NCBI GenBank assembly: GCA_017458005.1
Contig: JAFTGH010000011.1
Span: 98,284 to 162,283 of the forward strand
Direction: 5' to 3'
Length of the DNA: 64,000 bases
DNA from: Prevotella sp.
GTDB taxonomy: Bacteria > Bacteroidota > Bacteroidia > Bacteroidales > Bacteroidaceae
Shown here: in pieces, positions 1 through 64,000 of the stretch
How positions within the stretch are numbered: the first letter of the stretch is position 1
Layout: each line of letters begins with the position of its first letter
The notes under the pieces: generated by a model
The model's database searches: none
The model's input: only the letters and a program-made list of their open reading frames with translations
Told to the model about the DNA's origin: nothing
Made by a program: the position numbers and the translations under genes

Positions 1-1249
1 GCTTCGTTAACAAGCCGAAGGCGAAGAGCCCTAATAATGGTCCGTAGGTGTAGGAACACAGGATATAAATGGCATCGATGATACTCGTGGAGTTCAAGAT
101 GCGAAACAAGAGAATGAAGATGGTGAATACCACCGCCACAAGGATATGAGCCTTTTTACGTAATGTCTCGTCGTCAGGGCGTTGACAGATATCCACACAG
201 AAACTCGTCGTCAAGGCTGTCATTGCCGAGTCGGCACTGGAGAAAGAGGCTGCCAAGATGCCTAGGACGAAGATAGATGAAGTAAGGGGTAAGAGGGAGG
301 ATGTCTGGGAGACGAAGGTGGGGAGTAGTTCGTCACCTGCTGCAGGCAGAGCGATGCCATGAGCGGTATACCATTGTGTCAGCAGGATGCCCAACGACAG
401 GAACAGCAGGTTGGCGGGGAAGAACATCACCCCATAGGTGCACATGTCTTTCTGGGCATCCCGTAAGGAGCGACAGGTCAGGTTCTTCTGCATCATATCC
501 TGGTCGAGTCCTGTCATGACGATGACGATGAACACACCACTGAGGAACTGTTTCCAGAAGTTCTGTTTCGTCACCCAGTTGTCGAAGACGAAGATACGGC
601 TCCTGCTGTCTGATGCGACAGCATGGAATGCCTCTCCCCACGTCAATCCCAAGTCGCCGATTACCTGCCAGATGATGAGCAGTAATGCGGTAAAGAGGAA
701 GGTGGTCTGAAGAACATCGGTAAATACCAAGGTGCGGATTCCACCCTGATAGGTGTAGAGCCAGATGAGGAGCACCATGCCCAGAACGGTAAACACGAAG
801 GGGATGCCCAGGGCATCGAAGACGAAATGCTGGAGGATGATGCAGACGACATAGAAACGAACGGCAGCCCCTGTCATCTTCGATAGCAGGAAGAAGGAGG
901 CTCCCGTCTTATAGGACCGTGGACCTAATCGCTGTCCCAGATAGGAATAGATGGTGGTGAGGTTCAGGCGGTAGAAGAGGGGGAGCAAGACAAAAGCCAC
1001 GACGACATAGCCGAGGATGAATCCCAGACAGGTCTGGAGGTAGGTCATGTCGATGCTGTTCACCATCCCAGGAACGCTCACGAAGGTAACACCAGAGATG
1101 GATGCCCCAATCATACCGAATGCCACCATATACCAGGGTGACTGGCGATTCCCCCTGTAGAACGTGTCGTTGGTAGCCTTTCTGCCAGTCCATCGACTGA
1201 TGCCAAACAACAGGCAGAAATAAACGATAACAATGCCGACGATCAACAT
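1..1249 (-). CDS. Sodium:solute symporter (SSS family), 3' end outside window
   Basis: Translating the minus strand from the ATG at 1249 gives 416 codons without a stop up to the window edge, so the C-terminus is missing. The protein is strongly hydrophobic, with about ten membrane segments visible. It carries SSS-family features: a GASISGVTF-like stretch near residue 49, YQGGIRTLVFTD in the middle, and SSADSAMTAL further on. Family members import a sugar, sugar acid or amino acid with Na+ across the inner membrane; the substrate cannot be told. The start lies only 3 bp after the stop of the hybrid kinase upstream, so the two genes are almost certainly co-transcribed and the kinase probably controls, or senses through, this transporter. 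Confidence 0.85.
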   Translation of the reverse strand, partial: MLIVGIVIVYFCLLFGISRWTGRKATNDTFYRGNRQSPWYMVAFGMIGASISGVTFVSVPGMVNSIDMTYLQTCLGFILGYVVVAFVLLPLFYRLNLTTIYSYLGQRLGPRSYKTGASFFLLSKMTGAAVRFYVVCIILQHFVFDALGIPFVFTVLGMVLLIWLYTYQGGIRTLVFTDVLQTTFLFTALLLIIWQVIGDLGLTWGEAFHAVASDSRSRIFVFDNWVTKQNFWKQFLSGVFIVIVMTGLDQDMMQKNLTCRSLRDAQKDMCTYGVMFFPANLLFLSLGILLTQWYTAHGIALPAAGDELLPTFVSQTSSLLPLTSSIFVLGILAASFSSADSAMTALTTSFCVDICQRPDDETLRKKAHILVAVVFTIFILLFRILNSTSIIDAIYILCSYTYGPLLGLFAFGLLTK

Positions 1250-1252
1250 AGC

Positions 1253-2947
1253 CTATTTTCTCAATTGCTCAAAATACTCGGAGGGTTGCATGCCCATCTC
1301 TTTCTTGAAGATGGTGGCGAAATATTTGGGGTCTTTGAAGCCCACCCGGTAGGCGATATCACTCACACGGAGGGTGGGGTCTTGTTGGGCAAGACGACAT
1401 GCCGCCTTGATACGGTGGTTGCGGATGAAGCCAGAGACATTCATGCCAGTGACAGCACGTAACTTATTATATAAGGTGGAGGCACTGGTTCCCATATCAC
1501 GGGCAAAGGTGTCACGGTCGTAATCGCTATCGGAGAGGTGCTCGTCCAAGCATTTGATGGCACGCTCGATAAACTCATTGTCGGCAGAGGGTGCTGTCGC
1601 CTTGATCTGCTCTATGTTCTCCTCGGTCGTATGCTGGCGGAAGAGGTGTTGGATCCGTCGACGGTTCTCGATGATATTATTGATGCGTAATTGCAGGTCA
1701 CCCATGCGGAAGGGTTTGGTGATGTAGTCGTCGGCTCCGATGAGGAGTGACTCCTGACGATCCTCTTCCTGGGTCTTTGCCGTCAAGAGGATGATAGGCA
1801 GGTGACTATAGTCGGGATCCTGTTTCAGGTGCTTGGTGAGTTCGTTGCCATCCATCTCTGGCATCATGACATCTGACACGATGAGGTCGACGTCATGGGC
1901 ATGGACGACATCCAGTGCCTCTACACCATTCGAGGCTGTCAGTACGTGATAGTGCTGTTGGAGCAACTGTTTCATCAGCATCAACAACTCGACATTGTCC
2001 TCGACCACCAGAAGGGTGTAGACGTCGTCATCCTCTTCGGCAGGAAGTATCTCTGGCATGTTCTCAGTGACTGATGAACTTAGAGAGGAGGCAAGGTCGA
2101 TGATATTACTCCGAGGACCCTCGGGATGTATCTGGTGGCTCTCGTCGATCTGGGAACTGGAGAACGCATTCTTCTTGATGGGCAGTTCGACGATGAAGGT
2201 GGTGCCCTGTCCCTCGAAACTCTGACATTGGATGGTGCCTCGGTGGAGGTATACCAAATCACGTGTCAAGGCAAGACCAATACCCGTGCCAAAGGTGGCG
2301 TTCTTACGGTATTCTCCATCATAGAAGCGGGTGAAGAGGTGTTTCATCTTGTCGTGGGGAATACCCGTGCCATTATCACTCACTCGGATGATAACCTTGT
2401 CATAACGGGAGTTGGTGGTCACGTCGACAATCACCTTTCCGTCTTTCCCCGTATATTTCACGGCATTCGACAAGAGGTTGAAGATGATCTTGTCGAGTTT
2501 GTCGGTGTCTATCCAACCCATCATGCTCTCAGGCTTACAGTTCACCGTAAACTCGAGTCCTTTCTTTGCCATGAGGGGTTCAATGCACAATGCCGTCTCA
2601 CGGATATAGTTCATCACGTCACCATTGCCTACCCGAAGTTTTAACTCTCCTGCCTGCGACTTACTCGTCTCCAGAATCTGTTGTAATAGGCGGACGGCAC
2701 GTGCGATGTTCAGTTCCATCAGGTCGTAGTCACGATTGTTCTCTGGGGTTTCCTTGCGCAGTCGCTCTACCGAGGCTGCTACAATTGTCAGTGGGGTGAG
2801 GAGTTCATGGGTGATATTGGTGAACACATAACTCATCTGCAGCCTGTTTCGGATGCGTACACTACGGATATAAAGGGCTCTTCCTATGAGGTAGAGACCG
2901 ATCAGCAGTGCGATACTCAACAGTATGATAATGGTTAAGAGATCCAT
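1253..2947 (-). CDS. Hybrid two-component regulator (HisKA-HATPase-REC-AraC) without sensor domain
   Basis: This 564-residue one-protein signalling system has one N-terminal membrane helix (about 4-22), then a HisKA domain with the phospho-acceptor histidine at about H47 (THELLTPL). The HATPase domain shows an N box near 157, DNGTGIP at 191 and GTGIGLAL at 220. The receiver domain (about 310-425) has acceptor D359 in SDVMMPEMDG and K411, and the AraC-type DNA-binding domain covers about 465-564. Classical Bacteroidales hybrid regulators are about 1300 residues with a large periplasmic propeller sensor; here that part is absent. The start at 2947 lies about 23 bp downstream of a good -7 element. 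The SSS symporter follows after 3 bp, so the transporter may supply the sensing function, as SSS-kinase pairs do elsewhere; that is inference. Confidence 0.92.
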   Translation of the reverse strand: MDLLTIIILLSIALLIGLYLIGRALYIRSVRIRNRLQMSYVFTNITHELLTPLTIVAASVERLRKETPENNRDYDLMELNIARAVRLLQQILETSKSQAGELKLRVGNGDVMNYIRETALCIEPLMAKKGLEFTVNCKPESMMGWIDTDKLDKIIFNLLSNAVKYTGKDGKVIVDVTTNSRYDKVIIRVSDNGTGIPHDKMKHLFTRFYDGEYRKNATFGTGIGLALTRDLVYLHRGTIQCQSFEGQGTTFIVELPIKKNAFSSSQIDESHQIHPEGPRSNIIDLASSLSSSVTENMPEILPAEEDDDVYTLLVVEDNVELLMLMKQLLQQHYHVLTASNGVEALDVVHAHDVDLIVSDVMMPEMDGNELTKHLKQDPDYSHLPIILLTAKTQEEDRQESLLIGADDYITKPFRMGDLQLRINNIIENRRRIQHLFRQHTTEENIEQIKATAPSADNEFIERAIKCLDEHLSDSDYDRDTFARDMGTSASTLYNKLRAVTGMNVSGFIRNHRIKAACRLAQQDPTLRVSDIAYRVGFKDPKYFATIFKKEMGMQPSEYFEQLRK

Positions 2948-2970
2948 GAGTTATAGTTAGATTCTTGTTG

Positions 2971-3000
2971 CAAAGTTAGTTTTTTTCTTCGAATATCCAA
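2971..3000 (-). promoter_or_regulatory. Promoter of the hybrid regulator
   Basis: On the minus strand a TAACTTTG -7 element (2971-2978) is preceded, after 18 bp, by TTGG at 2997-3000. Spacing and sequence fit the Bacteroidales sigma-ABfr promoter. Transcription would start near 2966 and run into the kinase at 2947. Confidence 0.6.
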
Positions 3001-3146
3001 TAAAAAAGGATGAAAAAGTCGTATTATCGTTCAAAAATGTTTGATATTCGTTAATTCTGGTCGATAATTCGGCAAAATCACGCATTTTAAACTTTAAATA
3101 ATGATAAGTGAACTAAACTTCTCCACAAATACCCTATCTTTGCATC

Positions 3147-3307
3147 AGTGAAAGAAAACATCTGTTTTCGGACACTCTTTTTTACGAAGTAAGAACGAGA
3201 GGTTCTGAAAAGTTTTTGTTTAGATTTTTAATGGTTAAGGTTTATGGTTGATTAATTTAGTTTTTTAAAGTATGAAAAAGACTCGCTGGGAAGCGAGTCT
3301 TTTTTTT
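3147..3307 (+). ncRNA. Candidate small RNA between the hybrid regulator and trxB
   Basis: On the plus strand a TATCTTTG element at 3135-3142 would start a transcript near 3147. That transcript would end at the hairpin and T-run at 3275-3307. No convincing reading frame lies between; the only long ATG frame starts inside the terminator and runs antisense to trxB. The -33 box is weak. This may be a roughly 160-nt non-coding RNA; the alternative is a chance promoter-like sequence upstream of a bidirectional terminator. I do not recognise a known RNA family. Confidence 0.35.
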
Positions 3308-3308
3308 A
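3275..3308. terminator. Bidirectional intrinsic terminator after trxB
   Basis: A 9-bp perfect stem (AGACTCGCT / AGCGAGTCT) with a GGGA loop is flanked by A/T runs that add four pairs. Plus-strand reading ends in eight T, minus-strand reading in five T. It lies right after the trxB stop, so it can end trxB and also the candidate small RNA running the other way. Confidence 0.8.
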
Positions 3309-3310
3309 TT

Positions 3311-4243
3311 TTATTTATTCAACAGATAGCGTTCTGCCTCTATCGCTGCTTGGCAACCAGTGCCTGCGGCAGAGATAGCCTGGCGGTAGGTGGGGTCGGC
3401 ACAATCGCCTGCTACGAAGATGCCAGGGAGTTTGGTGCGTGGTGTCCCGTCAATCTTCTTTAGATAGCCTACTTCGTCAGTCTCTAACCAGTCCTTGAAT
3501 ATCTCGGTGTTTGGATTATGTCCGATGGCAAGGAAGAAACCGTCGATGGCGATGTCTACCTTCTCCTCGTCAGGCTCTCCCTTACGCTTCACGAGATGGG
3601 CACCCTCCACACCATTCTCTCCATAGAGTCCTAAGGTGTTGTGCTCAAAGAGAATCTCGATGTTCTCTGCTGCCATGACTCTTTCCTGCATCACTTTCGA
3701 TGCACGGAGGAAGGGCTTGCGGACAATCATATACACTTTTGTGGCGAGATGACTTAGGTAGAGAGCATCCTCGCAAGCGGTATCACCACCACCAACTACT
3801 GCAACGGTCTTCTTGCGATAGAAGAAGCCATCGCAGGTAGCACAGGCTGAGACCCCTTGCCCGTTGTATTTACGCTCGTCATCCAGTCCGAGATATTTTG
3901 CAGAGGCTCCTGTGGCGATGATCACCGTGTCGGCAATGATCTCCTCGCCATCCTCTGCCCAGAGGTGATAGGGTGCTTTCGAGAAGTCGACCTTGGTGAT
4001 AGAGCCATCCCGGATATCCGTTCCAAAACGCTCTGCCTGTTCACGAAGGTCCATCATCATCTGATTTCCGTCAACTCCCTGCGGATAGCCAGGGAAGTTC
4101 TCCACCTCAGTGGTCTGTGTGAGTTGTCCTCCAGGTTGTATGCCACTGTACTCAATGGGTTGGAGATTAGCACGAGAGGCATAGATAGCGGCTGTATAGC
4201 CTGCAGGTCCACTGCCTATGATTAAGCATTTAGTTGTTTCCAT
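3311..4243 (-). CDS. trxB: Thioredoxin-disulfide reductase
   Basis: This 310-residue flavoprotein uses NADPH to reduce thioredoxin in the cytoplasm. The FAD-binding GSGPAG is at about 11-16, the redox-active CATC at 134-137, the NADPH-binding GGGDT at about 151-155, and a C-terminal GIFVAGDCAD FAD motif lies near 285. Length and motif order are typical of the low-molecular-weight bacterial enzyme. It is the second gene after the glutathione-peroxidase-like gene; the 45-bp spacer is filled by four copies of a 9-bp repeat. A strong terminator follows. Together with the peroxidase it makes a compact thiol-redox defence operon. Confidence 0.97.
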   Translation of the reverse strand: METTKCLIIGSGPAGYTAAIYASRANLQPIEYSGIQPGGQLTQTTEVENFPGYPQGVDGNQMMMDLREQAERFGTDIRDGSITKVDFSKAPYHLWAEDGEEIIADTVIIATGASAKYLGLDDERKYNGQGVSACATCDGFFYRKKTVAVVGGGDTACEDALYLSHLATKVYMIVRKPFLRASKVMQERVMAAENIEILFEHNTLGLYGENGVEGAHLVKRKGEPDEEKVDIAIDGFFLAIGHNPNTEIFKDWLETDEVGYLKKIDGTPRTKLPGIFVAGDCADPTYRQAISAAGTGCQAAIEAERYLLNK

Positions 4244-4244
4244 G

Positions 4245-4280
4245 ATGGGTTTTATGGGCTTAATGGGCTTAATGGGTTAA
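4245..4280. repeat. 9-bp tandem repeat (ATGGGCTTA family) in the trxB leader
   Basis: Four adjoining nonamers (ATGGGTTTT, ATGGGCTTA twice, ATGGGTTAA) fill the gap between the peroxidase stop and the trxB start. The same unit recurs at two other gene junctions in the window (57752-57778 and 60213-60230), so it is a dispersed short tandem repeat rather than a local accident. Confidence 0.8.
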
Positions 4281-4288
4281 ACGGGCGG

Positions 4289-4840
4289 TTAGGCAAGTAA
4301 CTCCTCGATCTGCTTAGCGATATTCTCAATTTTCTCAGTTGGCTCGAAACGGGCGACAACCTGTCCCTTCTTATTGATGAGGAACTTCGTGAAGTTCCAT
4401 TTGATATCGGGTTTCTGTTTGTAGTCGGGGTCAGCCTTGGAGAGCATATCCTCCAAGATTGGAGCGATGGGGTGGGACATATCCCAACCAGCAAAGCCCT
4501 TTTGCTCTTGCAGGAACTTATAAAGTGGGTCGGCATCCTCGCCATTCACCTTGATTTTCTTGAAACGGGGGAATTCTGTTCCAAAGTTCAGTTTACAGAA
4601 CTCATGGATGGACTCGTCGGTACCAGGAGCCTGTTGCCCAAACTGGTTGCAAGGGAAGTCGAGAATCTCGAAACCCTGACTATGGTACTTCTTGTAAAGT
4701 GCCTCCAACTCGTCGTATTGAGGGGTGAAACCACATTTGGTGGCTGTATTTACGATGAGTAATACCTCGTTCGCATACTCTTTCAGCGAAACATCCTTTC
4801 CCTTTCTGTCTTTGACAGAGAAATCGTAGATTGTCTTCAT
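4289..4840 (-). CDS. Glutathione-peroxidase-family thiol peroxidase
   Basis: This 183-residue cytoplasmic enzyme reduces hydroperoxides. The peroxidatic cysteine is C36 in NTATKCGFTP, a second cysteine lies in FPCNQFG (C64), a third near 82 could be the resolving one, and WNFTKFL carries the usual Trp/Asn of the active site. There is no selenocysteine. Cys-type bacterial members normally take electrons from thioredoxin, and the next gene in the operon is thioredoxin reductase, which supports that donor. No signal peptide is present. Length is normal for the family. Confidence 0.93.
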   Translation of the reverse strand: MKTIYDFSVKDRKGKDVSLKEYANEVLLIVNTATKCGFTPQYDELEALYKKYHSQGFEILDFPCNQFGQQAPGTDESIHEFCKLNFGTEFPRFKKIKVNGEDADPLYKFLQEQKGFAGWDMSHPIAPILEDMLSKADPDYKQKPDIKWNFTKFLINKKGQVVARFEPTEKIENIAKQIEELLA

Positions 4841-4879
4841 ATCTTTTAATTAATAATAGGTGTCATTCCTAAATTTCTC

Positions 4880-4913
4880 CAAAGATACGAAGAATATGTG
4901 GGTTGACCAAATG
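4880..4913 (-). promoter_or_regulatory. Promoter of the peroxidase-trxB operon
   Basis: Minus-strand TATCTTTG (4880-4887) with CATTTGG (4907-4913) about 20 bp upstream gives both boxes of the Bacteroidales consensus. It leaves a leader of about 35 nt before the ATG at 4840. Confidence 0.7.
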
Positions 4914-4948
4914 TTTTAGGATTTTTTTGTGTAGAAACCTGTTCACAC

Positions 4949-4994
4949 GAAAAAAGGTGCTCTCTTGGCATATGCAACTACCAAGCGCACCTTT
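4949..4994 (-). terminator. Intrinsic terminator of rpmE2
   Basis: The two arms (AAAAGGTGC and GCACCTTTT, extended by CTTGG/CCAAG) form a long hairpin with a 12-nt loop. On the minus strand it ends in a T-run, just after the L31 stop codon. Confidence 0.75.
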
Positions 4995-5018
4995 TATCTC
5001 TTGTTCTGTGGAAATATC

Positions 5019-5273
5019 TTATTTCTTCGCAGCCTTACCGTAGCGGCTCATGAACTTGTCTACGCGACCTGCAGTATCCACGAGTTTGCTCTTACCAGTA
5101 TAGAAGGGGTGAGAGGTGCTCGAGATTTCGATTTTAACCACTGGGTAAGTTTCGCCTTCGAATTCTACGGTGTCATTCGTCTTAGCGGTAGAACGCGAAA
5201 GGAACATATCGCCGTTGGACATGTCCTTGAACACGACGGGGCGATAGTTGTCTGGATGAATACCTTTTTTCAT
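5019..5273 (-). CDS. rpmE2: 50S ribosomal protein L31 type B
   Basis: This 84-residue protein begins [15 protein letters not shown] and contains [11 protein letters not shown], diagnostic of L31. It lacks the CxxC zinc motif of the type A form, so it is the zinc-independent type B. It binds the large ribosomal subunit near the central protuberance. It is monocistronic, with its own promoter (CAAAGGTA on the plus strand at 5325-5332), a leader of about 50 nt and a terminator. Confidence 0.97.
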
Positions 5274-5324
5274 TTTAATTGTTACTTATTTATTATTACT
5301 TGTTAATTTCGCATAAAGCGGGTG

Positions 5325-5332
5325 CAAAGGTA
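5325..5332 (-). promoter_or_regulatory. -7 element of the rpmE2 promoter
   Basis: TACCTTTG on the minus strand, about 52 bp upstream of the L31 start. The leader is longer than for most genes here, as is usual for ribosomal protein genes; no known regulatory fold was recognised in it. Confidence 0.6.
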
Positions 5333-5371
5333 CGAATAAATTCGGACTCCACAAAATTTTAGGGAGACTTT

Positions 5372-6076
5372 TTATTCCTCCTCCACAATGATGTCACTCT
5401 GAGGAACCTCTTCCACCACCTCTTCAGTCACTTCTAAAGTGGGTTGTTGGGGCGTTTCCTTGATCTCCTCAACCTCCAATCCTGTCGCCTGTTCCTGTTG
5501 TTGACGCTTGATACGACGGCGAAGACTATAGACCATCAGTGAGTTGATAGCCTCGGTAACACCATATACCAGCATGCACCATCCCAGAATCAGCATAGGC
5601 AGTTCTGCGCTCTCCATCGGTTTGACGAAGATGAGGATTCCCGTGATAAGGATCAGGATGGGGGCTATCCAGAAGAAAGCACCGATAGAACCGTATCGAC
5701 GTGCCGCTATCAGGACAATCAACTGGTTGATGCTGCCCAGTATCAACATCGCACCTAGAATATACATCAGCCATTTGATAAACATGCCAGGGCTCAGTAC
5801 CAGGGTCAGACCCAAGATGACACTACCAATGCCAACCAATGGAAAGGCAGGTTGACTGCCGCTAAGCACGTTTCCCTGTGCGTCAGTGATGGTATACTCT
5901 CCAGCATGGCGACGGGCATTCCAATAGGATATCAGGGCAATGATGCCAGACAGCAGGAACAGCACACCGATGGCCATGGTCAACCATGTGACGGAGTTAT
6001 CTGGATATTTCAGCAACAGGATACCAATCACGATAGAGCAGATGGCTCGGAAAATAGAACTTTGTAGTAGTTTCAT
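5372..6076 (-). CDS. DUF308-type small integral membrane protein
   Basis: The start is taken as the ATG at 6076 (MKLLQSSIFRAIC) because a -7 element (plus-strand CAAAGATA, 6101-6108) lies just upstream. The frame stays open to 6496, but that part runs antisense to the phosphatase gene. The 234-residue product has about six membrane helices arranged as a repeated pair pattern, with GIILLKYPDNS-like and GWCMLVYGVTEAI segments typical of DUF308 (HdeD-like) proteins, then a charged acidic C-terminal tail of about 40 residues. HdeD is linked to acid resistance in E. coli, but the biochemical role is unknown. The promoter region is shared with the divergent phosphatase gene. Confidence 0.8.
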   Translation of the reverse strand: MKLLQSSIFRAICSIVIGILLLKYPDNSVTWLTMAIGVLFLLSGIIALISYWNARRHAGEYTITDAQGNVLSGSQPAFPLVGIGSVILGLTLVLSPGMFIKWLMYILGAMLILGSINQLIVLIAARRYGSIGAFFWIAPILILITGILIFVKPMESAELPMLILGWCMLVYGVTEAINSLMVYSLRRRIKRQQQEQATGLEVEEIKETPQQPTLEVTEEVVEEVPQSDIIVEEE

Positions 6077-6100
6077 GTCTTTTGTCCAATTTTTATGCTG

Positions 6101-6137
6101 CAAAGATAGTAATTTATTTTTAAATTGTGTATCTTTG
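6101..6137. promoter_or_regulatory. Divergent promoter pair (DUF308 gene / histidine phosphatase)
   Basis: Two -7 elements face away from each other: TATCTTTG on the minus strand at 6101-6108 and TATCTTTG on the plus strand at 6130-6137. They are 21 bp apart, so each -33 region must overlap the other promoter. Simultaneous firing should be limited. The plus-strand element ends only 5 bp before the ATG at 6143. Confidence 0.6.
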
Positions 6138-6142
6138 CAAGG

Positions 6143-6727
6143 ATGGAAATGACAACAATTTTTCTGGTAAGGCATGGTGAGACGGTGGATAATGCCCGTC
6201 AGATTATGCAAGGACAGACACAAGGGACACTGAATGAACAGGGTAGGGAACAGGCTCGGCAAGTGGCGGAACGCCTCTCTGGAGAGGCGGTTGACGCTGT
6301 TATAACCAGCGACTTGCGTCGTGCGATACAGACGGCAGAGGTGATTGCCAAGCCGCATGGACTGCCTGTAGTGACTACTCCCCTGTTGAGGGAACGGGAC
6401 TGGGGCAGTTTTACGGGTCGTTTTATCCCAGACCTCAAAGGAGAGGTGTGGCCTGATGATATTGAAAGTGAGGAGGCTTTGTTGCAAAGAGCCCATGACT
6501 TCCTACAAAAAGTGACAGCCACCTACGAAGGAAAACGAGTGGTGGCTGTCGGTCACGGTATTATCAATAAAGCGATATTAGCCGTTTATGCATCATGTTC
6601 GATGAGAGAAGTACAGCGGATGATGAATGCTGAGGTGAGAATCTTAACGACGTCCTCCGTAACTGTGGCCGCCTCCACTGCTACGACCACTTCCGGAACT
6701 GTGACTACCACCGCCTCTGCTGAATGA
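6143..6727 (+). CDS. Histidine phosphatase family protein (phosphoglycerate-mutase-like)
   Basis: This 194-residue cytoplasmic protein has the catalytic LVRHGETVDN motif at the N-terminus and VVAVGHGIINKA for the second histidine. Such enzymes remove phosphate from small metabolites through a phosphohistidine; the substrate is not evident. The start is 6143 or the in-frame ATG at 6149; both are within 12 bp of the -7 element, so the message is probably leaderless. The last 28 residues (Thr/Ser/Ala-rich) overlap the converging gene on the other strand and look like an antisense reading of its Gly/Ser-rich tail, so the phosphatase has gained an unusual C-terminus. Confidence 0.88.
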   Translation: MEMTTIFLVRHGETVDNARQIMQGQTQGTLNEQGREQARQVAERLSGEAVDAVITSDLRRAIQTAEVIAKPHGLPVVTTPLLRERDWGSFTGRFIPDLKGEVWPDDIESEEALLQRAHDFLQKVTATYEGKRVVAVGHGIINKAILAVYASCSMREVQRMMNAEVRILTTSSVTVAASTATTTSGTVTTTASAE

Positions 6728-7555
6728 GCCTCCACTGTGTGAGGGACTGCTACTGCTTCTGCTGAATGAGCCTCCGCTGGTGCTTCTGACAGGAGCACTG
6801 CTGCTACGCATGTTGGAACTGCTGTGCGATGGTGTGTTGACACGAGTGGCAGGAGCCGTTGTTCTCTCCATTTGACGAGGGCTGCTGCTATTGCTGCGAT
6901 AGCCTCCCAGTGAGCGAGGCGAGCGTGTCTCACCATTTGTTACAGTCCTGTTGGGACGATTCATGTCACGATGGTTCACTGTGGTGCGAGTAGAACTGTG
7001 TCGTACCCCGTTGTTGTGATGGTGGCGATAGTCTCCACGGTCCCAACCGTCACGCATTCCGAAATGTGAGGTGGTGTGATGGTGTACGTAGTGGTCGCGA
7101 TGTCCATGATACCAGCCATGTCCTCCTACACGATGCCAGGCATGTGCTCCACGATAGGTGGCGTAGAAAACAGGGCGACCATAGTAGAAGTAGTCACGAT
7201 GTGGATAGCGACCATAGATGGCGAAGTGCCAGAAACCATCAGCCCAGTAGAGTGGACGATAGAAATAGGTGGCTGCCCGGAAGGCGCTCAACTGCCAGTC
7301 GAACAGGATATAACTCAAGTCGAGGTTGCGACGCTCCCAATAGGTGCCATATACATCGTCATAACTGGTGACTCCCATCAGGTAGTCGAGGTTGATCTCG
7401 TAAGCAGCCTCATACTGCTCCTCTGTCAGGTTCAACTCGTAAGCCATCTTGTCTGTCAGGAAGAGAGCCTCGTTGCGAGCCTGCTCGTAACTCATTGCCT
7501 TGCCCGTTGCTGTGAATGCCAGCATTGCTACCAGGGCGATCATCATCTTCTTCAT
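6644..7555 (-). CDS. Secreted protein with His/Ser/Gly-rich tail, function unknown
   Basis: A signal peptide (about 1-20, MKKMMIALVAMLAFTATGKA) precedes a conserved-looking helical part (about 21-100, LTEEQYEAAYEINLDYL) and a Tyr/His/Arg-rich middle (about 110-170). The tail of more than 120 residues is dominated by Ser, Arg, Gly and His and ends HSYGGRR. The histidine clusters could bind metal; this is only suggested by composition. The product is exported to the periplasm or surface. A promoter with CAAAGATA at 7603-7610 (plus-strand view) lies about 50 bp upstream. The 3' end overlaps the converging phosphatase gene by 84 bp. I do not recognise a named family. Confidence 0.75.
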   Translation of the reverse strand: MKKMMIALVAMLAFTATGKAMSYEQARNEALFLTDKMAYELNLTEEQYEAAYEINLDYLMGVTSYDDVYGTYWERRNLDLSYILFDWQLSAFRAATYFYRPLYWADGFWHFAIYGRYPHRDYFYYGRPVFYATYRGAHAWHRVGGHGWYHGHRDHYVHHHTTSHFGMRDGWDRGDYRHHHNNGVRHSSTRTTVNHRDMNRPNRTVTNGETRSPRSLGGYRSNSSSPRQMERTTAPATRVNTPSHSSSNMRSSSAPVRSTSGGSFSRSSSSPSHSGGSFSRGGGSHSSGSGRSSGGGHSYGGRR

Positions 7556-7602
7556 ATGCTTTATTCTTTAAATTGTTCGACAATTGTTATTTGTTTACGA
7601 TG

Positions 7603-7610
7603 CAAAGATA
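7603..7610 (-). promoter_or_regulatory. -7 element upstream of the His/Ser/Gly-rich secreted protein
   Basis: TATCTTTG on the minus strand, 48 bp before the start at 7555. Confidence 0.5.
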
Positions 7611-7690
7611 GGCAGAATAAAGGGCATATAAAAAGGATTTCCCCTAAACTGTGTGGGGGAAATCCCTATAGTTGTATTTCGATGTGGGAA

Positions 7691-8074
7691 TTAGTACTTG
7701 TAGAAATTCCACTTCTGGTCACCTTTCTGCAGCACCATGACATCGTCGTTAAGCACTTCTATCTTCACACGGATGTCGTTGAAAGGCTTAAAGCCAAAGG
7801 TTTCCTCTACTGTAGTAGTGTCTGAGCGCAATCCTTTTGCTGAATAGCATTGTATGAAAAGACTGTCACCTTGATGTTGGAAGTTGCCATAGACTCGATC
7901 TTTAACGGAATTCTGTATTAAAGATGTAGAACCAGAAAAACTCAAATAACTGGTATCAGAGCCATCCATACGCCACATACCAAACAAGTCACCAGCCTCT
8001 CCACCTTCTTGACAAGAGGTAAGAAGAATGATGGATAATGTAAGAAGGATGATGTATTTAAAGAATCTTGCCAT
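7691..8074 (-). CDS. Small lipoprotein at the end of the exopolysaccharide operon
   Basis: The start is placed at 8074 (MARFFKYIILLTLSIILLTSC), which gives a clear lipoprotein signal with the lipidated cysteine at about 21 followed by a short Glu/Gly linker. The frame extends upstream into the preceding gene, but those residues are not signal-like. The mature part (about 105 residues) begins with LFGMWRMDGSD, resembling lipocalin-like or DUF4488-type small lipoproteins, and ends with DDVMVLQKGDQKWNFYKY. It overlaps the Wzi-like gene by 17 bp, so the two are translationally coupled. A role in capsule or exopolysaccharide surface display is inferred from position only. Confidence 0.72.
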   Translation of the reverse strand: MARFFKYIILLTLSIILLTSCQEGGEAGDLFGMWRMDGSDTSYLSFSGSTSLIQNSVKDRVYGNFQHQGDSLFIQCYSAKGLRSDTTTVEETFGFKPFNDIRVKIEVLNDDVMVLQKGDQKWNFYKY

Positions 8075-9560
8075 GGTAATTGATTTTGAAATTAAACGTA
8101 GAACAATCGCCATAGATGTTCCCTTTGTCGAAGGCATAGGCTGCCGAGAACTGCCAAGGACCTACTTGATAGATACCTTGCAGCATGGCATCGAATGAGT
8201 GGTGCTTAGGATAGAATGGGATATAATAGGTCCCCATTCCCTCCCGATAAGAGCCTTTTACCATATAAGAGAGGCGGTCTGTGATTTCACCATTCACGCC
8301 CAAATGCCATGCTTTGACACGATTGTCACGAAATCCCAGATATCCATCCTTATTATATATAGGTGAAGTGATGAGGGCATTGCCTGGTGTCATGCCATAA
8401 TGTGCATAGCCATCATAGAAACTATGATTGTAATACTCATCGACACCTGTCACAAAGTCTGTTATCTGATGACGAATCGGATCTGGGTAATCACCGCTAT
8501 CCCAGTGGATAGGACCACATTGATTCGTAGACTGGAAATACTCAATCACTGCTCCACGGACGTATTGTCTGCCACTTGCTTTGTTCGTATATTGCAGTCC
8601 CCACAAACCATCCCAGCCGTTTCCCTTTCGCATGCCTGAGCCATCTTCATAGGGATTGTCGAGATAGGCTTGCAACTGGTGGTTTTTGTTGATGTTCCAA
8701 CCGATTTGGACAGTCATGATACCGATATGGTTTCCCCATACCCAATCTTCCTGACTGTCGTTCTCAAAATAATTGCTGTCACCTCCAGGGAAAATCACGT
8801 CCCAGAATGCTTTCAGATTAGCAGGCTTTTTCTTTGCCACCAACTCCCCATCCTCATAAGTGTATTTTGTTCCTGCGAATTGGACGACATGCTCTAAACC
8901 TGCCACGACAAAGAATCGCTTATTAGGGTTGCTGCGGAAATACAGATGCTTTTGGTGGTAGTAAGTACCTGTAGTATATCTGGTATTGCCACTGCCTTCT
9001 TGGTAAAACTTGTCCTTGTGATAACTATTGTCCATGAACTTGCCATAGCCGAAGTCAAAGTTGATCTGTAACCAGTCTTTGGTGTAGGGTATTGTCCAGA
9101 AGCCATTGGTTCCGACATGCACTTGTGGGATGGGCTTGGCATTGGTGCCCTTGACAAACGAGCCTGTAGACAGTAGGTTGTCACGCACCACCTGCTCCTG
9201 CTCACGACTGCCTACCTCTACGAAGAACGACTTCCACGAAAGGTTGGCATAGCATTGCTGCAGATAGGCATGATGGTCAGCATGTACAGAGGCGACAACA
9301 TCCACTGCCCCCGATAGGGTCAAGTCTTTGCTAAAAGAATGTGTGGCATTGACGGCTCCACGAAGATATGCCGTATTAGAGCGAGTACCCAGTACATGAT
9401 GGCGGTTGGTCGCTAACTGGAAAGCGGTATAGTCGCCTGTTCCTATGGCTACCTCCGTCGTCAGGTCGTAAGTGATCTGTGTCGACAGAGTGTCTTGCGC
9501 TCCCGAGACAAGTGTTGACATAAGGATGACAACAAGAAGAGCAAGATACCTATGTGCCAT
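8058..9560 (-). CDS. Capsule assembly protein, Wzi family (outer-membrane beta-barrel)
   Basis: The 500-residue product starts at 9560 (MAHRYLALLVVILMSTLVSGAQ), with a standard signal peptide. The rest is an outer-membrane beta-barrel with alternating strands, SNTAYLRGAVNATHSF and FFVEVGSREQEQV in the first third and a C-terminal INYHGKIL ending. The pattern matches the bacterial Wzi (capsule assembly) family, which anchors polysaccharide at the cell surface. It lies directly behind the initiating sugar transferase (19-bp gap) and overlaps the following lipoprotein. The family assignment is from overall sequence pattern; lectin-like binding of the local polymer is inference. Confidence 0.8.
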   Translation of the reverse strand: MAHRYLALLVVILMSTLVSGAQDTLSTQITYDLTTEVAIGTGDYTAFQLATNRHHVLGTRSNTAYLRGAVNATHSFSKDLTLSGAVDVVASVHADHHAYLQQCYANLSWKSFFVEVGSREQEQVVRDNLLSTGSFVKGTNAKPIPQVHVGTNGFWTIPYTKDWLQINFDFGYGKFMDNSYHKDKFYQEGSGNTRYTTGTYYHQKHLYFRSNPNKRFFVVAGLEHVVQFAGTKYTYEDGELVAKKKPANLKAFWDVIFPGGDSNYFENDSQEDWVWGNHIGIMTVQIGWNINKNHQLQAYLDNPYEDGSGMRKGNGWDGLWGLQYTNKASGRQYVRGAVIEYFQSTNQCGPIHWDSGDYPDPIRHQITDFVTGVDEYYNHSFYDGYAHYGMTPGNALITSPIYNKDGYLGFRDNRVKAWHLGVNGEITDRLSYMVKGSYREGMGTYYIPFYPKHHSFDAMLQGIYQVGPWQFSAAYAFDKGNIYGDCSTFNFKINYHGKIL

Positions 9561-9579
9561 ATATATAATAAGGTGTAGA

Positions 9580-10209
9580 TTAGAATTTCTTACCCGCGGC
9601 AACATGAACAACGGTGAGGACCATGATCTTTAGGTCTTCCCACCAAGAACGGCGCTTAAGATAGTCAAGGTCCATCTCCAGTCGCTTGAGCATCTTCTCC
9701 ATTGTGTCCGTATAACCGTTATAAAGGGTAGCGTATGAAGTCACGCCTGGTCGTATCTGATATAGATACTTATAGCGACAGTCTTGTTTCATAATCTGGT
9801 CGATATAGAACTTACGCTCAGGTCGTGGTCCCACAAACGACATGTCGCCTTTCAGGACGTTCCACAACTGAGGCAGTTCGTCCAAGTGATGACTTCTCAG
9901 GAATGTTCCTGCCTTGGTGAGCCTTTTGTCCTCGTTCTCATGATACAGTGCTGGTCCGTTCTCCTCTGCGTTGACCACCATACTGCGAAACTTATAGATG
10001 GTGAAAGGTCTGCCAAAGCGCCCGATGCGCTCCTGTTTATAGATCACAGGACCATCTTTGTCCTCCCGTTTAATGGTGATATAACAAATGAGGAAAAGGG
10101 GAGAGGCTAAGATAAGAAAGATAAGCGCTCCAATGAAGTCAAACCACCGTTTAACCTCTCTCTCGAAAGCATTCATTCCATCATAGATATACGGGTAATT
10201 TTGTTCCAT
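9580..10209 (-). CDS. Initiating sugar transferase (polyprenyl-phosphate sugar-phosphate transferase)
   Basis: This 209-residue protein loads the first sugar-1-phosphate of the repeat unit onto undecaprenyl phosphate at the inner membrane. It has one N-terminal hydrophobic re-entrant segment (about 25-48), a basic segment with KQERIGRFGRPF, then KFRSMVVNAE, LRSHHLDELPQLWNVLKGDMSFVGPRP and IRPGVTSYA, all hallmarks of the WcaJ/PglC-type catalytic domain. It is the short form without the extra N-terminal membrane region. The ATG at 10209 is preferred over a TTG two codons upstream. The neighbours are a glycosyltransferase upstream and the Wzi-like gene downstream. Confidence 0.93.
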   Translation of the reverse strand: MEQNYPYIYDGMNAFEREVKRWFDFIGALIFLILASPLFLICYITIKREDKDGPVIYKQERIGRFGRPFTIYKFRSMVVNAEENGPALYHENEDKRLTKAGTFLRSHHLDELPQLWNVLKGDMSFVGPRPERKFYIDQIMKQDCRYKYLYQIRPGVTSYATLYNGYTDTMEKMLKRLEMDLDYLKRRSWWEDLKIMVLTVVHVAAGKKF

Positions 10210-10259
10210 TGGCAATCTGTTTCAAATTCTTTTAAATATAAAACGGCTGTCCTATATAT

Positions 10260-11069
10260 TTATTGTGTGTTTTCCTGCATCTTTTTTAGAAACTCTTTAC
10301 TGTCATGTTTCCTTTTCTGCACTTTCAGATAGTAAGTGGGCATAAAATGAGTCAGGAAATACAGGTACGCTCTTATTTTGGAGAAGCCAAATACAGTCTC
10401 ATAGACATTCACATTGTATTTGATCAATGAGAATTTGTTGCTAGACACCGAATGCGTACGTTGGCGATAATAGGCAAGGGGCTCTGTCAAGCAAAAACAG
10501 ATTTGACACTCCTTGAGTATATTTAGAAACAACGCCCAGTCTTGACGCTTGCGGATGGCTGGCATGTAGAACTTGTGCCCAAGTCGCTTGATGTCATAGA
10601 TTGCTGTCAGACACCCGATTTTGTTGTCGCGCTTCATCATACTCAATGTCAAGTGTTTAGGCGAGATGTTGATACCTGTTATCTCATTGTTCTCATCACA
10701 TATCAGATAGGAGGAACTGCAAAGCGCACAATCTTTCCGTGTCATGTGGGCTATCTGCTTTTCCAGTTTCTCAGGAAACCAGCGGTCATCGCAGTCGCAA
10801 AAAGCGATGTAACGTCCTTGTGCTCTCTCGATAGACTTGTTGCGAGCGACACCAGGTCCGTAGTTGTCTTTCAGAAACTCAACCTTGACACGGGGGTCTT
10901 TTTGGGCAAACTGTTGCAAGATCTTCTGTGTCTCGTCAGACGAGCAGTCGTCCGTAATCAGTAGTTCCAGATTCGTGTATGTCTGGTTAAGCACACTCTC
11001 TATGCTGTCAGCAAGATACTTGCTGGCATTGAAGGTGGGCATGATGACCGATACTAATTCTTGCTGCAT
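10260..11069 (-). CDS. Family 2 glycosyltransferase
   Basis: The 269-residue product starts at 11069 (MQQELVSVIMPTFNASKYL). It is a GT-A fold enzyme: the VSVIMPTFNA nucleotide-sugar motif at 6-15, SVLNQTYTNLELLITDDCSSD, and a DxD-like motif in AFCDCDDRW near 92-100. It transfers one sugar of the exopolysaccharide repeat from a nucleotide donor, at the cytoplasmic face. No membrane segment is evident. It is the first gene of the downstream half of the locus, with array A and a divergent plus-strand gene upstream. Confidence 0.93.
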   Translation of the reverse strand: MQQELVSVIMPTFNASKYLADSIESVLNQTYTNLELLITDDCSSDETQKILQQFAQKDPRVKVEFLKDNYGPGVARNKSIERAQGRYIAFCDCDDRWFPEKLEKQIAHMTRKDCALCSSSYLICDENNEITGINISPKHLTLSMMKRDNKIGCLTAIYDIKRLGHKFYMPAIRKRQDWALFLNILKECQICFCLTEPLAYYRQRTHSVSSNKFSLIKYNVNVYETVFGFSKIRAYLYFLTHFMPTYYLKVQKRKHDSKEFLKKMQENTQ

Positions 11070-11204
11070 GATGACAGAGATTTGAAAATCGGCTGCAAAG
11101 GTACTCTTTTTATTTGATATCTCCAAAAGATAATGTGCCTAAACTCGAAAAAGATATAACTTATCATTTATTCGGATATTAGTAGTAAAATAGTTTTTAG
11201 CGTA

Positions 11205-11310
11205 GAAACTATCAGTTCCTGCCTAAGAAACTACCAGTTTCCTACTTGGGAACTATCAGTTTCCTGCTTGGAAACTGTCTGTTTCCGCCAAGGAAACTAT
11301 TTGGGAACTA
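11205..11310. repeat. Array A: 22-bp-period palindromic tandem repeat
   Basis: Five full units and a partial sixth begin near 11205, 11227, 11249, 11271, 11293 and 11305. Each full unit is built as GAAACT, three bases, AGTTTC, then a 7-bp linker (consensus linker C-TGCTTG), with small variations. It lies between the divergent glycosyltransferase (minus) and DUF6078-like gene (plus). The period and the 6-3-6 arm layout are the same as in array B (30341-30455), although the arm sequence is different. It is not a CRISPR: the units are contiguous and there are no unique spacers. Confidence 0.85.
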
Positions 11311-11358
11311 ACTTCAAAGAAACAGGAGGGATTATTTGGAGATGTGGGAAATAAGTAG

Positions 11359-11366
11359 TACCTTTG
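11359..11366 (+). promoter_or_regulatory. -7 element immediately before the DUF6078-like gene
   Basis: TACCTTTG at 11359-11366 ends five bases before the ATG at 11372. This is the same spacing as at the histidine phosphatase gene (6137/6143), so the transcript should start at or next to the start codon. Confidence 0.55.
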
Positions 11367-11371
11367 CAGAG

Positions 11372-11848
11372 ATGAATAAACTAACGAGTCAACCAAGAAA
11401 GGATATCGCCCCAACAGCAGAGGCAGACATCTTCCGCGAGAAGGCAGAGAACTATCTCGTATGTTTTAACAGCCAGTGTCCTCAATGTGAGAGTTGCCTG
11501 CGCTATCTGGTGGGGAAATACGCCAGTGAGCGTCCATTGGCGATGGTGTCAGTCAATCCGCGCCATCCTAAGGTGGCTACCTCTGAGTGTCCTGTGTTCC
11601 GTAATAAAGAACAGGTGATGATGAAGCGTGGCTTGATCCACTTCTATGACGACATGCCGAGCAGAAAGGAGTATCTTGTCCGTCATAGTCTTATCGCCGC
11701 CTTTGGGCGAAAAAACTATTTCGAGATGCGTAAGGGTGTGCGTCTGATCTCCCCAGAAGAGCAAGATTGCATTGCCGACACCTGTCGCCAGTTAGGCTGG
11801 ACAGGCGAACTCCATTATGACGGTGAGCAGATGGGGTACGATTGGTAA
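11372..11848 (+). CDS. DUF6078-like cysteine-rich small protein
   Basis: The 158-residue product (start MNKLTSQPRKD at 11372) has a cysteine cluster CFNSQCPQCESC at about 37-48 that could bind a metal, then SECPVF, and a conserved C-terminal half (LVRHSLIAAFGRKNYFEMRKGVRLISPEEQ). It resembles Bacteroidales proteins catalogued as DUF6078; I am only fairly sure of that number, and no function is known. No signal peptide or membrane helix is present. The last 126 bp of the gene are duplicated 1.76 kb downstream, on the far side of the ATPase gene. It is the first of three plus-strand genes inside the exopolysaccharide locus. Confidence 0.75.
   Translation: MNKLTSQPRKDIAPTAEADIFREKAENYLVCFNSQCPQCESCLRYLVGKYASERPLAMVSVNPRHPKVATSECPVFRNKEQVMMKRGLIHFYDDMPSRKEYLVRHSLIAAFGRKNYFEMRKGVRLISPEEQDCIADTCRQLGWTGELHYDGEQMGYDW
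11723..11848 (+). repeat. Direct repeat, copy 1 (3' end of the DUF6078-like gene)
   Basis: These 126 bp match 13483-13608 with 8 differences and no gaps (about 94 percent). Together the copies bracket the intergenic region and the ATPase gene. Copy 1 is the in-place end of the intact gene, ending in TAA. Confidence 0.95.
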
Positions 11849-12017
11849 GTCACTATAGCAACTTGAGTTTAAATTGGCGTTTGTTTCGCTAAAAGTCGGT
11901 AAGATAGGGTGTGTTTAGCGGAATAAACGCAATTTTGTTCCGGTTTTAACATTTGGATACTTGCTTATTCCGATAATTATTTATAACTTTGCAGACAACT
12001 TAAGAAACAAGCAGAGT

Positions 12018-13457
12018 ATGTGTACAGTTATCGGAAGAAAACAGGAGATAGCCGAACTGACTAGGCGCTATGAGAGCGGCAGGGCAGAGTTCATTGCAGT
12101 GTATGGTCGTCGTCGTGTCGGCAAGACATTCTTGATTAACGAGGTGTTGGGAGACAGTATGGTGTTCCACCACACAGGTCTCTCACCCTATGACCGTAAG
12201 CGGAAAGTCTCGCTCAAGACTCAACTTCAGAATTTCCAATTCTCCCTTATCCGTCATGGTATGGAAGGTATAGAGCAGCCTAAGTCATGGATGGAGGCTT
12301 TCTTTCTGTTAGAGCAGTTGCTTGACCGATTGGATAATGGTTCACGTCAGGTGGTGTTCATTGACGAACTGCCCTGGATGGATACGCCCCGCTCAGGTTT
12401 TCTGACGGCCCTTGAGTCTTTCTGGAACGGGTGGGGGTGTAGCCGACATAACCTTTGTTTTGTGATATGTGGCTCTGCTACATCTTGGATGCTTGACAAC
12501 ATCATCAATAATAAAGGTGGTCTCTATGGCCGACTGACCTGCGAAATGAAACTATCACCATTCACACTATTGGAGACCGAACAGTTCTTCATGAACAGAA
12601 ATATAGATATGTCACGTTACAATATCATCCAAGCCTATATGATTCTGGGGGGCATACCATTCTATCTTGACTGCTTTAATCCGTCCTATAGTTTGGCTCA
12701 GAACATTGATACACTGTTCTTTAACCGGAAGGCAAAACTCGGTGATGAATTCGACCGACTGTTTAATTCCATCTTCGATAACGCGGCCGACTGTATGAAG
12801 ATTATTCGCTGTCTTGGAAGGCGTCATGCCGGATATGGGCGTGAGATGATAGCCTGCGAGACAGGAATCAGCCCGAATGGCGATTTCACAAAACTTCTGA
12901 AGGCTCTTATTGCAAGTGACTTTGTTACTCGATATATCCCGTGGGGCAATGCTGGCAATGAGGAATATTATAAACTGTCTGACTGCTTCTGTTGGTTCTG
13001 GCTGCATTTTAAGGAGAAACTTGAAATTAGCGAGCAAGATTACTGGTCGCATCATATGAAGGAGCCTGAGATAACATCGTGGCGGGGCATAGCCTTCGAG
13101 GAGGTCTGTCTGCAGCATATCCAACAGATAAAGATGGCTTTGCAGATTGCTGGTGTTGCCTCGCAAGAGTCATCACTGATAGTTAGTGGTGATAATGACA
13201 CTGAGGGTATGCAGATAGACTTGCTGATAGACCGTGCTGACGATGTGGTGAATGTCTGTGAGATGAAGTTTTCTAAATCGAATTACGTCATCACAAAGTC
13301 ATACGCAGATAAGTTAATGAGACATATCGACCAACTGGAGCGCACTCAACCAAATAAGAAATACCATCTGACTTTTGTTACGGTCAATCCTATAGAGCGT
13401 AACGCTTACTCTGATATTGTAAAGTCATCCATTACGTCGGATGAACTTTTTAGATAA
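12018..13457 (+). CDS. AAA-type ATPase of the archaeal-ATPase / DUF234 type
   Basis: The start at 12018 (MCTVIGRKQEIAELTRRYESG) follows a TAACTTTG element at 11984-11991. The 479-residue product has the family N-terminus FIAVYGRRRVGKTFLI (Walker A, about 35-44), VVFIDELPWMD as Walker B (about 115), and ICGSATSWM as sensor. A winged-helix-like middle (KIIRCLGRRHAGYGREMIACETGI) is followed by a DUF234-like nuclease-fold C-terminus with EVCLQHI and CEMKFSKSNYVI (restriction-endonuclease-like E-x-K). Such proteins are common and mobile in Bacteroidales; the function is not established. The gene is bracketed by a 126-bp direct repeat. Upstream, TTATTCCG/CGGAATAA elements (11919, 11935, 11965) may be operators. 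Confidence 0.88.
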   Translation: MCTVIGRKQEIAELTRRYESGRAEFIAVYGRRRVGKTFLINEVLGDSMVFHHTGLSPYDRKRKVSLKTQLQNFQFSLIRHGMEGIEQPKSWMEAFFLLEQLLDRLDNGSRQVVFIDELPWMDTPRSGFLTALESFWNGWGCSRHNLCFVICGSATSWMLDNIINNKGGLYGRLTCEMKLSPFTLLETEQFFMNRNIDMSRYNIIQAYMILGGIPFYLDCFNPSYSLAQNIDTLFFNRKAKLGDEFDRLFNSIFDNAADCMKIIRCLGRRHAGYGREMIACETGISPNGDFTKLLKALIASDFVTRYIPWGNAGNEEYYKLSDCFCWFWLHFKEKLEISEQDYWSHHMKEPEITSWRGIAFEEVCLQHIQQIKMALQIAGVASQESSLIVSGDNDTEGMQIDLLIDRADDVVNVCEMKFSKSNYVITKSYADKLMRHIDQLERTQPNKKYHLTFVTVNPIERNAYSDIVKSSITSDELFR

Positions 13458-13482
13458 ATCTGCCATGTGGCTCAGAGAGTGA

Positions 13483-13608
13483 GAGATGCGTAAGGGGGTG
13501 CGTCTGATTTCCCCAGAAGAGCAAGATTGCATTGCCGACACTTGTCGCCAGTTAGGTTGGGCAGGCGAACTTCATTATGACGGTGAGCAAATGGGGTACG
13601 ATTGGTAG
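13483..13608 (+). pseudogene. Duplicated 3' fragment of the DUF6078-like gene (direct repeat, copy 2)
   Basis: The fragment encodes the last 41 residues of the DUF6078-like protein (from EMRKGVRLISPEEQ to YDW) with one amino-acid change (Thr to Ala). Six changes are synonymous and one alters the stop (TAA to TAG). It has no start codon or promoter of its own. The mainly synonymous differences mean the copy came from a working allele of another lineage rather than decaying in place, which suggests the ATPase arrived by recombination and brought its own flank. Confidence 0.9.
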
Positions 13609-13671
13609 ACTACAAAGACACCAATAAAATTTGGTGGATTATAAAATATAATTTAATTTTGTACCTTGGAT

Positions 13672-14934
13672 ATGAATAAGTTAGAGTCTTTTGTATATAA
13701 TAGAGTTAAGAACAATTATATTGTTAAGAACGCACTTCGTAATCTCTATCAGGGATTTTACGATTTGCTTCCAAATTACCCAAGTAGGTTTTCCGTCAAT
13801 CCTATAGTCAGAGAAAATAGTTTCTTTGGATTCCATGATTGTTGTCCATTCAGCATGGATGGTACGAAGCATTTGGCATATAAACTGCATATTCCTTTGA
13901 GAATGCCAGGCAAGGATGATTTGTTGGAAGTTGGCTATTGGACAGGTAAGGACTATGAACAGTGGGTGCGCATAGGCGAAACCGGTGCATGGAACTATCA
14001 CAAAGGTAGTCGACTTCAATGGATTAACGGTAAAGAATGTATATATAATAATGTGGTAGATGGTGTGCTCAAATCTACTATCGTAGATGTTCATACTGGT
14101 GAAAAAAGGGTTATCGACTGGGCAATAGACACTGTTAGCCCCGATGGTCGACTTGCCACCACCTTCAGTTATGAGCGTTTACAGGAAATGATGCCAGGGT
14201 ATGGTTATTTGTATGGAGATTCAGATTCTTTTATGGGCGAGAAAGTGAGCGATCATACGGGACTGTTTATCGTTGATCTGGAAAGAAATAGTCGTAGGAT
14301 GCTGTTAAGTCTAAGTCAAGTAGCAGCCTTCCAGCCAGAAGAGAGTATGCAAGATACCTTTCACTTCGTAACGCATACGGAGTTTTCTCATGACAATCGT
14401 TATGTTGCGTTCCTGCATCGCTGGTATAAAGGCACTTTCCGCAGGACACGCCTTTTGGTATATGATATGGAGAGGAAAGAGTTGTTTTCCTCACCAACTT
14501 CAGGTATGGTTTCACATTACCATTGGAATGGAGAGAACGGCATAGTTGCCTATTGTCGTATGGAGGACATTGACTCACATGTATATTTCTCATCCCCAGA
14601 GATGATGGAATGGAAGCGATGTGGTTATCCTATGCTGAATTCTGATGGTCATCAGCATTTTATTGACAATGATTGGTTCCTAGTGGACACCTATCCCAAT
14701 AAGTGGCGTCATTGTAAATTATACAAGGTAAACAGGAAAACAGACGAAGTTGTATTGCTTGCTGATGTGAAGAGTCCCAAACAATTTGTCGCTCCAGATC
14801 AAGATCATTGGTGGAAATGTGACCTGCACCCTCGAAGTGATATGGAAGGACGTTGGGTATCTTTTGACTCTGTTCATACAGGCCAACGTTGTTTGTGTAT
14901 CATGCCGCTTTTGCCTTCGACAGTGAATAACTGA
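13672..14934 (+). CDS. Predicted beta-propeller-like protein of a polysaccharide locus, unknown function
   Basis: This 420-residue protein is taken from the ATG at 13672; a TTG two codons upstream is possible. It has no signal peptide and no membrane helix. The sequence shows repeated propeller-like strands (TVSPDGRLATTFSYERL, HDNRYVAFLHRWY, HPRSDMEGRWVSFDSVHTG), which resemble TolB or oligogalacturonate-lyase-type propellers. Proteins like this occur in Bacteroidales capsule and exopolysaccharide loci, but I cannot name an activity. The upstream promoter element (TACCTTGG at 13662-13669) is imperfect. The end overlaps the converging heparinase-like gene by 35 bp. Confidence 0.7.
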   Translation: MNKLESFVYNRVKNNYIVKNALRNLYQGFYDLLPNYPSRFSVNPIVRENSFFGFHDCCPFSMDGTKHLAYKLHIPLRMPGKDDLLEVGYWTGKDYEQWVRIGETGAWNYHKGSRLQWINGKECIYNNVVDGVLKSTIVDVHTGEKRVIDWAIDTVSPDGRLATTFSYERLQEMMPGYGYLYGDSDSFMGEKVSDHTGLFIVDLERNSRRMLLSLSQVAAFQPEESMQDTFHFVTHTEFSHDNRYVAFLHRWYKGTFRRTRLLVYDMERKELFSSPTSGMVSHYHWNGENGIVAYCRMEDIDSHVYFSSPEMMEWKRCGYPMLNSDGHQHFIDNDWFLVDTYPNKWRHCKLYKVNRKTDEVVLLADVKSPKQFVAPDQDHWWKCDLHPRSDMEGRWVSFDSVHTGQRCLCIMPLLPSTVNN

Positions 14935-16870
14935 TTTTTCCTTTCAGAGAGCGTTTCTTAATGGTCAGCAGAATGCGGTAAAGTGTTTTCTTGTTCCAGG
15001 TATTGCTGATTTTTGTGTCGTTATATTGTATTTCCTCAATGGCAGGTGTCAGTAAGGCAGTATTGTACCTCAACAGGTACGTCTGTTTGTCCGTACTGAT
15101 GGTAATGACACCATCTCCAGTGATAAGGGGAGTACCACAGGTGATAAGTATCAGTTCTGTCGGCTTTTGATAAGAGAGTAATTGATAGTCTTCGGTAATG
15201 CGGATCTCCTGACTTCGGTTCAGTAGGATGGTTCTTCTCCATTGTTTGACAGAGGCTTCTTGTGGGTAGGCATCTGCTATGTCAAGTGTCAGCGATGCTT
15301 GTCGTTCATCACAATAATATTTCACATTCTTAGCACGAAAGTTTTTCCCCGCTTGTTGTTCTATTCCATTGATTAGTGGCACGTTATGATAGGCAGAGCG
15401 GCAGTTGAACAAATTATAGCGTCCTCCACTGAAGGTCTGGGAGGTATAGGTGCCGACACCTATGTCAATCAACACAGGTTCAGCATCATTATAGACAATG
15501 AAGTTGCCGACATCGTTGTGGTTGTGACTTTCATCATTATGCCCTCCCTTCGCTGCCACATAAAAGTTGTGAGTACTGTTTTCTTCCGACCGTGCTGTGA
15601 ATACCTGAAGGTAAGGTAGCCATGTGTCACGTACAAGTGGCTCGGCAGTTCTCGTGTCCTTAAATATATTATAGTGAATGAGAAACATAAGTTCGCGTGA
15701 CAAAGAGGGGAACTCTGATGTTCGGTAGTGCAGGGCAGGCTTGAAATGAAAGGATGATCTTTGGGCGTTCAGAACTGCAAATTGTGTAAGTGCGGAGTCT
15801 TTGATGCTTAGCCCGAGGGGGAACAACACTTCATAGGGGATGGTTGCACTAGGACGGGAATCAGCAAAGTTGACATATTGGTTGTTACCAATGTAAAGTT
15901 TATACGGAAAGGTTGCCATGGCGAGTAACTTTTCAGTCTGCGGATACCTGACGGCATCTTTTGTAGCCAGGGAAAGTAGTTGAATGCAGTCGAAGAGAGA
16001 GCCTGTGGCTCGGTTCCAGTAACCGATACCTTCATCACATCCTCCATCGTTAGGATAACCAGCAACGAAAATGTCAAGACACCTTAATACTTGTTGTATG
16101 GCATCTCTCTGCTTCTTACGGTCTTTCTCACAGAAAAGGATACATGACAACCAATTGGCACATGTCCATGTGTTGTGGTTCCACGACCGTTTCTTCCATG
16201 TATAGTCGTTGGTGCGTGCAGGCACAAGTATGCGGCGGTTAATCTCTTTGCGGATTGTCTCGCAGATTCCTCGGTCTGTATTCTCAAGTTCGTCGTGGAG
16301 CATGTATGCGGTCCAAGCAAGTAAGTTAGCGGTCTCTGCATTAAATAAGTCAACCACTTGGTTTTGGGCATCTGGTGTTGCCGTAGGGTAGTGGGCTGGG
16401 ATACCCCACCAAACCTCAGAGAGTGTGTAACGCAATCCTTGATCTATGTCGTTGATAAAATTTCCTTTATGTTCTAAAATCTCTGCCATGACAAGTACAG
16501 CCAATCGTTGTCGGAGAGCGAAATTCTTTTGCTCATAATTCGTGCGATTACCATTCTTCTTGAACTCTCCGAAAACACTGTTTGGTATAGGGTCCCATGT
16601 CTTACCCAGGTGCTTCTTGGCAGCAGCAATGTAGTCGTTGCGCAGCCGCTGAGGCAACATCTGCCGCCAGAGGCTGTCTTTTGCTTGTGGCACAGGTTTG
16701 AAGTCCATAGGTGCAGGCAGGCTCCTCATGATTAGTTGTTGCTCTTCTTGGGACAGGAAAGCATAAGGCTGTGCGTGTAGTGTAGGGACAGAGAAATAAG
16801 ATATTAGAGTAAATGCTAATACAAATACACGTATTATCGGTATGGAAGAAGAAATCTTTATTGGAGGCAT
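14900..16870 (-). CDS. Heparinase II/III family polysaccharide lyase-like protein
   Basis: The 656-residue product has a signal-anchor-like N-terminus (about 10-33, ending LHAQ). It continues with an alpha/alpha toroid (about 60-380, CETIRKEINRRILVPA, SWNHNTWTCANW) and a beta-sandwich region (about 400-650). The heparinase II/III active-site region is visible as GGHNDESHNHNDVGNF near 448. Family members cleave uronic-acid polysaccharides by beta-elimination. Within an exopolysaccharide locus it may trim or release the polymer made here, or act as an epimerase-type modifier. It follows a glycosyltransferase gene (22-bp gap). The 3' end overlaps the converging propeller gene. Confidence 0.85.
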   Translation of the reverse strand: MPPIKISSSIPIIRVFVLAFTLISYFSVPTLHAQPYAFLSQEEQQLIMRSLPAPMDFKPVPQAKDSLWRQMLPQRLRNDYIAAAKKHLGKTWDPIPNSVFGEFKKNGNRTNYEQKNFALRQRLAVLVMAEILEHKGNFINDIDQGLRYTLSEVWWGIPAHYPTATPDAQNQVVDLFNAETANLLAWTAYMLHDELENTDRGICETIRKEINRRILVPARTNDYTWKKRSWNHNTWTCANWLSCILFCEKDRKKQRDAIQQVLRCLDIFVAGYPNDGGCDEGIGYWNRATGSLFDCIQLLSLATKDAVRYPQTEKLLAMATFPYKLYIGNNQYVNFADSRPSATIPYEVLFPLGLSIKDSALTQFAVLNAQRSSFHFKPALHYRTSEFPSLSRELMFLIHYNIFKDTRTAEPLVRDTWLPYLQVFTARSEENSTHNFYVAAKGGHNDESHNHNDVGNFIVYNDAEPVLIDIGVGTYTSQTFSGGRYNLFNCRSAYHNVPLINGIEQQAGKNFRAKNVKYYCDERQASLTLDIADAYPQEASVKQWRRTILLNRSQEIRITEDYQLLSYQKPTELILITCGTPLITGDGVITISTDKQTYLLRYNTALLTPAIEEIQYNDTKISNTWNKKTLYRILLTIKKRSLKGKISYSLSKAKAA

Positions 16871-16892
16871 GAAGAGGATAACTATGGTTTCC

Positions 16893-17702
16893 TTATGGAT
16901 GTGAATTGTAGAATTGGCGGATGATGTAAGAGATGGCGTCGTAGTTCAGACGACAGTATAGGCGACTGGGCATGAGCCCCGTTGAGGTGTGTTCCATATC
17001 GTTGACTTTGAGGGTGGGTTGATACACTACATGGAGTTGCTGCTGGCGGCACATCTCTGCGAGATAGATTTCCTCGCAGAATAAGAATACGGGGTAGTCC
17101 ACAGGTCCGCATTTAGCCATGAATTGCCGTGTTAGAATGATGAATGAGCCATGCCCCCCATAAATTACTCCAGCAGAATGATTTTGAAGTTTCTTCCGTC
17201 GGTAGAGTGTCATGGTATAAAGCGCATAGAGCAGGGGATATTTGAAAAGTGTCCGTAGCACCTGTAACTTGCGCAGTGAGTAACGGTTCATAATTTTGGG
17301 GTTACGGTCACGGCTCTCTTGTCGGGACCATATCTGAGGTGCAATCCAGCCTGTGGCTTCATCGCATGGGTATTCCGCTAACTTTAAGAGCATATCCTTG
17401 TCCAGTATCAGATCGACATTGCTGATGATGCAGTAGTCATAGACTATTGTGTCTACCTGTTGCGTCATCTTACCGATGGCTCCGAAATAGCCGAGGTTCT
17501 GGTGGAAGGGAAATACCCTTATTTGTATTAGATTTGTGTCGTAGGTGATTTCTTGTGGATTCTTTTCCGTATTATCTCCGACAAAGACATTTACTTCCAT
17601 AGTTCCTTCCACTTCTTTTGCGGCAACGCAGATGGAGTCCAGATAATTATATAGTTCTGGATAGGAATTATAGTTTACACAGAAGATGGCAGTTCGTTTC
17701 AT
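16893..17702 (-). CDS. Family 2 glycosyltransferase (rhamnosyltransferase-like)
   Basis: The 269-residue product begins MKRTAIFCVNYNSYPELYNYL, a GT2 N-terminus. It has YDYCIISNVDLILDKDM (DxD-like, near 90-100), the YGGHGSFIILTRQF acceptor loop, and FLFCEEIYLAEMC near 210 with the E-E pair typical of rhamnosyltransferase-like GT2 enzymes. It is cytoplasmic, acting on a lipid-linked acceptor. The start overlaps the flippase stop by 4 bp, so translation is coupled. Confidence 0.9.
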   Translation of the reverse strand: MKRTAIFCVNYNSYPELYNYLDSICVAAKEVEGTMEVNVFVGDNTEKNPQEITYDTNLIQIRVFPFHQNLGYFGAIGKMTQQVDTIVYDYCIISNVDLILDKDMLLKLAEYPCDEATGWIAPQIWSRQESRDRNPKIMNRYSLRKLQVLRTLFKYPLLYALYTMTLYRRKKLQNHSAGVIYGGHGSFIILTRQFMAKCGPVDYPVFLFCEEIYLAEMCRQQQLHVVYQPTLKVNDMEHTSTGLMPSRLYCRLNYDAISYIIRQFYNSHP

Positions 17703-18982
17703 ATCTTTTTCTTTTTAAGAACTTCCCATGTAATAATAGAGAATATACCTTTTAATATGGAAACACCAAGGAAAGCATAGGCAAGACTCTCTAGAGTGTC
17801 TAACTGATAAAAAGCGACAATCATGATAGTCAAGCATATTCCAAGGTTGATGGTGTTATAGGGGGTCTTGGAAATGGCATCGATAGGGTTGCGATAGAGC
17901 AGATATACAGATTGAGGTAATATAGCAAGTAATAAGATATGGGTGATGTCTACTGCCACGAGATAAGTAGCAGAAAAGAACAGGCGTATCATGAAAGGAG
18001 TAAATATAACGAAAATGGCAGTAACGATAATGGCGACAACAATATAGATTTGAAGAAGGCGATTGATGGTATGACTGGCTTGTCTTATCTCATGGCGTGC
18101 CAGAGCAGCAGAGACGTAAGGTAAAAGAATATAGCCAATAATCATAAAAAGAGATGCACCTAGGGTGACGAAAGTCAAACCAACAGAGAAATAGGACACA
18201 TCTTGAAGGGAATAGTATTTGCTTAAAAAGATAAGTGGAAAGGCATTGATGGAGAAGAGAAAGAAATCGCCAACCATGCGAGGACTGGCGTAACTTATGG
18301 CTTCCTTGAGTTTTTGCAGGATAGAGATTTTATTATAGCGACGTAGAATGATGAAGCAATGTTTATTTGCCTCATATAAGGAAAATGCAAAGACACCCAA
18401 TAGTAGGATGGCAATCCATGATAAGTACACATGGAAGACCGTAAGGGTTGGGATGAGAAGTAATACAACCACACATCCGCATTGTATGAGAGCCTGTGAG
18501 AGATTGAACTGGCTAAATTGGTCTGTCCCTCGAAAATAGGCATAAAGGAAAGAGGCAAGAGCCATAGAGGTGGCGTAAAGCAGAGCGATAATTAAGAGAC
18601 TCCATTGATAACTGCCAGTAAGTAGACTACCTATCCCTTGAGGTAAGCATATGATAGTGATAGAAAGAGTTACGGCAATAGTTATTACAATGAGAAGCGC
18701 AGCCTGATTGAAAGAGATACTACTGAAAGGGGTATGTAGGCTTTTGTAGATTGCCATATAGCGAGGAATGGCGATTCCTGTTCCTGCTAACATAACAAAA
18801 CTGAGGACAGAAGCACTTCGCTTAATTACATTGTATAGACCAAAATCGTCTATTGATAATCGATTAGACAATATTTTTGTAATGACAAATCCACAAAGCA
18901 TTACTATTATCTGGACGATGAATGTCCAGATAATATCACGTCCCATCGGAGAGTGCAACTTTTCTTTGATAGATTCTATCAT
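17699..18982 (-). CDS. Polysaccharide flippase (Wzx-like, MATE/MVF superfamily)
   Basis: The start at 18982 (MIESIKEKLHSPMGRDIIW) overlaps the upstream stop by 4 bp. The 427-residue protein has about 12-14 membrane helices and an N-terminal region (FGLYNVIKRSASVLSFVMLAGTGIAIPRYMAIY) typical of Wzx-type polysaccharide transporters. It flips the lipid-linked repeat unit across the inner membrane. It lies between the polymerase-like and glycosyltransferase genes, as expected for a Wzx/Wzy-dependent locus. Confidence 0.9.
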   Translation of the reverse strand: MIESIKEKLHSPMGRDIIWTFIVQIIVMLCGFVITKILSNRLSIDDFGLYNVIKRSASVLSFVMLAGTGIAIPRYMAIYKSLHTPFSSISFNQAALLIVITIAVTLSITIICLPQGIGSLLTGSYQWSLLIIALLYATSMALASFLYAYFRGTDQFSQFNLSQALIQCGCVVVLLLIPTLTVFHVYLSWIAILLLGVFAFSLYEANKHCFIILRRYNKISILQKLKEAISYASPRMVGDFFLFSINAFPLIFLSKYYSLQDVSYFSVGLTFVTLGASLFMIIGYILLPYVSAALARHEIRQASHTINRLLQIYIVVAIIVTAIFVIFTPFMIRLFFSATYLVAVDITHILLLAILPQSVYLLYRNPIDAISKTPYNTINLGICLTIMIVAFYQLDTLESLAYAFLGVSILKGIFSIITWEVLKKKKI

Positions 18983-20229
18983 GTGGCATTTACTTTTTGT
19001 AGATAACAAAGTAAAGGATATATTACAAAAAACATAGCAATGTAACTTGTGTAAGTAAAAAAGGAAGTGGCGAAAGACCACAAAAGATAAGCGTAAAAAG
19101 CAGTCGTGATTATTTGGTGAGTGAAAATGTTGTTAATCAGAATAAGATTTTTTAAGGACATCTTTGAAAGAACACCCATCAAGAACATGATTAAAAATGT
19201 ACCAGCCTCGCCAAAATCCTCGATAAGGGAACGGAAAATAGTAAAGATGTTGGCAAGTCCATATAATCCATTCTTACCGATTTGGTAAAACTCTGTATAT
19301 ACTCCTTGTGATCTTTCCTCAAGTCCAAGGACATTTGAAATACCCATAAAAGTTTTTGTACCCCATGAAAAATCAGAAGGTTCGTAAGTAGTATACCACA
19401 TATCAAAGCAATGAAATTGCCCTAGGGCATAACTGACAAACTTTTCTTGAATGATAGATATCGTTCCATAACTTACCTCACCAGTACGTAGGAGCATAGA
19501 AAAAAATAACATCCCCATGAAGACAGTTATGCCTAAAATAGAAAAAAGTACATGCCTAAATTTGATTCTAAGCGGAAGGTGATAACTAAAGGAACAGACA
19601 AAGAATCCAGTGAACCATAAAATAAAACCAGAGATCATTCCCATTTTCATGGATTGTGTCATAGCAACAAAGATGCCAGGAATGAGGGTGATAATACAAA
19701 TTACTTTGACGAATTTGCTAACCCATCGAAAACTGAACCCTCCAATAAATGGAGCGACATAACAGAATATAAGAAAAATTTGTGTGATGATATTTCTTGC
19801 CTCTACACCTCCATATCTGTCTTCAGATATTCCTTTGTTCATCTCCAATACTTCTCTCATGTCAAGTAATGCTCGTAGGCTAAAGCCATGTAATACAATG
19901 GAATACAGTGGGGTGACCATAGCACATGCGATTAATATAAGAAGTAAAGGTAAAACTCTTTCTTTTCTGAAGGTTAATGTCGAATGAGACGACGAGGTTG
20001 GATGGTATAAGAAATCACAGAAAATAGTTCCTAATAAGAAAATAATAACGCAAATAGTTATATAGACGATTCCACTGAATCTCAAAACTATATAATATTG
20101 CATTAAAAGTACGGATAAGATAAGGACAACCCACATCGCAGCAAAAACCCCCGCAGGCTCTAACTGCAACATGTACTTCCATGACAGAAAGAGTACGACG
20201 AGAAGTAATGCTATGATAAGGAAAGTCAT
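18979..20229 (-). CDS. O-antigen/exopolysaccharide polymerase (Wzy-like)
   Basis: This 416-residue, very hydrophobic protein has 10-12 predicted membrane helices and one larger loop (about 255-320, FHCFDMWYTTYEPSDFSWGTKTF) with charged and aromatic residues. It matches the general form of oligosaccharide repeat-unit polymerases, whose sequences are poorly conserved. The assignment rests on topology and on position between Wzz and Wzx genes. It would join lipid-linked repeats at the periplasmic face. The A+T content looks higher than in neighbouring housekeeping genes, as is common for wzy. Confidence 0.82.
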   Translation of the reverse strand: MTFLIIALLLVVLFLSWKYMLQLEPAGVFAAMWVVLILSVLLMQYYIVLRFSGIVYITICVIIFLLGTIFCDFLYHPTSSSHSTLTFRKERVLPLLLILIACAMVTPLYSIVLHGFSLRALLDMREVLEMNKGISEDRYGGVEARNIITQIFLIFCYVAPFIGGFSFRWVSKFVKVICIITLIPGIFVAMTQSMKMGMISGFILWFTGFFVCSFSYHLPLRIKFRHVLFSILGITVFMGMLFFSMLLRTGEVSYGTISIIQEKFVSYALGQFHCFDMWYTTYEPSDFSWGTKTFMGISNVLGLEERSQGVYTEFYQIGKNGLYGLANIFTIFRSLIEDFGEAGTFLIMFLMGVLSKMSLKNLILINNIFTHQIITTAFYAYLLWSFATSFFTYTSYIAMFFVIYPLLCYLQKVNAT

Positions 20230-20238
20230 ACCCTTACT

Positions 20239-21792
20239 TTATTTTCTAGCATTACGTTCACGAAGGAAGATAAAGCAGGCAGGGAAGAACAATCCTAACA
20301 TGAAAGCACCGAAAAGTACGTTGCGCTTTACGGGAGAACTCTGCTCTTTCACACCAAGGGGAGGGGTAAGGATGCGGATGTCAGTGCGTAAGGACTTAGA
20401 CATCTGTACTTCCTCGCGCTTTTGCAGGAGGAATATATATACTTCATTCAAGACTTTCCAAGAGCGTTCGTCCGTCATACCGCCAATAGCCTTTTTGGGG
20501 GCGGAAGAAAGAAGTTGTTTCCCCTCATTTGCCTTGGAATTGACACCTCTTAATTGGACCTGAATCTGTTTGATGGCATTATTAGCAGAGGTAAGTACTG
20601 CGTCGTGCATTACAGACAATTGCTGGTCTAAGTCTTTGACTAGAGGGTTGTCTTTACTACTGCTGGCTAAAATCTTACTACGCTGTAATTGAATGGCATT
20701 GTATTGTCCTACTTGCTCTTGTAGCCCCTGATTGTCAGAAATCATCAAGGCAGGTAATAACTGGTCTTTCTTTGACTCGTCACGTAGATAGTCGCGAATC
20801 GATTGTGCCACATAAAGTTGATTGCTCAGTTCCATCTGTGCCGTGGATATCTCCTTGGCACTCTCTGCATAGACTTTCGACATGACTTCCAGATCTGGCA
20901 TCATGGTCTTGCTCTTATAGTCAGCGACCTTATTGTCAAGGTCCTTTAACTCTCCCTCCAGAGAGGCGAGACGCTCTAATACATAGCGCTCAGAAACGGC
21001 TATCTGGGCATCTTTATCTTCATTAGTCTCTTTTTTGTATTCTTGTATCACCGCATTGATAAGATCTGTAGCACGTTGTTTAGAGACATCACTGCAACTG
21101 ATATCAATGATAGAGGCATCACGACTGCTGACAGCGAGTGTCAGTGTCTTCTTTTGGAGATTATCTACTACAGCCATCGGCTCTGTACGTTTGACAGTAA
21201 TTGTTACTTCTTCATCCTCCATCGTCTTGAGATAGGGCGTAGCCGTAATATGTATGTCGCCAATAGAGGATTTGATGGTGGAGTTTACCTTACCAGTCAA
21301 TTCGTCATCATATTTGTCATCATTCTTTTTTAACTTGTAAATGGTGAGATTCCCGTTTTTGTTGAGATCAATTTTCATGCTGACATCGTCTTCATCGGTA
21401 ATATTCTTAAACTCTACGGAGATAGGAAGTGTCTCTGCATACAAGGTCTTATTGCGAATACCCTTGATGGTATAATTCATATCCAGATGCATCTGTTTTA
21501 CCACTTTATACATGAGGAAAGGTGACTGAAAGGCATAAAGTTCATTGTAAACGTTTGAAGAACCAAAGCCTAACATACTTCCTATATCTCCTAGACCTCC
21601 TAACTGCCCCATGATTCCACCGACTCCACCATCTTCTTTGACCATTATTTGAGCCTTTCGGGTGTATTTGGGCTGCACCCTAATTAGATAGGCTGCGGCA
21701 ATGAACATGCAAGCAATAACAGAGTAAACAAACCATTTCCATTTGCTGCGGCAGATGGAGAAAAACTCGCTGAAGGTAAAAGTATCTTTCAT
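20239..21792 (-). CDS. Polysaccharide chain-length determinant (Wzz/GNVR domain)
   Basis: This 517-residue inner-membrane protein has an N-terminal helix (about 20-38) followed by VQPKYTRKAQIMVKEDGG, the Wzz signature region. A long periplasmic coiled-coil part (about 240-420) follows, then a GNVR-like segment and a second helix near the C-terminus (FGAFMLGLFFPACFIF). It has no fused tyrosine-kinase domain, so control by BY-kinase phosphorylation would need a separate partner, and none is seen in the window. It sets chain length with the Wzy-like polymerase. The polymerase gene follows after 9 bp. Confidence 0.92.
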   Translation of the reverse strand: MKDTFTFSEFFSICRSKWKWFVYSVIACMFIAAAYLIRVQPKYTRKAQIMVKEDGGVGGIMGQLGGLGDIGSMLGFGSSNVYNELYAFQSPFLMYKVVKQMHLDMNYTIKGIRNKTLYAETLPISVEFKNITDEDDVSMKIDLNKNGNLTIYKLKKNDDKYDDELTGKVNSTIKSSIGDIHITATPYLKTMEDEEVTITVKRTEPMAVVDNLQKKTLTLAVSSRDASIIDISCSDVSKQRATDLINAVIQEYKKETNEDKDAQIAVSERYVLERLASLEGELKDLDNKVADYKSKTMMPDLEVMSKVYAESAKEISTAQMELSNQLYVAQSIRDYLRDESKKDQLLPALMISDNQGLQEQVGQYNAIQLQRSKILASSSKDNPLVKDLDQQLSVMHDAVLTSANNAIKQIQVQLRGVNSKANEGKQLLSSAPKKAIGGMTDERSWKVLNEVYIFLLQKREEVQMSKSLRTDIRILTPPLGVKEQSSPVKRNVLFGAFMLGLFFPACFIFLRERNARK

Positions 21793-21800
21793 ATTCGGGG

Positions 21801-22619
21801 CTATTTGAATAGGAGAACACCAAGGGTTGTTAACACGGATATGGCTGAAAGCCAGAAAGAGCCAGACAGCACTTCGTTGCCGTTTGCCCTTGACTGACGT
21901 TTGCGGTAGTTGTTGGGTTGTACATAGACAATATCACCTTGTTGCAAATAGTAAGCAGGAGAATTAATTAGTTCATTGCCATTAAGGATGCTGACAACAT
22001 AGGTCTGGCGTTGCCCTTCATTCTCACGCCATACAATAATACTATCTCTTCGTCCATAAAGAGTTAGATCACCAGCGGTACTGAGTGCCTCCAGAATACT
22101 TATTCTTTCTTTGTTGAACGAGAATTGCCCAGGAGCCTTTACCTCTCCCATCACGGCATAATTGAGATTTATGTACTCTACTGTGACAACGGCATCAGTA
22201 GCAATCTGTTGGTCTTTCAAAATCTGTTTGATAGTTGAGGCTACTTCCGACTTGTCTTTTCCTGCCACATGGATGCTTCCCACCAATGGGAAATCAATAT
22301 TTCCATCATGGTCAAGGGTGTAGCCTCCAACACCCTGACTTTGTCTGAGAGAAGTTTCCTCAGGTGCGCCAATTATTTGTGTGGTGACAGGAAGATTGAG
22401 CGCATTAGTAAGTTCGACGCTCTTACTCTTAACAACAATGGAAATCATGTCGCCTGGTTTAAGTTTTATCCCTTGACTATATGCTATTCGGGCGACTTGC
22501 CCATTATAGGTGTCTTGGAAATAACTAATGTTCTTAGGGGTAGTACATGAGATGCTAACTAGGACACCCATCATACCGAAGAATGCCCATTTGAGATATT
22601 TTCTTTTACTCTTTTTCAT
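21801..22619 (-). CDS. Polysaccharide export outer-membrane lipoprotein (Wza-like)
   Basis: This 272-residue lipoprotein has a lipobox ending VSISC (cysteine about 25), a poly-export domain (KLKPGDMISIVVKSKS, GGYTLDHDGNIDFPLVGSIHVAG), and an SLBB domain (AVMGEVKAPGQFSFNKERISILEAL). A C-terminal membrane helix (SFWLSAISVLTTLGVLLF) would span the outer membrane as in Wza-type translocons. It is the first gene of the exopolysaccharide operon. Its promoter -7 element is at 22653-22660 (minus strand), and a 7-bp tandem repeat covers the region upstream. Confidence 0.93.
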   Translation of the reverse strand: MKKSKRKYLKWAFFGMMGVLVSISCTTPKNISYFQDTYNGQVARIAYSQGIKLKPGDMISIVVKSKSVELTNALNLPVTTQIIGAPEETSLRQSQGVGGYTLDHDGNIDFPLVGSIHVAGKDKSEVASTIKQILKDQQIATDAVVTVEYINLNYAVMGEVKAPGQFSFNKERISILEALSTAGDLTLYGRRDSIIVWRENEGQRQTYVVSILNGNELINSPAYYLQQGDIVYVQPNNYRKRQSRANGNEVLSGSFWLSAISVLTTLGVLLFK

Positions 22620-22652
22620 ATATATAATAACAAGAAAATCGAAAATTTATTG

Positions 22653-22660
22653 CAAAGGTA
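22653..22660 (-). promoter_or_regulatory. -7 element of the exopolysaccharide operon promoter
   Basis: TACCTTTG on the minus strand, 33 bp before the start of the export lipoprotein gene. No TTTG box stands at the normal distance upstream; the heptamer array begins 10 bp beyond it and occupies the expected -33 position. Confidence 0.6.
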
Positions 22661-22670
22661 CAAAATAATT

Positions 22671-22698
22671 CATAGTTTATAGTTCATAGTTCATAGTT
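22671..22698. repeat. 7-bp tandem repeat (CATAGTT x4) upstream of the exopolysaccharide promoter
   Basis: Four heptamers stand in a row: CATAGTT, TATAGTT, CATAGTT, CATAGTT. They start 10 bp upstream of the -7 element and overlap the -33 region. A change in copy number would alter the sequence at -33 and so could alter expression. Confidence 0.8.
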
Positions 22699-22764
22699 TT
22701 TTCGTAATTTTGCCGTCGATGACGGCGAAGTTACTCCGTTTCGGCAAAAAAAGAAAGGATTTTC

Positions 22765-22795
22765 TTTGTTTTGCTCTCAACTTTTCGTAACTTTG
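22765..22795 (+). promoter_or_regulatory. Promoter of the tmRNA gene
   Basis: TTTG at 22765-22768 and TAACTTTG at 22788-22795 are separated by 19 bp, a full match to the Bacteroidales promoter pattern. The transcript would start about 5 bp later, about 20 nt upstream of the mature 5' end. Confidence 0.75.
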
Positions 22796-22819
22796 TCCCC
22801 AGAAAACGTACAAAATCTT

Positions 22820-23221
22820 GGGGTTGACTGGATTTGACAGCGGGCTGAGATGGTACGTAAGCATGCGGAGTGACGGCTGTATACTCCATAATCCATTCGG
22901 TCGGAAAATTAATTGGCGAAAACAAGTACGCTCTCGCTGCTTGATCGAAGTATAGTAGATCATTTGCTTAATTCCCTTGCTAGGCGAGGGAACGAGACAT
23001 CGCTCTTCTGGATGTTGTTCCGAATCAGGAAGGTATAGCGGTGCAGGAAAATCGGAAATAGTCTCTTGGAAGCCTCGGCTGGGGGATGAAGTTTTAGAGG
23101 ATAAGGGTGCAGTTGGTGGTCCAGGTCTTGCTGCATCACGAAAATGAAGGCTGGAATAAGCATGTAGAAAGCGTATGGTTTCCCTGTTTGGACGAGGGTT
23201 CGACTCCCTCCAACTCCACTA
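22820..23221 (+). ncRNA. ssrA: tmRNA (transfer-messenger RNA)
   Basis: The 5' end GGGGTTGACTGGATTTGACAG and the 3' end with the T-arm GGGTTCGACTCCC and acceptor CAACTCC are the tRNA-like halves of tmRNA; GGGGTTG pairs with CAACTCC. The tag frame begins at GGC 22915 and reads GENKYALAA, stopping at TGA 22942-22944. This is close to the GENNYALAA and GETNYALAA tags of related Bacteroidales. After the discriminator A at 23218 the gene reads CTA, so the CCA end is apparently not encoded and must be added. It rescues stalled ribosomes and marks the products for proteolysis. Confidence 0.97.
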
Positions 23222-23245
23222 CGTTTCACCTAAAACAATTGTATT

Positions 23246-23404
23246 ATGAAAAAGTATGTATGTGACACTTGCGGTTATGAGTATGACCCAGCAGTAGGCG
23301 ACCCAGAGAACAATATCCCAGCAGGAACGGCTTTTGAGGACCTTCCAGATGATTGGGTATGTCCTTTGTGTGGCGTTGGTAAAGATGAATTTAGTGAGGC
23401 ATAA
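23246..23404 (+). CDS. Rubredoxin
   Basis: This small 52-residue protein begins [20 protein letters not shown] and has the second pair in [13 protein letters not shown]. The two CxxC(G) pairs bind one iron, giving a cytoplasmic electron carrier. In anaerobes it serves oxygen and peroxide reductases and other redox enzymes. It lies 24 bp after the tmRNA and could be read from the same promoter; no separate -7 element is clear. A strong terminator follows. Confidence 0.96.
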
Positions 23405-23405
23405 C

Positions 23406-23438
23406 AAAAAAGGCTCCCCGAAAAGGGAGCCTTTTTTG
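23406..23438 (+). terminator. Intrinsic terminator after rubredoxin
   Basis: AAGGCTCCC and GGGAGCCTT form a 9-bp GC-rich stem with A-runs before and six T after. On the minus strand it also has a T-run, so it can end the converging lipoprotein operon. Confidence 0.85.
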
Positions 23439-23442
23439 TTGG

Positions 23443-24924
23443 CTATTCCTCATTGATGTTAATGAAATAGTCCCCAGTGGTATATACTTGGGATGGTGTC
23501 TGGTCGAGATAATCGGCAGCCTCCCATTTGGTGAGTGTCTTACCGTTCAGTTCAGCATCGGTAATCTCACCGTCTAAGTCCTGCAAGGCAAAGCGTTCCA
23601 CCACCTGACTACCTTTCAGGATAAAGAGTTTCATCGAGGTGAAGTTGCCCTCCTCATGGGTGACTTTGACACATCCCTTCCCTTTCTCAGAGATAAAAGT
23701 GAGTGTCGACTTCTCGTCTTCCGTCGCTATCAATTGTGGTTTCCTGTCCTTGAAGGTGAAGACGGCACCCCGTCTGTTATCCTCGGTACGCATCCATATC
23801 TCCTCTACATTGTCATCGTCAAGATAAAGGAACTGATACTTAGTCAAAGGATTCTTATTGCCCTTCAAACTATTTTGGAATAACTTCTGCATCTGGGCGA
23901 TGTCCTTTTTCCAAAGGGGTGTCTGCTCATCGACCATCGCATGATAGCACTCGTATTGTACTTCATTGAGTTTACCATTACGAGCGAAGTACATACCTAC
24001 GGTGATACTCTCTGGCGCACCATGGCAGTAACAAAGTTCCAGCCCCTTAGGTCCTTCAAAAGCCGCAAGAATGAATGTGGGACAGTATTCTCCGCCATCA
24101 TCGGCATTCCATGAAGGGTATTTGCTTTCTTCATCGTAGTAGCCCAGTTGCTCCTCGGTGTAGATGCTGTCGCCATCGGTAATAACCTCCAGTGCCAGTG
24201 CTTTCTTGTATTTACTATTCGGGTCTTTAGGGGCGTTCTTATACTCACCGGCAAACTGGATAAAGCCTTGGGTGTAGCGACCGTCAATCTTCGAGCAGAC
24301 GAGTGAACGGGTCGCCTTCATGCCGTATCTCTTCTCCATTTGCTGGACAATAGCCTTGGGCATGGGCTTTTCCTGTTGGGGCGACTCTATCTTCAACTGT
24401 TTGCGGGAGGTCAGGTAGTCTTTGTGCACCACCACTTGCATGCCTCCGAAATACTCATCCTTGGGGATGTCCTTTTTGTTGACAAAGGCATATCGCAAAC
24501 CAGGAGAGGGAATAGAGGCTCTGCCATGCAGTTCTCCGCCATACATTCGCTCACCATCAGGGTTTGTCAGTTGCTCTCCAAGATACTTGATGTCGACCCA
24601 TTTGTCGTCTATCATCATCTTCGTATAGCCTGCCGCATTGCGACGGAAGATGTCTTGCAGGCTCCATGAACTGAGTATGTCGGCATAGTAGTTTGCATTA
24701 TTCTCGTCCTTCTTGGGCTTCTCCGCATCAGTCCAGTAGACCATCTGCATATACTGCGGATTCATGAAGTAGAGAAACATGGGCAGGGGAGTGGTGTCGT
24801 TCAACTCCGCCAGTACACTGTCTACTACCGTGGAGTCGGCATCAGCGTCAGCGGCTTGTCCTTTGTTCTTGCAACCAACGGTCATCACCATCATGCAGAT
24901 GGCGAGTATCATTAACTTTTTCAT
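23443..24924 (-). CDS. Lipoprotein of the TMEM43 operon, function unknown
   Basis: This 493-residue protein has a lipoprotein signal (MKKLMILAICMMVMTVGC, cysteine about 18), an acidic linker (AADADADST), then a large soluble domain I cannot place. Visible features are LQDIFRRNAAGYTKMM near 95, EEIWMRTEDNRRGAVFTFKDR near 360, and a C-terminal half rich in beta-strand patterns. It is last of four tightly packed genes (gap 4 bp), so it should be made together with the TMEM43-like and nucleoside-hydrolase/P-loop proteins. It is exported and membrane-anchored. Confidence 0.75.
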   Translation of the reverse strand: MKKLMILAICMMVMTVGCKNKGQAADADADSTVVDSVLAELNDTTPLPMFLYFMNPQYMQMVYWTDAEKPKKDENNANYYADILSSWSLQDIFRRNAAGYTKMMIDDKWVDIKYLGEQLTNPDGERMYGGELHGRASIPSPGLRYAFVNKKDIPKDEYFGGMQVVVHKDYLTSRKQLKIESPQQEKPMPKAIVQQMEKRYGMKATRSLVCSKIDGRYTQGFIQFAGEYKNAPKDPNSKYKKALALEVITDGDSIYTEEQLGYYDEESKYPSWNADDGGEYCPTFILAAFEGPKGLELCYCHGAPESITVGMYFARNGKLNEVQYECYHAMVDEQTPLWKKDIAQMQKLFQNSLKGNKNPLTKYQFLYLDDDNVEEIWMRTEDNRRGAVFTFKDRKPQLIATEDEKSTLTFISEKGKGCVKVTHEEGNFTSMKLFILKGSQVVERFALQDLDGEITDAELNGKTLTKWEAADYLDQTPSQVYTTGDYFININEE

Positions 24925-24928
24925 AGAC

Positions 24929-25573
24929 TTATTGTTCTAGGTATTCCTTCATTTGCTCACGGTAGTTGAAAGCCTTACCCATATAGGGCGAGAAGTCAAT
25001 CATGTTGTCCACTTTCCAACTGTTGTCCTCCCAGATGATGTGCAGGCGGAGGTTGGCGATATCGTCATTACGATGTAGTTGCAGGACAGCGTCAGCAGAG
25101 GGATTGTCGCCAATTACGATGTTCTCCACCTTGATATCGGAGGCATAGAACGAGTCGACAATGTCTTGAGACATCAGCCAGTAGTCATGGTCGAAGAAAC
25201 CAATACCGTCGATACCCCTGTCTTTGTCGATGATGGCGGCGACAGTCTTTTGCCATGCCTTGGAGGCGAACATCTCGTCGAAATTGATGTCAGAGCCATG
25301 CTCGCCCTTGTCGTTCACCACCTCGCGGATCACCTTGTTATAGACGCTGTCGACGAAGTTCCTTACCCCTATCATGACATTCATTTGCTGGTCATGCTCC
25401 GTAGGCTGGTATTCCATGCTGGGACCATCGAGCATGTGCTCCTCCAAAGAGTCTCCTTCATATACCATGCCAGTCTTATCGAGTGGCTGGAAGAAATTCT
25501 TGCAGGCTGCGTAGCCTGCAAGAATTAGGATAGCACATACACCAATGATGATATATTGCATTTTGTTCTTCAT
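24929..25573 (-). CDS. Membrane-anchored exported protein, function unknown
   Basis: This 214-residue protein has an N-terminal helix (about 6-25, YIIIGVCAILILAGYAAC); the cysteine could be a lipidation site, though the signal is atypical. The mature part contains NVMIGVRNFVDSVYNKVIREVVNDKG and ADAVLQLHRNDDIANLRLHIIWEDNSWKVDNMID. The final stretch resembles the DUF3828 type of periplasmic proteins (a fold often ending with W-x-V-D-x-I). No catalytic motif is seen. It lies 5 bp after the fusion gene and 4 bp before the lipoprotein gene. Confidence 0.7.
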   Translation of the reverse strand: MKNKMQYIIIGVCAILILAGYAACKNFFQPLDKTGMVYEGDSLEEHMLDGPSMEYQPTEHDQQMNVMIGVRNFVDSVYNKVIREVVNDKGEHGSDINFDEMFASKAWQKTVAAIIDKDRGIDGIGFFDHDYWLMSQDIVDSFYASDIKVENIVIGDNPSADAVLQLHRNDDIANLRLHIIWEDNSWKVDNMIDFSPYMGKAFNYREQMKEYLEQ

Positions 25574-25578
25574 ACGAC

Positions 25579-27510
25579 TTAATTTCTGTAGTTGTGCAAC
25601 AACTCCTCCACACGAGTGTTAATCTCGTTGGCGAGTTTCTTGTTTCTTGCACTGAGGTTAGGAATAGCGGAGAGGTCGCCTACGAGAGAGGGCAGTTGCT
25701 GCTCCCAGAGTTCGCCGCTGTTGACAACCTCCAGTTCGGTCGTCAGCATCTGGTTCACCTCCTCTTCCGTAATGTCATACCTCCAGTTCTTTGCCTGGTC
25801 TACAGTGACTTTCACACCTCCGTTGTTACCCTCGCAACTAACAGGAATGATGGTTACCTCGGGGTGTGTCTTCTGCAGCCACTCAATCTTGCCCTTGCTG
25901 TCCTCGAATGACTGCATCAGGTAATCAATCGTACAGAAGCGGTTGCTGTTCTTGCCACGGTTGATGGAGTTCTTGAAACAGGTCAGGATGTCGTTATATA
26001 CCACAACGACAGTAATCTTGTCGAGTCCTTTAGCCTTGGCACGCTGGATGGTCTTCTCCAAACGGTCAGTACCGCCAGAGAGCGCCGCGTCATAAACCAG
26101 TCCCTCATTCTTGAGGTTTAGTTTGCGTGCCACCGTACTCTTACCACTTGCCGGAGCACCAGTGATAATCGTCATGGTGTTTTTGCCGGCACGAGCGGCA
26201 CGGTCGAGCATGACGGTATACAACTCGTCAACCACCGTTTTCTCTGCGTCACGATAGGCTGTGATGTTGCCGCCATAGTAGCCGATAGGCTGGAAAACGG
26301 TACGGAACTCATCGGGATCGAGTTTGTTGCCAGCAGTGGCTAGATACTTGTCGATGAGCAGTTGTGTACGAGGCTTCGCCCATTCTGTTGCCTCTGCGTT
26401 CAGCAGCGTAGGCTGTGGAGCCTCGATAGTGTAGCGTGAGGGGTATTTGTTGATACGGTTGTGACGACGGATGTCCATCAACTTCTCCTGGAAGTAGTAA
26501 CTGTCACCTGGCATCTGGTAACGGGCATTACCATTGGGATCGGGTTTGAAGAGCATCTCCGACATCTCCCCCTTGTCGACGAAGGTCACCCAGCCACGAG
26601 GAGAGAGGTGGTACTCGTTGTCACCCAATACGGCATTCACCAGACAGTTGGTGTCCCACATGCGCTGGCCAGTGTCACAGGTGTAGTTGGTGTACACAGC
26701 CTTGATGGGGTTCCAGTCTGTATAAGAAAGGTCTACCAGCACATCCTGCGGCAGGTAGTTCATTTTGTCACCGATGTTACTGGGCGACATGATGAGGTCT
26801 ACTTTCTCAGGGAATTTGCTGTAGAAGATTGCCGACTGCTTAGAGGCGGCACGCATGTTATAGCCGCTGAGGCTGTCGCCAGCCTCGAAGCGTCCTGACT
26901 GGATATACACAGCCTTCACCTTCTGCTTGAAGAGTTCCAAACCACTGAGGCTGGAGTACTCGTCACTGCCAGACTCGAAGAGTTGGGAGAGGGTAGTGGC
27001 AAAGCCGATGGCAACGACTACGATAGAGTTGTCCTCTGCCTTACTGAGCAGTTTACGATAGAGTTTATAGCCGTCAGGCAGTTTCTTGTAGTCCAGTGTG
27101 CGCTTGAAGAGGGGAGCGCCCTGTGCGTCCTTCAAGTCGCAGATACCGTTGTAGGGGATGAAGCAACGAGGGTTCTTCACACCGTTACGCTCCAGTCCTA
27201 CAGGGATGTCTGGGTGTCCGTAGTAGTTGTCGAAGATATCCACGATACCAGCGTTCTTCTCGCCCTCGCGGTCTACGATGATACCTTTCAGGTCTACCAG
27301 ACCATCGTCGATATAGTGATGAAGCATCATCAAGGCGAAGAGGTCGTCAGTAGAACTACCAAAGTCAGAGTCCAGAATCATCTGGATGGGCTGTACCCTC
27401 TTCTGCTGGTGCTGACAGTCGGCATGCTTGCCTTGGCAGTCAGCATGCTGTGCCTGCATGCCGATGACGGCACACAAGCACAGGATGATGGTTAATGTGA
27501 TACGTCTCAT
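25579..27510 (-). CDS. Secreted nucleoside-hydrolase-like / P-loop kinase-like fusion protein
   Basis: The 643-residue product has a signal peptide (1-20, ending GMQA), then a short segment with two HADCQ copies (22-33). The nucleoside-hydrolase-like domain (about 41-345) shows DSDFGSSTDDLFAL at 47-60, a variant of the family D-x-D-x-G-x-D-D calcium/ribose motif with two extra residues, GYNMRAASKQSAIF near 217, and MWDTNCLVNAVLG near 285. The C-terminal domain (about 430-590) has Walker A GAPASGKST at 451-459 and zeta-toxin-like features. An ATP-type P-loop domain behind a signal peptide is odd, since the periplasm lacks ATP. The gene overlaps the TMEM43-like gene by 4 bp. Domain calls are from motifs; activity is unknown. 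Confidence 0.75.
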   Translation of the reverse strand: MRRITLTIILCLCAVIGMQAQHADCQGKHADCQHQQKRVQPIQMILDSDFGSSTDDLFALMMLHHYIDDGLVDLKGIIVDREGEKNAGIVDIFDNYYGHPDIPVGLERNGVKNPRCFIPYNGICDLKDAQGAPLFKRTLDYKKLPDGYKLYRKLLSKAEDNSIVVVAIGFATTLSQLFESGSDEYSSLSGLELFKQKVKAVYIQSGRFEAGDSLSGYNMRAASKQSAIFYSKFPEKVDLIMSPSNIGDKMNYLPQDVLVDLSYTDWNPIKAVYTNYTCDTGQRMWDTNCLVNAVLGDNEYHLSPRGWVTFVDKGEMSEMLFKPDPNGNARYQMPGDSYYFQEKLMDIRRHNRINKYPSRYTIEAPQPTLLNAEATEWAKPRTQLLIDKYLATAGNKLDPDEFRTVFQPIGYYGGNITAYRDAEKTVVDELYTVMLDRAARAGKNTMTIITGAPASGKSTVARKLNLKNEGLVYDAALSGGTDRLEKTIQRAKAKGLDKITVVVVYNDILTCFKNSINRGKNSNRFCTIDYLMQSFEDSKGKIEWLQKTHPEVTIIPVSCEGNNGGVKVTVDQAKNWRYDITEEEVNQMLTTELEVVNSGELWEQQLPSLVGDLSAIPNLSARNKKLANEINTRVEELLHNYRN

Positions 27511-28940
27511 GCCTCAGTGTTTTCTGTTGGTGCAACAGGTGCTGCGGGCTCAGCAGGAGCGGCAGGTGCTACGGGAGCAGGCTGTGGAGCCGTCTTGTTA
27601 GAAGCCTTTGCGGCGAGTTCCTTCAGTTTGTCCTTGCCCTTGAAGGCGAATACCCATACCAGGAAGCCTGCGATAGCAATCAGGCAGATGGCAAGGATAG
27701 GACGATAGAACAGCCATGCGAGAGCGATGACGATCAGTGACCAAACGACACCAAGGATCGTGCATACGATGCCGACACCAAAGCCAAAGATATTGGCGAT
27801 GAAAGGAACCACTTTCAGGATGGTCTCCAGGAATCCGAAAATGGACTTGAAAGCGGAGATAACAAGCATGATGCCTACGATACGCAGAATCCAAGTCCAT
27901 GTAGAGTTGGCGTCCTGAGCATCCTCGATGATCTCGTCACCCGTCTTCTTACCCATGACGAGGGTCTGGAAACGCTTGCCGTTCTTAGCCTTGAAAGCCT
28001 TGAAACTATCACCGTCGGCTACAGCCATCACTGTTACCTTGGCAGGAACGATCTTCTCGAAGGTCACACGGACATCACCTACCTGAGGTGAGCCTGGCAC
28101 CTTACCATAATATAATACGTTGCCAGCCTGGTGTACATACTCGAAGTCCTTCTTGTTCTGTGCGCTCTCCATCGCCTTGTTGATGGAGTCGTTGACAGCC
28201 TGCAGAGAGTCTGCGACAGCCTTTGCAGAGTCAGAGAGGGCGACATTTTGGATAGGCTGAACGGGCTGTGCAGGTTGCTGAACGCCATAGAAACGCTCGT
28301 AAGCGGCCTTGGTAGCCTTGTCGAACTGAGTCAGCAGGTCTTCGCTGATGGCGAGTTCCATAGCCTCACGAGATGAGATGCTGTGGATAAGACCCTCGGG
28401 CAACTTGTAAGCGCCAAAGGTGACGTTCTCAGCCCACTGGTCCTGATCCTCGACAGTGGTCAGCACCATGTTCTTGTTCTGATAGGCGGGATCCTTGAAC
28501 TGACTCGACTGTACAGGGCTGGGTACCCACTCCTGACTGTAGGTATAGGTCGTGGTCGTCACTTCCTTACCGCCGAGTTTGTCCTCGCTCTTGCTCTCAG
28601 AGTGCTCTACCCACTGGTAGTATTCTACCTTACGCTTTAAGGCAATAGCCTTGGCACCAATACCAAACTGGTTATCGCTCAGAGAGTCCTCTGTGGTAGC
28701 CATAGCGGTTCCACAAACCAGTTCACCATCCAGATTGCTGTCAATCTTACTGGGGTTAGGCATCTCTACCCAGGCACCACCAGCCTCTTCCAGCATTTTC
28801 GCTGTCTTCACAGCGCGTCCCTCGTTCCACCAAAGCAATGCCGTAGCGGCAATCAGCAGAACGAAACCAGTTCCGATACTCTTAAAAGAGTTTCCCACGC
28901 GGGTACCATAACCCGTTGTTGTCACTTCTTGATAAGCCAT
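27507..28940 (-). CDS. TMEM43 family membrane protein
   Basis: This 477-residue protein begins with a helix at about 26-42 (GTGFVLLIAATALLWWNEGRAVKTA). The NEGRAV turn and the following soluble domain with YYQWVEHS, TYTYSQEWV and NVTFGAYKL are typical of the TMEM43/LUMA family. Three or four helices cluster at about 345-440, and the tail is Ala/Pro-rich. Bacterial members are membrane proteins of unknown role; the animal homologue is in the inner nuclear membrane. It heads a four-gene operon; a -7 element at 28994-29001 (plus-strand CAAAGGTA) lies about 55 bp upstream. Confidence 0.88.
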   Translation of the reverse strand: MAYQEVTTTGYGTRVGNSFKSIGTGFVLLIAATALLWWNEGRAVKTAKMLEEAGGAWVEMPNPSKIDSNLDGELVCGTAMATTEDSLSDNQFGIGAKAIALKRKVEYYQWVEHSESKSEDKLGGKEVTTTTYTYSQEWVPSPVQSSQFKDPAYQNKNMVLTTVEDQDQWAENVTFGAYKLPEGLIHSISSREAMELAISEDLLTQFDKATKAAYERFYGVQQPAQPVQPIQNVALSDSAKAVADSLQAVNDSINKAMESAQNKKDFEYVHQAGNVLYYGKVPGSPQVGDVRVTFEKIVPAKVTVMAVADGDSFKAFKAKNGKRFQTLVMGKKTGDEIIEDAQDANSTWTWILRIVGIMLVISAFKSIFGFLETILKVVPFIANIFGFGVGIVCTILGVVWSLIVIALAWLFYRPILAICLIAIAGFLVWVFAFKGKDKLKELAAKASNKTAPQPAPVAPAAPAEPAAPVAPTENTEA

Positions 28941-28993
28941 AATACTTTACTCTATAAATTGATTTTTAAATGTTTAGGTTTCGTTTCCAGTTG

Positions 28994-29001
28994 CAAAGGT
29001 A
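28994..29001 (-). promoter_or_regulatory. -7 element of the TMEM43 operon
   Basis: TACCTTTG on the minus strand, 54 bp before the start at 28940. The 21-bp-spaced TTATCATTTCGT repeats of the two neighbouring units are absent here, so this promoter is controlled differently. Confidence 0.55.
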
Positions 29002-29077
29002 CGAAAATAATGTTTACAACACTTGTTTTTTTCTCCCAAATTGTTGTTAAAATGTTCCAAAAGCAACTTTTTGCCTA

Positions 29078-29842
29078 TTAATCCCCCCATTTGAACGTTG
29101 TACCGTTCCATAAGAGTTTCATGATTTTGTTATCTGCATAGTCGTTCTCAACGTCGATGATATGACCGATAACCACGATGTCCTTGCCTTCTTTGGGCAG
29201 TTGGACGGTATAGGTGCTGTAGTCCTTGACACGCTCTTCGACCATTTTGGTCAGAGCAGGCTCTGCGGTCATCATGTCCGTAGCAGGGTCGTAGTCGAAG
29301 AAAACGACGAGTTGTTCGCTCTCCGTCTCATCCTCATGGTTGTCAGCCATATAGATTGCCACCAGTTTATGACCGTTCTTGCGATTCCAGTAGCATGCCT
29401 CTGTCAGTGAGAATTGTTCCGTTGCCATCATACAACGGACATAACCACTACGAGGACTGCTCTCGACTTTGTACAGGTCTTTGTTAAACAGGTTGGGATC
29501 AATGAAGTAGTCTCTCAACTCTTTGTTGGTGTTAATCAACGGATAAGTACGGCAAAAAGCCACCGCGAAGCGGTTGATGTCTTCCTTGATGTCACGCAGT
29601 CCTATCTGAATCCTGCCTCCGCCATGCTCTATGCCGTCCGCCCAGATGTTTCTGATAAACGTGATGCCGCTGGGCTCGTCCCCATCAACATCTTCATCAT
29701 TGTGCTCTCCATCGGCTTCAGCCACAGCCGTAACTGCTTTCTCTGCGCTCACACTGTCAACGGACTGACCGTTGCTTTTCTGCTTGTTGCCGCAGGCGAC
29801 TAATAGGAGGACTGCGGCGGCGATAATCATCAGTTTCTTCAT
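29078..29842 (-). CDS. Lipoprotein, function unknown
   Basis: The start is taken at 29842 (MKKLMIIAAAVLLLVACGNKQ, lipid cysteine 17); another start is four codons upstream. The 254-residue product has an acidic linker (EADGEHNDEDVDGDEP), then a domain with YPLINTNKELRDYFIDPNLFNKDLYKVE and YSTYTVQLPKEGKDIVVIGHI. No named family was recognised. It lies 18 bp after the small cytoplasmic-type gene and shares its promoter with the direct-repeat operator. Confidence 0.72.
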   Translation of the reverse strand: MKKLMIIAAAVLLLVACGNKQKSNGQSVDSVSAEKAVTAVAEADGEHNDEDVDGDEPSGITFIRNIWADGIEHGGGRIQIGLRDIKEDINRFAVAFCRTYPLINTNKELRDYFIDPNLFNKDLYKVESSPRSGYVRCMMATEQFSLTEACYWNRKNGHKLVAIYMADNHEDETESEQLVVFFDYDPATDMMTAEPALTKMVEERVKDYSTYTVQLPKEGKDIVVIGHIIDVENDYADNKIMKLLWNGTTFKWGD

Positions 29843-29860
29843 ATCCTTTTGCATTTCGTG

Positions 29861-30184
29861 TTATTCTTCCTTTGTCTTGCCAAACAGACGTCGCAGCATG
29901 CCCAGATTGTCGGCCCACTGCACGATGTCGCTCACGATGGGGATGTTACGCAGGATGCCAGCCCAGCGCAGGCGATTGACCTCATCGGGTAGGGCATGAC
30001 TGATTACTTCGTTTAGTTCGCGCTTCACGGCATTCTCTGCCATCATGCCAGGAACACTCTTCAGCATGTCCTTACGGGCTTTGCTCTCTGCCTCACGAGC
30101 CATCTGCTCTCCTTGTAGCCGAGCCTGCTCTTCGGTGATGACGGGCTCAGCGTTCTGTCGGATTTGTTCGTTGTCGCTACTCAT
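29861..30184 (-). CDS. Small soluble helical protein, first gene of an operator-controlled unit
   Basis: The 107-residue product starts at 30184 (MSSDNEQIRQNAEP). The frame is open to 30274, but the -7 element at 30218-30225 fixes the later start. It has a charged helical segment (TEEQARLQGEQMAREAESKARKDML) and a second helix pair near SHALPDEVNRLRWAGIL. No signal peptide or membrane helix is present. The function is unknown. Its promoter carries two 21-bp-spaced repeats shared with the 35226 gene. Confidence 0.65.
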   Translation of the reverse strand: MSSDNEQIRQNAEPVITEEQARLQGEQMAREAESKARKDMLKSVPGMMAENAVKRELNEVISHALPDEVNRLRWAGILRNIPIVSDIVQWADNLGMLRRLFGKTKEE

Positions 30185-30217
30185 TGTTTCTGTTTTAATG
30201 ATTAAGTAAGTTGGTTG

Positions 30218-30279
30218 CAAAGTTACGAAAAAGTGATGAAACGCTGTTATCATTTCGTCAAATTCTCTTATCATTTTGT
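30218..30279 (-). promoter_or_regulatory. Operator-promoter of the 30184 unit: 21-bp-spaced direct repeats
   Basis: TTATCATTTCGT occurs at 30247-30258 and, with one change, at 30268-30279, 21 bp apart. The -7 element TAACTTTG (minus strand) is at 30218-30225, 22 bp from the nearer repeat. The arrangement and much of the flanking sequence match 35245-35307. Direct repeats two helical turns apart suit an AraC-family activator. Confidence 0.75.
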
Positions 30280-30340
30280 TATATTGTTCCCGTGTCTTTT
30301 AGTAATTGTAGGTGTGTCATTCTACGAAGGTGCTGCCTTC

Positions 30341-30455
30341 GAAATCATTCCCACGATGGGAATGCATCTTTCCCAACGTGGGAATGTTCGATTCCCATCA
30401 TGGGAATGTATATACTCCCATCAAGGGAATAAGTCGTTCCCAACATGGGAATGAT
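30341..30455. repeat. Array B: 22-bp-period palindromic tandem repeat
   Basis: Five units, each TTCCCA, three variable bases, TGGGAA and a 7-bp linker. The right arms begin at about 30358, 30380, 30402, 30425 and 30447. The middle triplets vary (CGA, ACG, TCA, TCA, ACA) while the arms are kept; unit 4 has a damaged arm. The array lies between the toxin gene and the operator of the 30184 unit. Period and layout equal array A. Confidence 0.9.
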
Positions 30456-30553
30456 GATAAGCATATTCGTGCCCCCTTGCAGTTATAGTGTTACCACAAT
30501 AAGCCAAAATGGTTGTTTTTTACTCGTTTTTCGGTTCAAAAACGACCTAAAAC

Positions 30554-30628
30554 ATCACAAACATCACCACTAACATCACTCCTAACTATCTGATAATCAG
30601 CACGAGTGATGTTTGTGATATTTTTTTT
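30554..30628 (+). terminator. Terminator-like structure with two competing left arms
   Basis: ATCACAAACATCAC at 30554-30567 pairs with GTGATGTTTGTGAT at 30606-30619 (14 bp, no mismatch). ACATCACTC near 30573 can pair instead with GAGTGATGT near 30604. A run of eight T follows. The loop of the longer form is 38 nt. No gene on the plus strand feeds it, so its role is unclear. The rest of 30460-30750 holds no recognisable gene. Confidence 0.4.
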
Positions 30629-30753
30629 GCCAAAAAAACTTTTAGGGGAAGACTGTTGTGTGTCCACTCCGAATGCAATGACCGCCGTAGCCTCCTTATC
30701 GGAAGTCGCGGCGGAAAAATCTTCGTAATGTTATGATATCGCCCGATGATTGA

Positions 30754-31056
30754 TTATCGTTTCTTGTATTTCTTGCTGAAAAGGTCGGAGTGAGTTCCTG
30801 TATTCAAAAGCACAAGGACAAGTTCTTGATTATGTATTTCCCAAACAAGCAACCAATCGGGTTTGATATGACACTCCCATTGCCCCTTGCGGTCGCCAGT
30901 CAACGTATGGGCTTGATACTTTTCTTCGAGTTGCTCTCCGTTGAGTAATTTTCCCACTACCGTCCACAACTCATCCATCGGCAAACCGCGACGCTTGCAG
31001 AGTCTCATGTTCTGCTTGCACTCTCCAGTGATACGAAGTTTGTATTTCGTGATCAT
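30754..31056 (-). CDS. RelE/YafQ-type toxin (predicted mRNA interferase)
   Basis: The 100-residue product has the fold signature YKLRITGECKQNMRLCKRRG at the start, a central LLNGEQLEEKYQAHTL, and DRKGQWECHIKPDWLLVWEI near 75. This resembles YafQ, with the C-terminal H-x-D-L-F ending (HSDLF) typical of that subgroup. It would cleave ribosome-bound mRNA when free of antitoxin. The start overlaps the antitoxin stop by 4 bp. Confidence 0.88.
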   Translation of the reverse strand: MITKYKLRITGECKQNMRLCKRRGLPMDELWTVVGKLLNGEQLEEKYQAHTLTGDRKGQWECHIKPDWLLVWEIHNQELVLVLLNTGTHSDLFSKKYKKR

Positions 31057-31286
31057 CCTTCTATTTCCTTAATAAGGTCATCCAAACTTTCGTATTCATA
31101 AACCCGTCCTTCGTCAAGGTCACGGAGTGAACGCTCGTAGGAAGAATAACGTCTGCGTCGGGGAAGTGTAATCTTACCCACGCCTTTTACCATGCTGATT
31201 GCTTTCTTGATGTCCTTCAGCATCGACATATCCTCAATATTGACTAGTATCTGCCCCTCTGCGGGTGATGTTATAACGTTTGCCAT
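31053..31286 (-). CDS. Antitoxin of the RelE/YafQ-like pair
   Basis: The start at 31286 (MANVITSPAEGQILVNIED) is set by a -7 element at 31313-31320 (plus-strand CAAAGGTA). The 77-residue product has a central DIKKAISMVKGVGKITLP segment, a basic stretch (RRRRYSSYERSLRDL), and an acidic C-terminus that would wrap the toxin. The frame stays open upstream to 31475, but that part lies beyond the promoter and does not resemble an antitoxin. The pair is probably autoregulated. Confidence 0.8.
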   Translation of the reverse strand: MANVITSPAEGQILVNIEDMSMLKDIKKAISMVKGVGKITLPRRRRYSSYERSLRDLDEGRVYEYESLDDLIKEIEG

Positions 31287-31450
31287 AATTCTATATTTTG
31301 TTATCTTCTGCGCAAAGGTACAACTATTACTTGGATTTCCCAAACATTTACTCAGATTTTTGGATTCCGTAACATCTTCACGCTCGGCAAGATAAGCAAG
31401 TTTCTCTTGCTCTCGCTTACTCAAATGTTTTCGTTTTTCCAATAATTCAA

Positions 31451-31486
31451 AGAGCGCTGTATGTAGACCACACAACGCCCTTTAAT
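31451..31486. other. Large imperfect stem-loop after the 31535 unit
   Basis: A stem of about 15 bp with some G-T pairs can form around a five-base loop (minus-strand arms AAAGGGCGTTGTGTG and CATACAGCGCTCTTT). No strong T-run follows, so it may be a processing or weak termination structure for the upstream unit. Confidence 0.35.
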
Positions 31487-31534
31487 CCATTATTGTGATG
31501 GCTTAAAGCCTCTCACAGGTGTTGTGAAGTGTTA

Positions 31535-32887
31535 CTATTTCATCAAGTCAAGCGGACCACTGTTCCATCGGTCATTGCGAGGAATGGGGTTCATGTACTT
31601 GCTGCCTTGGTAGGTCTCATGCAGGCTGATACCATGGATTGCCTTATAGCCTTGATCTTCACAGACGATGTAGCACGACTGGGAGCGATAGGTGATGTTG
31701 CCGAGTTTGTCACGATAGACGTTGTAGTCCTTCGGACAAGAGACCTTGATGACTTTACCCCACTCAGGATAGTTCTTCTCCACGTAGTTCTTCATGTACT
31801 GGTCGAGTTGTGTGTCCTTGGATGCGGGAATCGTCTTGTATCTACCTGCGGCAGCGGCATCTTTATACATTCTGAGGAGTTCGTCCTTGCGGTATTTGGC
31901 ATCAGCAGTGGCACGTTCGGCATTCGCCTGACTGATCATCTGCTTGGTTTCCTCCTTACGCTTCATGGCAAGTTCTTTAATGGCATTGTAGGTTATTTCG
32001 CTTGCGAAATATTGCTTTGCGGACTCTGGTGCCCATTGGTTGTATAATGCCTTAAAATCCTCAAAGGCTGCTTGGAAGCGTCCCTCAGTACCTTTTATCT
32101 TACCTGCCATGATGGCTTCTTCCAGTTCATTGTAGAGATCTGTAACTGCCTCAAATTTACCTCTGCCCTCAAGGGCGAAGAAAGGCTTGTCTTTGACAGC
32201 ATCCTGCCATCCTTTGATAACGTCTTCCGCATTCATGTAGGGTAGTGAACCCATTGTCTCGGCAGAAGGGTAATAGGATGCTGGACTTGGAATCCAACTT
32301 TGCATCTCAGCACGCCATTTCTCTATCTTGTCCTTCAACTTTGGGTCAGTAACTCCATCATTGAAACTAGACATTCCTGATGCATGAGCCAATCCGCTGA
32401 TGGGTTTTAAGCGAGCCTCAAACACATCAAGGAATGAAGGGTAGTGGCGCTTTACGTGCAAGTAACTCTCCAATTTGTGGCTATTTTTCAAGTGATAAGC
32501 GAGGTCAGCGATAATGTCGTCAATATTGCTGTCTGCATTCCAATCGTTGGCACGAGCGATGGAGTAATCCATATCGCTGTGTGCCTCTACTTTCTGGTCT
32601 TCTTTATCGTATTTACTGCCACTGACCGATGACAGTCCTACTTTCTCACCGACACTGCTGTTCTCCACAACATTGTTTACTTTCTTCTGGGCAGCATCTC
32701 CAGCCTTATCAACAGCCTTGTCGATGGCGTTGTCAACAGCATTCTCAACTTTGCTCTCAACTTTGTACTTTGCTCTCGCCTTCGCCTTGTTCAGCAGTCC
32801 ACCAAACTGTGCGTTAGCAGAAGTTACCCCCCCTAAAAACAGGGCTGCGACTACGAGAGCCTTTACGATTAATTGATTCTGTTTCAT
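31535..32887 (-). CDS. Secreted helical protein, function unknown
   Basis: This 450-residue protein has a signal peptide (about 1-26, ending ANAQ), then an alanine/lysine/valine repeat region (VENAVDNAIDKAVDKAGDAAQKKVNNVVEN, about 40-75) likely to be amphipathic helix. A large domain contains WIPSPASYYPSAETMGSLPY, TYNAIKELAMKRKEETKQMI and AKYRKDELLRMYKDAAA. The tail has KVSCPKDYNVYRDKLGNITYRSQSCYIVCEDQGY. No family name was recognised. It is the last gene of the unit starting at 35226. Confidence 0.72.
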   Translation of the reverse strand: MKQNQLIVKALVVAALFLGGVTSANAQFGGLLNKAKARAKYKVESKVENAVDNAIDKAVDKAGDAAQKKVNNVVENSSVGEKVGLSSVSGSKYDKEDQKVEAHSDMDYSIARANDWNADSNIDDIIADLAYHLKNSHKLESYLHVKRHYPSFLDVFEARLKPISGLAHASGMSSFNDGVTDPKLKDKIEKWRAEMQSWIPSPASYYPSAETMGSLPYMNAEDVIKGWQDAVKDKPFFALEGRGKFEAVTDLYNELEEAIMAGKIKGTEGRFQAAFEDFKALYNQWAPESAKQYFASEITYNAIKELAMKRKEETKQMISQANAERATADAKYRKDELLRMYKDAAAAGRYKTIPASKDTQLDQYMKNYVEKNYPEWGKVIKVSCPKDYNVYRDKLGNITYRSQSCYIVCEDQGYKAIHGISLHETYQGSKYMNPIPRNDRWNSGPLDLMK

Positions 32888-32915
32888 ATTCCTTATTATA
32901 TTATATATTGTCTTG

Positions 32916-34118
32916 TTACTTCAGTTCCTTGTCGATAACATCGAGAATCTGTTTCTGTTGCTTCAGGGCGCTGTTGGCCTCGATGGCTTTCCTCATGTTC
33001 TCCAGGTCAGACTTAGAGCACAGAGCCTTGATGGCCTTGGCGGCTGGTGCAGCAGCAAGCCAGTTCGTTTCAGGGTCGTTGATGGCATCGGTCAGCACCT
33101 TGGCAAACTCTGCGGGCTTGAAGTAGGTTGCCTTAGCCTTCCATGCGCCAATCTCCTTCTCGGCTACCGTGCTGAAAGTAGCAAAGGCAGCCCATGCAGG
33201 AACCTTGTTGGTGCGAGGAGTCTTCTTGAGATAGTTCATCGTAGCATCGTAAGCAGCCTTGCTGGTGTTCTTGTGGAAAGGATAGTCGAGCCACATCGTG
33301 CTCAGGCTGCGTACGGCATCACCATGGAACTTCTCCTGTGCAGGATCGTCGAGCACCTTCACCAGTTCTGGTATAAAGGATTCGTCGGCCAGTTTGCCTA
33401 CACCACCGAGGATGAGTTTGCGGGTGTTCTCGTCCTTATCTGCCATCAGTTTCAGGGCTGCGTCTTTCACGCCATCAACACCCTTGCTCCAACTGTTACC
33501 CACGGCAATGGCCACCTTACGGCGTACGAACGGACTCTCGTTCTCTACCAAGCCGAACACGAACTTAGCAACCTCAGGATCCTTCAACTCATTGGACAGT
33601 GCCTCGACACCACACTTGAGGACGTAAGGATCCTTTTCGTTCTGGAGTGCGCTGAGGTCGTTGGCAATCTCGCTGTTCTTGGCTCCAAACAACTTGCCTG
33701 TAGCAGCCGTGATTGCCTGACCACGTACCTGTGGCGACGCATTGCTCATCAGGTTCTTCAGAATCTCTACAGAGTTCTCAGGGAGTTTACGATTCTTGAA
33801 GGCTGCGGTGCGAGCCTTGCTGACGAAGTTCTTCTCGAGTTCACAGGTCTTCTCGTCGATGGGCACCTTAGAATAAGCCAGATACATGGCCTCATACTCA
33901 TCAGCAGTCAGCGTTCCTTTCTCAGGAGTGGTCACCATGCTCACCAGCCCCTCCTCGGTGAAGGGTACGCTGTTGAGCAGACGCATAGCGGGGCTGTCAT
34001 CGTTGACCTCTGCTACCTCACCTGCACTCTCGGCATTCTGAGCCGACTTGTTACCACATGCTGTCATCGTGGCTGCTAAAGCCAGAATGGCAAAACTGAA
34101 TAAAACTTTCTTCATCAT
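32916..34118 (-). CDS. HEAT-repeat lipoprotein
   Basis: This 400-residue lipoprotein has its lipid cysteine at about 21 (LALAATMTACGNKS). The mature part is a run of helical repeats (VRGQAITAATGKLFG, FVRRKVAIAVGNSW, TRKLILGGVGKLADESFIPELVKVL, DAVRSLSTMW) typical of HEAT/Armadillo-like scaffolds. Such proteins act as binding platforms at the membrane. It follows the DUF-type lipoprotein after a spacer filled with 7-bp repeats and precedes the secreted helical protein (28-bp gap). Confidence 0.8.
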   Translation of the reverse strand: MMKKVLFSFAILALAATMTACGNKSAQNAESAGEVAEVNDDSPAMRLLNSVPFTEEGLVSMVTTPEKGTLTADEYEAMYLAYSKVPIDEKTCELEKNFVSKARTAAFKNRKLPENSVEILKNLMSNASPQVRGQAITAATGKLFGAKNSEIANDLSALQNEKDPYVLKCGVEALSNELKDPEVAKFVFGLVENESPFVRRKVAIAVGNSWSKGVDGVKDAALKLMADKDENTRKLILGGVGKLADESFIPELVKVLDDPAQEKFHGDAVRSLSTMWLDYPFHKNTSKAAYDATMNYLKKTPRTNKVPAWAAFATFSTVAEKEIGAWKAKATYFKPAEFAKVLTDAINDPETNWLAAAPAAKAIKALCSKSDLENMRKAIEANSALKQQKQILDVIDKELK

Positions 34119-34121
34119 AGT

Positions 34122-34164
34122 TTTAATGTTTAATATTTAATGTTTAATGTTTAATATTTTAATG
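34122..34164. repeat. 7-bp tandem repeat (TTTAATG/TTTAATA) between two lipoprotein genes
   Basis: Heptamers run from 34122 to 34164: TTTAATG, TTTAATA, TTTAATG, TTTAATG, TTTAATA and a final TTTTAATG with one extra T. They fill the whole 46-bp gap and place many near-stop triplets (TAA) at the junction. The period is the same as at 22671 and 57008, with a different unit. Confidence 0.8.
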
Positions 34165-35013
34165 TTATTTCAGTCCCTGCCATGTGCCTACGATGTTTTT
34201 ACATTGAGTATAGGTGCTGGGGCAGTTGTAAACTTTATAAAGGCTGGCACCCTTCTCCAAGAAGATTTCCACGCCACGCTGTTCGGTGTCCCATCCCTTA
34301 CCGAAGATATACAGGAAATAGTCAGTACCGTTGCCGCTAATACTAATCTCCTGTGGCTTGTTCACTGAAGGTCCCATCTCTACGGTATATGGGGTAGAGG
34401 GGGCGTAGGCATTGTCTGGGGTTGCACCCTTCAGCAATGCCGCAGCGAGGAAGCGCTGGATATACAGGTCGTTCTCTGGTGAATACTGGTGGGATGCCAC
34501 AATTTTGGTCTTCAGCGTACGGATGATGCCTGAGACCGTCGCAGAACTGTTGCACAACAGGTTGAAGCACTTCTCTCCGGTAGCGGCATTACGAGCATAG
34601 ATCTCAATCGCCATGGGAATCATAGCGGCAGTACCCTGAATGCTCTTGCCTAACAGTCCGTTGTAGACAGCCTCAAACTCGTTGTAGCCGCTGGGGATGT
34701 TTGAGAATGACACGGTAGCGGTCACAGTTCCCAGATACTCATCCACGTCAGCGATGCCATCACCGTTCACGTCCTCGCCGGCATCAGGAATGAAGCCTGT
34801 CACCTCGTAGGTATGGCTGCCGTAAGTAGCCTTGTTGCCATTGACCTGCAGGTCATGCTTCGTCTCATTGACAAGATTAGCCCACTTGTCGACATAGGCA
34901 TCATTGTCGGAATCACCGTCTTTGCTGTCGTCACTTGAACAACCAGCCGCACTGGTCATGATTGCGATTGCCACGAGAGCCAACTGGCTCAAAATACTTT
35001 TGTAAGACTTCAT
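34165..35013 (-). CDS. Lipoprotein with EF-hand-like loop, function unknown
   Basis: This 282-residue protein has a lipobox ending SAAGC (cysteine about 25) and an acidic linker (SSDDSKDGDSDNDAY). DVNGDGIADVDEYLG near 82-96 matches a calcium-binding EF-hand-like or dockerin-like loop. It continues with a beta-rich domain and a four-cysteine end (KCFNLLC, YNCPSTYTQC). I recall related Bacteroidales proteins only as uncharacterised. It is the second gene of the unit that begins at 35226. Confidence 0.72.
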   Translation of the reverse strand: MKSYKSILSQLALVAIAIMTSAAGCSSDDSKDGDSDNDAYVDKWANLVNETKHDLQVNGNKATYGSHTYEVTGFIPDAGEDVNGDGIADVDEYLGTVTATVSFSNIPSGYNEFEAVYNGLLGKSIQGTAAMIPMAIEIYARNAATGEKCFNLLCNSSATVSGIIRTLKTKIVASHQYSPENDLYIQRFLAAALLKGATPDNAYAPSTPYTVEMGPSVNKPQEISISGNGTDYFLYIFGKGWDTEQRGVEIFLEKGASLYKVYNCPSTYTQCKNIVGTWQGLK

Positions 35014-35055
35014 ACTTATTTATTATCTAATGGTTAAATGCTTGTTATATTATAA

Positions 35056-35226
35056 TTATTTGTCTTGGTCTTGCTCTTTCTGGGTGTACTGCTTGACTTT
35101 CTTTTCCACCATCTGGTCGAGTTTCTTCTCCACGTTACGACCCACCAAGTCCTCCATCTTGAGCAGTCGCTCCAGATAGTCCTCTGCATATCTCATTGCC
35201 GCATCTTGGTATTTGGTCTTTGCCAT
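35056..35226 (-). CDS. Very small helical protein (56 residues), first gene of an operator-controlled unit
   Basis: This short frame begins MAKTKYQDAAMRYAEDYLERLL and ends KQYTQKEQDQDK. It is highly charged and predicted to be one or two amphipathic helices, without a signal or membrane segment. It is supported by its position: a strong promoter (plus-strand CAAAGGTA, 35245-35252) with the 21-bp-spaced repeats lies just upstream, and the lipoprotein gene follows after 42 bp. It parallels the small helical protein that heads the 30184 unit. The function is unknown. Confidence 0.65.
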   Translation of the reverse strand: MAKTKYQDAAMRYAEDYLERLLKMEDLVGRNVEKKLDQMVEKKVKQYTQKEQDQDK

Positions 35227-35244
35227 GATAGATTAATTTGCGGG

Positions 35245-35307
35245 CAAAGGTACGACGAAAAGGGCGAAATGCTGTTATCATTTCGTCAAGTAATCTTATC
35301 ATTTCGT
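35245..35307 (-). promoter_or_regulatory. Operator-promoter of the 35226 unit: 21-bp-spaced direct repeats
   Basis: TTATCATTTCGT occurs at 35275-35286 and 35296-35307, 21 bp apart. The -7 element TACCTTTG (minus strand) is at 35245-35252, 23 bp from the nearer repeat. Layout and flanks match the 30218-30279 promoter closely. The repeats begin 6 bp after the stop of the TPR-AraC regulator gene. Confidence 0.78.
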
Positions 35308-35312
35308 GAAAT

Positions 35313-36833
35313 CTACTCTTTTCGCTCCAGGTATTGCGTAGGAGTTACTCCGAAATTCTTCTTGAAGGCACGGGTGAAGTTGGGCGTGTCATTATAGGCA
35401 CAGAGGGTCGCTATCTCGCTGATGTTCATCTCTGGGTGATTGTCAAGCAGATGGCGAGCCCTACGCATGCGGACATTCTGAATGAATGACTGTGGGGTTT
35501 CCTCTGTCAATGCTGTCAGCCGTTGGCGGAACTGGAAGAGGCTCATACCCAATCGGTCTGCGACATGATTGGCGTCAATCTGTCCAGTGAGTATCAGTTC
35601 ATTGATGATATTCACGGTATTCTCCAAGAAATCGCGGTCAGTGGCGTTGAGTTCGTCAGTGTCTTCTTTTGTACTGGTGGCGATAGCGTTACCGTAATGC
35701 TCGTTAAGGACATTGTATTTCTCCTGTAAGTCATGGATATGCTCCTGTAGTTCTTGGTTGATGTGTGCCTGTCGTTGTTGTCTTCTGCGCATCATCCACC
35801 AGATACCTACGGCAAGGAGGGCGAGGGCGATGGCTATCATGATTGCCCAGAGTTTGTCACGTCGCTGCTCGTGGTTCTCTATCTGCAGCCAGTTATTGCC
35901 GAACTCGGCGTTATAGCGAGCCAGTGTCTCTGCTGATGTCTTGCTGTAGATGGAGTCTTTCAGGTCGTTGAAACGGTCGAGTTGGTGTTTCGCCTCGTCA
36001 GGATTACTCTTCCAAAGAGCCTCATAGAGCCCTCTGCGTGCATGTACCTCATTATAGGGATCGCCCAATTGCATGAAGATATCAGCGGCCTCCTGATAGT
36101 AAGGCAGTGCCTCCGCCTCACGTTGTTGGGAGAGCAAAGCCATACCCATCTTATTGCAGGCGATACCTAACGACTGGCGGTCAGGTGTCTGGCGTAAGAA
36201 GGGAATGACCTCATTCAGCACTTTCTCCGCCTCTTGGTACTGGTGCAGTCCGATGAGGATGGAAGCCTTTTGGGCTAGTCTGACCTTGGCACGAGGCTCG
36301 TTGCCTGCCTGTTTGTCTATCTCGTAAGCCTTCTCGATATAGGGCAGCGCCTTCTGGTCATCGCCCAGCGCGTGGTATACCTCTGATGCCATTGCCTGCA
36401 GCACTGACATACGGGAAGGGTTGTTAGCCTTCTCTGCCAGTTCGATACCTCTTAATATATAGGTCTCCGCCTCCTTGGGTTGGTTGGCGCCCATATAGAT
36501 TCCCGCAAGGGTGTTGAGACTTGACGACATGACATCGGGGTCGCCCGTCTTCTCGTCCAGTGCATAGCATTCCTTGGCGTATCTCGCCGCCTCGTCATAG
36601 TCAGAGAGACGGGCATGGATGATGGCAAGAAGACTCAGACAGTCTGCCTCCAGTTCCGTACCTTTGCAGAGGGGCAGCGCCTCTTTGGCGATGGTGGCAG
36701 CCTTTTTATAGTCTTGCTGGGCATACGCCTCGTCGGCAGCCTCATAGAGTTGTGTCGCCTTGCTGTTGTCGGCAAAAGCCGTCAACATCATCAGCAGGCA
36801 TCCTGTCAGTAGTATGAGTCTTTTTCGCATCAT
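35313..36833 (-). CDS. Membrane-anchored TPR-AraC transcriptional regulator
   Basis: This 506-residue protein starts at 36833 (MMRKRLILLTGCLLMMLTAFA), with a signal peptide. TPR units cover about 22-300 (AKECYALDEKTGDPDVMSSSL, ALPYIEKAYEIDKQAGN and others). A membrane helix follows at about 330-350 (AIMIAIALALLAVGIWW), then a short coiled coil, then an AraC-type helix-turn-helix domain at about 410-506 (ISEIATLCAYNDTPNFTRAFKKNFGVTP). The periplasmic TPR part could sense a ligand or envelope state and signal across the membrane to the DNA-binding domain. The direct-repeat operator lies immediately downstream, making it the best candidate regulator of both repeat-bearing units; that link is inference. 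Confidence 0.88.
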   Translation of the reverse strand: MMRKRLILLTGCLLMMLTAFADNSKATQLYEAADEAYAQQDYKKAATIAKEALPLCKGTELEADCLSLLAIIHARLSDYDEAARYAKECYALDEKTGDPDVMSSSLNTLAGIYMGANQPKEAETYILRGIELAEKANNPSRMSVLQAMASEVYHALGDDQKALPYIEKAYEIDKQAGNEPRAKVRLAQKASILIGLHQYQEAEKVLNEVIPFLRQTPDRQSLGIACNKMGMALLSQQREAEALPYYQEAADIFMQLGDPYNEVHARRGLYEALWKSNPDEAKHQLDRFNDLKDSIYSKTSAETLARYNAEFGNNWLQIENHEQRRDKLWAIMIAIALALLAVGIWWMMRRRQQRQAHINQELQEHIHDLQEKYNVLNEHYGNAIATSTKEDTDELNATDRDFLENTVNIINELILTGQIDANHVADRLGMSLFQFRQRLTALTEETPQSFIQNVRMRRARHLLDNHPEMNISEIATLCAYNDTPNFTRAFKKNFGVTPTQYLERKE

Positions 36834-36910
36834 TATAGGAATTTGGATGCAAAAATACGAAAAAAGCACAAAAACCACAAAACTTATTTGGCAGAATCAT
36901 AAAAAAGAAG

Positions 36911-36918
36911 TATTTTTG
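36911..36918 (+). promoter_or_regulatory. -7 element of the nucleotidyltransferase-like gene
   Basis: TATTTTTG at 36911-36918, about 30 bp before the ATG at 36947. A divergent element for the TPR-AraC gene (CAAAAATA, 36850-36857) is about 55 bp to the left. Confidence 0.5.
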
Positions 36919-36946
36919 CTCTCCAAAGAAGACTAACCTTCATACA

Positions 36947-37909
36947 ATGGAAAAACTTTTTTATGAACTGATACGGGTCTCTATCGGGCAGTTAGACTGT
37001 CTGAGTCGTGGACCAGAGCCTGAGGAATGGCAAGAGTTGAGTGAGATAGCCCATGAGCAGCAGATGGTGGGTGTCTGCTACCGTGGTGTGCAGGCTTTGT
37101 TCGAGTATGGACTCAGGGTGCCACAGGATCTGGTCATCGACTGGATGTCGGAGGCTGAGCAGATAGAGGAGCGTAACGACCTCATGAGCCAACGCTGCGC
37201 CAAGGTGCAGGAGATGCTGACCAATAGGTCTATCCTGTCGAGTGTGCTGGCAGGACAAGGGGCAGCCCGTGACTATGGCGAGACGTTGCAGACATTCCGT
37301 CAGCCTGATGGCATCGACTTCTATACCAATGGTTCCCCACAGGAGTTGATAGCCTTTGTGAAACGTACGGGTCAGGAAGAGGTGGAGAAAGACAGCCTGC
37401 GGGTTTTCCTTGAGATGTGGGACGATACGGAGGTTAGTCTCTACTACCGTATCGGTATGGGAAAGAATCCCTTGAAAAACAGGAAGATACGCCAATGGTT
37501 TGCGAAGAACCGCAAGGCATTGTTCGTGAAGGATGGTGAGATGACACGTCCGTCAGCGACGATGAATGTGGTATATATGCTGGTGCGCCTCTATTGGCAG
37601 TTCCTCTATAAAGGTATCACTTTGCGTGAGTTGTCCGACTTTTTCTTCACCCTGAAGCGGTTGGCGGCAAAGGGCAGTGTGTCGACCATCAATTACGAGA
37701 AGGTGTTAGGTGGTTTTGGCATCCTCGGCTTTGCCAGAGGTGTCATCTGGGTACTTCAGGAGGTCTTCGGACTGGAGGAGGGGATGCAGATCCTGGAGCC
37801 CTCGGAATCCCAAGGCTTCTTCATCCTTCGTGAGGTGATGGCTGGCAAGCGGAATGTCTTCCATCTCCTCTTGAAATATCCAGTGGAGATGTTCTTCTCT
37901 TTGTTCTAA
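36947..37909 (+). CDS. Nucleotidyltransferase-family protein (NTP_transf_5-like), active site altered
   Basis: This 320-residue soluble protein is similar in layout to the uncharacterised nucleotidyltransferases found in Bacteroidales polysaccharide and accessory loci: an N-terminal helical region, AGQGAARDYG in place of the usual K-G-x-x motif, then QPDGIDFYT where the family has G-D-I-D, and a helical C-terminal half (RLYWQFLYKGITLRELSDFFF). The reordered acidic motif may mean weak or lost catalysis. The end lies 4 bp from the converging phosphatase gene. Confidence 0.72.
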   Translation: MEKLFYELIRVSIGQLDCLSRGPEPEEWQELSEIAHEQQMVGVCYRGVQALFEYGLRVPQDLVIDWMSEAEQIEERNDLMSQRCAKVQEMLTNRSILSSVLAGQGAARDYGETLQTFRQPDGIDFYTNGSPQELIAFVKRTGQEEVEKDSLRVFLEMWDDTEVSLYYRIGMGKNPLKNRKIRQWFAKNRKALFVKDGEMTRPSATMNVVYMLVRLYWQFLYKGITLRELSDFFFTLKRLAAKGSVSTINYEKVLGGFGILGFARGVIWVLQEVFGLEEGMQILEPSESQGFFILREVMAGKRNVFHLLLKYPVEMFFSLF

Positions 37910-37913
37910 GAGA

Positions 37914-39179
37914 CTATTTCACATCCTGACAGCGCTTCAGGTAGAAGTCCTTGAAGTCGCTCCATTTATAATAAGGTGTCTGTGTGGTAGGTACAGGCAG
38001 TGTAGCCTCCTTGCCGTTGAGCAGGCATTTGACGAGGATGTCGTTGCGCCCTTGCTTGCCGCGATAGAACACCAGTTGGATGTTGCAAGCCTTACACGTC
38101 TCCCAGTTCTGGTAGCAGTTCTTGACCTCGTAGGGATCCTCAGGGTCAAGGTCGGCACCATTGATTCCCATCAGCACGGTCAAGGGTCCGATGAAGGTGT
38201 CGTGCCCAAAGCGCAGGTCAGCGAGATGGTCGCTGCTGCCAGCCATTACGGCGTCGGCTTTCTGGATGATGTCCTGTAGGATGGGAATCGTCGCATATTT
38301 GTCAGTAAACACCCATGTATAGGAGCCCAGGTTGGAACTCTCCCATAGGGCAACGAGTTCGTCGTCCGTTATCAGATTGCCCATCATCCCCTCGTAGTTG
38401 ATGCTGGGCAGTGTCTTGTAGAAGTCGATGAGGACGTAGGCGTTCTTGAACGTGTCGCCAGGCAGTCCCTCCGTCGAGGTGAATGTCCTTGCCATCACCT
38501 TGTCTATCAAGGCGTTGTCACTCTTGAACTGACTCCTGTTTTCCTCATAGCGGGGCTTTGCCTTCGGATAGTGGTGCTTATGGGGATTCTGACGGTCCGT
38601 AGGGACGACGGCATCGAGGGTGAAGCGGGATGACTGCTCGCGAATCTCTATCTTCGGATTGCACTGCACCAGTTCCTGGCAGAATGCCGACATGCTGAGG
38701 ACGCAGCGCCCTGAGAGGGAGGAGACGGCAAGGACATTGCCGCCTTTCTTGAATATCTCTGGAAACTGGTTGTACATCCTGCGGGCAATACCCTGATGCT
38801 GTTCCCATCCCAACTGGGTCAGTTCGCCCACTCCTGTCATCAACTCCTCCTTGACGGCGATAAACTTCTGGTAGAAAGTCTCGCCCTCGGGAGTCAGCAA
38901 CTGTTTCTCGTGGGCAGTGGTCAACAGGGTGTCTAAGTCCTTATAGAGTTTGCTGCTCCAGTTGTAGCGTGACCCGTGGCGGGCATAGTGACTGATATAA
39001 AAGGGCTTATAGCCTTTGGGTGCTTTGGTCTGCGGAGCATCCTCGAACAGATAGGGGCAGTCGTTGCCATACGCTTTCCGGGGATTCGCCTTGAGTTGGT
39101 CCAGCACATTGTTGTTCTGGGCTCCACTCGCCATCGTGAGGAGCACCATGAGTAGAAAAAGTAATAGTCTTTTCATCAC
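37914..39179 (-). CDS. Secreted histidine acid phosphatase (phytase/MINPP-like)
   Basis: The 421-residue product has a signal peptide (about 1-21, ending SGAQ). The catalytic motif RHGSR is at 67-71 in YISHYARHGSRYNW, and a C-terminal HD pair lies in RFGHDTFIGPL near 320. These are the hallmarks of clade-2 histidine phosphatases that hydrolyse phytate and other phosphomonoesters in the periplasm. Bacteroidales MINPP-like phytases have this size. Substrate specificity is inferred. Confidence 0.88.
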   Translation of the reverse strand: MMKRLLLFLLMVLLTMASGAQNNNVLDQLKANPRKAYGNDCPYLFEDAPQTKAPKGYKPFYISHYARHGSRYNWSSKLYKDLDTLLTTAHEKQLLTPEGETFYQKFIAVKEELMTGVGELTQLGWEQHQGIARRMYNQFPEIFKKGGNVLAVSSLSGRCVLSMSAFCQELVQCNPKIEIREQSSRFTLDAVVPTDRQNPHKHHYPKAKPRYEENRSQFKSDNALIDKVMARTFTSTEGLPGDTFKNAYVLIDFYKTLPSINYEGMMGNLITDDELVALWESSNLGSYTWVFTDKYATIPILQDIIQKADAVMAGSSDHLADLRFGHDTFIGPLTVLMGINGADLDPEDPYEVKNCYQNWETCKACNIQLVFYRGKQGRNDILVKCLLNGKEATLPVPTTQTPYYKWSDFKDFYLKRCQDVK

Positions 39180-39216
39180 CAGTTGAGTATTTTTTGTCAG
39201 CCTTCTGACAGCGAGG

Positions 39217-39423
39217 TCATAAGCCTTTCAACTCTGCAATTACTTCATCTGCAATGTAGTCATCACTATATGTGTACAATAATGTATTGGCATTATGTAA
39301 GTCATCACAAGTTTTTGATTCATAAAATAATCCTATTGCTTGTTCAAAACTAAGGTGCAATTGAGTTGCTATTGACATGACTACACCACTTACTTTATAC
39401 CACATTTGATCTGTTCTTAACAT
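39217..39423 (-). CDS. DUF3791 domain protein (second copy of the module)
   Basis: This 68-residue protein contains QLHLSFEQAIGLFYESKTCDDLHNANTLLYTYSDDYIADEV, typical of DUF3791, a small protein that travels with DUF3990 genes. It starts 3 bp after the DUF3990 stop. It is probably the immunity or antitoxin-like partner of the middle gene, but no experimental role is known to me. Confidence 0.75.
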   Translation of the reverse strand: MLRTDQMWYKVSGVVMSIATQLHLSFEQAIGLFYESKTCDDLHNANTLLYTYSDDYIADEVIAELKGL

Positions 39424-39426
39424 CGT

Positions 39427-39912
39427 CTATATTCTCTTTGATTCTACAAAACATAAGTACTTGTCAATTATCTGTTGGCACAGAACACACAACTGGTTGT
39501 TAGGCTGATGTTTGGATAACTCTCTTAACGCAGCCTCTGCCGACATACGTCCACGCATATAATCTTCAACAGTATCTATGACATTATCGTTAGCGACACC
39601 TCCCTCTACAATGTCGTAGTCTTTCCATAGCATCTTGCCTTTGCGGTTGCCTACTATAAAGTCTAACCAATCTTTATCGTATGCATTAAACTGGAGATAG
39701 CGATAGTTTCTTTTCACCGTGTCAATATCTAATTCATAGATGTTCAAGATGGGATATGACAACCTCCTCGTTCCCATCCTGACAGCCCAACGGCGTGCCT
39801 GTTCCTCCATATCAGTTAGATAGAAGCCCTTTCCAAAATCCAAGTTGGGACGACCTAAGACAACTAAAGGTTTTCGCACCTCAACGATTGATCCATGATA
39901 TACCGTAATCAT
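39427..39912 (-). CDS. DUF3990 protein (predicted ADP-ribosyltransferase-like)
   Basis: The start at 39912 (MITVYHGSIVEVRKPLV) overlaps the stop of the upstream DUF3791 gene by 4 bp. The 161-residue product has VYHGS, DFGKGFYLTDMEEQARRWA and WLDFIVGNRKG, the core motifs of DUF3990. These match the H-x-T/S and G-x-G-x-Y-x-T pattern of ADP-ribosyltransferase-fold toxins. It may modify a cellular target unless neutralised by the flanking DUF3791 proteins. Function is inferred from fold and gene pairing. Confidence 0.8.
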   Translation of the reverse strand: MITVYHGSIVEVRKPLVVLGRPNLDFGKGFYLTDMEEQARRWAVRMGTRRLSYPILNIYELDIDTVKRNYRYLQFNAYDKDWLDFIVGNRKGKMLWKDYDIVEGGVANDNVIDTVEDYMRGRMSAEAALRELSKHQPNNQLCVLCQQIIDKYLCFVESKRI

Positions 39913-40208
39913 TTGGTTGTTCCTTTCTCCTTTTCCCAAAATAATAATGTCTCAATAATATCTGCAGTAACATGCTCTCTACTTTCTGTGTGAAGAGTGT
40001 CATAGCAGGCAATAATATAGTCATGTATCAATCCAACTTTTTCCATACGCTTATAGATGTCTGATACATTACTGTCAAGATTTTCCGCAACAGATTCTAT
40101 ACAGGAACACACGAACGTGCAAATTCGTTCTTGTTCTGTAGGACGAGGATAGCCTTTATCCCAAATATAAGTATCTGCACTTGAAACTTCTATGTTGCCA
40201 TTCTGCAT
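39909..40208 (-). CDS. DUF3791-like protein (first copy of the module)
   Basis: The 99-residue product starts at 40208 (MQNGNIEVSSADTYIWD), just after a TATATTTG -7 element at 40225-40232 (plus-strand CAAATATA). It has the DUF3791-like core (FVCSCIESVAENLDSNVSDIYKRMEKVGLIHDYIIACYDTLHTES) and is longer than the copy at 39217. A module with a DUF3791-type gene on both sides of one DUF3990 gene is unusual. The promoter lies inside the 125-bp inverted repeat shared with the HEPN/MNT module. Confidence 0.75.
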   Translation of the reverse strand: MQNGNIEVSSADTYIWDKGYPRPTEQERICTFVCSCIESVAENLDSNVSDIYKRMEKVGLIHDYIIACYDTLHTESREHVTADIIETLLFWEKEKGTTK

Positions 40209-40221
40209 AAACCAAATATTT

Positions 40222-40346
40222 TTGCAAATATAGGAAATATTTCCCATTTCTCCAAATAATTCAATAAAAAAGCGAAGCCGTTGCCGACTCCGCTTTATAT
40301 TATATATTAATAAGGTGTATTACTTATTCACGAACTTCTTGCCGTT
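40222..40346. repeat. 125-bp inverted repeat, left copy (gene end + terminator + promoter)
   Basis: The reverse complement matches 43792-43916 with 4 differences and no gaps. It carries the last codons of the secreted protein gene (NGKKFVNK and stop), a terminator hairpin (about 40264-40297) and the -7 element of the DUF3791 module. A further 20 bp of coding sequence (40347-40366) matches 43738-43757, separated by 34 extra bases in the right copy. Confidence 0.95.
40264..40297 (-). terminator. Intrinsic terminator of the secreted protein gene
   Basis: Minus-strand arms AAGCGGAGTC and GGCTTCGCTT pair over 10 bp (two G-T pairs) around a GGCAAC-type loop, followed by six T. An almost identical copy with a repaired pair lies in the right inverted repeat. 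Confidence 0.8.
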
Positions 40347-41279
40347 CTGGATCAAGATACCCTTCTGGCTCTTGTCAGCCTTCTGACCTGCGAGGTTGTA
40401 GATAGGAGCGTTAGCGTTCTCAGCCTTTACATTAGAGATACCTGTGCCACCAAGGTCAGGAACAACTGAGATAGGAGTTGAACTACCTTGAGCCTCAACT
40501 ATAATATTCTCTTTAGTAATAGTAACAACCTCTCCCTTATCATTGGGAACACCAGCATTAAACTCTGCTGCCATTTCCCCGCCAGGAGCGGAAACATAAG
40601 AATCTGAACCGAACTCAAAACCTCCGAATCCAATCTGAGATGAAGCCTGGAATAGATAGTATGACTCATCTGCCACTACGTCAAAACTGATATAGCCCCA
40701 AAAATGGCTATTACCTTTATCTATCACATAAGTATTTGCTCCAGCCTCATCATGGCGTGCCTTGATTTCATCGTTAGTAAAGAATTGCAGTTTTCCGTCG
40801 TCACCTTTAACTCCATTTATATATCCTTCCACTTTATAGTCGACATAAGGTGTTAAAGGAGTTCCAGTAGATTCTTTTACTACAAAAGTTTTACGATTTC
40901 CTTTATTAGCCCAAACTGTAATCTTCAAAGTTCCTGAAGTTTTTGGGGTGAACTTATAATAGAGACCATAACCTGGAACTCCTGTTTTGCCGCCCTCATA
41001 GTCGAGATAACCATAGCAAGCACGGTAAGTGCCTGTAGGCTCATCATCAGTATAAATCTCCTCTGCCATGATCTTCTCATAGGCGTTGCCTTGTCCATTT
41101 ACAATGTATATTGGATCAACAAGGTCATTTACTTGGTTATTCTTTACTTCCCATGTTATAGGTCCCCATTCAATACTCTTAATAGGATAAAGATGAGAAG
41201 GATCTGTTTCATCAATGTTCTGCGCATTAACACTCATGGCAACGAGAGCCATGCTAATAAGGGTAAAAATCTTTTTCAT
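40320..41279 (-). CDS. Secreted protein with C-terminal sorting-like tail, function unknown
   Basis: This 319-residue protein has a signal peptide (about 1-19, ending VNAQ). It has a beta-rich body (GLYYKFTPKTSGTLKITVWANKG near 120, and GYISFDVVADESYYLFQASSQIGFGGFEF near 195) that suggests a carbohydrate-binding or jelly-roll fold. It ends APIYNLAGQKADKSQKGILIQNGKKFVNK, like the short C-terminal tails of proteins exported by the Bacteroidota type IX (Por) system. The promoter (CAAATATA, 41372-41379) lies in a 98-bp repeat, and its leader can form a CACCTC/GAGGTG hairpin (41338-41357). The 3' end is part of the 125-bp inverted repeat. Confidence 0.78.
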   Translation of the reverse strand: MKKIFTLISMALVAMSVNAQNIDETDPSHLYPIKSIEWGPITWEVKNNQVNDLVDPIYIVNGQGNAYEKIMAEEIYTDDEPTGTYRACYGYLDYEGGKTGVPGYGLYYKFTPKTSGTLKITVWANKGNRKTFVVKESTGTPLTPYVDYKVEGYINGVKGDDGKLQFFTNDEIKARHDEAGANTYVIDKGNSHFWGYISFDVVADESYYLFQASSQIGFGGFEFGSDSYVSAPGGEMAAEFNAGVPNDKGEVVTITKENIIVEAQGSSTPISVVPDLGGTGISNVKAENANAPIYNLAGQKADKSQKGILIQNGKKFVNK

Positions 41280-41363
41280 AAGCGTTTTAGTTTTGTTTGT
41301 TAATATTTGAGTTTACTGTAGTTCGTTGCTCTCACGTCCACCTCTTGCCCGGAGGTGTATATA

Positions 41364-41461
41364 TTTCGGTGCAAATATAAGGCATTTTTTTGAAACCTCC
41401 AAACTTTTTAGTGTAAAATGTACGTACATATATATAAATAAGGTGAAACCGTGGTGTGTAA
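41364..41461. repeat. 98-bp direct repeat, copy 1 (promoter region of the secreted protein gene)
   Basis: It matches 41911-42008 with about 10 differences and no gaps (about 90 percent). It includes the -7 element at 41372-41379 and, upstream, the perfect palindrome ATGTACGTACAT followed by an ATATATAT run, the best conserved part of the repeat. The two copies bracket the truncated DUF4143 gene. Confidence 0.9.
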
Positions 41462-41474
41462 TATACAAATGACA

Positions 41475-41921
41475 CTAGTAAAGGAAGCCAAAAGCCCAGA
41501 GAGGGATCTTTCTTAGATATGCTGATTCAATGTCATCCGCTGCTATGAACGAATGCTCCTGACCAGCCAATTGCCCATACCCCTTATCGGCGCCCCCCAC
41601 TTCTATCACTGTGTCGTTATCAATACGGAAATCTCCACGCTTGTAGCCCGCATATTCAATTGTATGACCTGCGGAAGCCAATTGGTTTGCAATGAAAGTC
41701 TCTCTGACCGTACCTGTCTCTGGTTTCTGTGGGCATAGTGCATACAGTAGATTCGTGTTGTCAAGATAAATCTTGTCTGGTTTCTGAAGATCGGTAATGT
41801 TCTTTTTAAAATATTTGTTTCTCACATGTTCTTCTAAAAAACACTTTTGACGGGTATTTGCTTTTTGCAAAATACATTTTCCATGCGTAAGTGCTCTTTG
41901 TAAAAAGCATTTTCGGTACAA
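41475..41921 (-). pseudogene. Truncated DUF4143 ATPase (C-terminal domain only)
   Basis: The 148-codon frame ends with a recognisable DUF4143 C-terminus: KPDKIYLDNTNLLYAL, ETGTVRETFIANQLASAG, GDFRIDNDTVIEVGG, SFIAADDIESAYLRKIPLWAFGFLY. The N-terminal AAA domain with the P-loop is missing. In its place are three 11-residue near-repeats (KCFLQRALTHG, KCILQKANTRQ, KCFLEEHVRNK) that correspond to 33-bp operator-like DNA repeats. It looks like an internal deletion that joined the operator region to the 3' part of the gene. A -7-like element (CAAAAATA, 41919-41926) from the 98-bp repeat could still transcribe it. Confidence 0.85.
41826..41909. repeat. 33-bp-phased palindromic elements, three copies, in the truncated ATPase gene
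   Basis: TGCTCTTTGTAAAAAGCA (41892-41909) is a nearly perfect palindrome. Related 18-bp elements begin at 41859 and about 41826, so the spacing is 33 bp each time. The intact DUF4143 gene at 42193-43533 has three palindromes with the same 33-bp spacing but another sequence. Confidence 0.8.
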
Positions 41922-42008
41922 AAATAAGGTATTTCCTTGAAACCTCCAAACTTTTTGGTGTAAAATGTACGTACATATATATAAATAAGGTGAAACATCT
42001 GTGTGTAA
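41911..42008. repeat. 98-bp direct repeat, copy 2
   Basis: Second copy of the promoter region of the secreted protein gene (see 41364-41461), placed upstream of the truncated DUF4143 gene. The palindrome ATGTACGTACAT and the ATATAT run are unchanged, while the -7 element reads TATTTTTG. Confidence 0.9.
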
Positions 42009-42091
42009 AGTGCCATTCCAATCGAATAAAAGTGCCTATGTTTTCGATGTAAAGTGCCGTTGTAATCAATCGTTGGAAGCATCCCCTTTAT

Positions 42092-42180
42092 CGGTTGACT
42101 CCAGTCAACCGATCTGCCGACTCCAGTCAACCGATTGGTTGACTCCATGTCAACCGACCGTTTGACTCTAAGTCGGCAGG
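42092..42180. repeat. Array C: 22-bp-period palindromic tandem repeat
   Basis: Four units, each GGTTGACT, 2-5 bases, GTCAACC-like, plus a short linker (GATC, GATT, GACC). The GACT cores begin at 42097, 42119, 42141 and 42164, giving 22-23 bp spacing. Units 1 to 3 keep long arms, while unit 4 is shorter. It ends 12 bp before the stop of the DUF4143 ATPase gene. The sequence is unrelated to arrays A and B but the period is the same. Confidence 0.87.
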
Positions 42181-42192
42181 TAGCAATACACT

Positions 42193-43533
42193 CTATTCCT
42201 TAATCAACTCATCCAATATACCTACATAATAAAAGGGGACATTCAATAATCTGAACTTATGCCCATTGGCTGTAGTCAGTTCATCTTCAGAATATGGACC
42301 ACTCCATATTCTAACAGCGACATCACTTGCCTGAGGGGTAGACATGAAAGAATGCAAAGAGCGGAGATGTGAGTTTGTTCCAGCCTTCACCTCTAAGGGA
42401 ACTAGTCTCACACCATTATGCCATACAAAATCGACCTCCGCGGTGGAACCCGTTTTCCCTCTAACCCAGAAATATTGCTCATCTTTGTAATTTCGGTCTA
42501 ATAGTATGCGTAATTCCTGTGCTACAATTTGCTCTGCCGCATGACCACGCCAGATGTCAAGCAGACTTTTGTTTTGCAAGTACTCTAACTGGATGTTTGC
42601 AGAAAAATTGACAATACCAGAATCAACCCAGATTAATTTGGGTGAACGTGTCAAAGCGGGTTGGGGTGGTGCCTGTACAGAAGTAACAGGATAGTCGAGA
42701 TGTAATAGAAACGCTTTTTGCAGCACGTCAAATGCCTCATGGATTTCTTTGCTGCTATATGCGCTTCCTCCAAAACCGCGATAAGTGATAGTTTGACCTG
42801 CCTCTATCCACCCATGACGCAATATGTGGCGAATGATTGCTACTTGGGATGCGTTCTTGGCATATTTCTCTACATCCTCATCATATCCGTCAAGTAATGA
42901 TTTGTATATTGGCGATAGTTTCATGATATCTTGATGACGGGCATAGTCTGCTACTACTTCAGGCATTCCACCAATAAGCGCATAGTTGCTAAAACGTTGG
43001 ATTAATTGATCATGCAACAATGAAGGCACCTCATGATGGTGAATCATATTGACTAGTTCCTCGTCACCCATTGCCTGTAGATACTCCAAAAAGGAACAAG
43101 GGCGCAAAGACATGTACTCAACCCTACCAACAGGAAAAGAGAAGTGTTGGCTCAGTAAACTTTGTAATCTTGAGCCTGCGGTAATAACAAACAACTCAGG
43201 TAATTGCTCCTTAAAATAGCGAAGCATTGCCACTGCTCTCGGCTCCTCTTGAATTTCATCAATAAAAAGGAGTGTCCGACCATTTCTGTTAATGGAAATA
43301 CGCTTTTGGACACAGATATACTGAAAGGCTTCATGAACATTATCGGTCAAAGAGAACACATGAGCGTCGGCACTTTGCTCCAAATTCAGTTTAATATAGT
43401 GGTCAAACTCTTTGCTGAACTCATCAACCAATGTAGTCTTCCCCACTTGTCTGGCACCTCTTAATACCAGTGGCTTGCGGTTCTCTCTCTTGCTCCATTC
43501 ATGGAGTTGCTGTAGCATTTGACGTTGTATCAT
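42193..43533 (-). CDS. AAA ATPase with DUF4143 domain
   Basis: This intact 446-residue protein has Walker A GARQVGKTTLV at about 25-35, Walker B TLLFIDEIQEEPRAVAML near 88-105, sensor VITAGSRLQSLL near 115-125, LIGGMPEVVADYARHQD near 188, and the C-terminal DUF4143 nuclease-like part with TGSTAEVDFVWHNGVRLVPLEVKAG near 375. Such ATPases are frequent in Bacteroidales accessory regions; their job is not established. The start at 43533 follows a TATCTTTG element (43559-43566, plus-strand CAAAGATA), and three 33-bp-spaced palindromes lie over and beyond the -33 region. Confidence 0.9.
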   Translation of the reverse strand: MIQRQMLQQLHEWSKRENRKPLVLRGARQVGKTTLVDEFSKEFDHYIKLNLEQSADAHVFSLTDNVHEAFQYICVQKRISINRNGRTLLFIDEIQEEPRAVAMLRYFKEQLPELFVITAGSRLQSLLSQHFSFPVGRVEYMSLRPCSFLEYLQAMGDEELVNMIHHHEVPSLLHDQLIQRFSNYALIGGMPEVVADYARHQDIMKLSPIYKSLLDGYDEDVEKYAKNASQVAIIRHILRHGWIEAGQTITYRGFGGSAYSSKEIHEAFDVLQKAFLLHLDYPVTSVQAPPQPALTRSPKLIWVDSGIVNFSANIQLEYLQNKSLLDIWRGHAAEQIVAQELRILLDRNYKDEQYFWVRGKTGSTAEVDFVWHNGVRLVPLEVKAGTNSHLRSLHSFMSTPQASDVAVRIWSGPYSEDELTTANGHKFRLLNVPFYYVGILDELIKE

Positions 43534-43558
43534 ATCGTAATATCCTCTAATTCAGTGG

Positions 43559-43654
43559 CAAAGATACGGATTTTCCCTAAAATATAGGCAAAAATAAGCG
43601 AAAAATTTCCTAAAATATAGGCAAAAATAGAATATAATCTCCCTAAAACATAGG
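43559..43654 (-). promoter_or_regulatory. Promoter with three 33-bp-phased palindromic operators (DUF4143 ATPase)
   Basis: The -7 element is at 43559-43566. CCTAAAATATAGG (palindromic ends CCTA/TAGG) occurs at 43576, 43609 and, as CCTAAAACATAGG, at 43642, exactly 33 bp apart, each followed by GCAA. The first overlaps the -33 position. Spacing of three helical turns puts all sites on one face of the DNA, as for a cooperative repressor. Confidence 0.8.
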
Positions 43655-43737
43655 CAAGAGGTACTATGCAACCTGTTGAGCAGGGTAAGACATTTTGTCA
43701 ACCTGACAACCTTTTTAAAAAAATACTACTATGTGAA

Positions 43738-43827
43738 AGAAGGGTATCTTGATCCAGTCATCGACGAAGTCGCTTTGACCGTGTGTCAAAGAACGGTAAG
43801 AAGTTCGTGAATAAGTAATACACCTTA
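43738..43827 (+). pseudogene. Remnant of the 3' end of a secreted protein gene
   Basis: It reads KGILIQ, then 34 inserted bases that break the frame, then NGKKFVNK and stop, identical in protein to the end of the gene at 40320-41279. It overlaps the start of the right inverted repeat. There is no start codon or signal peptide. It shows that the HEPN/MNT module stands behind a second copy of the same gene end. Confidence 0.8.
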
Positions 43828-43916
43828 TTAATATATAATATAAAGCGGAGTCGGCAACGGCTCCGCTTTTTTATTGAATTATTTGGAAGAATGGGAAATA
43901 TTTCCTATATTTGCAA
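43792..43916. repeat. 125-bp inverted repeat, right copy
   Basis: Reverse-complement match of 40222-40346 with 4 differences. It carries the gene-end remnant, a terminator (perfect stem AAGCGGAGTC..GGCTCCGCTT and six T, about 43843-43873) and the -7 element TATATTTG (43906-43913) that drives the HEPN/MNT module. Confidence 0.95.
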
Positions 43917-43940
43917 CGATTAAGAAAAAGATAGAAGATT

Positions 43941-44330
43941 ATGGCAACAGACAAAGTGGCTTACTGGTTTGATATAGCCAACTACGATTTGGATACCGCT
44001 GAAGCAATGTACCAGACAGGTCGGTGGCTTTATGTTGCTTTTATGTGTCATCAGGTTATAGAGAAAACTTTGAAAGCGTATTGGTGTGCGACACAAAGTG
44101 AAGACGCTCCCTATACCCACAACCACATGCGTTTGGCAGAAGGATGTGGACTTTATGATCAAATGAATGACGACCAACGAGACTTCTTGGATACAATTAC
44201 TAATTTTAACATAGAAGCACGTTATCCAGAAGATAAGGAAGCATTGGCTAAAACTCTTACAGAGCATTTCTGTCGACAAATGATTGATGAAACAAAACTA
44301 TTGCAACAATGGATAAAAGAAAGGCTTTGA
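43941..44330 (+). CDS. HEPN domain protein (toxin-like partner of MNT)
   Basis: The 129-residue helical protein begins MATDKVAYWFDIANYDLDTAEAMY and has VAFMCHQVIEKTLKAYW and THNHMRLAEGC, the usual HEPN helices. I do not see a clean R-x4-6-H RNase motif, so toxicity is uncertain. Minimal-nucleotidyltransferase partners of the HEPN/MNT (HepT/MntA) systems inactivate HEPN by adding AMP. The gene overlaps the MNT gene by 22 bp. The promoter is in the inverted repeat. Confidence 0.85.
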   Translation: MATDKVAYWFDIANYDLDTAEAMYQTGRWLYVAFMCHQVIEKTLKAYWCATQSEDAPYTHNHMRLAEGCGLYDQMNDDQRDFLDTITNFNIEARYPEDKEALAKTLTEHFCRQMIDETKLLQQWIKERL

Positions 44331-44626
44331 CCCGTGATGAGGCTCTTGCGCTTGTTCGAAAGTATAAGCAGGTGATAAGGTCCCGTTTTGATTTTGAGCC
44401 GAAAGTAATGATGTTTGGTTCCTATTCCAAAGGTTATGCCAATCCCGATAGTGATATAGATGTTGCTGTCATTGTGCCCACCTATGGCAATCGTAAATTT
44501 GAAATGTCAAAGGGGTTATGGCGTGATGTGCGAGATGTCAGTTTCTTAATTGAACCTGTACTTATGGCGGAAGATCGTTGGTCACCTCTTTACGATGATG
44601 TGATGCGTACCGGGGTGACTGTATAA
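44309..44626 (+). CDS. Minimal nucleotidyltransferase (MNT, antitoxin-like)
   Basis: The 105-residue protein contains GSYSKGYANPDSDIDVAV at about 37-54, the G-S-x(10)-D-x-D active site of minimal nucleotidyltransferases. It would use ATP to modify the HEPN protein encoded just upstream, or another target. The overlap of 22 bp implies translational coupling and matched amounts. The pair is a typical type VII toxin-antitoxin arrangement. Confidence 0.88.
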   Translation: MDKRKALTRDEALALVRKYKQVIRSRFDFEPKVMMFGSYSKGYANPDSDIDVAVIVPTYGNRKFEMSKGLWRDVRDVSFLIEPVLMAEDRWSPLYDDVMRTGVTV

Positions 44627-44675
44627 ATTATTTTCGTATCTCGCGTCGATAAGAATACTAGAACTACTAAAACAA

Positions 44676-47366
44676 ATGGATATGAAGAGAAGAATGATGA
44701 TGCTGGTGCTGATGAGTGCTTTTGCCTTAGGCACTTTCGCACAAAGAACTATTACCGTCGCCAAGGATGGTACGGGCGACTATGCTACCGTACAGGCTGC
44801 TGTTGACGCAGTGGCGGAAGGCGAGGAGGCTACTATTGAGGTCAAGGCGGGCACCTATGAGGAGATGGTGAAGATCGGAACCCGTCAGAAAGCCTCCACC
44901 AAGAAGATCTCCCTGATTGGTGAGGGGGCGGATAAGACTATTATCACTGCCGCCAATGGTAAGAATACCATCGGCAACGGAAAGGATTTGCGCGACTATG
45001 CCACAGTAGGTATCTTTGCCCCAGACTTCTATGCGCAGGATATCTGTATCCAGAACACGGGAGGCAGTGCGGCAGGTCAGGCGCTTGCCTTGCATGTGGA
45101 TGGCGACCGTGCCACCTTCTATCATTGTAAGATAGCAGGTTACCAGGACACCCATCGCACCAAGAAGACCACCCGTAGTTATTATAAGGAGTGCGTCATC
45201 GAGGGTGCCACCGACTATATCTATGCAGGTGGTACTTGCTGGTTTGAGAGATGTACGCTGAACTGTGTCGCTGGCGGCTATATCACAGCCCCAGAGGATA
45301 TCACTATCTATACGACGGCAGAGGATGGTACGAAGATATGGCTGGGCTTTATCTTTAACAACTGTGAGGTGACGAAGGGACAGGGTGTCGCTGACAAGAG
45401 TGTCGCCTTGGGTCGTTGCTGGGGTGCCGAGAAATGTGGCAGCATGTTCCTGAACTGTCAGTTGAACAATATAATCAAGGCTGCAGGATGGGAGACCATG
45501 GGAGGCAATGATGGCACGAAATCGTATTTTGCGGAGTATAAGAGCAAGAACGGCGCAGACCTTGCCGACGTGTCGGGTCGTATCAGTTGGAGTCACCAGT
45601 TGACGGATGCCGACTATGCGAAAGTGAACACGTGGGCGAAGGTGGACGAGATATATCGTGGTATCAATCCGAATGCGGTAGCCTTTGACCCCGAGGCTGT
45701 TATTGCCGCCCATCTAAAAGCCTCAGCCGATGACTATACGGAATTAGAGCAAGGACTGCTAGCCTTCCCAACGGCACGTGGCTTTGGAAAATTCGTCTCA
45801 GGCGGTCGTGGCGGTAAGGTGGTAGAGGTCACCAATCTGGAGGATGACCCTGCGAATCCTTCCGAGGGTTCCCTGCGCTGGGCACTGACCGTGGCTGGCA
45901 AGGAGAATGCCACCATCGTGTTCCGTGTCAGTGGTGTTATCAAGATCGGTGTCAATGCGCAGAAGAAACGTGAACTGCGTGCTGGTCTGAAGAACGTGAC
46001 GATTGCAGGACAGACAGCCCCAGGTGACGGTATTCTGATTCGAGGCGGCAAGGTGAACCTGGGTGGCTCGGATAATGTCATCATCCGCAACCTGCGTTTC
46101 CGTGTTGGCGAGATTGACGAGGAAGACCTTGCGAAGGCTACTGACAGCCGCTTTATAGCAGGGGCGGGACTGGGTATCGAGAATGCCAAGAATATCATCA
46201 TCGACCACTGCTGCTTCGGATGGAGCGGTGAGGAGAATATGACGATATACGACGACCATTTTATGACGGTGCAGTGGTGTATCATCCATGAGGGACTTTA
46301 CAATGCAGGACACCAGAAAGGACAGCGTAGTTTTGGCAATCAGTGGGGTGGCTCACCTGCGACCTATCACCATAACCTGTTGGCGCATAACTATAACCGT
46401 AGTTCACGCCTGAACGGTGCTAGTAGTACGACAGAGGACCGTAATGTCTTCATGGAGTATTTCAACAACGTGAACTATAACTGGGGTAAGAAGAACTCCT
46501 GTTATGGTGGTGAGAACGAGGCAGGTACCTATAGTTCCCATGAATGTAACTTTGTGGGCAATTACTATAAGCCGGGTCCCTCGACACCAAGCAATAGTTA
46601 CTTCATGGAGTTGTCCGGAGCACGTAATGGTAAGACACTCAATCCCAATCCTTCCCGTTGGTATTTCGCTGGTAACGTGATGGAAGGCAATGCCACTGCC
46701 ACCGCAGACAACTGGTCGGCAATCCATAACAACACGACCTATACCGTCGAGGGAATGAAGTCGGAGTCCCTTATCTATCCTTCATTAGAATATACGCGTT
46801 TGGAGAAGTGTAAGTTTGATGACTATGACAAGTATCGTACACCTACTGAATCGGCAGCGGATGCCTATGAGCATGTGCTTGCCAAGGCAGGAACACTGAA
46901 CCGTGACCAGACAGAACAGCGATTGGTGAATGAGGTACGGGATAAACTCGCTCAGTACAAGGGAACGACACTGAACAAAGATGGCTTCATCGACTCACCA
47001 GAGGATGCGGAGGGATGGCCCACTTATGCGGCAGGAACTCCTGTGGTGGATGAGGACCATGACGGAATGGCTGATGATTGGGAACTTGCCAATGGCTTTG
47101 ACCCGACAAATCCTGACGATCGTAATGTGATTGCCTCGCCAGAGGGATATACCGCTTTGGAGATCTACCTGAATAGTCTGATGGGTGAGACCATTGCTGT
47201 TGTCGCAACCGCTATTGCTCCTGTCCAAAAAGGGGCTTCTCTGGTCAACCGACAGTATTTTGCGCTGAACGGTCGTCAGTCGTCAAACTTACAGCATGGT
47301 ATGAACATCATCCGTGAGACCTACTCCGACGGAACGACACGTACCATGAAGGTGATGGCGAAATAG
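44676..47366 (+). CDS. Secreted pectin methylesterase (CE8) - pectate lyase (PL1) fusion
   Basis: The 896-residue product has a signal peptide (MKRRMMMLVLMSAFALGTFAQ, from the second ATG at 44682). The CE8 domain (about 22-330) shows GDYATVQAAVDA, AGYQDTH, EGATDYIYAGG and ALGRCWG. The PL1 domain (about 365-760) shows GFGKFVSGGRGGKVVEVTNL, VTIAGQTAPGDGI, IIRNLRFRVG, IIIDHCCFGWS and NRSSRLNG. A TSP3/dockerin-like calcium loop (DEDHDGMADDWELANGFDPTNPDD) follows, then a Por-like sorting tail (YFALNGRQS...IRETYSDG). De-esterification and cleavage in one chain suits methylated homogalacturonan. It lies just behind the HEPN/MNT genes and converges on the kinase gene. Confidence 0.93.
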   Translation: MDMKRRMMMLVLMSAFALGTFAQRTITVAKDGTGDYATVQAAVDAVAEGEEATIEVKAGTYEEMVKIGTRQKASTKKISLIGEGADKTIITAANGKNTIGNGKDLRDYATVGIFAPDFYAQDICIQNTGGSAAGQALALHVDGDRATFYHCKIAGYQDTHRTKKTTRSYYKECVIEGATDYIYAGGTCWFERCTLNCVAGGYITAPEDITIYTTAEDGTKIWLGFIFNNCEVTKGQGVADKSVALGRCWGAEKCGSMFLNCQLNNIIKAAGWETMGGNDGTKSYFAEYKSKNGADLADVSGRISWSHQLTDADYAKVNTWAKVDEIYRGINPNAVAFDPEAVIAAHLKASADDYTELEQGLLAFPTARGFGKFVSGGRGGKVVEVTNLEDDPANPSEGSLRWALTVAGKENATIVFRVSGVIKIGVNAQKKRELRAGLKNVTIAGQTAPGDGILIRGGKVNLGGSDNVIIRNLRFRVGEIDEEDLAKATDSRFIAGAGLGIENAKNIIIDHCCFGWSGEENMTIYDDHFMTVQWCIIHEGLYNAGHQKGQRSFGNQWGGSPATYHHNLLAHNYNRSSRLNGASSTTEDRNVFMEYFNNVNYNWGKKNSCYGGENEAGTYSSHECNFVGNYYKPGPSTPSNSYFMELSGARNGKTLNPNPSRWYFAGNVMEGNATATADNWSAIHNNTTYTVEGMKSESLIYPSLEYTRLEKCKFDDYDKYRTPTESAADAYEHVLAKAGTLNRDQTEQRLVNEVRDKLAQYKGTTLNKDGFIDSPEDAEGWPTYAAGTPVVDEDHDGMADDWELANGFDPTNPDDRNVIASPEGYTALEIYLNSLMGETIAVVATAIAPVQKGASLVNRQYFALNGRQSSNLQHGMNIIRETYSDGTTRTMKVMAK

Positions 47367-47383
47367 ACGGATGATGTCAGAAG

Positions 47384-48469
47384 TTAGAAGAGTGAACCCC
47401 AGGGATAACTGCCTGGTTTCATGATAACGAAAGTCCCATTCGGGGCTTTCGTTTTGATAACCCCTGGTGCAATCTGGCTGTCCATCTCCAACTCGTTCCA
47501 TCCCAAGTGTCGCAGGGTGGCAAAGGCACTGGCACCGCCTTCGATGATGAGTTGCTGAGGCTGTCGCAAGGTGACGAGTCGTTGTATCAGTATTGCCGTC
47601 ATCTCACGCAGATGGACGGCGACCTCCTTTCCAGTACGATGATGGAAAGGAATGGTGATCATCAAGGAGCCTTGTTGCTCATAGCGTGCACTAGCCTCCT
47701 CCAGCCAAGATGTGATATCCTTGCTGCCGTCATAGATGGCACGAGGCATCTCCGTAACAGGAATACCGAGGTCTAACGGTTTGCTCTGCGTACTACCACA
47801 GAGCAGGAGGGTGGAGGAGAGAGGACTTTTAGTTTCTATAGAAGGTCTAATATTTCTTGTATCTTTAGTAATCATAGTTGTTCTGGTGAGCCAAGCCTCA
47901 AAGAGGTCGGCGGCTCCTGCGAAGAGGGTATGTCCGTCGTCATAGTCGGCTATCACCTTTCTGATATCCTCTGTTGTCTCAGCGTTAGGCATCAGGATAC
48001 CCTTCTGTGCGGCATCAGGGAAGCGCTCCTTCAGAACGGAGGTCGTGGCAGGGAACTCCGGGTCGTAACTGAAGGCGGTCTTGTGGATGGGGGTATTATT
48101 AATATAATAGGTACCCGCGCGTATGATCCTTCCTTTCGAGGGATTAGCAGGCAGATAGACGGCACGCTGGTAACCTGTCGCCTCCATCAGTGCTGATAAC
48201 TCCGCTACAACATGTCCTCGTAATGCGGAGTCCGTCTTCTTGAAAAGCGACCACCTCCCGTCCCCTCCCTGATGAGGGAGGGGGGAAAGGATGCGGTGAG
48301 TCTCCGCTACCGCCTCTTCCTCTGTCATCGAGCGGGTGTCAGTGGCGATGACGGTTGTTCCGTTTGTGGCAGTGACACAGCCACAAACTAAACGGACTGG
48401 CAGCCCATGACTATGGGCAATGCCCGCCATCTCGGCAGCCCCCGTGATATCGTCGGCAATGACAAACAT
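47384..48469 (-). CDS. Four-carbon acid sugar kinase family protein (DUF1537), copy 1
   Basis: The 361-residue protein begins MFVIADDITGAAEMAGIAHSHG, the sugar-binding D-D-x-T-G motif of the family, and has FKKTDSALRGHVV and a C-terminal nucleotide-binding LIIEGGASAFATLRHLG. Characterised members (OtnK, DtnK) phosphorylate D-erythronate, L-threonate and similar acids. It lies downstream of a PdxA-like gene, the standard partner that oxidises and decarboxylates the phosphorylated acid. Two in-frame insertions of repeat DNA are visible: a run of 9-bp units at 47825-47878 (residues MITKDTRNIRPS..) and a CCCCTCCCTGATGAGGGAGGGG palindrome near 48262. Confidence 0.88.
   Translation of the reverse strand: MFVIADDITGAAEMAGIAHSHGLPVRLVCGCVTATNGTTVIATDTRSMTEEEAVAETHRILSPLPHQGGDGRWSLFKKTDSALRGHVVAELSALMEATGYQRAVYLPANPSKGRIIRAGTYYINNTPIHKTAFSYDPEFPATTSVLKERFPDAAQKGILMPNAETTEDIRKVIADYDDGHTLFAGAADLFEAWLTRTTMITKDTRNIRPSIETKSPLSSTLLLCGSTQSKPLDLGIPVTEMPRAIYDGSKDITSWLEEASARYEQQGSLMITIPFHHRTGKEVAVHLREMTAILIQRLVTLRQPQQLIIEGGASAFATLRHLGWNELEMDSQIAPGVIKTKAPNGTFVIMKPGSYPWGSLF
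47428..47455 (+). terminator. Intrinsic terminator of the CE8-PL1 gene, embedded in the converging gene
   Basis: CGAAAGTCCC (47428-47437), loop ATTC, GGGGCTTTCG (47442-47451) and TTTT form a terminator for plus-strand transcription about 60 bp after the CE8-PL1 stop. The sequence also codes for part of the C-terminus of the DUF1537 kinase on the minus strand. Confidence 0.65.
47825..47878. repeat. Degenerate 9-bp repeat inside the DUF1537 kinase gene
   Basis: Six successive 9-bp units (plus-strand ACTTTTAGT, TTCTATAGA, AGGTCTAAT, ATTTCTTGT, ATCTTTAGT, AATCATAGT) share a loose AGT/CTA pattern with the cleaner arrays in the MFS and dehydrogenase genes. The reading frame is kept because the unit is three codons. 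Confidence 0.55.
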
Positions 48470-48485
48470 GCTACGTCCCGTCTTT

Positions 48486-48517
48486 TTACTTTTTTACCCT
48501 TTTACCTTTTTACCTTT
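48486..48517. repeat. 8-bp tandem repeat (TTACCTTT family) at the PdxA-kinase junction
   Basis: Four octamers: TTACTTTT, TTACCCTT, TTACCTTT twice. On the minus strand they encode the last residues of the PdxA-like protein (KGKKVKG) and its stop, then fill the gap to the kinase start. Confidence 0.8.
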
Positions 48518-49540
48518 CTGACGGTATATCGCCATGCGGGTGGCATAGTCAATACTAAGTGTCATGGCACTATCGTTGGCAATACCTTTTCCTGCAACGT
48601 CAAAGGCAGTACCGTGGTCTACGCTGACACGGATGATAGGCAGTCCCAAGGTGATGTTCACACCACTGGCACTCTCCATCTTCCCTGTCTCCTTGTTCCA
48701 GTTGAAGGCACACACCTTCAAGGGGATATGTCCTTGGTCGTGATACATGGCGACGCAGCCGTCGTACTGACCACATTTCGCCTTGGCGAAGATAGAGTCG
48801 GGAGGTACGGGACCGTCGACGTCAAAGCCACGGGCTTTCAGTTCCTCGATGGCAGGGATGATCTCCTGCGCCTCCTCATAGCCGAACATACCGTTCTCAC
48901 TGCTGTGGGGGTTGAGACCAGCCACACCGATATGAGGCTTCTCAATACCGAACTGGCGACAGGCATCGTCAATCAGTTCCACACACTCGATGACTCGCGC
49001 CTTCTTCACCAGGTCGCAAGCCTTCCGCAAAGGAACATGGGTGGAGACATGGATGACACGGATGTTCTCGTCGGCCAGCATCATGGCATACTTCTTCGTG
49101 TTCGTGAAGGTAGCGTAGATCTCCGTATGTCCGTCGTAGTGGTGTCCCGCAAGGTTCAGCGCCTCCTTGTTCAAGGGTGCTGTCACCGTACCGTCCACCT
49201 CATTCGCCATGGCGAGTTCTATCGCTTTCTTGATATACTGGAAGGCGGCATTGCCACATTGTGGCTGTACCTTGCCGAACTCAAAGGTGGAGAGGTCGAC
49301 GCACTGCAGATCGTAGACATCGATAGTGCCATACTCAAACTTAGCGTCCTTTACGCTCTGTACGGCATTCACCTTCAAATCGAAACCCAGCAGTTGGACA
49401 GCCTGTCGCATGATAGCGGCATCGCCCGTGACGATGGGTTTACATTTCTCGTAAGTCTCTTTTCTATTCAGGGCGCGTACCGTAATCTCAGGACCGATGC
49501 CTGCGGGGTCGCCCATGGTAATTGCTAATATTGGGGTCAT
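48494..49540 (-). CDS. PdxA-family 4-phospho-sugar-acid dehydrogenase
   Basis: The start at 49540 (MTPILAITMGDPAGIGPEI) gives 348 residues. It has the PdxA motifs MGDPAGIGPE, GHHYDGHTEIYATF and MYHDQGHIPLK with metal-binding histidines. PdxA2-type members act on 4-phospho-D-threonate or -erythronate, giving dihydroxyacetone phosphate and CO2 with NAD+. The DUF1537 kinase gene is next downstream, so this is more likely a catabolic PdxA2 than the vitamin B6 enzyme. It lies 7 bp after the Fe-alcohol dehydrogenase gene. The C-terminus is encoded by the TTACCTTT octamer repeat. Confidence 0.88.
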   Translation of the reverse strand: MTPILAITMGDPAGIGPEITVRALNRKETYEKCKPIVTGDAAIMRQAVQLLGFDLKVNAVQSVKDAKFEYGTIDVYDLQCVDLSTFEFGKVQPQCGNAAFQYIKKAIELAMANEVDGTVTAPLNKEALNLAGHHYDGHTEIYATFTNTKKYAMMLADENIRVIHVSTHVPLRKACDLVKKARVIECVELIDDACRQFGIEKPHIGVAGLNPHSSENGMFGYEEAQEIIPAIEELKARGFDVDGPVPPDSIFAKAKCGQYDGCVAMYHDQGHIPLKVCAFNWNKETGKMESASGVNITLGLPIIRVSVDHGTAFDVAGKGIANDSAMTLSIDYATRMAIYRQKGKKVKG

Positions 49541-49547
49541 AATCGAG

Positions 49548-50708
49548 TTAATATAATGAATTATAAATATCTCTGGCATCCTGCTCAGTGACTTCTCTCG
49601 GGTTGTTCTTCAACAGGCGCTGCACCTCCATTGCCGCCTTTGCCATGCCGTCAACGGCACTCTGGGGAATACCCAGGTCAGTGAGTTTCTTGGGAATACC
49701 GACGGCATCAGCAAGTTCGTAGATGAAGTCGACGCCACGCTGAGCGAGACTAGTATCATTAGTGTCCCTAGGAGAACTATGCGTACTAGATAGCAATGCC
49801 TCAGCCACCTCGGCATAACGCTTTGGACATGCCTCCGCATTAAACTTCATCACAGAAGGCAGCAGGATAGCGTTTGACAGTCCATGAGGGATATGGAACT
49901 CACCACCGAGCGGGTAGGACAGAGCATGTACTGCCGCCGTATTGACAGGACCGAGGCAGAGTCCACCATACAGGGAACCTAAGGCAAGTGCCTCACGAGC
50001 CTCTTGGTCGTTGCCGTCCTTGACAGCACGCAACAGGTTGGCGGCTATCAGGCGAATACCTTGCAGGGCATAGATGTCGACTGCGGGGTGGGCAAACTTA
50101 TTGGTGTATGCCTCAATACAGTGTGTCAGCGCATCCATTCCCGTATCGGCGGTCACTTTGGCAGGTACCGTCCACGTCAGTTTGGGGTCTACATAGGCGG
50201 CATCCGCAATGAGGTAAGGTGATACGATACCTTTCTTCAGATGGTCACGCTCATCCAGCAGAATGGCATTGGGCGACACCTCTGAGCCTGTTCCCGCCGT
50301 AGTCGGCAGACAGGCGAACCAGAGTCCTTTCTTCTTGATGAAGCCTGTGCCGAAGCAGTCCTCTGCCTGCTGGTCACTGTTGATGAATGCCGCCACCAGT
50401 TTCGTCACGTCGAGAACAGAGCCGCCACCGATACCAATGACACTGTCGGCTTGGAAAGCACGCGCCTTCTCAAGGATTGCCTTGAAGTCGTTGACGGTGG
50501 GCTCGGCAAGGATGTTCTGGAATATCTCGATTTGGATACCACCATTACGCAGTTCCTCTAAGGGAGCCTCAATGAGTGGCAGGATAGGGGGAGCCGTCAG
50601 CACAAACAGTCGCTGGTACCCCAGTGCTTTATAATCGCTTACTAATGTCTCAATGCAGCCCGTGCCGAACACGATCTTCTGTGGCTGCAAAAGGGTGATT
50701 GCTTTCAT
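49548..50708 (-). CDS. Iron-containing alcohol dehydrogenase
   Basis: This 386-residue group III dehydrogenase has GIGGGSVLDVTKLVA (NAD(P) binding, about 93-107), TTAGTGSEVSP, DTGMDALTHCIEAYTNKFAHP and HALSYPLGGEFHIPHG, which supply the metal-binding Asp and His residues. It would interconvert an alcohol or aldehyde group of a catabolic intermediate with NAD(P). Near the C-terminus an insertion (SSTHSSPRDTNDTSLAQ) is encoded by five 9-bp CTAG-type repeats at 49745-49789. The gene follows the SSS symporter gene over an octamer-filled gap. Confidence 0.9.
   Translation of the reverse strand: MKAITLLQPQKIVFGTGCIETLVSDYKALGYQRLFVLTAPPILPLIEAPLEELRNGGIQIEIFQNILAEPTVNDFKAILEKARAFQADSVIGIGGGSVLDVTKLVAAFINSDQQAEDCFGTGFIKKKGLWFACLPTTAGTGSEVSPNAILLDERDHLKKGIVSPYLIADAAYVDPKLTWTVPAKVTADTGMDALTHCIEAYTNKFAHPAVDIYALQGIRLIAANLLRAVKDGNDQEAREALALGSLYGGLCLGPVNTAAVHALSYPLGGEFHIPHGLSNAILLPSVMKFNAEACPKRYAEVAEALLSSTHSSPRDTNDTSLAQRGVDFIYELADAVGIPKKLTDLGIPQSAVDGMAKAAMEVQRLLKNNPREVTEQDARDIYNSLY
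49745..49789. repeat. 9-bp CTAG-type repeat inside the Fe-alcohol dehydrogenase gene
   Basis: Five units on the plus strand: CGAGACTAG, TATCATTAG, TGTCCCTAG, GAGAACTAT, GCGTACTAG. On the minus strand each begins CTAG or CTA, the same design as at 58338-58382. The 45 bp equal 15 codons, so the frame is kept. Confidence 0.7.
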
Positions 50709-50712
50709 ATTC

Positions 50713-50784
50713 TTACTTTTTTACTCTTTTACCTTTTTACCTTTTTACTCTTTTACCTTTTTACTTTTTTACCTTTTTACCTTT
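50713..50784. repeat. 8-bp tandem repeat (TTACCTTT/TTACTCTT) between symporter and dehydrogenase genes
   Basis: Nine octamers in a row, five of them TTACCTTT and the rest TTACTTTT or TTACTCTT. They cover the symporter stop codon and encode its last residues (KGKKVKK). The same unit is at 48486-48517. Confidence 0.85.
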
Positions 50785-52263
50785 TTCTTCTAAGTATCCC
50801 CATATCGTCAGTTCCTTGTCGGCAAGAGGAGTCTTGAAGAGGTAACTGGCAAAATAGCCGACGACGAGGACGATGAGATGACTGTATACACCCAGCATGT
50901 ATTTGTGATGGGGGAAACCGTCACTCAGTGTTGCCCATGCCGTGAAGATCACAGCGGCGGCAATACCGATATATAGTCCTTGCTTGTTGGCACGACGACT
51001 GAACAGTCCTAATAGGAAGATGCCCACGATACCTGCCGAGAAGATGGCATAGAGTTCGAACAGGGCACCAAGGACACCCTCGCCACCCCAGGAGATATAC
51101 AGACAGGCGACACCGATGGCTCCTGCTCCTGCGATGACCACCATCCATTTACCGAAGCGCAATTGTTGCTTGTCAGTGGAATTCTTGCGGAAACGGACGT
51201 AATAGTCCTGCACCGCAATAGCCGACAGACAGTTAAGGTCTGCGTCCAGACTACTGATTGCCGCTGCGGCAAGGGCTGAGATAATCAGTCCACGGATGCC
51301 GACGGGCAGTTCATGGGCAATGAAATACGGGAACACCTCATCCGCCTTGATACCCTCAGGCAGCAGGGGAGCACCCTGAGCGTGATAGTAGGCGAAGAGC
51401 GCCGTACCGATGAACATAAACAACGCCCAGATAGGTACTGACATCAGCACACCGATATAGGCAGCCTTCTTCGCCTCCTTGTCGTTCTTGGCGGCAAGGT
51501 AACGCTGTACGATGGTCTGGTCCGTGCCGTATTTCTGCAAGGCATAGAAGATGCCGTTGAGTACCATGACGAGGAAGGTCAGTTGGGTGAGATCCCAAGC
51601 ATAGGGACCGAAACTGATCTTGTCGTATTCGGAGGCGATGCTGAAGACCTCTGACGGTCCTCCGTTGATACCGAACATCAGAATCAGGATACAGACAACA
51701 CCACCGCCGATGAGCAGGGCACCTTGTACCACATCCATCCATACGATAGCCTCCATACCACCGAGGAGTGTCAGGATCACGATGGTGATGCCCAGCACGA
51801 GGACGACGGTATAGATATTGATGTTCAGGAAGGTCGCCAGTGCCATCGACACCAGGAAGAAGACGGTTCCCGCCTTCGAGAAATGTCCCAGGGTAAAGGC
51901 AAACGAACTATAGAGTCTGGCGAAGAGTCCGAAGCGTCGCTCAAAATACTCATAGGTAGAGAGGCGTATGACCTTGCGGAACAAGGGGACGATAATACCA
52001 ATCAGTGCGACGAGCACGATGGGTACCATTAGTCCTTGCACCAACAGAATCCAGTTGCCGGCATAGGCGGCACCAGGGTAGGCGAGGAAGGTCACGCTAC
52101 TGATCAGGGTGGCGAAGATAGAGATACCTACCGCCCATGCTGGTATCTTACCACCTCCCGCAAAATAGGTCGACGTATCTTTCTGTCGATGGGCGAAATA
52201 CATACCCATACCGATAGCGGCGGCTATCGAGATGAGGACGATGGCGTAATCAATCCAGTGCAT
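50761..52263 (-). CDS. Sodium:solute symporter (SSS family) for a sugar or sugar acid
   Basis: This complete 500-residue protein has about 13 membrane helices. Family features are FAGGGKIPAWAVGISIFATLISSVTFLAYPG near 35-65, VWMDVVQGALL, and ALAAAAISSLDADLNCLSAIAVQDYY near 325. It imports the pathway substrate with Na+. The start overlaps the stop of the DapA-like gene by 14 bp, tying its translation to that enzyme. The last seven codons come from the octamer repeat. Confidence 0.92.
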   Translation of the reverse strand: MHWIDYAIVLISIAAAIGMGMYFAHRQKDTSTYFAGGGKIPAWAVGISIFATLISSVTFLAYPGAAYAGNWILLVQGLMVPIVLVALIGIIVPLFRKVIRLSTYEYFERRFGLFARLYSSFAFTLGHFSKAGTVFFLVSMALATFLNINIYTVVLVLGITIVILTLLGGMEAIVWMDVVQGALLIGGGVVCILILMFGINGGPSEVFSIASEYDKISFGPYAWDLTQLTFLVMVLNGIFYALQKYGTDQTIVQRYLAAKNDKEAKKAAYIGVLMSVPIWALFMFIGTALFAYYHAQGAPLLPEGIKADEVFPYFIAHELPVGIRGLIISALAAAAISSLDADLNCLSAIAVQDYYVRFRKNSTDKQQLRFGKWMVVIAGAGAIGVACLYISWGGEGVLGALFELYAIFSAGIVGIFLLGLFSRRANKQGLYIGIAAAVIFTAWATLSDGFPHHKYMLGVYSHLIVLVVGYFASYLFKTPLADKELTIWGYLEEKGKKVKK

Positions 52264-53146
52264 TTACCTTCTTTTTAATCTCTTGTTCCTCTTCGGCAGA
52301 GAGACGGGTCAGTGGCATGAGCATCCATGGCTCACAGAGTCCCTTCGTCTGCATCATCACTTTCAGTGCCGTCAACGACTGTCCTAAGGTGCGGTCCTTC
52401 TGATAGATCTTGGCAATCTCGTTGGTCTCGTCCTGTAGCCGGTTTGCCGTCGTCATATCACCTTTGACGGCAGCCTCGTAGAGTTGTTGGAACATCTCAG
52501 GGACATAGTTGCCTGTCGAAGGTACGATACCATCGCCACCCAGTTCCAAAGAGTGTGCCGACTGTGCTGCCCATCCGCAGAAATAGCAGAAGTCATCACG
52601 GTCTTTAGCAATGGCAATACACTGTGCCATGCGCTCCAGGTCACGCTCCGAGTCTTTCAGTCCCACGATATTGGGGTGGTCGGCAAGACGGCGAATGACC
52701 TCCACGGGAATACTCATATGTGTCGTGGCAAGGATGTTATAGAGCATCAACGGACCCTTGATACTGTCGGCAAGGGTTCGATAGTAGTTCTCCATCTGCT
52801 CCTCTGTCAGCGCATAGTAGGTGGGAAGGGTAGCGACGATGACATCAGCACCAGCCTGGGTATAGGCCTCCGCCTGTGCCAGTTGCTCCGCAAAACAGTT
52901 GCCCGTCAGTCCAGCATAGATGGTGATGCGTCCTTGCGCCGCCTTGACGGCAGTCTCCACGAACAACAATCCATCCTTCTGACTGACACTGTTTCCCTCA
53001 CCTGTTGTACCCATCAGCAGGGGAGAGACACCTGCCTGGACGAAAAACGCGATGATACGCTCCACAGCCTGTGTGTCGAGCGTACCATTCTCTGTGACGG
53101 GTGTCACCATAGGGACTACCACGCCATGATATTTCTTCTGTATCAT
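52250..53146 (-). CDS. DapA/NanA-family aldolase or synthase
   Basis: The 298-residue (beta/alpha)8 barrel has GTTGEGNS at about 46-53, the catalytic tyrosine Y136 (LMLYNIL) and the Schiff-base lysine K164 (VGLKDSERD). Members make or split bonds next to a keto group, for example 2-keto-3-deoxy acid aldolases, N-acetylneuraminate lyase or dihydrodipicolinate synthase. The residues typical of lysine synthesis are not clearly present, and the context is catabolic, so cleavage of a 2-keto-3-deoxy sugar acid is the best guess. It is placed between the isomerase-like and symporter genes. Confidence 0.88.
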   Translation of the reverse strand: MIQKKYHGVVVPMVTPVTENGTLDTQAVERIIAFFVQAGVSPLLMGTTGEGNSVSQKDGLLFVETAVKAAQGRITIYAGLTGNCFAEQLAQAEAYTQAGADVIVATLPTYYALTEEQMENYYRTLADSIKGPLMLYNILATTHMSIPVEVIRRLADHPNIVGLKDSERDLERMAQCIAIAKDRDDFCYFCGWAAQSAHSLELGGDGIVPSTGNYVPEMFQQLYEAAVKGDMTTANRLQDETNEIAKIYQKDRTLGQSLTALKVMMQTKGLCEPWMLMPLTRLSAEEEQEIKKKVNALD

Positions 53147-53170
53147 AACTTCTTATCTCCTTAACTCCTT

Positions 53171-54592
53171 TTACTCATGCACATAAAGGTTCCAACCAAG
53201 ATAAGTCTCTATCGCCTCGTTGAGGATATCGACGACATCGGTGCGGCACATAGCGACATGATGCTCGAAACCGTTCTTGCAGATATACTTCATGAGTTGC
53301 TGCAGGTTATCCACCTTCGTCACGGCGATACAACCGTCCATTCCGTATGGGTCGTCTGTAATCTCTCCCTTGCCGAGGTATGCCTTAATGCAGCCCTTCG
53401 GGTCATCGGTGGAGATGCGGAAGAATGTGAATGGACCGCTCGTGACCTTGGCATAGACAGCGCCGAAGGTGTTAATCTTGCCCAGTGTTCTGCCTAATAC
53501 GCCCAATGGACCCAGTTTGAGGTCGTTCTGTACGAAGGACTTCGGGTAGTTGCCGCAGTGGGTACATACACATTTGTTACGATCCTCGGCGAAGTTGTTG
53601 TTCCAGTCGAGGAGTGCGGAAGCCTTACCAGAGGCAAGGGTCAGCGCATACATCGACACGGCACCGGCGATATCTGTCTCACAGGCTGCAGGGATGAGTT
53701 TGTCACCCAGCATCGACATGGTGACACAGGGGGCGCAACCGTAGTTCTGCTCCAGGGAGTCCCAGCACTGGATGGCGACAGCCTGAACGTCGTTTGCCTC
53801 AATCCAGTTCTCGACGGCAACACTGAACTTCGCTTGCAGTCCCAGTTTCTCCTTGTAGTTGTCAGGCACTTGGGCGTAGTTGCAAGTACGCTCGCACATT
53901 GCCTTGAACTTCGGGTCGTCATCACTGATCTTCTGGGCGGCAAAAAGAATCTCACTCAAGTCAGCGGGAACCACGGTGATACCATAACGCTGTAACAGTT
54001 TCTCACTGGCACGACAGGTGTTGAAGCCTAAGGGACGGGTACCAATCTGTCCGATACGGCAGTGGCGCAGTCCGTTGACCACCCGACAGATGGCTGCGAA
54101 GCGGTCGATGTCCTTGGCGAGCAGGTCACTATATATAGAATAGGTGTGCAGGGTGGTATCCGTGAAGGGGATGCCATACTGGTAGAGGTTGTTGCAGACG
54201 GAGATCTTTCCGCAGAAAGCGTCGCGGCGACTATCCAAGTCAACCTTGTCGTTCTCGTCGTCGCAAGCCTGCACCATGACAGGCACATTCAGGTCGGCAT
54301 CGCTGATAGCGTTGATGATACCGATCTCAAAACCGAAATTAGGCAGTGACACGATGATACCGTCAATCTCGTCACGGTGCTCACGGAACTGCTTGGACAC
54401 CTTCAGTCCGTCCTCACGAGTCTCGATACTACTGCTGCCTGTTGGAGTCGCGTCCTCAGGCAGGATGACATACTCATAGCCTCCGTCCTCTAAGGTTTTC
54501 AGCAACTGCTTGCGCACATCCTTGGCAAGTTCTGAATTGAAATAAGCGCGTGTTCCGATAATCACGCCAAAACATGTCTTTCCGTTTTTCAT
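53171..54592 (-). CDS. L-fucose/L-arabinose isomerase family protein
   Basis: The 473-residue cytoplasmic protein begins MKNGKTCFGVIIGTRAYFN and shows the fucose-isomerase-type N-terminal domain (IIVSLPNFGFEIGIINAI), a central domain with RPLGFNTCRASEKLLQRYG and NDVQAVAIQCWDSLEQNYG, and a C-terminal part with CVCTHCGNYPKSF and DPYGMDGCIAVT. It would isomerise an aldose to a ketose, or act on a related substrate; a cysteine-rich patch (CVCTHCGNY) is notable. It is the first gene of the six-gene minus-strand operon, with a promoter -7 element at 54627-54634. Confidence 0.82.
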   Translation of the reverse strand: MKNGKTCFGVIIGTRAYFNSELAKDVRKQLLKTLEDGGYEYVILPEDATPTGSSSIETREDGLKVSKQFREHRDEIDGIIVSLPNFGFEIGIINAISDADLNVPVMVQACDDENDKVDLDSRRDAFCGKISVCNNLYQYGIPFTDTTLHTYSIYSDLLAKDIDRFAAICRVVNGLRHCRIGQIGTRPLGFNTCRASEKLLQRYGITVVPADLSEILFAAQKISDDDPKFKAMCERTCNYAQVPDNYKEKLGLQAKFSVAVENWIEANDVQAVAIQCWDSLEQNYGCAPCVTMSMLGDKLIPAACETDIAGAVSMYALTLASGKASALLDWNNNFAEDRNKCVCTHCGNYPKSFVQNDLKLGPLGVLGRTLGKINTFGAVYAKVTSGPFTFFRISTDDPKGCIKAYLGKGEITDDPYGMDGCIAVTKVDNLQQLMKYICKNGFEHHVAMCRTDVVDILNEAIETYLGWNLYVHE

Positions 54593-54626
54593 TTGCTTAA
54601 TAGAATTTGTTTAGTAGATTTGAGGA

Positions 54627-54716
54627 CAAAGGTACGAAGAATTAGGCATATTATACCATTTATATTGTTAATCTAATCAAAAATCTTGAAATTTTATACT
54701 TTTCTTTGTACCTTTG
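54627..54716. promoter_or_regulatory. Divergent promoters of the two sugar-acid operons
   Basis: CAAAGGTA at 54627-54634 is the minus-strand -7 element (TACCTTTG) for the isomerase-like operon. TACCTTTG at 54709-54716 is the plus-strand element for the beta-keto acid cleavage operon, with TTG at 54686-54688 about 20 bp upstream. The 75 bp between them is A+T-rich and could hold a shared operator. The shared control region suggests the two operons serve one pathway. Confidence 0.7.
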
Positions 54717-54747
54717 CCCACTACTAAAACAAAGAAAAGAGAAAAAG

Positions 54748-55584
54748 ATGAGAAAGATTATTGTCACCGTGGCACCCGTATGCCATGTGGGGAAGGTGAT
54801 TCCTGCCGATGTGAAGAATCCGTTGACACCGGAGGAGATAGCCGAGGATACCATCAATTGTTATAAGGCAGGAGCCTGTGAGGTGCATCTGCATACCCGT
54901 GACCTGCAGGGTAACCCGACCTTTGAGTTGGATGTGTTCCGTCAGACCATCGGACTTATCCGTAAGGAGACGGACATGATCGTGCAGGGCTCTACAGGAG
55001 GACTCTCCTCATTGACCCTTGCCGAGCGTTGTGTCTCCCTCGATGTGCCAGAGGTGGAGGTCGCCTCCTTGAATATGGGTAGTGTCAACTTCGGCGAGAC
55101 GGTGTATGTCAATACGATGCCCGACCTGCGCTATTGGGCAAAGCGACTGGACGAGACACATACCGTACCGGAGATGGAACTCTTCGACTTGAGTCATGTG
55201 GAGTGTGCCACTCGCCTTGCCGACGAGGGAGTCATCCATCGTCCGTTGCACTATAACTTCTGTGTGGGTCCAGGCAATTCCTCTAACCTGTCGGCAACGG
55301 GGCGTAACCTCGCCATGCTCTGCTCCTTGATGGAGCCAGGTACCAGTTGGGGCATCACCCACGACTCCATGAAAGACTTCTCGATGCTTGCCTGTGCCAT
55401 TGGCATGGGAGCCTCTGCCGTCCGTGTCGGTTTCGAGGATAGTTTCTATTATGCCGAGGGTAAACGTGCCCATACGAATGCCGAACTGGTAGAGCGGTTG
55501 GTGGCGCTGATCCGTATGATGGGCTGTGAGCCTGCCACTCCTGCTGAGGCAAGGGAAATGCAACACATCGAACCATTAAAGTAA
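54748..55584 (+). CDS. Beta-keto acid cleavage enzyme (BKACE, DUF849)
   Basis: The start at 54748 (MRKIIVTVAPVCHVGKVIP) gives 278 residues. Motifs of the family are EIAEDTINCYKAGACEVHLHTRD, ASLNMGSVNFGE, FCVGPGNSSNLSATGRNLAMLCSLM and GASAVRVGFEDSFYY. These TIM-barrel enzymes exchange the acyl part of a 3-keto acid with acetyl-CoA to give acetoacetate and a CoA ester, using a metal. The substrate is unknown. It heads a four-gene operon with a kinase, a racemase-fold enzyme and an MFS transporter. Confidence 0.88.
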   Translation: MRKIIVTVAPVCHVGKVIPADVKNPLTPEEIAEDTINCYKAGACEVHLHTRDLQGNPTFELDVFRQTIGLIRKETDMIVQGSTGGLSSLTLAERCVSLDVPEVEVASLNMGSVNFGETVYVNTMPDLRYWAKRLDETHTVPEMELFDLSHVECATRLADEGVIHRPLHYNFCVGPGNSSNLSATGRNLAMLCSLMEPGTSWGITHDSMKDFSMLACAIGMGASAVRVGFEDSFYYAEGKRAHTNAELVERLVALIRMMGCEPATPAEAREMQHIEPLK

Positions 55585-55591
55585 AGAAGAC

Positions 55592-57088
55592 ATGAAACAA
55601 TATATCATCGCAATAGACCAGAGCACGTCATCCACCAAGGCATTGTTGTTTGACGAGCAGTGCCACATGCTGGGGCGCACCAATGTCGACCACCATCAGT
55701 ACTATCCGAAGACGGGATGGGTGGAGCATGACGCAGAGGAGATCTATCAGAATATGGTGGAGGCTATCCGAAAGTTGATGGAAGAGGCAAGAGGTAAGAT
55801 GGAAGAGGGGGCATTCTCCCTCGCCATTACCAACCAGCGTGAGACGGCGGTGGTCTGGAAAAAACTGACAGGTAAGCCTATCGCTAATGCCGTAGTATGG
55901 CAGGACACCCGTGGCGCACAACTGTGTCGTGAGTTGAGGGAACTGGGCTACACCCGACAGGTGTCGGCAAAGAGCGGTCTGCTCATCGACCCTAATTTCT
56001 CAGCCTCAGGGGTGAAGTGGCTGTTGGACAACATCGAGGGGGCAAGGGATGCCGCCACCCGTGGGGAGTTATTGATGGGTACCATCGAGACATGGCTCAT
56101 CTGGAAACTCACAGGGGGCAAGACTTTTGCCACTGATCATACCAATGCGTCCCGTACCATGCTGTTTAATATCCATACGATGGACTGGGACGACGACCTG
56201 CTGAAACTCTTTGGTATTCCCCGTAATATGATGGCGGAGATTCTTCCCTGTGATGCTGTCTATGGAGAGACGACGGTGGAGGGCATCTTCCCGCAGCCTA
56301 TCCCAATCGCAGGAGTACTGGGCGACAGTCATGGTGCCCTCGTCGGACAGATGTGTTTCACCAAGGGTTCTGGTAAGGTGACCTATGGCACGGGCTCCAG
56401 TGTGATGGTGAATATCGGTGAGGAACCGCAAGACGCACCAGAGGGACTGGTGACCAGTGTGGGCTTCTCCGCCTTCGGAAAGGTATATTACGGTTTCGAG
56501 GGGAATATCTACAGTACGGGTGCCACGTTGAAATGGATTGCCGACCAGTTGCAACTGGTGGGACATCCGTCGGAGATGGAGGCGCTTGCCACCAGTGTCG
56601 AGGACAATGGGGGAGTGTATATCGTCCCTGCTTTCTCAGGATTGGGTGCCCCATGGTGGCAGAGTGATGTGAAGGGAGCCGTCTTCGGACTCACCTTCGC
56701 CACGACGAAGGCTCATTTCCTGCGTGCCGCCTTAGAGAGTATCGCCTATCAGATCAAGGACTTGGTTGATGTGATGGCACGTGCCACAGGTGGTAGACTC
56801 AATGAGATATGTGCGGATGGAGGACCTACGAAGAACAAGTTCCTCATGCAGTTCCAGGCTGACATGCTCGATACTCCCGTCGTCTGCACGGAGGTCGACG
56901 ACGCCTCGGCTCTCGGTGCTGTCATCATGAACGGCTTTGCCCGTGGACTATGGAAGTCGTTCGATGAGGTCATCGGACTGCGTAAGGTTACTGATACCTA
57001 CCAGCCTAACGCTCAACGCTCAACGCTCAACGCTCAACTTTATGAGGGTTGGCGTCATGCCGTCAAACAACTGATTACTAAAAACTAA
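55592..57088 (+). CDS. FGGY carbohydrate kinase (glycerol-kinase-like)
   Basis: The 498-residue product begins MKQYIIAIDQSTSSTKALLF (phosphate-binding loop) and has SLAITNQRETAVVWKKLTGKP, AVVWQDTRG, TNASRTMLFNIHTMDWDD, GVLGDSHGALVGQ, VTYGTGSSVMVN and FSGLGAPWW, a close match to glycerol kinase. It may phosphorylate glycerol or a ketose such as a tetrulose or D-apulose. Near the C-terminus four copies of AACGCTC (57008-57035) encode NAQRSTLNAQL, so gain or loss of one 7-bp unit would shift the frame of the final helix. Confidence 0.88.
   Translation: MKQYIIAIDQSTSSTKALLFDEQCHMLGRTNVDHHQYYPKTGWVEHDAEEIYQNMVEAIRKLMEEARGKMEEGAFSLAITNQRETAVVWKKLTGKPIANAVVWQDTRGAQLCRELRELGYTRQVSAKSGLLIDPNFSASGVKWLLDNIEGARDAATRGELLMGTIETWLIWKLTGGKTFATDHTNASRTMLFNIHTMDWDDDLLKLFGIPRNMMAEILPCDAVYGETTVEGIFPQPIPIAGVLGDSHGALVGQMCFTKGSGKVTYGTGSSVMVNIGEEPQDAPEGLVTSVGFSAFGKVYYGFEGNIYSTGATLKWIADQLQLVGHPSEMEALATSVEDNGGVYIVPAFSGLGAPWWQSDVKGAVFGLTFATTKAHFLRAALESIAYQIKDLVDVMARATGGRLNEICADGGPTKNKFLMQFQADMLDTPVVCTEVDDASALGAVIMNGFARGLWKSFDEVIGLRKVTDTYQPNAQRSTLNAQLYEGWRHAVKQLITKN
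57008..57035. repeat. 7-bp tandem repeat (AACGCTC x4) inside the FGGY kinase gene
   Basis: Four perfect units, followed by AAC and TTT. Each unit lost or gained changes the reading frame for the last 15 or so codons. It is the only non-triplet repeat found inside a coding region of the cluster. Confidence 0.85.
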
Positions 57089-57092
57089 AGAT

Positions 57093-57749
57093 ATGATTCA
57101 CGTAGTATGTGTACACACCGCCATGGCTCTGGTGGAGCCACTGACGAAGATTTTCCAGGAGTATCTTCCTGAAGTGAACTTAAACCACATTGCCGACTCG
57201 TCGCTGATCAAGGAGGTCATCGCCAATAACGCAGTGACACCAGCCGTTCGTCGCCGACTCCTGTCGTATTATAACGGTGCTGCGGATGCAGGTGCCGATG
57301 TGGTGTTCAATACCTGTTCCAGTGTGGGCGATATCGCCGACTATGGCAACCTGTATGCCCGTATTCCTATTTTCCGCATCGATCAGCCGATGGCTGCCGA
57401 GGCGGTGGCGAACTACGACCGCATCGGTGTCATCTCCACACTGCCCACAACACTGGATCCCACCTGTCGCCTGTTGCGTAATGAGGCTGTGAAGGCTGGT
57501 CGTGAGGTGACACTGGTGGAGGGACTTGCCGATGGTGCTTTTGCCGCAGGACAGAGTGGCGACGGTGAGACTCACGATCGCCTGATCGCTGAGGCTGCAC
57601 AGCGCATCGCCTCCGAGGTGGATATGTTTGTGCTTGCGCAAGGCTCGATGGCTCGTATGGAGCAGCGTCTGAGCGAACTGACAGGGAAACCCGTGCTCTC
57701 CAGTCCTGTGCTGGGTGTGAAAGGGCTTCGGAAGTTCTTGGGCTTGTGA
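57093..57749 (+). CDS. Asp/Glu racemase-fold enzyme with one catalytic cysteine
   Basis: The 218-residue protein has the racemase-superfamily pattern: C75 in VVFNTCSSVGD, and LAQGSMARME near 181-190 where racemases carry the second cysteine. Here that position is taken by Gln/Gly. Loss of one of two cysteines occurs in arylmalonate decarboxylase and in some hydantoin-racemase relatives, so the activity may be decarboxylation, isomerisation or none. It follows the FGGY kinase after 4 bp and is separated from the MFS gene by the ATGGGCTTA-type repeat. Confidence 0.78.
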   Translation: MIHVVCVHTAMALVEPLTKIFQEYLPEVNLNHIADSSLIKEVIANNAVTPAVRRRLLSYYNGAADAGADVVFNTCSSVGDIADYGNLYARIPIFRIDQPMAAEAVANYDRIGVISTLPTTLDPTCRLLRNEAVKAGREVTLVEGLADGAFAAGQSGDGETHDRLIAEAAQRIASEVDMFVLAQGSMARMEQRLSELTGKPVLSSPVLGVKGLRKFLGL

Positions 57750-57751
57750 TG

Positions 57752-57778
57752 ATGGGTTTAATGGGCTGAATAGGCTTT
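57752..57778. repeat. 9-bp repeat (ATGGGCTTA family) before the MFS start codon
   Basis: ATGGGTTTA, ATGGGCTGA and ATAGGCTTT run directly up to the ATG at 57779, and the first unit begins 2 bp after the stop of the racemase-like gene. Same family as 4245-4280. Confidence 0.75.
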
Positions 57779-58990
57779 ATGAAGAGAAAGAATATCATTC
57801 TTGTTCTGCTCGTCATCCTGGGCATGGTGACTTTCCTCGACCGCATCAATATCAGTGTGGCGGGGTCGAGCATCATGCACGACCTCAACTTGTCGCCTGC
57901 TGAGTGGGGATGGGTACAGAGTGCCTTCATCCTGTCGTATGGACTGATGCAGATTCCCATGGGTGCTTTGGGTGACCGTTTCGGACACCGTAAGATTCTT
58001 GCCGCCATTGTGCTGTGGTGGTCTGCCTTTACCGCCTTTACAGGTATGGCGGGTGGCTTGATGTCCCTGCTCCTTATCCGTTTCATGTTCGGTATCGGTG
58101 AGGCAGGTTCCTCGCCCTGTAGCACGGGAGTCATCAGCCGATGGTTTGAGAAAGGTGAGGTTGGTAAGGCACAAGGGTATGTCTGGGCGGCAAGTCGTAT
58201 GGGCGGTGCCTTGACCCCATTTGTCGTCATCCCCGTGATGATGACGGTTGGATGGCGTGCCGCTTTCTATCTATTGGGTGCCTTGGGTATTGTCTGGGCG
58301 GTCGTGTGGTGGCTTTATTATAGGGATCTTAGGGAAACTAGTGTTCCTAGAAATACTAGTGTTCCTAGTTCTCCTAGTTCGCTCCCATGGTCATCCATCC
58401 TGCGCAACCGCCAGTTCTGGTTGATCTGTGGCATGTATTTCTTCTACGCTTTCGGCTCATGGTTCTTCTTCTCGTGGTTCCCCACCTTTATGGAGTTAGG
58501 GCGTGGCTTCGACAAGACGGAGTTGACCTATGCTGTTGCCGTGCCGTTTATCATGAGTATGATTGGTAATATCGCCGGCGGACATCTGACCGACCGCCTG
58601 ACACAACGCTATGGTATCAAGGTGGGTCGTAAGGCATTGGGCTCCACGTCCCTTGCCGTCTCGGCGCTGTGTATGTTCCTTGCCGCCTTTATCCCAGGCA
58701 AGATGGCGGTCTTCGTGTTCCTGTCGTTATGCTTTGGCATCTTCGACCTGATGCTGCCGTCGGCATGGGCGTTATGTATCGACCTCGGCAAACATTATGC
58801 GGGAACTGTGAGTGGTGCGATGAATACGGCGGGTAACATCGGTGGCTTCTGTTGTGGCATCCTCTTCGGACAACTCGTCCAGCAGTCGGGAAACTACAAC
58901 CTGCCATTGTATATGATTGCCGTGATGCTGATCATCAGTGCGGTGCTCTTCGCTTTCATCAATCCGGAGAAGCCGATTATCAAGGAATAA
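57779..58990 (+). CDS. MFS transporter (anion:cation symporter, hexuronate/sugar-acid type)
   Basis: This 403-residue protein has about 12 membrane helices. The N-terminal half shows DRINISVAG near 21-29, MGALGDRFGHRKI near 61-73, and FGIGEAGSSPCSTGVISRWF, a pattern of the ACS family that carries glucarate, galacturonate and similar acids. In the central loop an insertion (ETSVPRNTSVPSSPSS) is encoded by five CTAG-type 9-bp units at 58338-58382. It ends at a perfect 16-bp stem terminator. Confidence 0.88.
   Translation: MKRKNIILVLLVILGMVTFLDRINISVAGSSIMHDLNLSPAEWGWVQSAFILSYGLMQIPMGALGDRFGHRKILAAIVLWWSAFTAFTGMAGGLMSLLLIRFMFGIGEAGSSPCSTGVISRWFEKGEVGKAQGYVWAASRMGGALTPFVVIPVMMTVGWRAAFYLLGALGIVWAVVWWLYYRDLRETSVPRNTSVPSSPSSLPWSSILRNRQFWLICGMYFFYAFGSWFFFSWFPTFMELGRGFDKTELTYAVAVPFIMSMIGNIAGGHLTDRLTQRYGIKVGRKALGSTSLAVSALCMFLAAFIPGKMAVFVFLSLCFGIFDLMLPSAWALCIDLGKHYAGTVSGAMNTAGNIGGFCCGILFGQLVQQSGNYNLPLYMIAVMLIISAVLFAFINPEKPIIKE
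58338..58382. repeat. 9-bp CTAG-type repeat inside the MFS gene
   Basis: Five units: CTAGTGTTC, CTAGAAATA, CTAGTGTTC, CTAGTTCTC, CTAGTTCGC. The frame is kept, and the insertion falls in the cytoplasmic loop between the two halves of the transporter. Confidence 0.85.
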
Positions 58991-59025
58991 ATTAAGAGGT
59001 TAGGCGATTGCCTAACCTCTTAATT
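58990..59025. terminator. Bidirectional terminator between MFS and the second DUF1537 kinase
   Basis: A perfect 16-bp stem (58990-59005 and 59010-59025, arms AATTAAGAGGTTAGGC and its complement) with a GATT loop. It serves two convergent genes and includes the stop and last codons (LRG) of the kinase. Confidence 0.85.
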
Positions 59026-60214
59026 TCAAGTATACCTCTTTTAAAGATTCCTCATTCCCCACATTCCCGGGGAAGATGATGTAGGGGAAGTCCTTTGCCA
59101 TGACGCAGGGTACGTTCGTCACCACCTGCCCTAAGACGCGTGCCGACTTGATATCCAGTCCGTGGGTCAGGATGTCGTGGGAGGTGATGCCTCCCTTAGC
59201 GACAAGGTAAGATGGGGTGAACGACAACTGGCGTACAATATCCACGAGGAAATCGCTGACCTGTTGACCGAGGTGCTGCCGTTTGTCGGCATCATCCAGT
59301 CGGATCTCCTGTCGGGAAGTATAGACGACAGGTGTCAGAAGGTTATCGACCACCTGTCGGATAGTCTGTTGTGTCTCTTGCATCAGTGCCGTCGGGTCGT
59401 TGAGGATGCGCTGCACATCGAGTTCAATGCCACAGGTGCCCTCCGTGGCAAGCAGATGCTCCAACTGCTGGGTCGTCTTCTTGACATGGGAACCAACGAT
59501 GAAGCAACCCACCCCTTCGCTTCTCAGTATCGAGCGGTCGAGTAGGGGAATGTCGTCGATGTCCGCAATGACCTTTGGCAGTGAGGACGACGAGCGGATG
59601 ACGATTGCCTCCGAGTTCTCTGTGAACTCCGACCACCATTTCCGCAACTCCTCATAACTCTGTGCGTCGACAATCTCATAGTCGTCAGGGTTGGCGCCCT
59701 TCTCCTGGATATAGTCTCTCAGGACGGAGGTGTGATAGGCAAAGACATTATCACGGGCAAACTCCGTCTCACTGACAGGAATCAATCGCTCTCCGTCCCT
59801 CATATAGTGCACTCCGTCGATGGTGACACGTCCTGCCTCAATGAAAGCAGGACAGAAAGGAGTCTTTGCTGTCACGGCGACACCGTGACATACCAGACAT
59901 TCGCGGATGACATCCGTCTCCAGAGGGAAGTGCCCGCGCAGACAACTGTCGCTGCGGCTGATAACGATGAGGCGGTAACCATAGTCATTATTCACCTTGA
60001 TGACCATCTCCATCGCCTCCCGTGTCACCCTTGCCGCCTCCTCTCGTGTCATGGCACGGGTGTTGGTGAGGATATAGAAGAAGGGCACATCATCGTCGAA
60101 GGCGTGTCTGACACTCTCCTCATCCCATTGGGTGATGAGCAGACAGCCATGGACGGTCTGTATTCCAGTCGGGTCGTCGTCGAGGACGACAAGGCGTGTC
60201 GTCGTGGGATTCAT
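59012..60214 (-). CDS. Four-carbon acid sugar kinase family protein (DUF1537), copy 2
   Basis: The 400-residue protein begins MNPTTTRLVVLDDDPTGIQTV and has SRSDSCLRGHFPLETD, and LVAKGGITSHDILTHGLDIKSARVLGQV for the nucleotide-binding part, a longer and more canonical member than copy 1. DUF1537 kinases phosphorylate C4 and branched sugar acids, including an intermediate in D-apiose breakdown. It lies 4 bp after the transketolase C-terminal subunit gene, so it acts with the split transketolase. The start codon is part of an ATGGGCTTA repeat. Confidence 0.88.
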   Translation of the reverse strand: MNPTTTRLVVLDDDPTGIQTVHGCLLITQWDEESVRHAFDDDVPFFYILTNTRAMTREEAARVTREAMEMVIKVNNDYGYRLIVISRSDSCLRGHFPLETDVIRECLVCHGVAVTAKTPFCPAFIEAGRVTIDGVHYMRDGERLIPVSETEFARDNVFAYHTSVLRDYIQEKGANPDDYEIVDAQSYEELRKWWSEFTENSEAIVIRSSSSLPKVIADIDDIPLLDRSILRSEGVGCFIVGSHVKKTTQQLEHLLATEGTCGIELDVQRILNDPTALMQETQQTIRQVVDNLLTPVVYTSRQEIRLDDADKRQHLGQQVSDFLVDIVRQLSFTPSYLVAKGGITSHDILTHGLDIKSARVLGQVVTNVPCVMAKDFPYIIFPGNVGNEESLKEVYLKLRG

Positions 60215-60230
60215 GGGCTTAATGGGCGAT
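60213..60230. repeat. 9-bp repeat (ATGGGCTTA family) at the transketolase-kinase junction
   Basis: Two units, ATGGGCTTA and ATGGGCGAT. Read on the minus strand they supply the last residues and stop of the transketolase subunit and lie against the kinase start codon. Confidence 0.6.
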
Positions 60231-61145
60231 GAATGACAGCACTGCTTTCACGATGCCCTCGGCATCCAGTCCGTAGTGGTGGAAGATCTCCGCATTCGTG
60301 CCGTGGACGGCGTTCTCATCGGGAATACCGAGGATGCGAACGGGTACGGGATGCTCTGCTATCGTCTCGCAGACCATGGCACCGAGTCCACCGAACTGGC
60401 TGTGCTCCTCGACAGTGACGAAGCGTCCCGTCTCCTTTGCAGCCTTGAGGATAGCCTCTGTGTCGAAGGGTTTGATCCATGAGCAGTCGAGCACACGTGC
60501 AGAGATGCCTTTCTCCTTCAGTTGGAGTCCAGCCTGCCAAGCGTGATACACCGTCTCACCTGCTGCCACGATGGTGATGTCGTTGCCGTCCAGAACGGTG
60601 ATAGCCTTGCCGGGAGTCACCTCGAAGTTATCGTCCGCATAGACATCAGGTACGGCGGCACGTCCCACACGGACATAGCAGGGCTTGTCGTAGTCGACGA
60701 GCAGTTTCACCAGTTTCTTGGTGAAACGCCAGTCAGAGGGCAGACAAACCGTCATGCCAGGGAAGGTGCGCAGCACGGCGATGTCGTGCAGCGAGTGGTG
60801 AGTGGCACCCAGGGCGCCATAGGCGACACCGCCTGATACACCCAGAATGGTGACAGGATTCTCGCTATAGGCGAGGTCGACCTTCACCTGTTCCAGGGAG
60901 CGTGCCACATAGAAGCAGGCGGGACCGCAGCAAAATACTTTCTTACCAGAGTGGGCGAGACCGGCGGAGATGCCTACCGCATCCTGCTCAGCGATGCCGC
61001 ACTCCACAAACTGCTCGGGCAATGCCGTGGCATAGTCGCCCAGAGTTACCGAGCCACGGGCATCGGTGGTCACGGCGATAATATCTTTGTCCTCACGTGC
61101 CAGTTCCAGCAACGTGTCAGTAAACTGTTTTCTACATGCAATCAT
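60219..61145 (-). CDS. Transketolase, C-terminal subunit
   Basis: The 308-residue protein begins MIACRKQFTDTLLELAREDKDIIAVTTDARGS, has FVECGIAEQDAVGISAGLA (TPP-pyrimidine binding with the conserved glutamate), ALGATHHSLHDIAVLRTFPGM, and a C-terminal domain with VTVEEHSQFGGLG. It pairs with the N-terminal subunit encoded upstream (6-bp gap). Split transketolases are used in some bacterial pathways for uncommon sugars, including D-apulose-4-phosphate transketolase. It moves a two-carbon unit using thiamine diphosphate. Confidence 0.92.
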   Translation of the reverse strand: MIACRKQFTDTLLELAREDKDIIAVTTDARGSVTLGDYATALPEQFVECGIAEQDAVGISAGLAHSGKKVFCCGPACFYVARSLEQVKVDLAYSENPVTILGVSGGVAYGALGATHHSLHDIAVLRTFPGMTVCLPSDWRFTKKLVKLLVDYDKPCYVRVGRAAVPDVYADDNFEVTPGKAITVLDGNDITIVAAGETVYHAWQAGLQLKEKGISARVLDCSWIKPFDTEAILKAAKETGRFVTVEEHSQFGGLGAMVCETIAEHPVPVRILGIPDENAVHGTNAEIFHHYGLDAEGIVKAVLSFIAH

Positions 61146-61151
61146 AAGACT

Positions 61152-62030
61152 TCAATCCTTCAATTTTTCAATTCTTTCTTCAATCTCCTTGACGGCATCG
61201 ATGCACTGTTGCTCGTTGAGCACGCCGTGGTGCCATTTGGCGATGCCTTCCATGAAACTCACGCCCTTGCCTTTTGTGGTGTTCGAGATGAGCAGATGGG
61301 GCTTGCCGTTGGTATAGTCGATGGCATCGAATGTCTTGACGATATCCTCCATCGAGTCACCGTTCATGTCGATGACATCCCATCCGAAGGCGCTCCAACG
61401 CTCACGGATTGAGTCGATAGGCATCACATCCTCCGTGTCGCCACTGATCTGCAGGTGGTTACGGTCGATGATGGCAACGAGGTTATCCAACTTATACTTC
61501 CCACCAGCCATAGCGGCTTCGTAGATAGAGCCCTCGCCTTGTTCGCCGTCGCCCATTAATACGTAGGTTCGGTAGGTGGGGGTAGGTGTGGTAGGTGTGG
61601 CAGGTGCGGTAGGGAGATAGGCGTTACGGTTCATTTTCTCTGCTATCGCCATGCCTACGCCGATGCTCAGTCCGTGCCCTAAGGCACCGCTGTTCACCTC
61701 GATACCGGGCACCTCGATGGTGGGGTGTCCGCTGAGGATGGAGCCATATTGCCCTAAGGTGTCGAGGGTCTCGGACTTCAGGAATCCTTTCGCCTCCAAG
61801 GTTACATAGAGTGCCTCTACGCAGTGTCCCTTCGACAGCACGAAGCGGTCACGGTTGGGAGCCTTGGGCTCTTGGGGATTGAGTCCCTGCATCACATGGA
61901 AATAGAGTGCCGTCATCACATTCAGGCACGACAGGTCGCCGCCGATATGTCCTGCTTTCGCACGGTAGACGACCTCCACCAGTCGCTTGCGGTTTTTCTC
62001 CGCCAGTATAGTCAGTTCTTTTGTATTCAT
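61152..62030 (-). CDS. Transketolase, N-terminal (TPP-binding) subunit
   Basis: The 292-residue protein has GHIGGDLSCLNVMTALYF near 28-45, KGHCVEALYVTLEAKGFL, and the thiamine-diphosphate motif GDGEQGEGSIYEAAMAGGKYKLDNLVAIIDRN near 165-196. A proline/threonine insertion (PTAPATPTTPTPTYR) just before that motif is encoded by 9-bp repeats (61571-61616). The last residues (EIEERIEKLKD) are low-complexity. It overlaps the pectate-lyase stop by 4 bp, tying this enzyme to an outer-membrane or periplasmic pectinase. Confidence 0.92.
   Translation of the reverse strand: MNTKELTILAEKNRKRLVEVVYRAKAGHIGGDLSCLNVMTALYFHVMQGLNPQEPKAPNRDRFVLSKGHCVEALYVTLEAKGFLKSETLDTLGQYGSILSGHPTIEVPGIEVNSGALGHGLSIGVGMAIAEKMNRNAYLPTAPATPTTPTPTYRTYVLMGDGEQGEGSIYEAAMAGGKYKLDNLVAIIDRNHLQISGDTEDVMPIDSIRERWSAFGWDVIDMNGDSMEDIVKTFDAIDYTNGKPHLLISNTTKGKGVSFMEGIAKWHHGVLNEQQCIDAVKEIEERIEKLKD
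61571..61616. repeat. 9-bp tandem repeat (GGTAGGTGT family) inside the transketolase subunit gene
   Basis: GGTAGGTGG, then one extra G, GGTAGGTGT twice, GGCAGGTGC and GGTAGGGAG. On the minus strand it encodes a Pro/Thr/Ala-rich loop next to the cofactor motif. Confidence 0.8.
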
Positions 62031-63766
62031 TGCAGTGCTTTGATTAGTGTGTCATGGTTATTGCTCATATCCGTCCAGTCCACCTTCTTGTCGGTAGGAA
62101 TGCCGTTGATATATTTCTCGATATTGGTATAGCCGTCGCCGTTGCAGTCCTTGACAGCATCGCTCGGATCGTTGGGGTTCAGACCGTTCTTCTTCTCCCA
62201 CTCGTCGGGCATGCCGTCGCCGTCGCTGTCCTTCCAAGGCTTCCATTTCTTATACTCGGGGTAGCCGCCCATCTGTCGTGGGTCGGTGATGATACCGTCC
62301 TTATAGGAGTCCTGAGGCAGACGACGGTATTTGAAGAAGCCCTGCTCGTTCTGTGACTTGGGATGCAGTCCCCACATGTCGCCATAGGGGTTGTCTTTTA
62401 CCTTCTTCTCATAGTCCTTGACATAGTAGGCGACGCCCGTCCTTACCTCCTCGCAGATGCGCTGGTCAACGATGTCACGGCAAGGGATGGTGGCACCTGC
62501 GTTGGCAAGTACCCAGTCGAAAGCCTGCTGTGCGCTCATCATCGTGATATACGGCATGGCAAATGGCTCGTTGGAGCGCATCAGCGCCTTCTCGGTCTCG
62601 TCCATCTCACCGTCTTTGTCGGCAGTCTGGATACCACCGTTCCAGTTGTCGGCGGTGATGGCGGGGTAGCCCTCCATGATATTACCGTCGGCATAGACAC
62701 GACCGAACTGCTTGAAGGGGAACAATCCCTGTGAGCGGCTCTCGCTCTTGAGGATACGATGTCCCACGGGACCGTCCTTGGAGGTCAGTGGTCCTGGCTT
62801 GTAGTAGTTGTTGATGAAGTTATACATCGACTTATACTCGCCGCCGTCGGCAGTACGGTGTACCCAGTTGTACACGACATTGTTCACGAAGTTAAAGATG
62901 CCTGCCCAGCCCACACTCGGGTTACGACCCGTGTTGTCAGCCCAGAGGTTACGCATGAAGGTGGTGTTCTCACCGCCGATGGTAGAGCCGAAGGCGTGGT
63001 TCCATGTGTCGAGTGCCTTGGCACTGATGGTATTCTGGATGGTGACATTCACCGTTGGCTTCTTCTCTTTGGGCTTGCCGTTGTTCATGTCGAACATGTG
63101 GCGATAGAACGAGATGTTCTCATCCAGTCCCCACTCGCATGAGCAGTGGTCGATCATGATGTTTCCTACAGGGTTACCACCGAAGGAGTCCTCACGGTTG
63201 GTGACCAAGGTCTCGCCACGACGGAAACGCATGTGGCGAACGATGACATCGTGGGTGTCAACCTGGAACGACTCACCTGCGATGATGACACCCTCGCCAG
63301 GAGCCGTCTGTCCAGCGATGGTGACGTATGGAGCACGCACATAGATAGGTGACTTCAAGCGGATGATACCACTGACGTTGAACACGATGATACGGGCACC
63401 GCCCTGTTCACAAGCCCAGCGGAACGAGCCGGGACCGTCGTCGTTCAGGTTGGTGACGGTCAATACCTTACCACCACGACCACCAAAGGTGTACATACCG
63501 CCGCCCTCAGCACCGGGGAATGCGGGAATCGTAGCCTGACGCAGGTCGTAAGGCATACCAGCCCAGGGCACGTAAGGTCTTCCTGCCTTAGCCTCCTCCA
63601 CCACAATAGGGAAGGCAACAGCCCATGCGGAGTCGCTATGAGCCGCCCACTGCTTCTTCTGTTCTCCAATCAGTTCTTTCGCCTCACCCGTCAGGTCAGG
63701 ATACTGTGCAAATGCCGACGTTGCTCCAACTAGCAACGTTACAGCCGAAATAAAAAGTCTTCTCAT
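62027..63766 (-). CDS. Secreted pectate lyase (PL1)
   Basis: This 579-residue protein has a signal peptide (about 1-20, ending SAFAQ). The parallel beta-helix region (about 75-420) shows GAEGGGMYTFGGRGGKVLTVTNLNDDGPGSFRWA, VTIAGQTAPGEGVIIAG, IVRHMRFRRGETL and MIDHCSCEWGLDENIS. A calcium-loop segment (DSDGDGMPDEWEKKNGLNPNDPSDAVKDCNGDGYTNIEKYING, about 505-550) follows. It cuts de-esterified polygalacturonate by beta-elimination. Unlike the CE8-PL1 fusion it lacks the esterase domain. It is the first gene of an operon with the split transketolase and the DUF1537 kinase. Confidence 0.92.
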   Translation of the reverse strand: MRRLFISAVTLLVGATSAFAQYPDLTGEAKELIGEQKKQWAAHSDSAWAVAFPIVVEEAKAGRPYVPWAGMPYDLRQATIPAFPGAEGGGMYTFGGRGGKVLTVTNLNDDGPGSFRWACEQGGARIIVFNVSGIIRLKSPIYVRAPYVTIAGQTAPGEGVIIAGESFQVDTHDVIVRHMRFRRGETLVTNREDSFGGNPVGNIMIDHCSCEWGLDENISFYRHMFDMNNGKPKEKKPTVNVTIQNTISAKALDTWNHAFGSTIGGENTTFMRNLWADNTGRNPSVGWAGIFNFVNNVVYNWVHRTADGGEYKSMYNFINNYYKPGPLTSKDGPVGHRILKSESRSQGLFPFKQFGRVYADGNIMEGYPAITADNWNGGIQTADKDGEMDETEKALMRSNEPFAMPYITMMSAQQAFDWVLANAGATIPCRDIVDQRICEEVRTGVAYYVKDYEKKVKDNPYGDMWGLHPKSQNEQGFFKYRRLPQDSYKDGIITDPRQMGGYPEYKKWKPWKDSDGDGMPDEWEKKNGLNPNDPSDAVKDCNGDGYTNIEKYINGIPTDKKVDWTDMSNNHDTLIKALQ

Positions 63767-63802
63767 ATTAGTTTTTAAACGCGTTTATTTTAATAATAAG
63801 AC

Positions 63803-63810
63803 TATGTTTG
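63803..63810 (+). promoter_or_regulatory. Possible -7 element before the right-edge gene
   Basis: TATGTTTG at 63803-63810 faces right. It would give a leader of about 90 nt before the ATG at 63905. A single TTCCCA-N3-TGGG-like palindrome (63851-63861) lies in this leader. The region has no clear promoter for the pectate lyase on the other strand. Confidence 0.35.
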
Positions 63811-63904
63811 CGCGTGAATGTACTCACTAATTATTAGCAGTGTCAAAATTCCCACGCTGGGTGTCTTATTTTAAATAAGGTTGACACCAAAAGTTTGAAA
63901 AAGT

Positions 63905-64000
63905 ATGGTGAGACAACCTAAAGAAAACATTTATGTAAAGTCCTCCAATCGTATCAACGATATGAGGCAAGTGTATGAGATGCGTCACATGGACCACCTC
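63905..64000 (+). CDS. Start of an unidentified gene, cut by the right edge
   Basis: An open frame from the ATG at 63905 runs 32 codons to the edge without a stop (MVRQPKENIYVKSSNRINDM, then RQVYEMRHMDHL). It is rich in Arg, Asn and Met. Too little is present to name it. The position just beyond a promoter-like element and divergent to the pectate lyase makes it plausible. Confidence 0.4.
   Translation, partial: MVRQPKENIYVKSSNRINDMRQVYEMRHMDHL

Follow-up and report, generated by a model that had tools for sequence, protein, structure and literature searches.

The window, by which we mean the whole 64,000-nt stretch of Prevotella sp. DNA that was analysed, carries a short palindromic tandem array (array A) between two divergently oriented genes, one for a family 2 glycosyltransferase and the other for a protein of the family DUF6078 (PF19555), together with two further arrays, B and C (Table 1). 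The initial annotation had described array A as a palindromic tandem repeat with a 22-bp period, which was confirmed by direct reading and by TRF (11192-11300 with period 22; 11205-11300 with period 44), with single mismatches in several arms. Its roughly five units follow a 6-N3-6 plan with a 7-bp linker, and half-sites were read at 11205 (GAAACT), 11214 (AGTTCC), 11227 (GAAACT), 11236 (AGTTTC), 11249 (GGAACT), 11258 (AGTTTC), 11271 (GAAACT), 11293 (GAAACT) and 11304 (GGAACT); the array closes with the tail GGAAACTATTTGGGAACT, whose last base is 11309. Read in the other phase, the repeat is TTYCC-N5-GGRAA, which is the core of array B as well. Arrays B and C had been described as repeating every 22 bp with arms unlike those of A, and reading and TRF agreed (array C proper occupies 42090-42180, TRF 42090-42168 with period 22, and has arms of about 9 bp around 2 bp). 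The further proposal that all three keep one geometry while their letters change held for the common period of 22, but not for the 6-3-6 geometry, since arm and loop lengths differ.

Table 1. Array A, its surroundings, and arrays B and C (positions within the window)
Feature	Position	Strand	Remarks
Glycosyltransferase family 2 gene	10260..11069	-	Other neighbour of array A; domain scan
Divergent promoter of glycosyltransferase gene	11096..11126	-	TTG 11126-11124, 20 nt, TACCTTTG 11103-11096
Array A	11205..11309	none	Roughly five palindromic units of 22 bp, then a tail; family A (7 places in own genome)
Promoter of DUF6078 gene, Bacteroidetes-type	11335..11366	+	TTTG 11335-11338, 20 nt, TACCTTTG 11359-11366
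DUF6078 (PF19555) gene	11372..11848	+	Pfam match E 1.3e-34; proposed array partner; four conserved Cys
Second copy of DUF6078 gene 3' end	13483..13605	+	aa 117-158, 95% identical; beyond ATPase gene
Array B	30347..30453	none	TTCCC-N5-GGGAA, period 22 (TRF 30347-30453); family B, 10 places in own genome
Array C with conserved leader from 42060	42060..42180	none	Period 22; family C, 25 places in own genome

Here array A sits 5' of the DUF6078 promoter, unlike the usual place of such arrays just past the DUF6078 stop codon. Both flanking motifs were called as promoters from the Bacteroidetes promoter consensus, and the motif of the DUF6078 gene has the same letters in a close species (G381), in which array A shows no indel and 85% identity, compared with 94% in the flanking genes. 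An AAA ATPase gene (11961-13605; PADLOC PDC-S27, E 5e-188) stands between the DUF6078 gene and the copy of its 3' end, as if it had been inserted or duplicated there.

The position of array A between two divergent promoters, and outside both, is consistent with ordinary multi-site operators or architectural sites, through which DUF6078 and other DNA-binding proteins would control their own genes as well as those next to scattered arrays, with nothing mobilised. Likewise, among 147 arrays (three partly overlapping sets, with orthologues counted twice), promoter motifs within 200 nt point away from the array in 34 and into it in 4, and three HU-HIG genes have an array immediately on their 5' side. 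The promoter bias may, however, only reflect avoidance of leaders; the genes around 58 arrays take any orientation (27 tandem, 13 convergent, 10 divergent, 5 with the array inside an ORF, 3 at edges), and the 25 near-identical copies of family C with a common leader, like the arrays in coding linkers, look more like spreading. The arrays could be an unusual set of operators, a reading that we hold to be possible but not likely.

The same promoter motifs bear on the suggestion that the units act as RNA hairpins, whether as terminators, stabilisers or protein sites on mRNA. A stop codon precedes many arrays and the units are palindromic, as this would require, but array A, judged by the promoter motifs, lies outside both neighbouring transcripts, and in families A and C the half-site positions mostly change independently of each other, with few compensating pairs. 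We regard hairpin function as highly improbable. An Rfam RNA family for 11000-11500 was rejected, the one match scoring 17.3 bits where the gathering score is 34.

Dispersed families and a genus-wide period

Arrays A, B and C each belong to dispersed families and are not one-offs, as the counts for the own genome in Table 1 show (overlapping two-strand matches merged); this genome, G000, spans 3.05 Mb in 66 contigs and is 92% complete. Some family A copies (e.g., L002) have, by eye, common inverted ends (AGTTCCC..ATAGTTT / AAACTAT..GGGAACT), and the leader of family C is conserved and in one copy (L031), also by eye, itself repeats at 22 bp. Some arrays of this genome (L019/L037 and L006) lie inside coding regions between domains, and the reading frame is open through them, so that they would be translated as linkers. 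Not far from array B, at 30754-31056, lies a gene for a YafQ-type toxin, part of a toxin-antitoxin pair of type II. Near contig ends, two arrays of family C (L026 and L028) are each followed by the same sequence, starting GTAGTTTAACGATTTTAGTTGACTAC, which may be an inserted mobile element.

To count such arrays more widely, tandem self-similarity (54 bp) and palindromy (32 pairs) were scored together, with periods of 12-70 weighed alike and low-complexity matches dropped; the combined score was adopted because palindrome-only detectors were too noisy. In the window this detector returned A, B, C and one period-33 stretch at 41829, with none in shuffles. Applied to samples totalling 1.18 Mb from 17 genus genomes (window excluded), it found 66 tandem-palindrome arrays, and the period was 22 in 40 of them, 44 in 5, 66 in 2 and 21 in 2 (47 with 22, 44 or 66). 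The comparison with shuffled sequence, which had been set beforehand as a refutation test for a fixed 22-bp spacing with changing letters, gave 0 arrays in shuffles of the sampled stretches (0.33 in one group at slightly different settings), in support of that claim. The own genome had 18 arrays in the window plus 400 kb (11 with period 22), and the other genomes of the genus 52 in 780 kb (32 with period 22). Letters are very different between the array families of the genus.

Outside the genus, 100 kb of G118 (another genus of the same family) held four arrays with periods of 22, 22, 33 and 44, and 13 of 15 stretches drawn from further families in the order (260 kb; the remaining two were dropped for too little usable sequence) held four with periods of 15, 44, 51 and 60. 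Array density varies: 400 kb of Segatella baroniae B14 contained 6 arrays, 2 of them of period 22, and two genomes that are 99% complete (G016 and G010) contained 6 and 5 arrays of the period-22 type in 100 and 80 kb, respectively. At one locus of G016 (L124:5682-6092) two palindromic arrays with unlike arms and periods of about 41 and 40 bp stand next to each other, and these may be related to the 22-bp class at double length.

Linkage of the arrays to DUF6078 genes

The association between arrays and DUF6078 genes was followed in three sets of loci. Among the best 30 homologue loci in 60 genomes of the genus (window included), a period-22 palindromic array was present somewhere in 18; at looser thresholds an array lay within 150 nt 3' of the gene in 14 of the 30 (13 with period 22, one with 44), and in the window and two other loci one lay within 100 nt on the 5' side. 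The second set comprised 66 named DUF6078 loci chosen by protein alone (336 kb; Prevotella, Segatella, Hallella, Leyella, Marseilla, Paraprevotella, Bacteroides and Parabacteroides), and here the middle of an array fell 0-250 nt past the DUF6078 stop codon in 56 of 66 loci. The 57 arrays in that position had periods of 22 (50), 21 (2), 44 (3) and 66 (2). The remainder of these 336 kb held 11 arrays, of which one had period 21, one had 66 and none had 22, and shuffles gave 0; in several of the 10 loci counted as array-less, units are visible by eye. It should be noted that the first and second sets are not independent, because a few loci recur (e.g., L157 and L257). A third, separate set from phage and plasmid records (tblastn) showed an array in all nine DUF6078 loci (8 with period 22, one with 44), starting between 14 nt before and 51 nt past the stop codon; one of these loci is on plasmid pTS1 of Treponema saccharophilum. 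By comparison, no array lay within 250 nt of the match ends in 28 control glycosidase loci; these and other control loci do contain 8 period-22 arrays in 197 kb.

Arrays with a locked period and free letters are a genus-wide class that is tightly linked to DUF6078, and their presence beside most of the DUF6078 genes examined suggests that the protein and the DNA array work as a pair. Apart from reading frames that span arrays, the recurrent neighbour genes of families A to C in the flanks compared came down to one protein pair (next to L003 and L011) and the two DUF6078 genes of C9 and C50. Families C to H of the own genome are without a known partner, and a search of G016 and G010 with the window protein found no DUF6078.

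The protein itself offers few clues. No invariant His is present across 64 aligned DUF6078 sequences. The best match in a PDB sequence search had an E value of 0.27, neither NCBIfam nor PADLOC gave a match, and no occurrence in IMG/VR contigs was confirmed. Fold-search matches of DUF6078 models were weak, and PII, Cas2-like and ClpS-like folds were rejected as relatives (Z < 5). A helix-turn-helix fold of the XRE/lambda-repressor type is no more than a possibility for this protein. A full-text search, outside which most of the subscription literature lies, found no paper naming DUF6078 or PF19555.

Covariation of letters with the protein and change in place

Array letters track the protein. 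The more alike two DUF6078 proteins are, the more alike their array letters tend to be (correlation 0.28, Mantel p<=0.001; 61 of 66 loci, five with short flanks being dropped, and 576 of 1830 pairs excluded as near-orthologous), compared with 0.04 (p=0.28) for the 5' flank and a weak 0.10 (p=0.03) for the stretch 220-420 nt downstream. Within the own genome, a B-type array follows the C9 DUF6078 gene and an A-type array precedes that of the window, and in Segatella baroniae a single lone array shares the letters of the array at DUF6078.

The initial annotation had proposed comparing an array at the same locus between strains, and one such case, between different species, has letters changed and spacing kept. 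The A-type array at L006 of the own genome, within a gene whose domains are THUMP-like and PG_1098, aligns without gaps across the array to B-type units in G035 (L388), with the tail kept; families A and B, which have a common core, face each other at one orthologous site. G035 has one DUF6078 match, of the B kind and 77% identical to the C9 protein, and no A-type array was found in it at E<=0.001 (11 of 49 candidates scored). The C array at L025 likewise faces an array of other letters in G035. The same array differs by exactly one 22-bp unit between the close species G000 and G381 (L025/L353), and in another C array the two species are separated by a gap of 22 columns together with 8 more indel columns.

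These differences in unit number, and the near-identity of units within many arrays, would also be expected if chance palindrome slippage made and homogenised the arrays, their spacing and gene linkage then being without function. Against this stand the sharp period of 22 over unrelated letters, the linkage to one gene family, and the fact that non-palindromic tandem repeats include none of period 22 in the own genome (4 in other genomes); slippage is the least credible of the explanations weighed here. The suggestion that helical phase is under selection was not borne out either: two turns of B-DNA are nearer 21 than 22 bp, and between two close species the arms are no less diverged than the rest, so that slower evolution of arms was not found.

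No clean empty site was seen when the flanks of 23 arrays (G381) and 52 arrays (G000), overlapping loci included, were compared with the sequence sampled, and the nearest substitute is a glycosidase gene, which we take to be GH106-like, with B-type arrays in one linker in four species and none in five (9 aligned of 21 loci). This presence and absence, together with the common inverted ends of some family A copies, would suit selfish MITE-like elements moved by another transposase, with DUF6078, VapE and HU-HIG as passengers or targets. There is a precedent in BrickBuilt of Porphyromonas gingivalis, a MITE described (PMC4596501) as having 23-nt tandem repeats (up to about 23 of them) in a dispersed intergenic element with a leader, a tail and IS5-like ends; 22- and 41-nt repeats are also mentioned there. 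BrickBuilt is likewise from Bacteroidales and places short tandem repeats in dispersed elements, but the present arrays are short, fall into many letter families, are linked to DUF6078 and are palindromic (palindromy having been examined in the present arrays alone). A constant position just 3' of one gene family across phyla is unexpected for random insertion, and no recurrent transposase was seen in the flanking sequence compared for families A to C. This makes a MITE-like origin decidedly unlikely in our view.

A proposed protein-array pair and its possible partners

The reading that we favour, at a probability of about one half, is that array A supplies the DNA side of a pairing between protein and array, in which DUF6078 acts on its own array as double-stranded DNA, with further copies scattered in trans. 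One DUF6078 dimer would occupy both half-sites of a unit, with the next dimer along the array 22 bp, or about two turns, away. Contacts between dimers could then hold the spacing while letters drift together with DUF6078 specificity. Units would be gained and lost in 22-bp steps, scattered arrays would arise through a copying process served by DUF6078, in a RAYT/REP-like layout, and bound arrays may affect neighbouring promoters. The pair is supported by the linkage in the second and third sets and its absence from the controls, by the letter correlation, by the A-to-B change in place, by the independent variation of half-sites, by the A and B arrays beside their own paralogues, and by the lone array of S. 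baroniae. It is weakened by the arrays of G016 and G010, by families C to H, by arms that evolve no more slowly than the rest, and by the weak fold matches.

The closest likeness is to REP/REPIN-RAYT systems, in which palindromic repeats belonging to a gene adjoin it, cognate copies are dispersed in intergenic positions, and repeat letters co-diverge with the protein (PMC3116915, PMC3733652). Two features of a REPtron are present here, namely repeats adjoining DUF6078 (56/66 and 9/9 loci) and scattered copies (families A and B, and the lone copy in S. baroniae). Membership in RAYT/REP was nevertheless rejected because no RAYT was found: the Y1 (HUH) transposase PF01797 had 0 matches in G000, compared with matches in 5 of 14 control genomes. 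The protein here is instead DUF6078, without an invariant His, and several 22-bp units take the place of the single or paired 20-40-bp hairpins with a GTAG tag in REPs. A CRISPR array, similar in its short repeats at regular spacing, was also rejected, since there are no unique spacers and the entire 22-bp unit repeats and recurs at other loci. No known family joins all these features, and a literature search, with most subscription papers outside it, found no paper on the arrays, the DUF6078 protein or the cassettes.

If the protein-array pair is correct, it provides a first function hypothesis for DUF6078, and a DNA feature that keeps its geometry, frees its letters and is tied to an unstudied family (in Bacteroidales and one Treponema) becomes a testable new protein-DNA pair. 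With it, RAYT/REP would no longer be the only example of a host gene whose own palindromes are scattered, and it may account for tens of arrays per megabase in many Prevotella-like genomes. An unlikely extension is that DUF6078 is an array writer that copies or converts 22-bp units genome-wide, such that a shift in specificity switches scattered arrays in place with the spacing set by the protein, and further partners serve the other families. Such switching in place, if true, would let a genome hold many sites matched to one protein by a novel route.

Candidate partners of the other letter families are the HU-HIG and VapE proteins. VapE-like genes (PF05272) follow DUF6078 and the array in 16 of 66 loci (four of the 16 were search seeds) and in 12 of 32, and the two VapE genes in 1.34 Mb of samples both lie within 352 nt of an array (one, L208, was a seed). 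The iterons of plasmid and phage-satellite origins are tandem sites about two helical turns apart, sometimes beside a replication gene. The neighbouring VapE genes invite the explanation that the arrays are replication-origin iterons used by the VapE-like helicase (with a PrimPol-like N-terminus) of small mobile elements, lone arrays being remnants. The present arrays differ in being chromosomal, palindromic and of many families per genome, and most DUF6078 loci and nearly all lone arrays are without a VapE gene in the flanks examined, which leaves the iteron explanation quite improbable.

As for HU-HIG, the same samples contained four genes of this type, each 67-78 nt from an array, which was on the 5' side in three and on the 3' side in one (L206, with a second array further upstream). 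Both of the genes scanned matched PF18291. The link is weak because three of the four were seeds picked beside arrays, L210 alone being unseeded; neither HU-HIG nor VapE genes were found in 57 control loci. Downstream of DUF6078 and its array, four loci (L232, L238, L240 and L241) have a gene with the common motif KQLLSYAIGC.MGR.SLD; a Pfam scan of that in L240 gave no match, and the motif is reminiscent of BREX-type methyltransferases.
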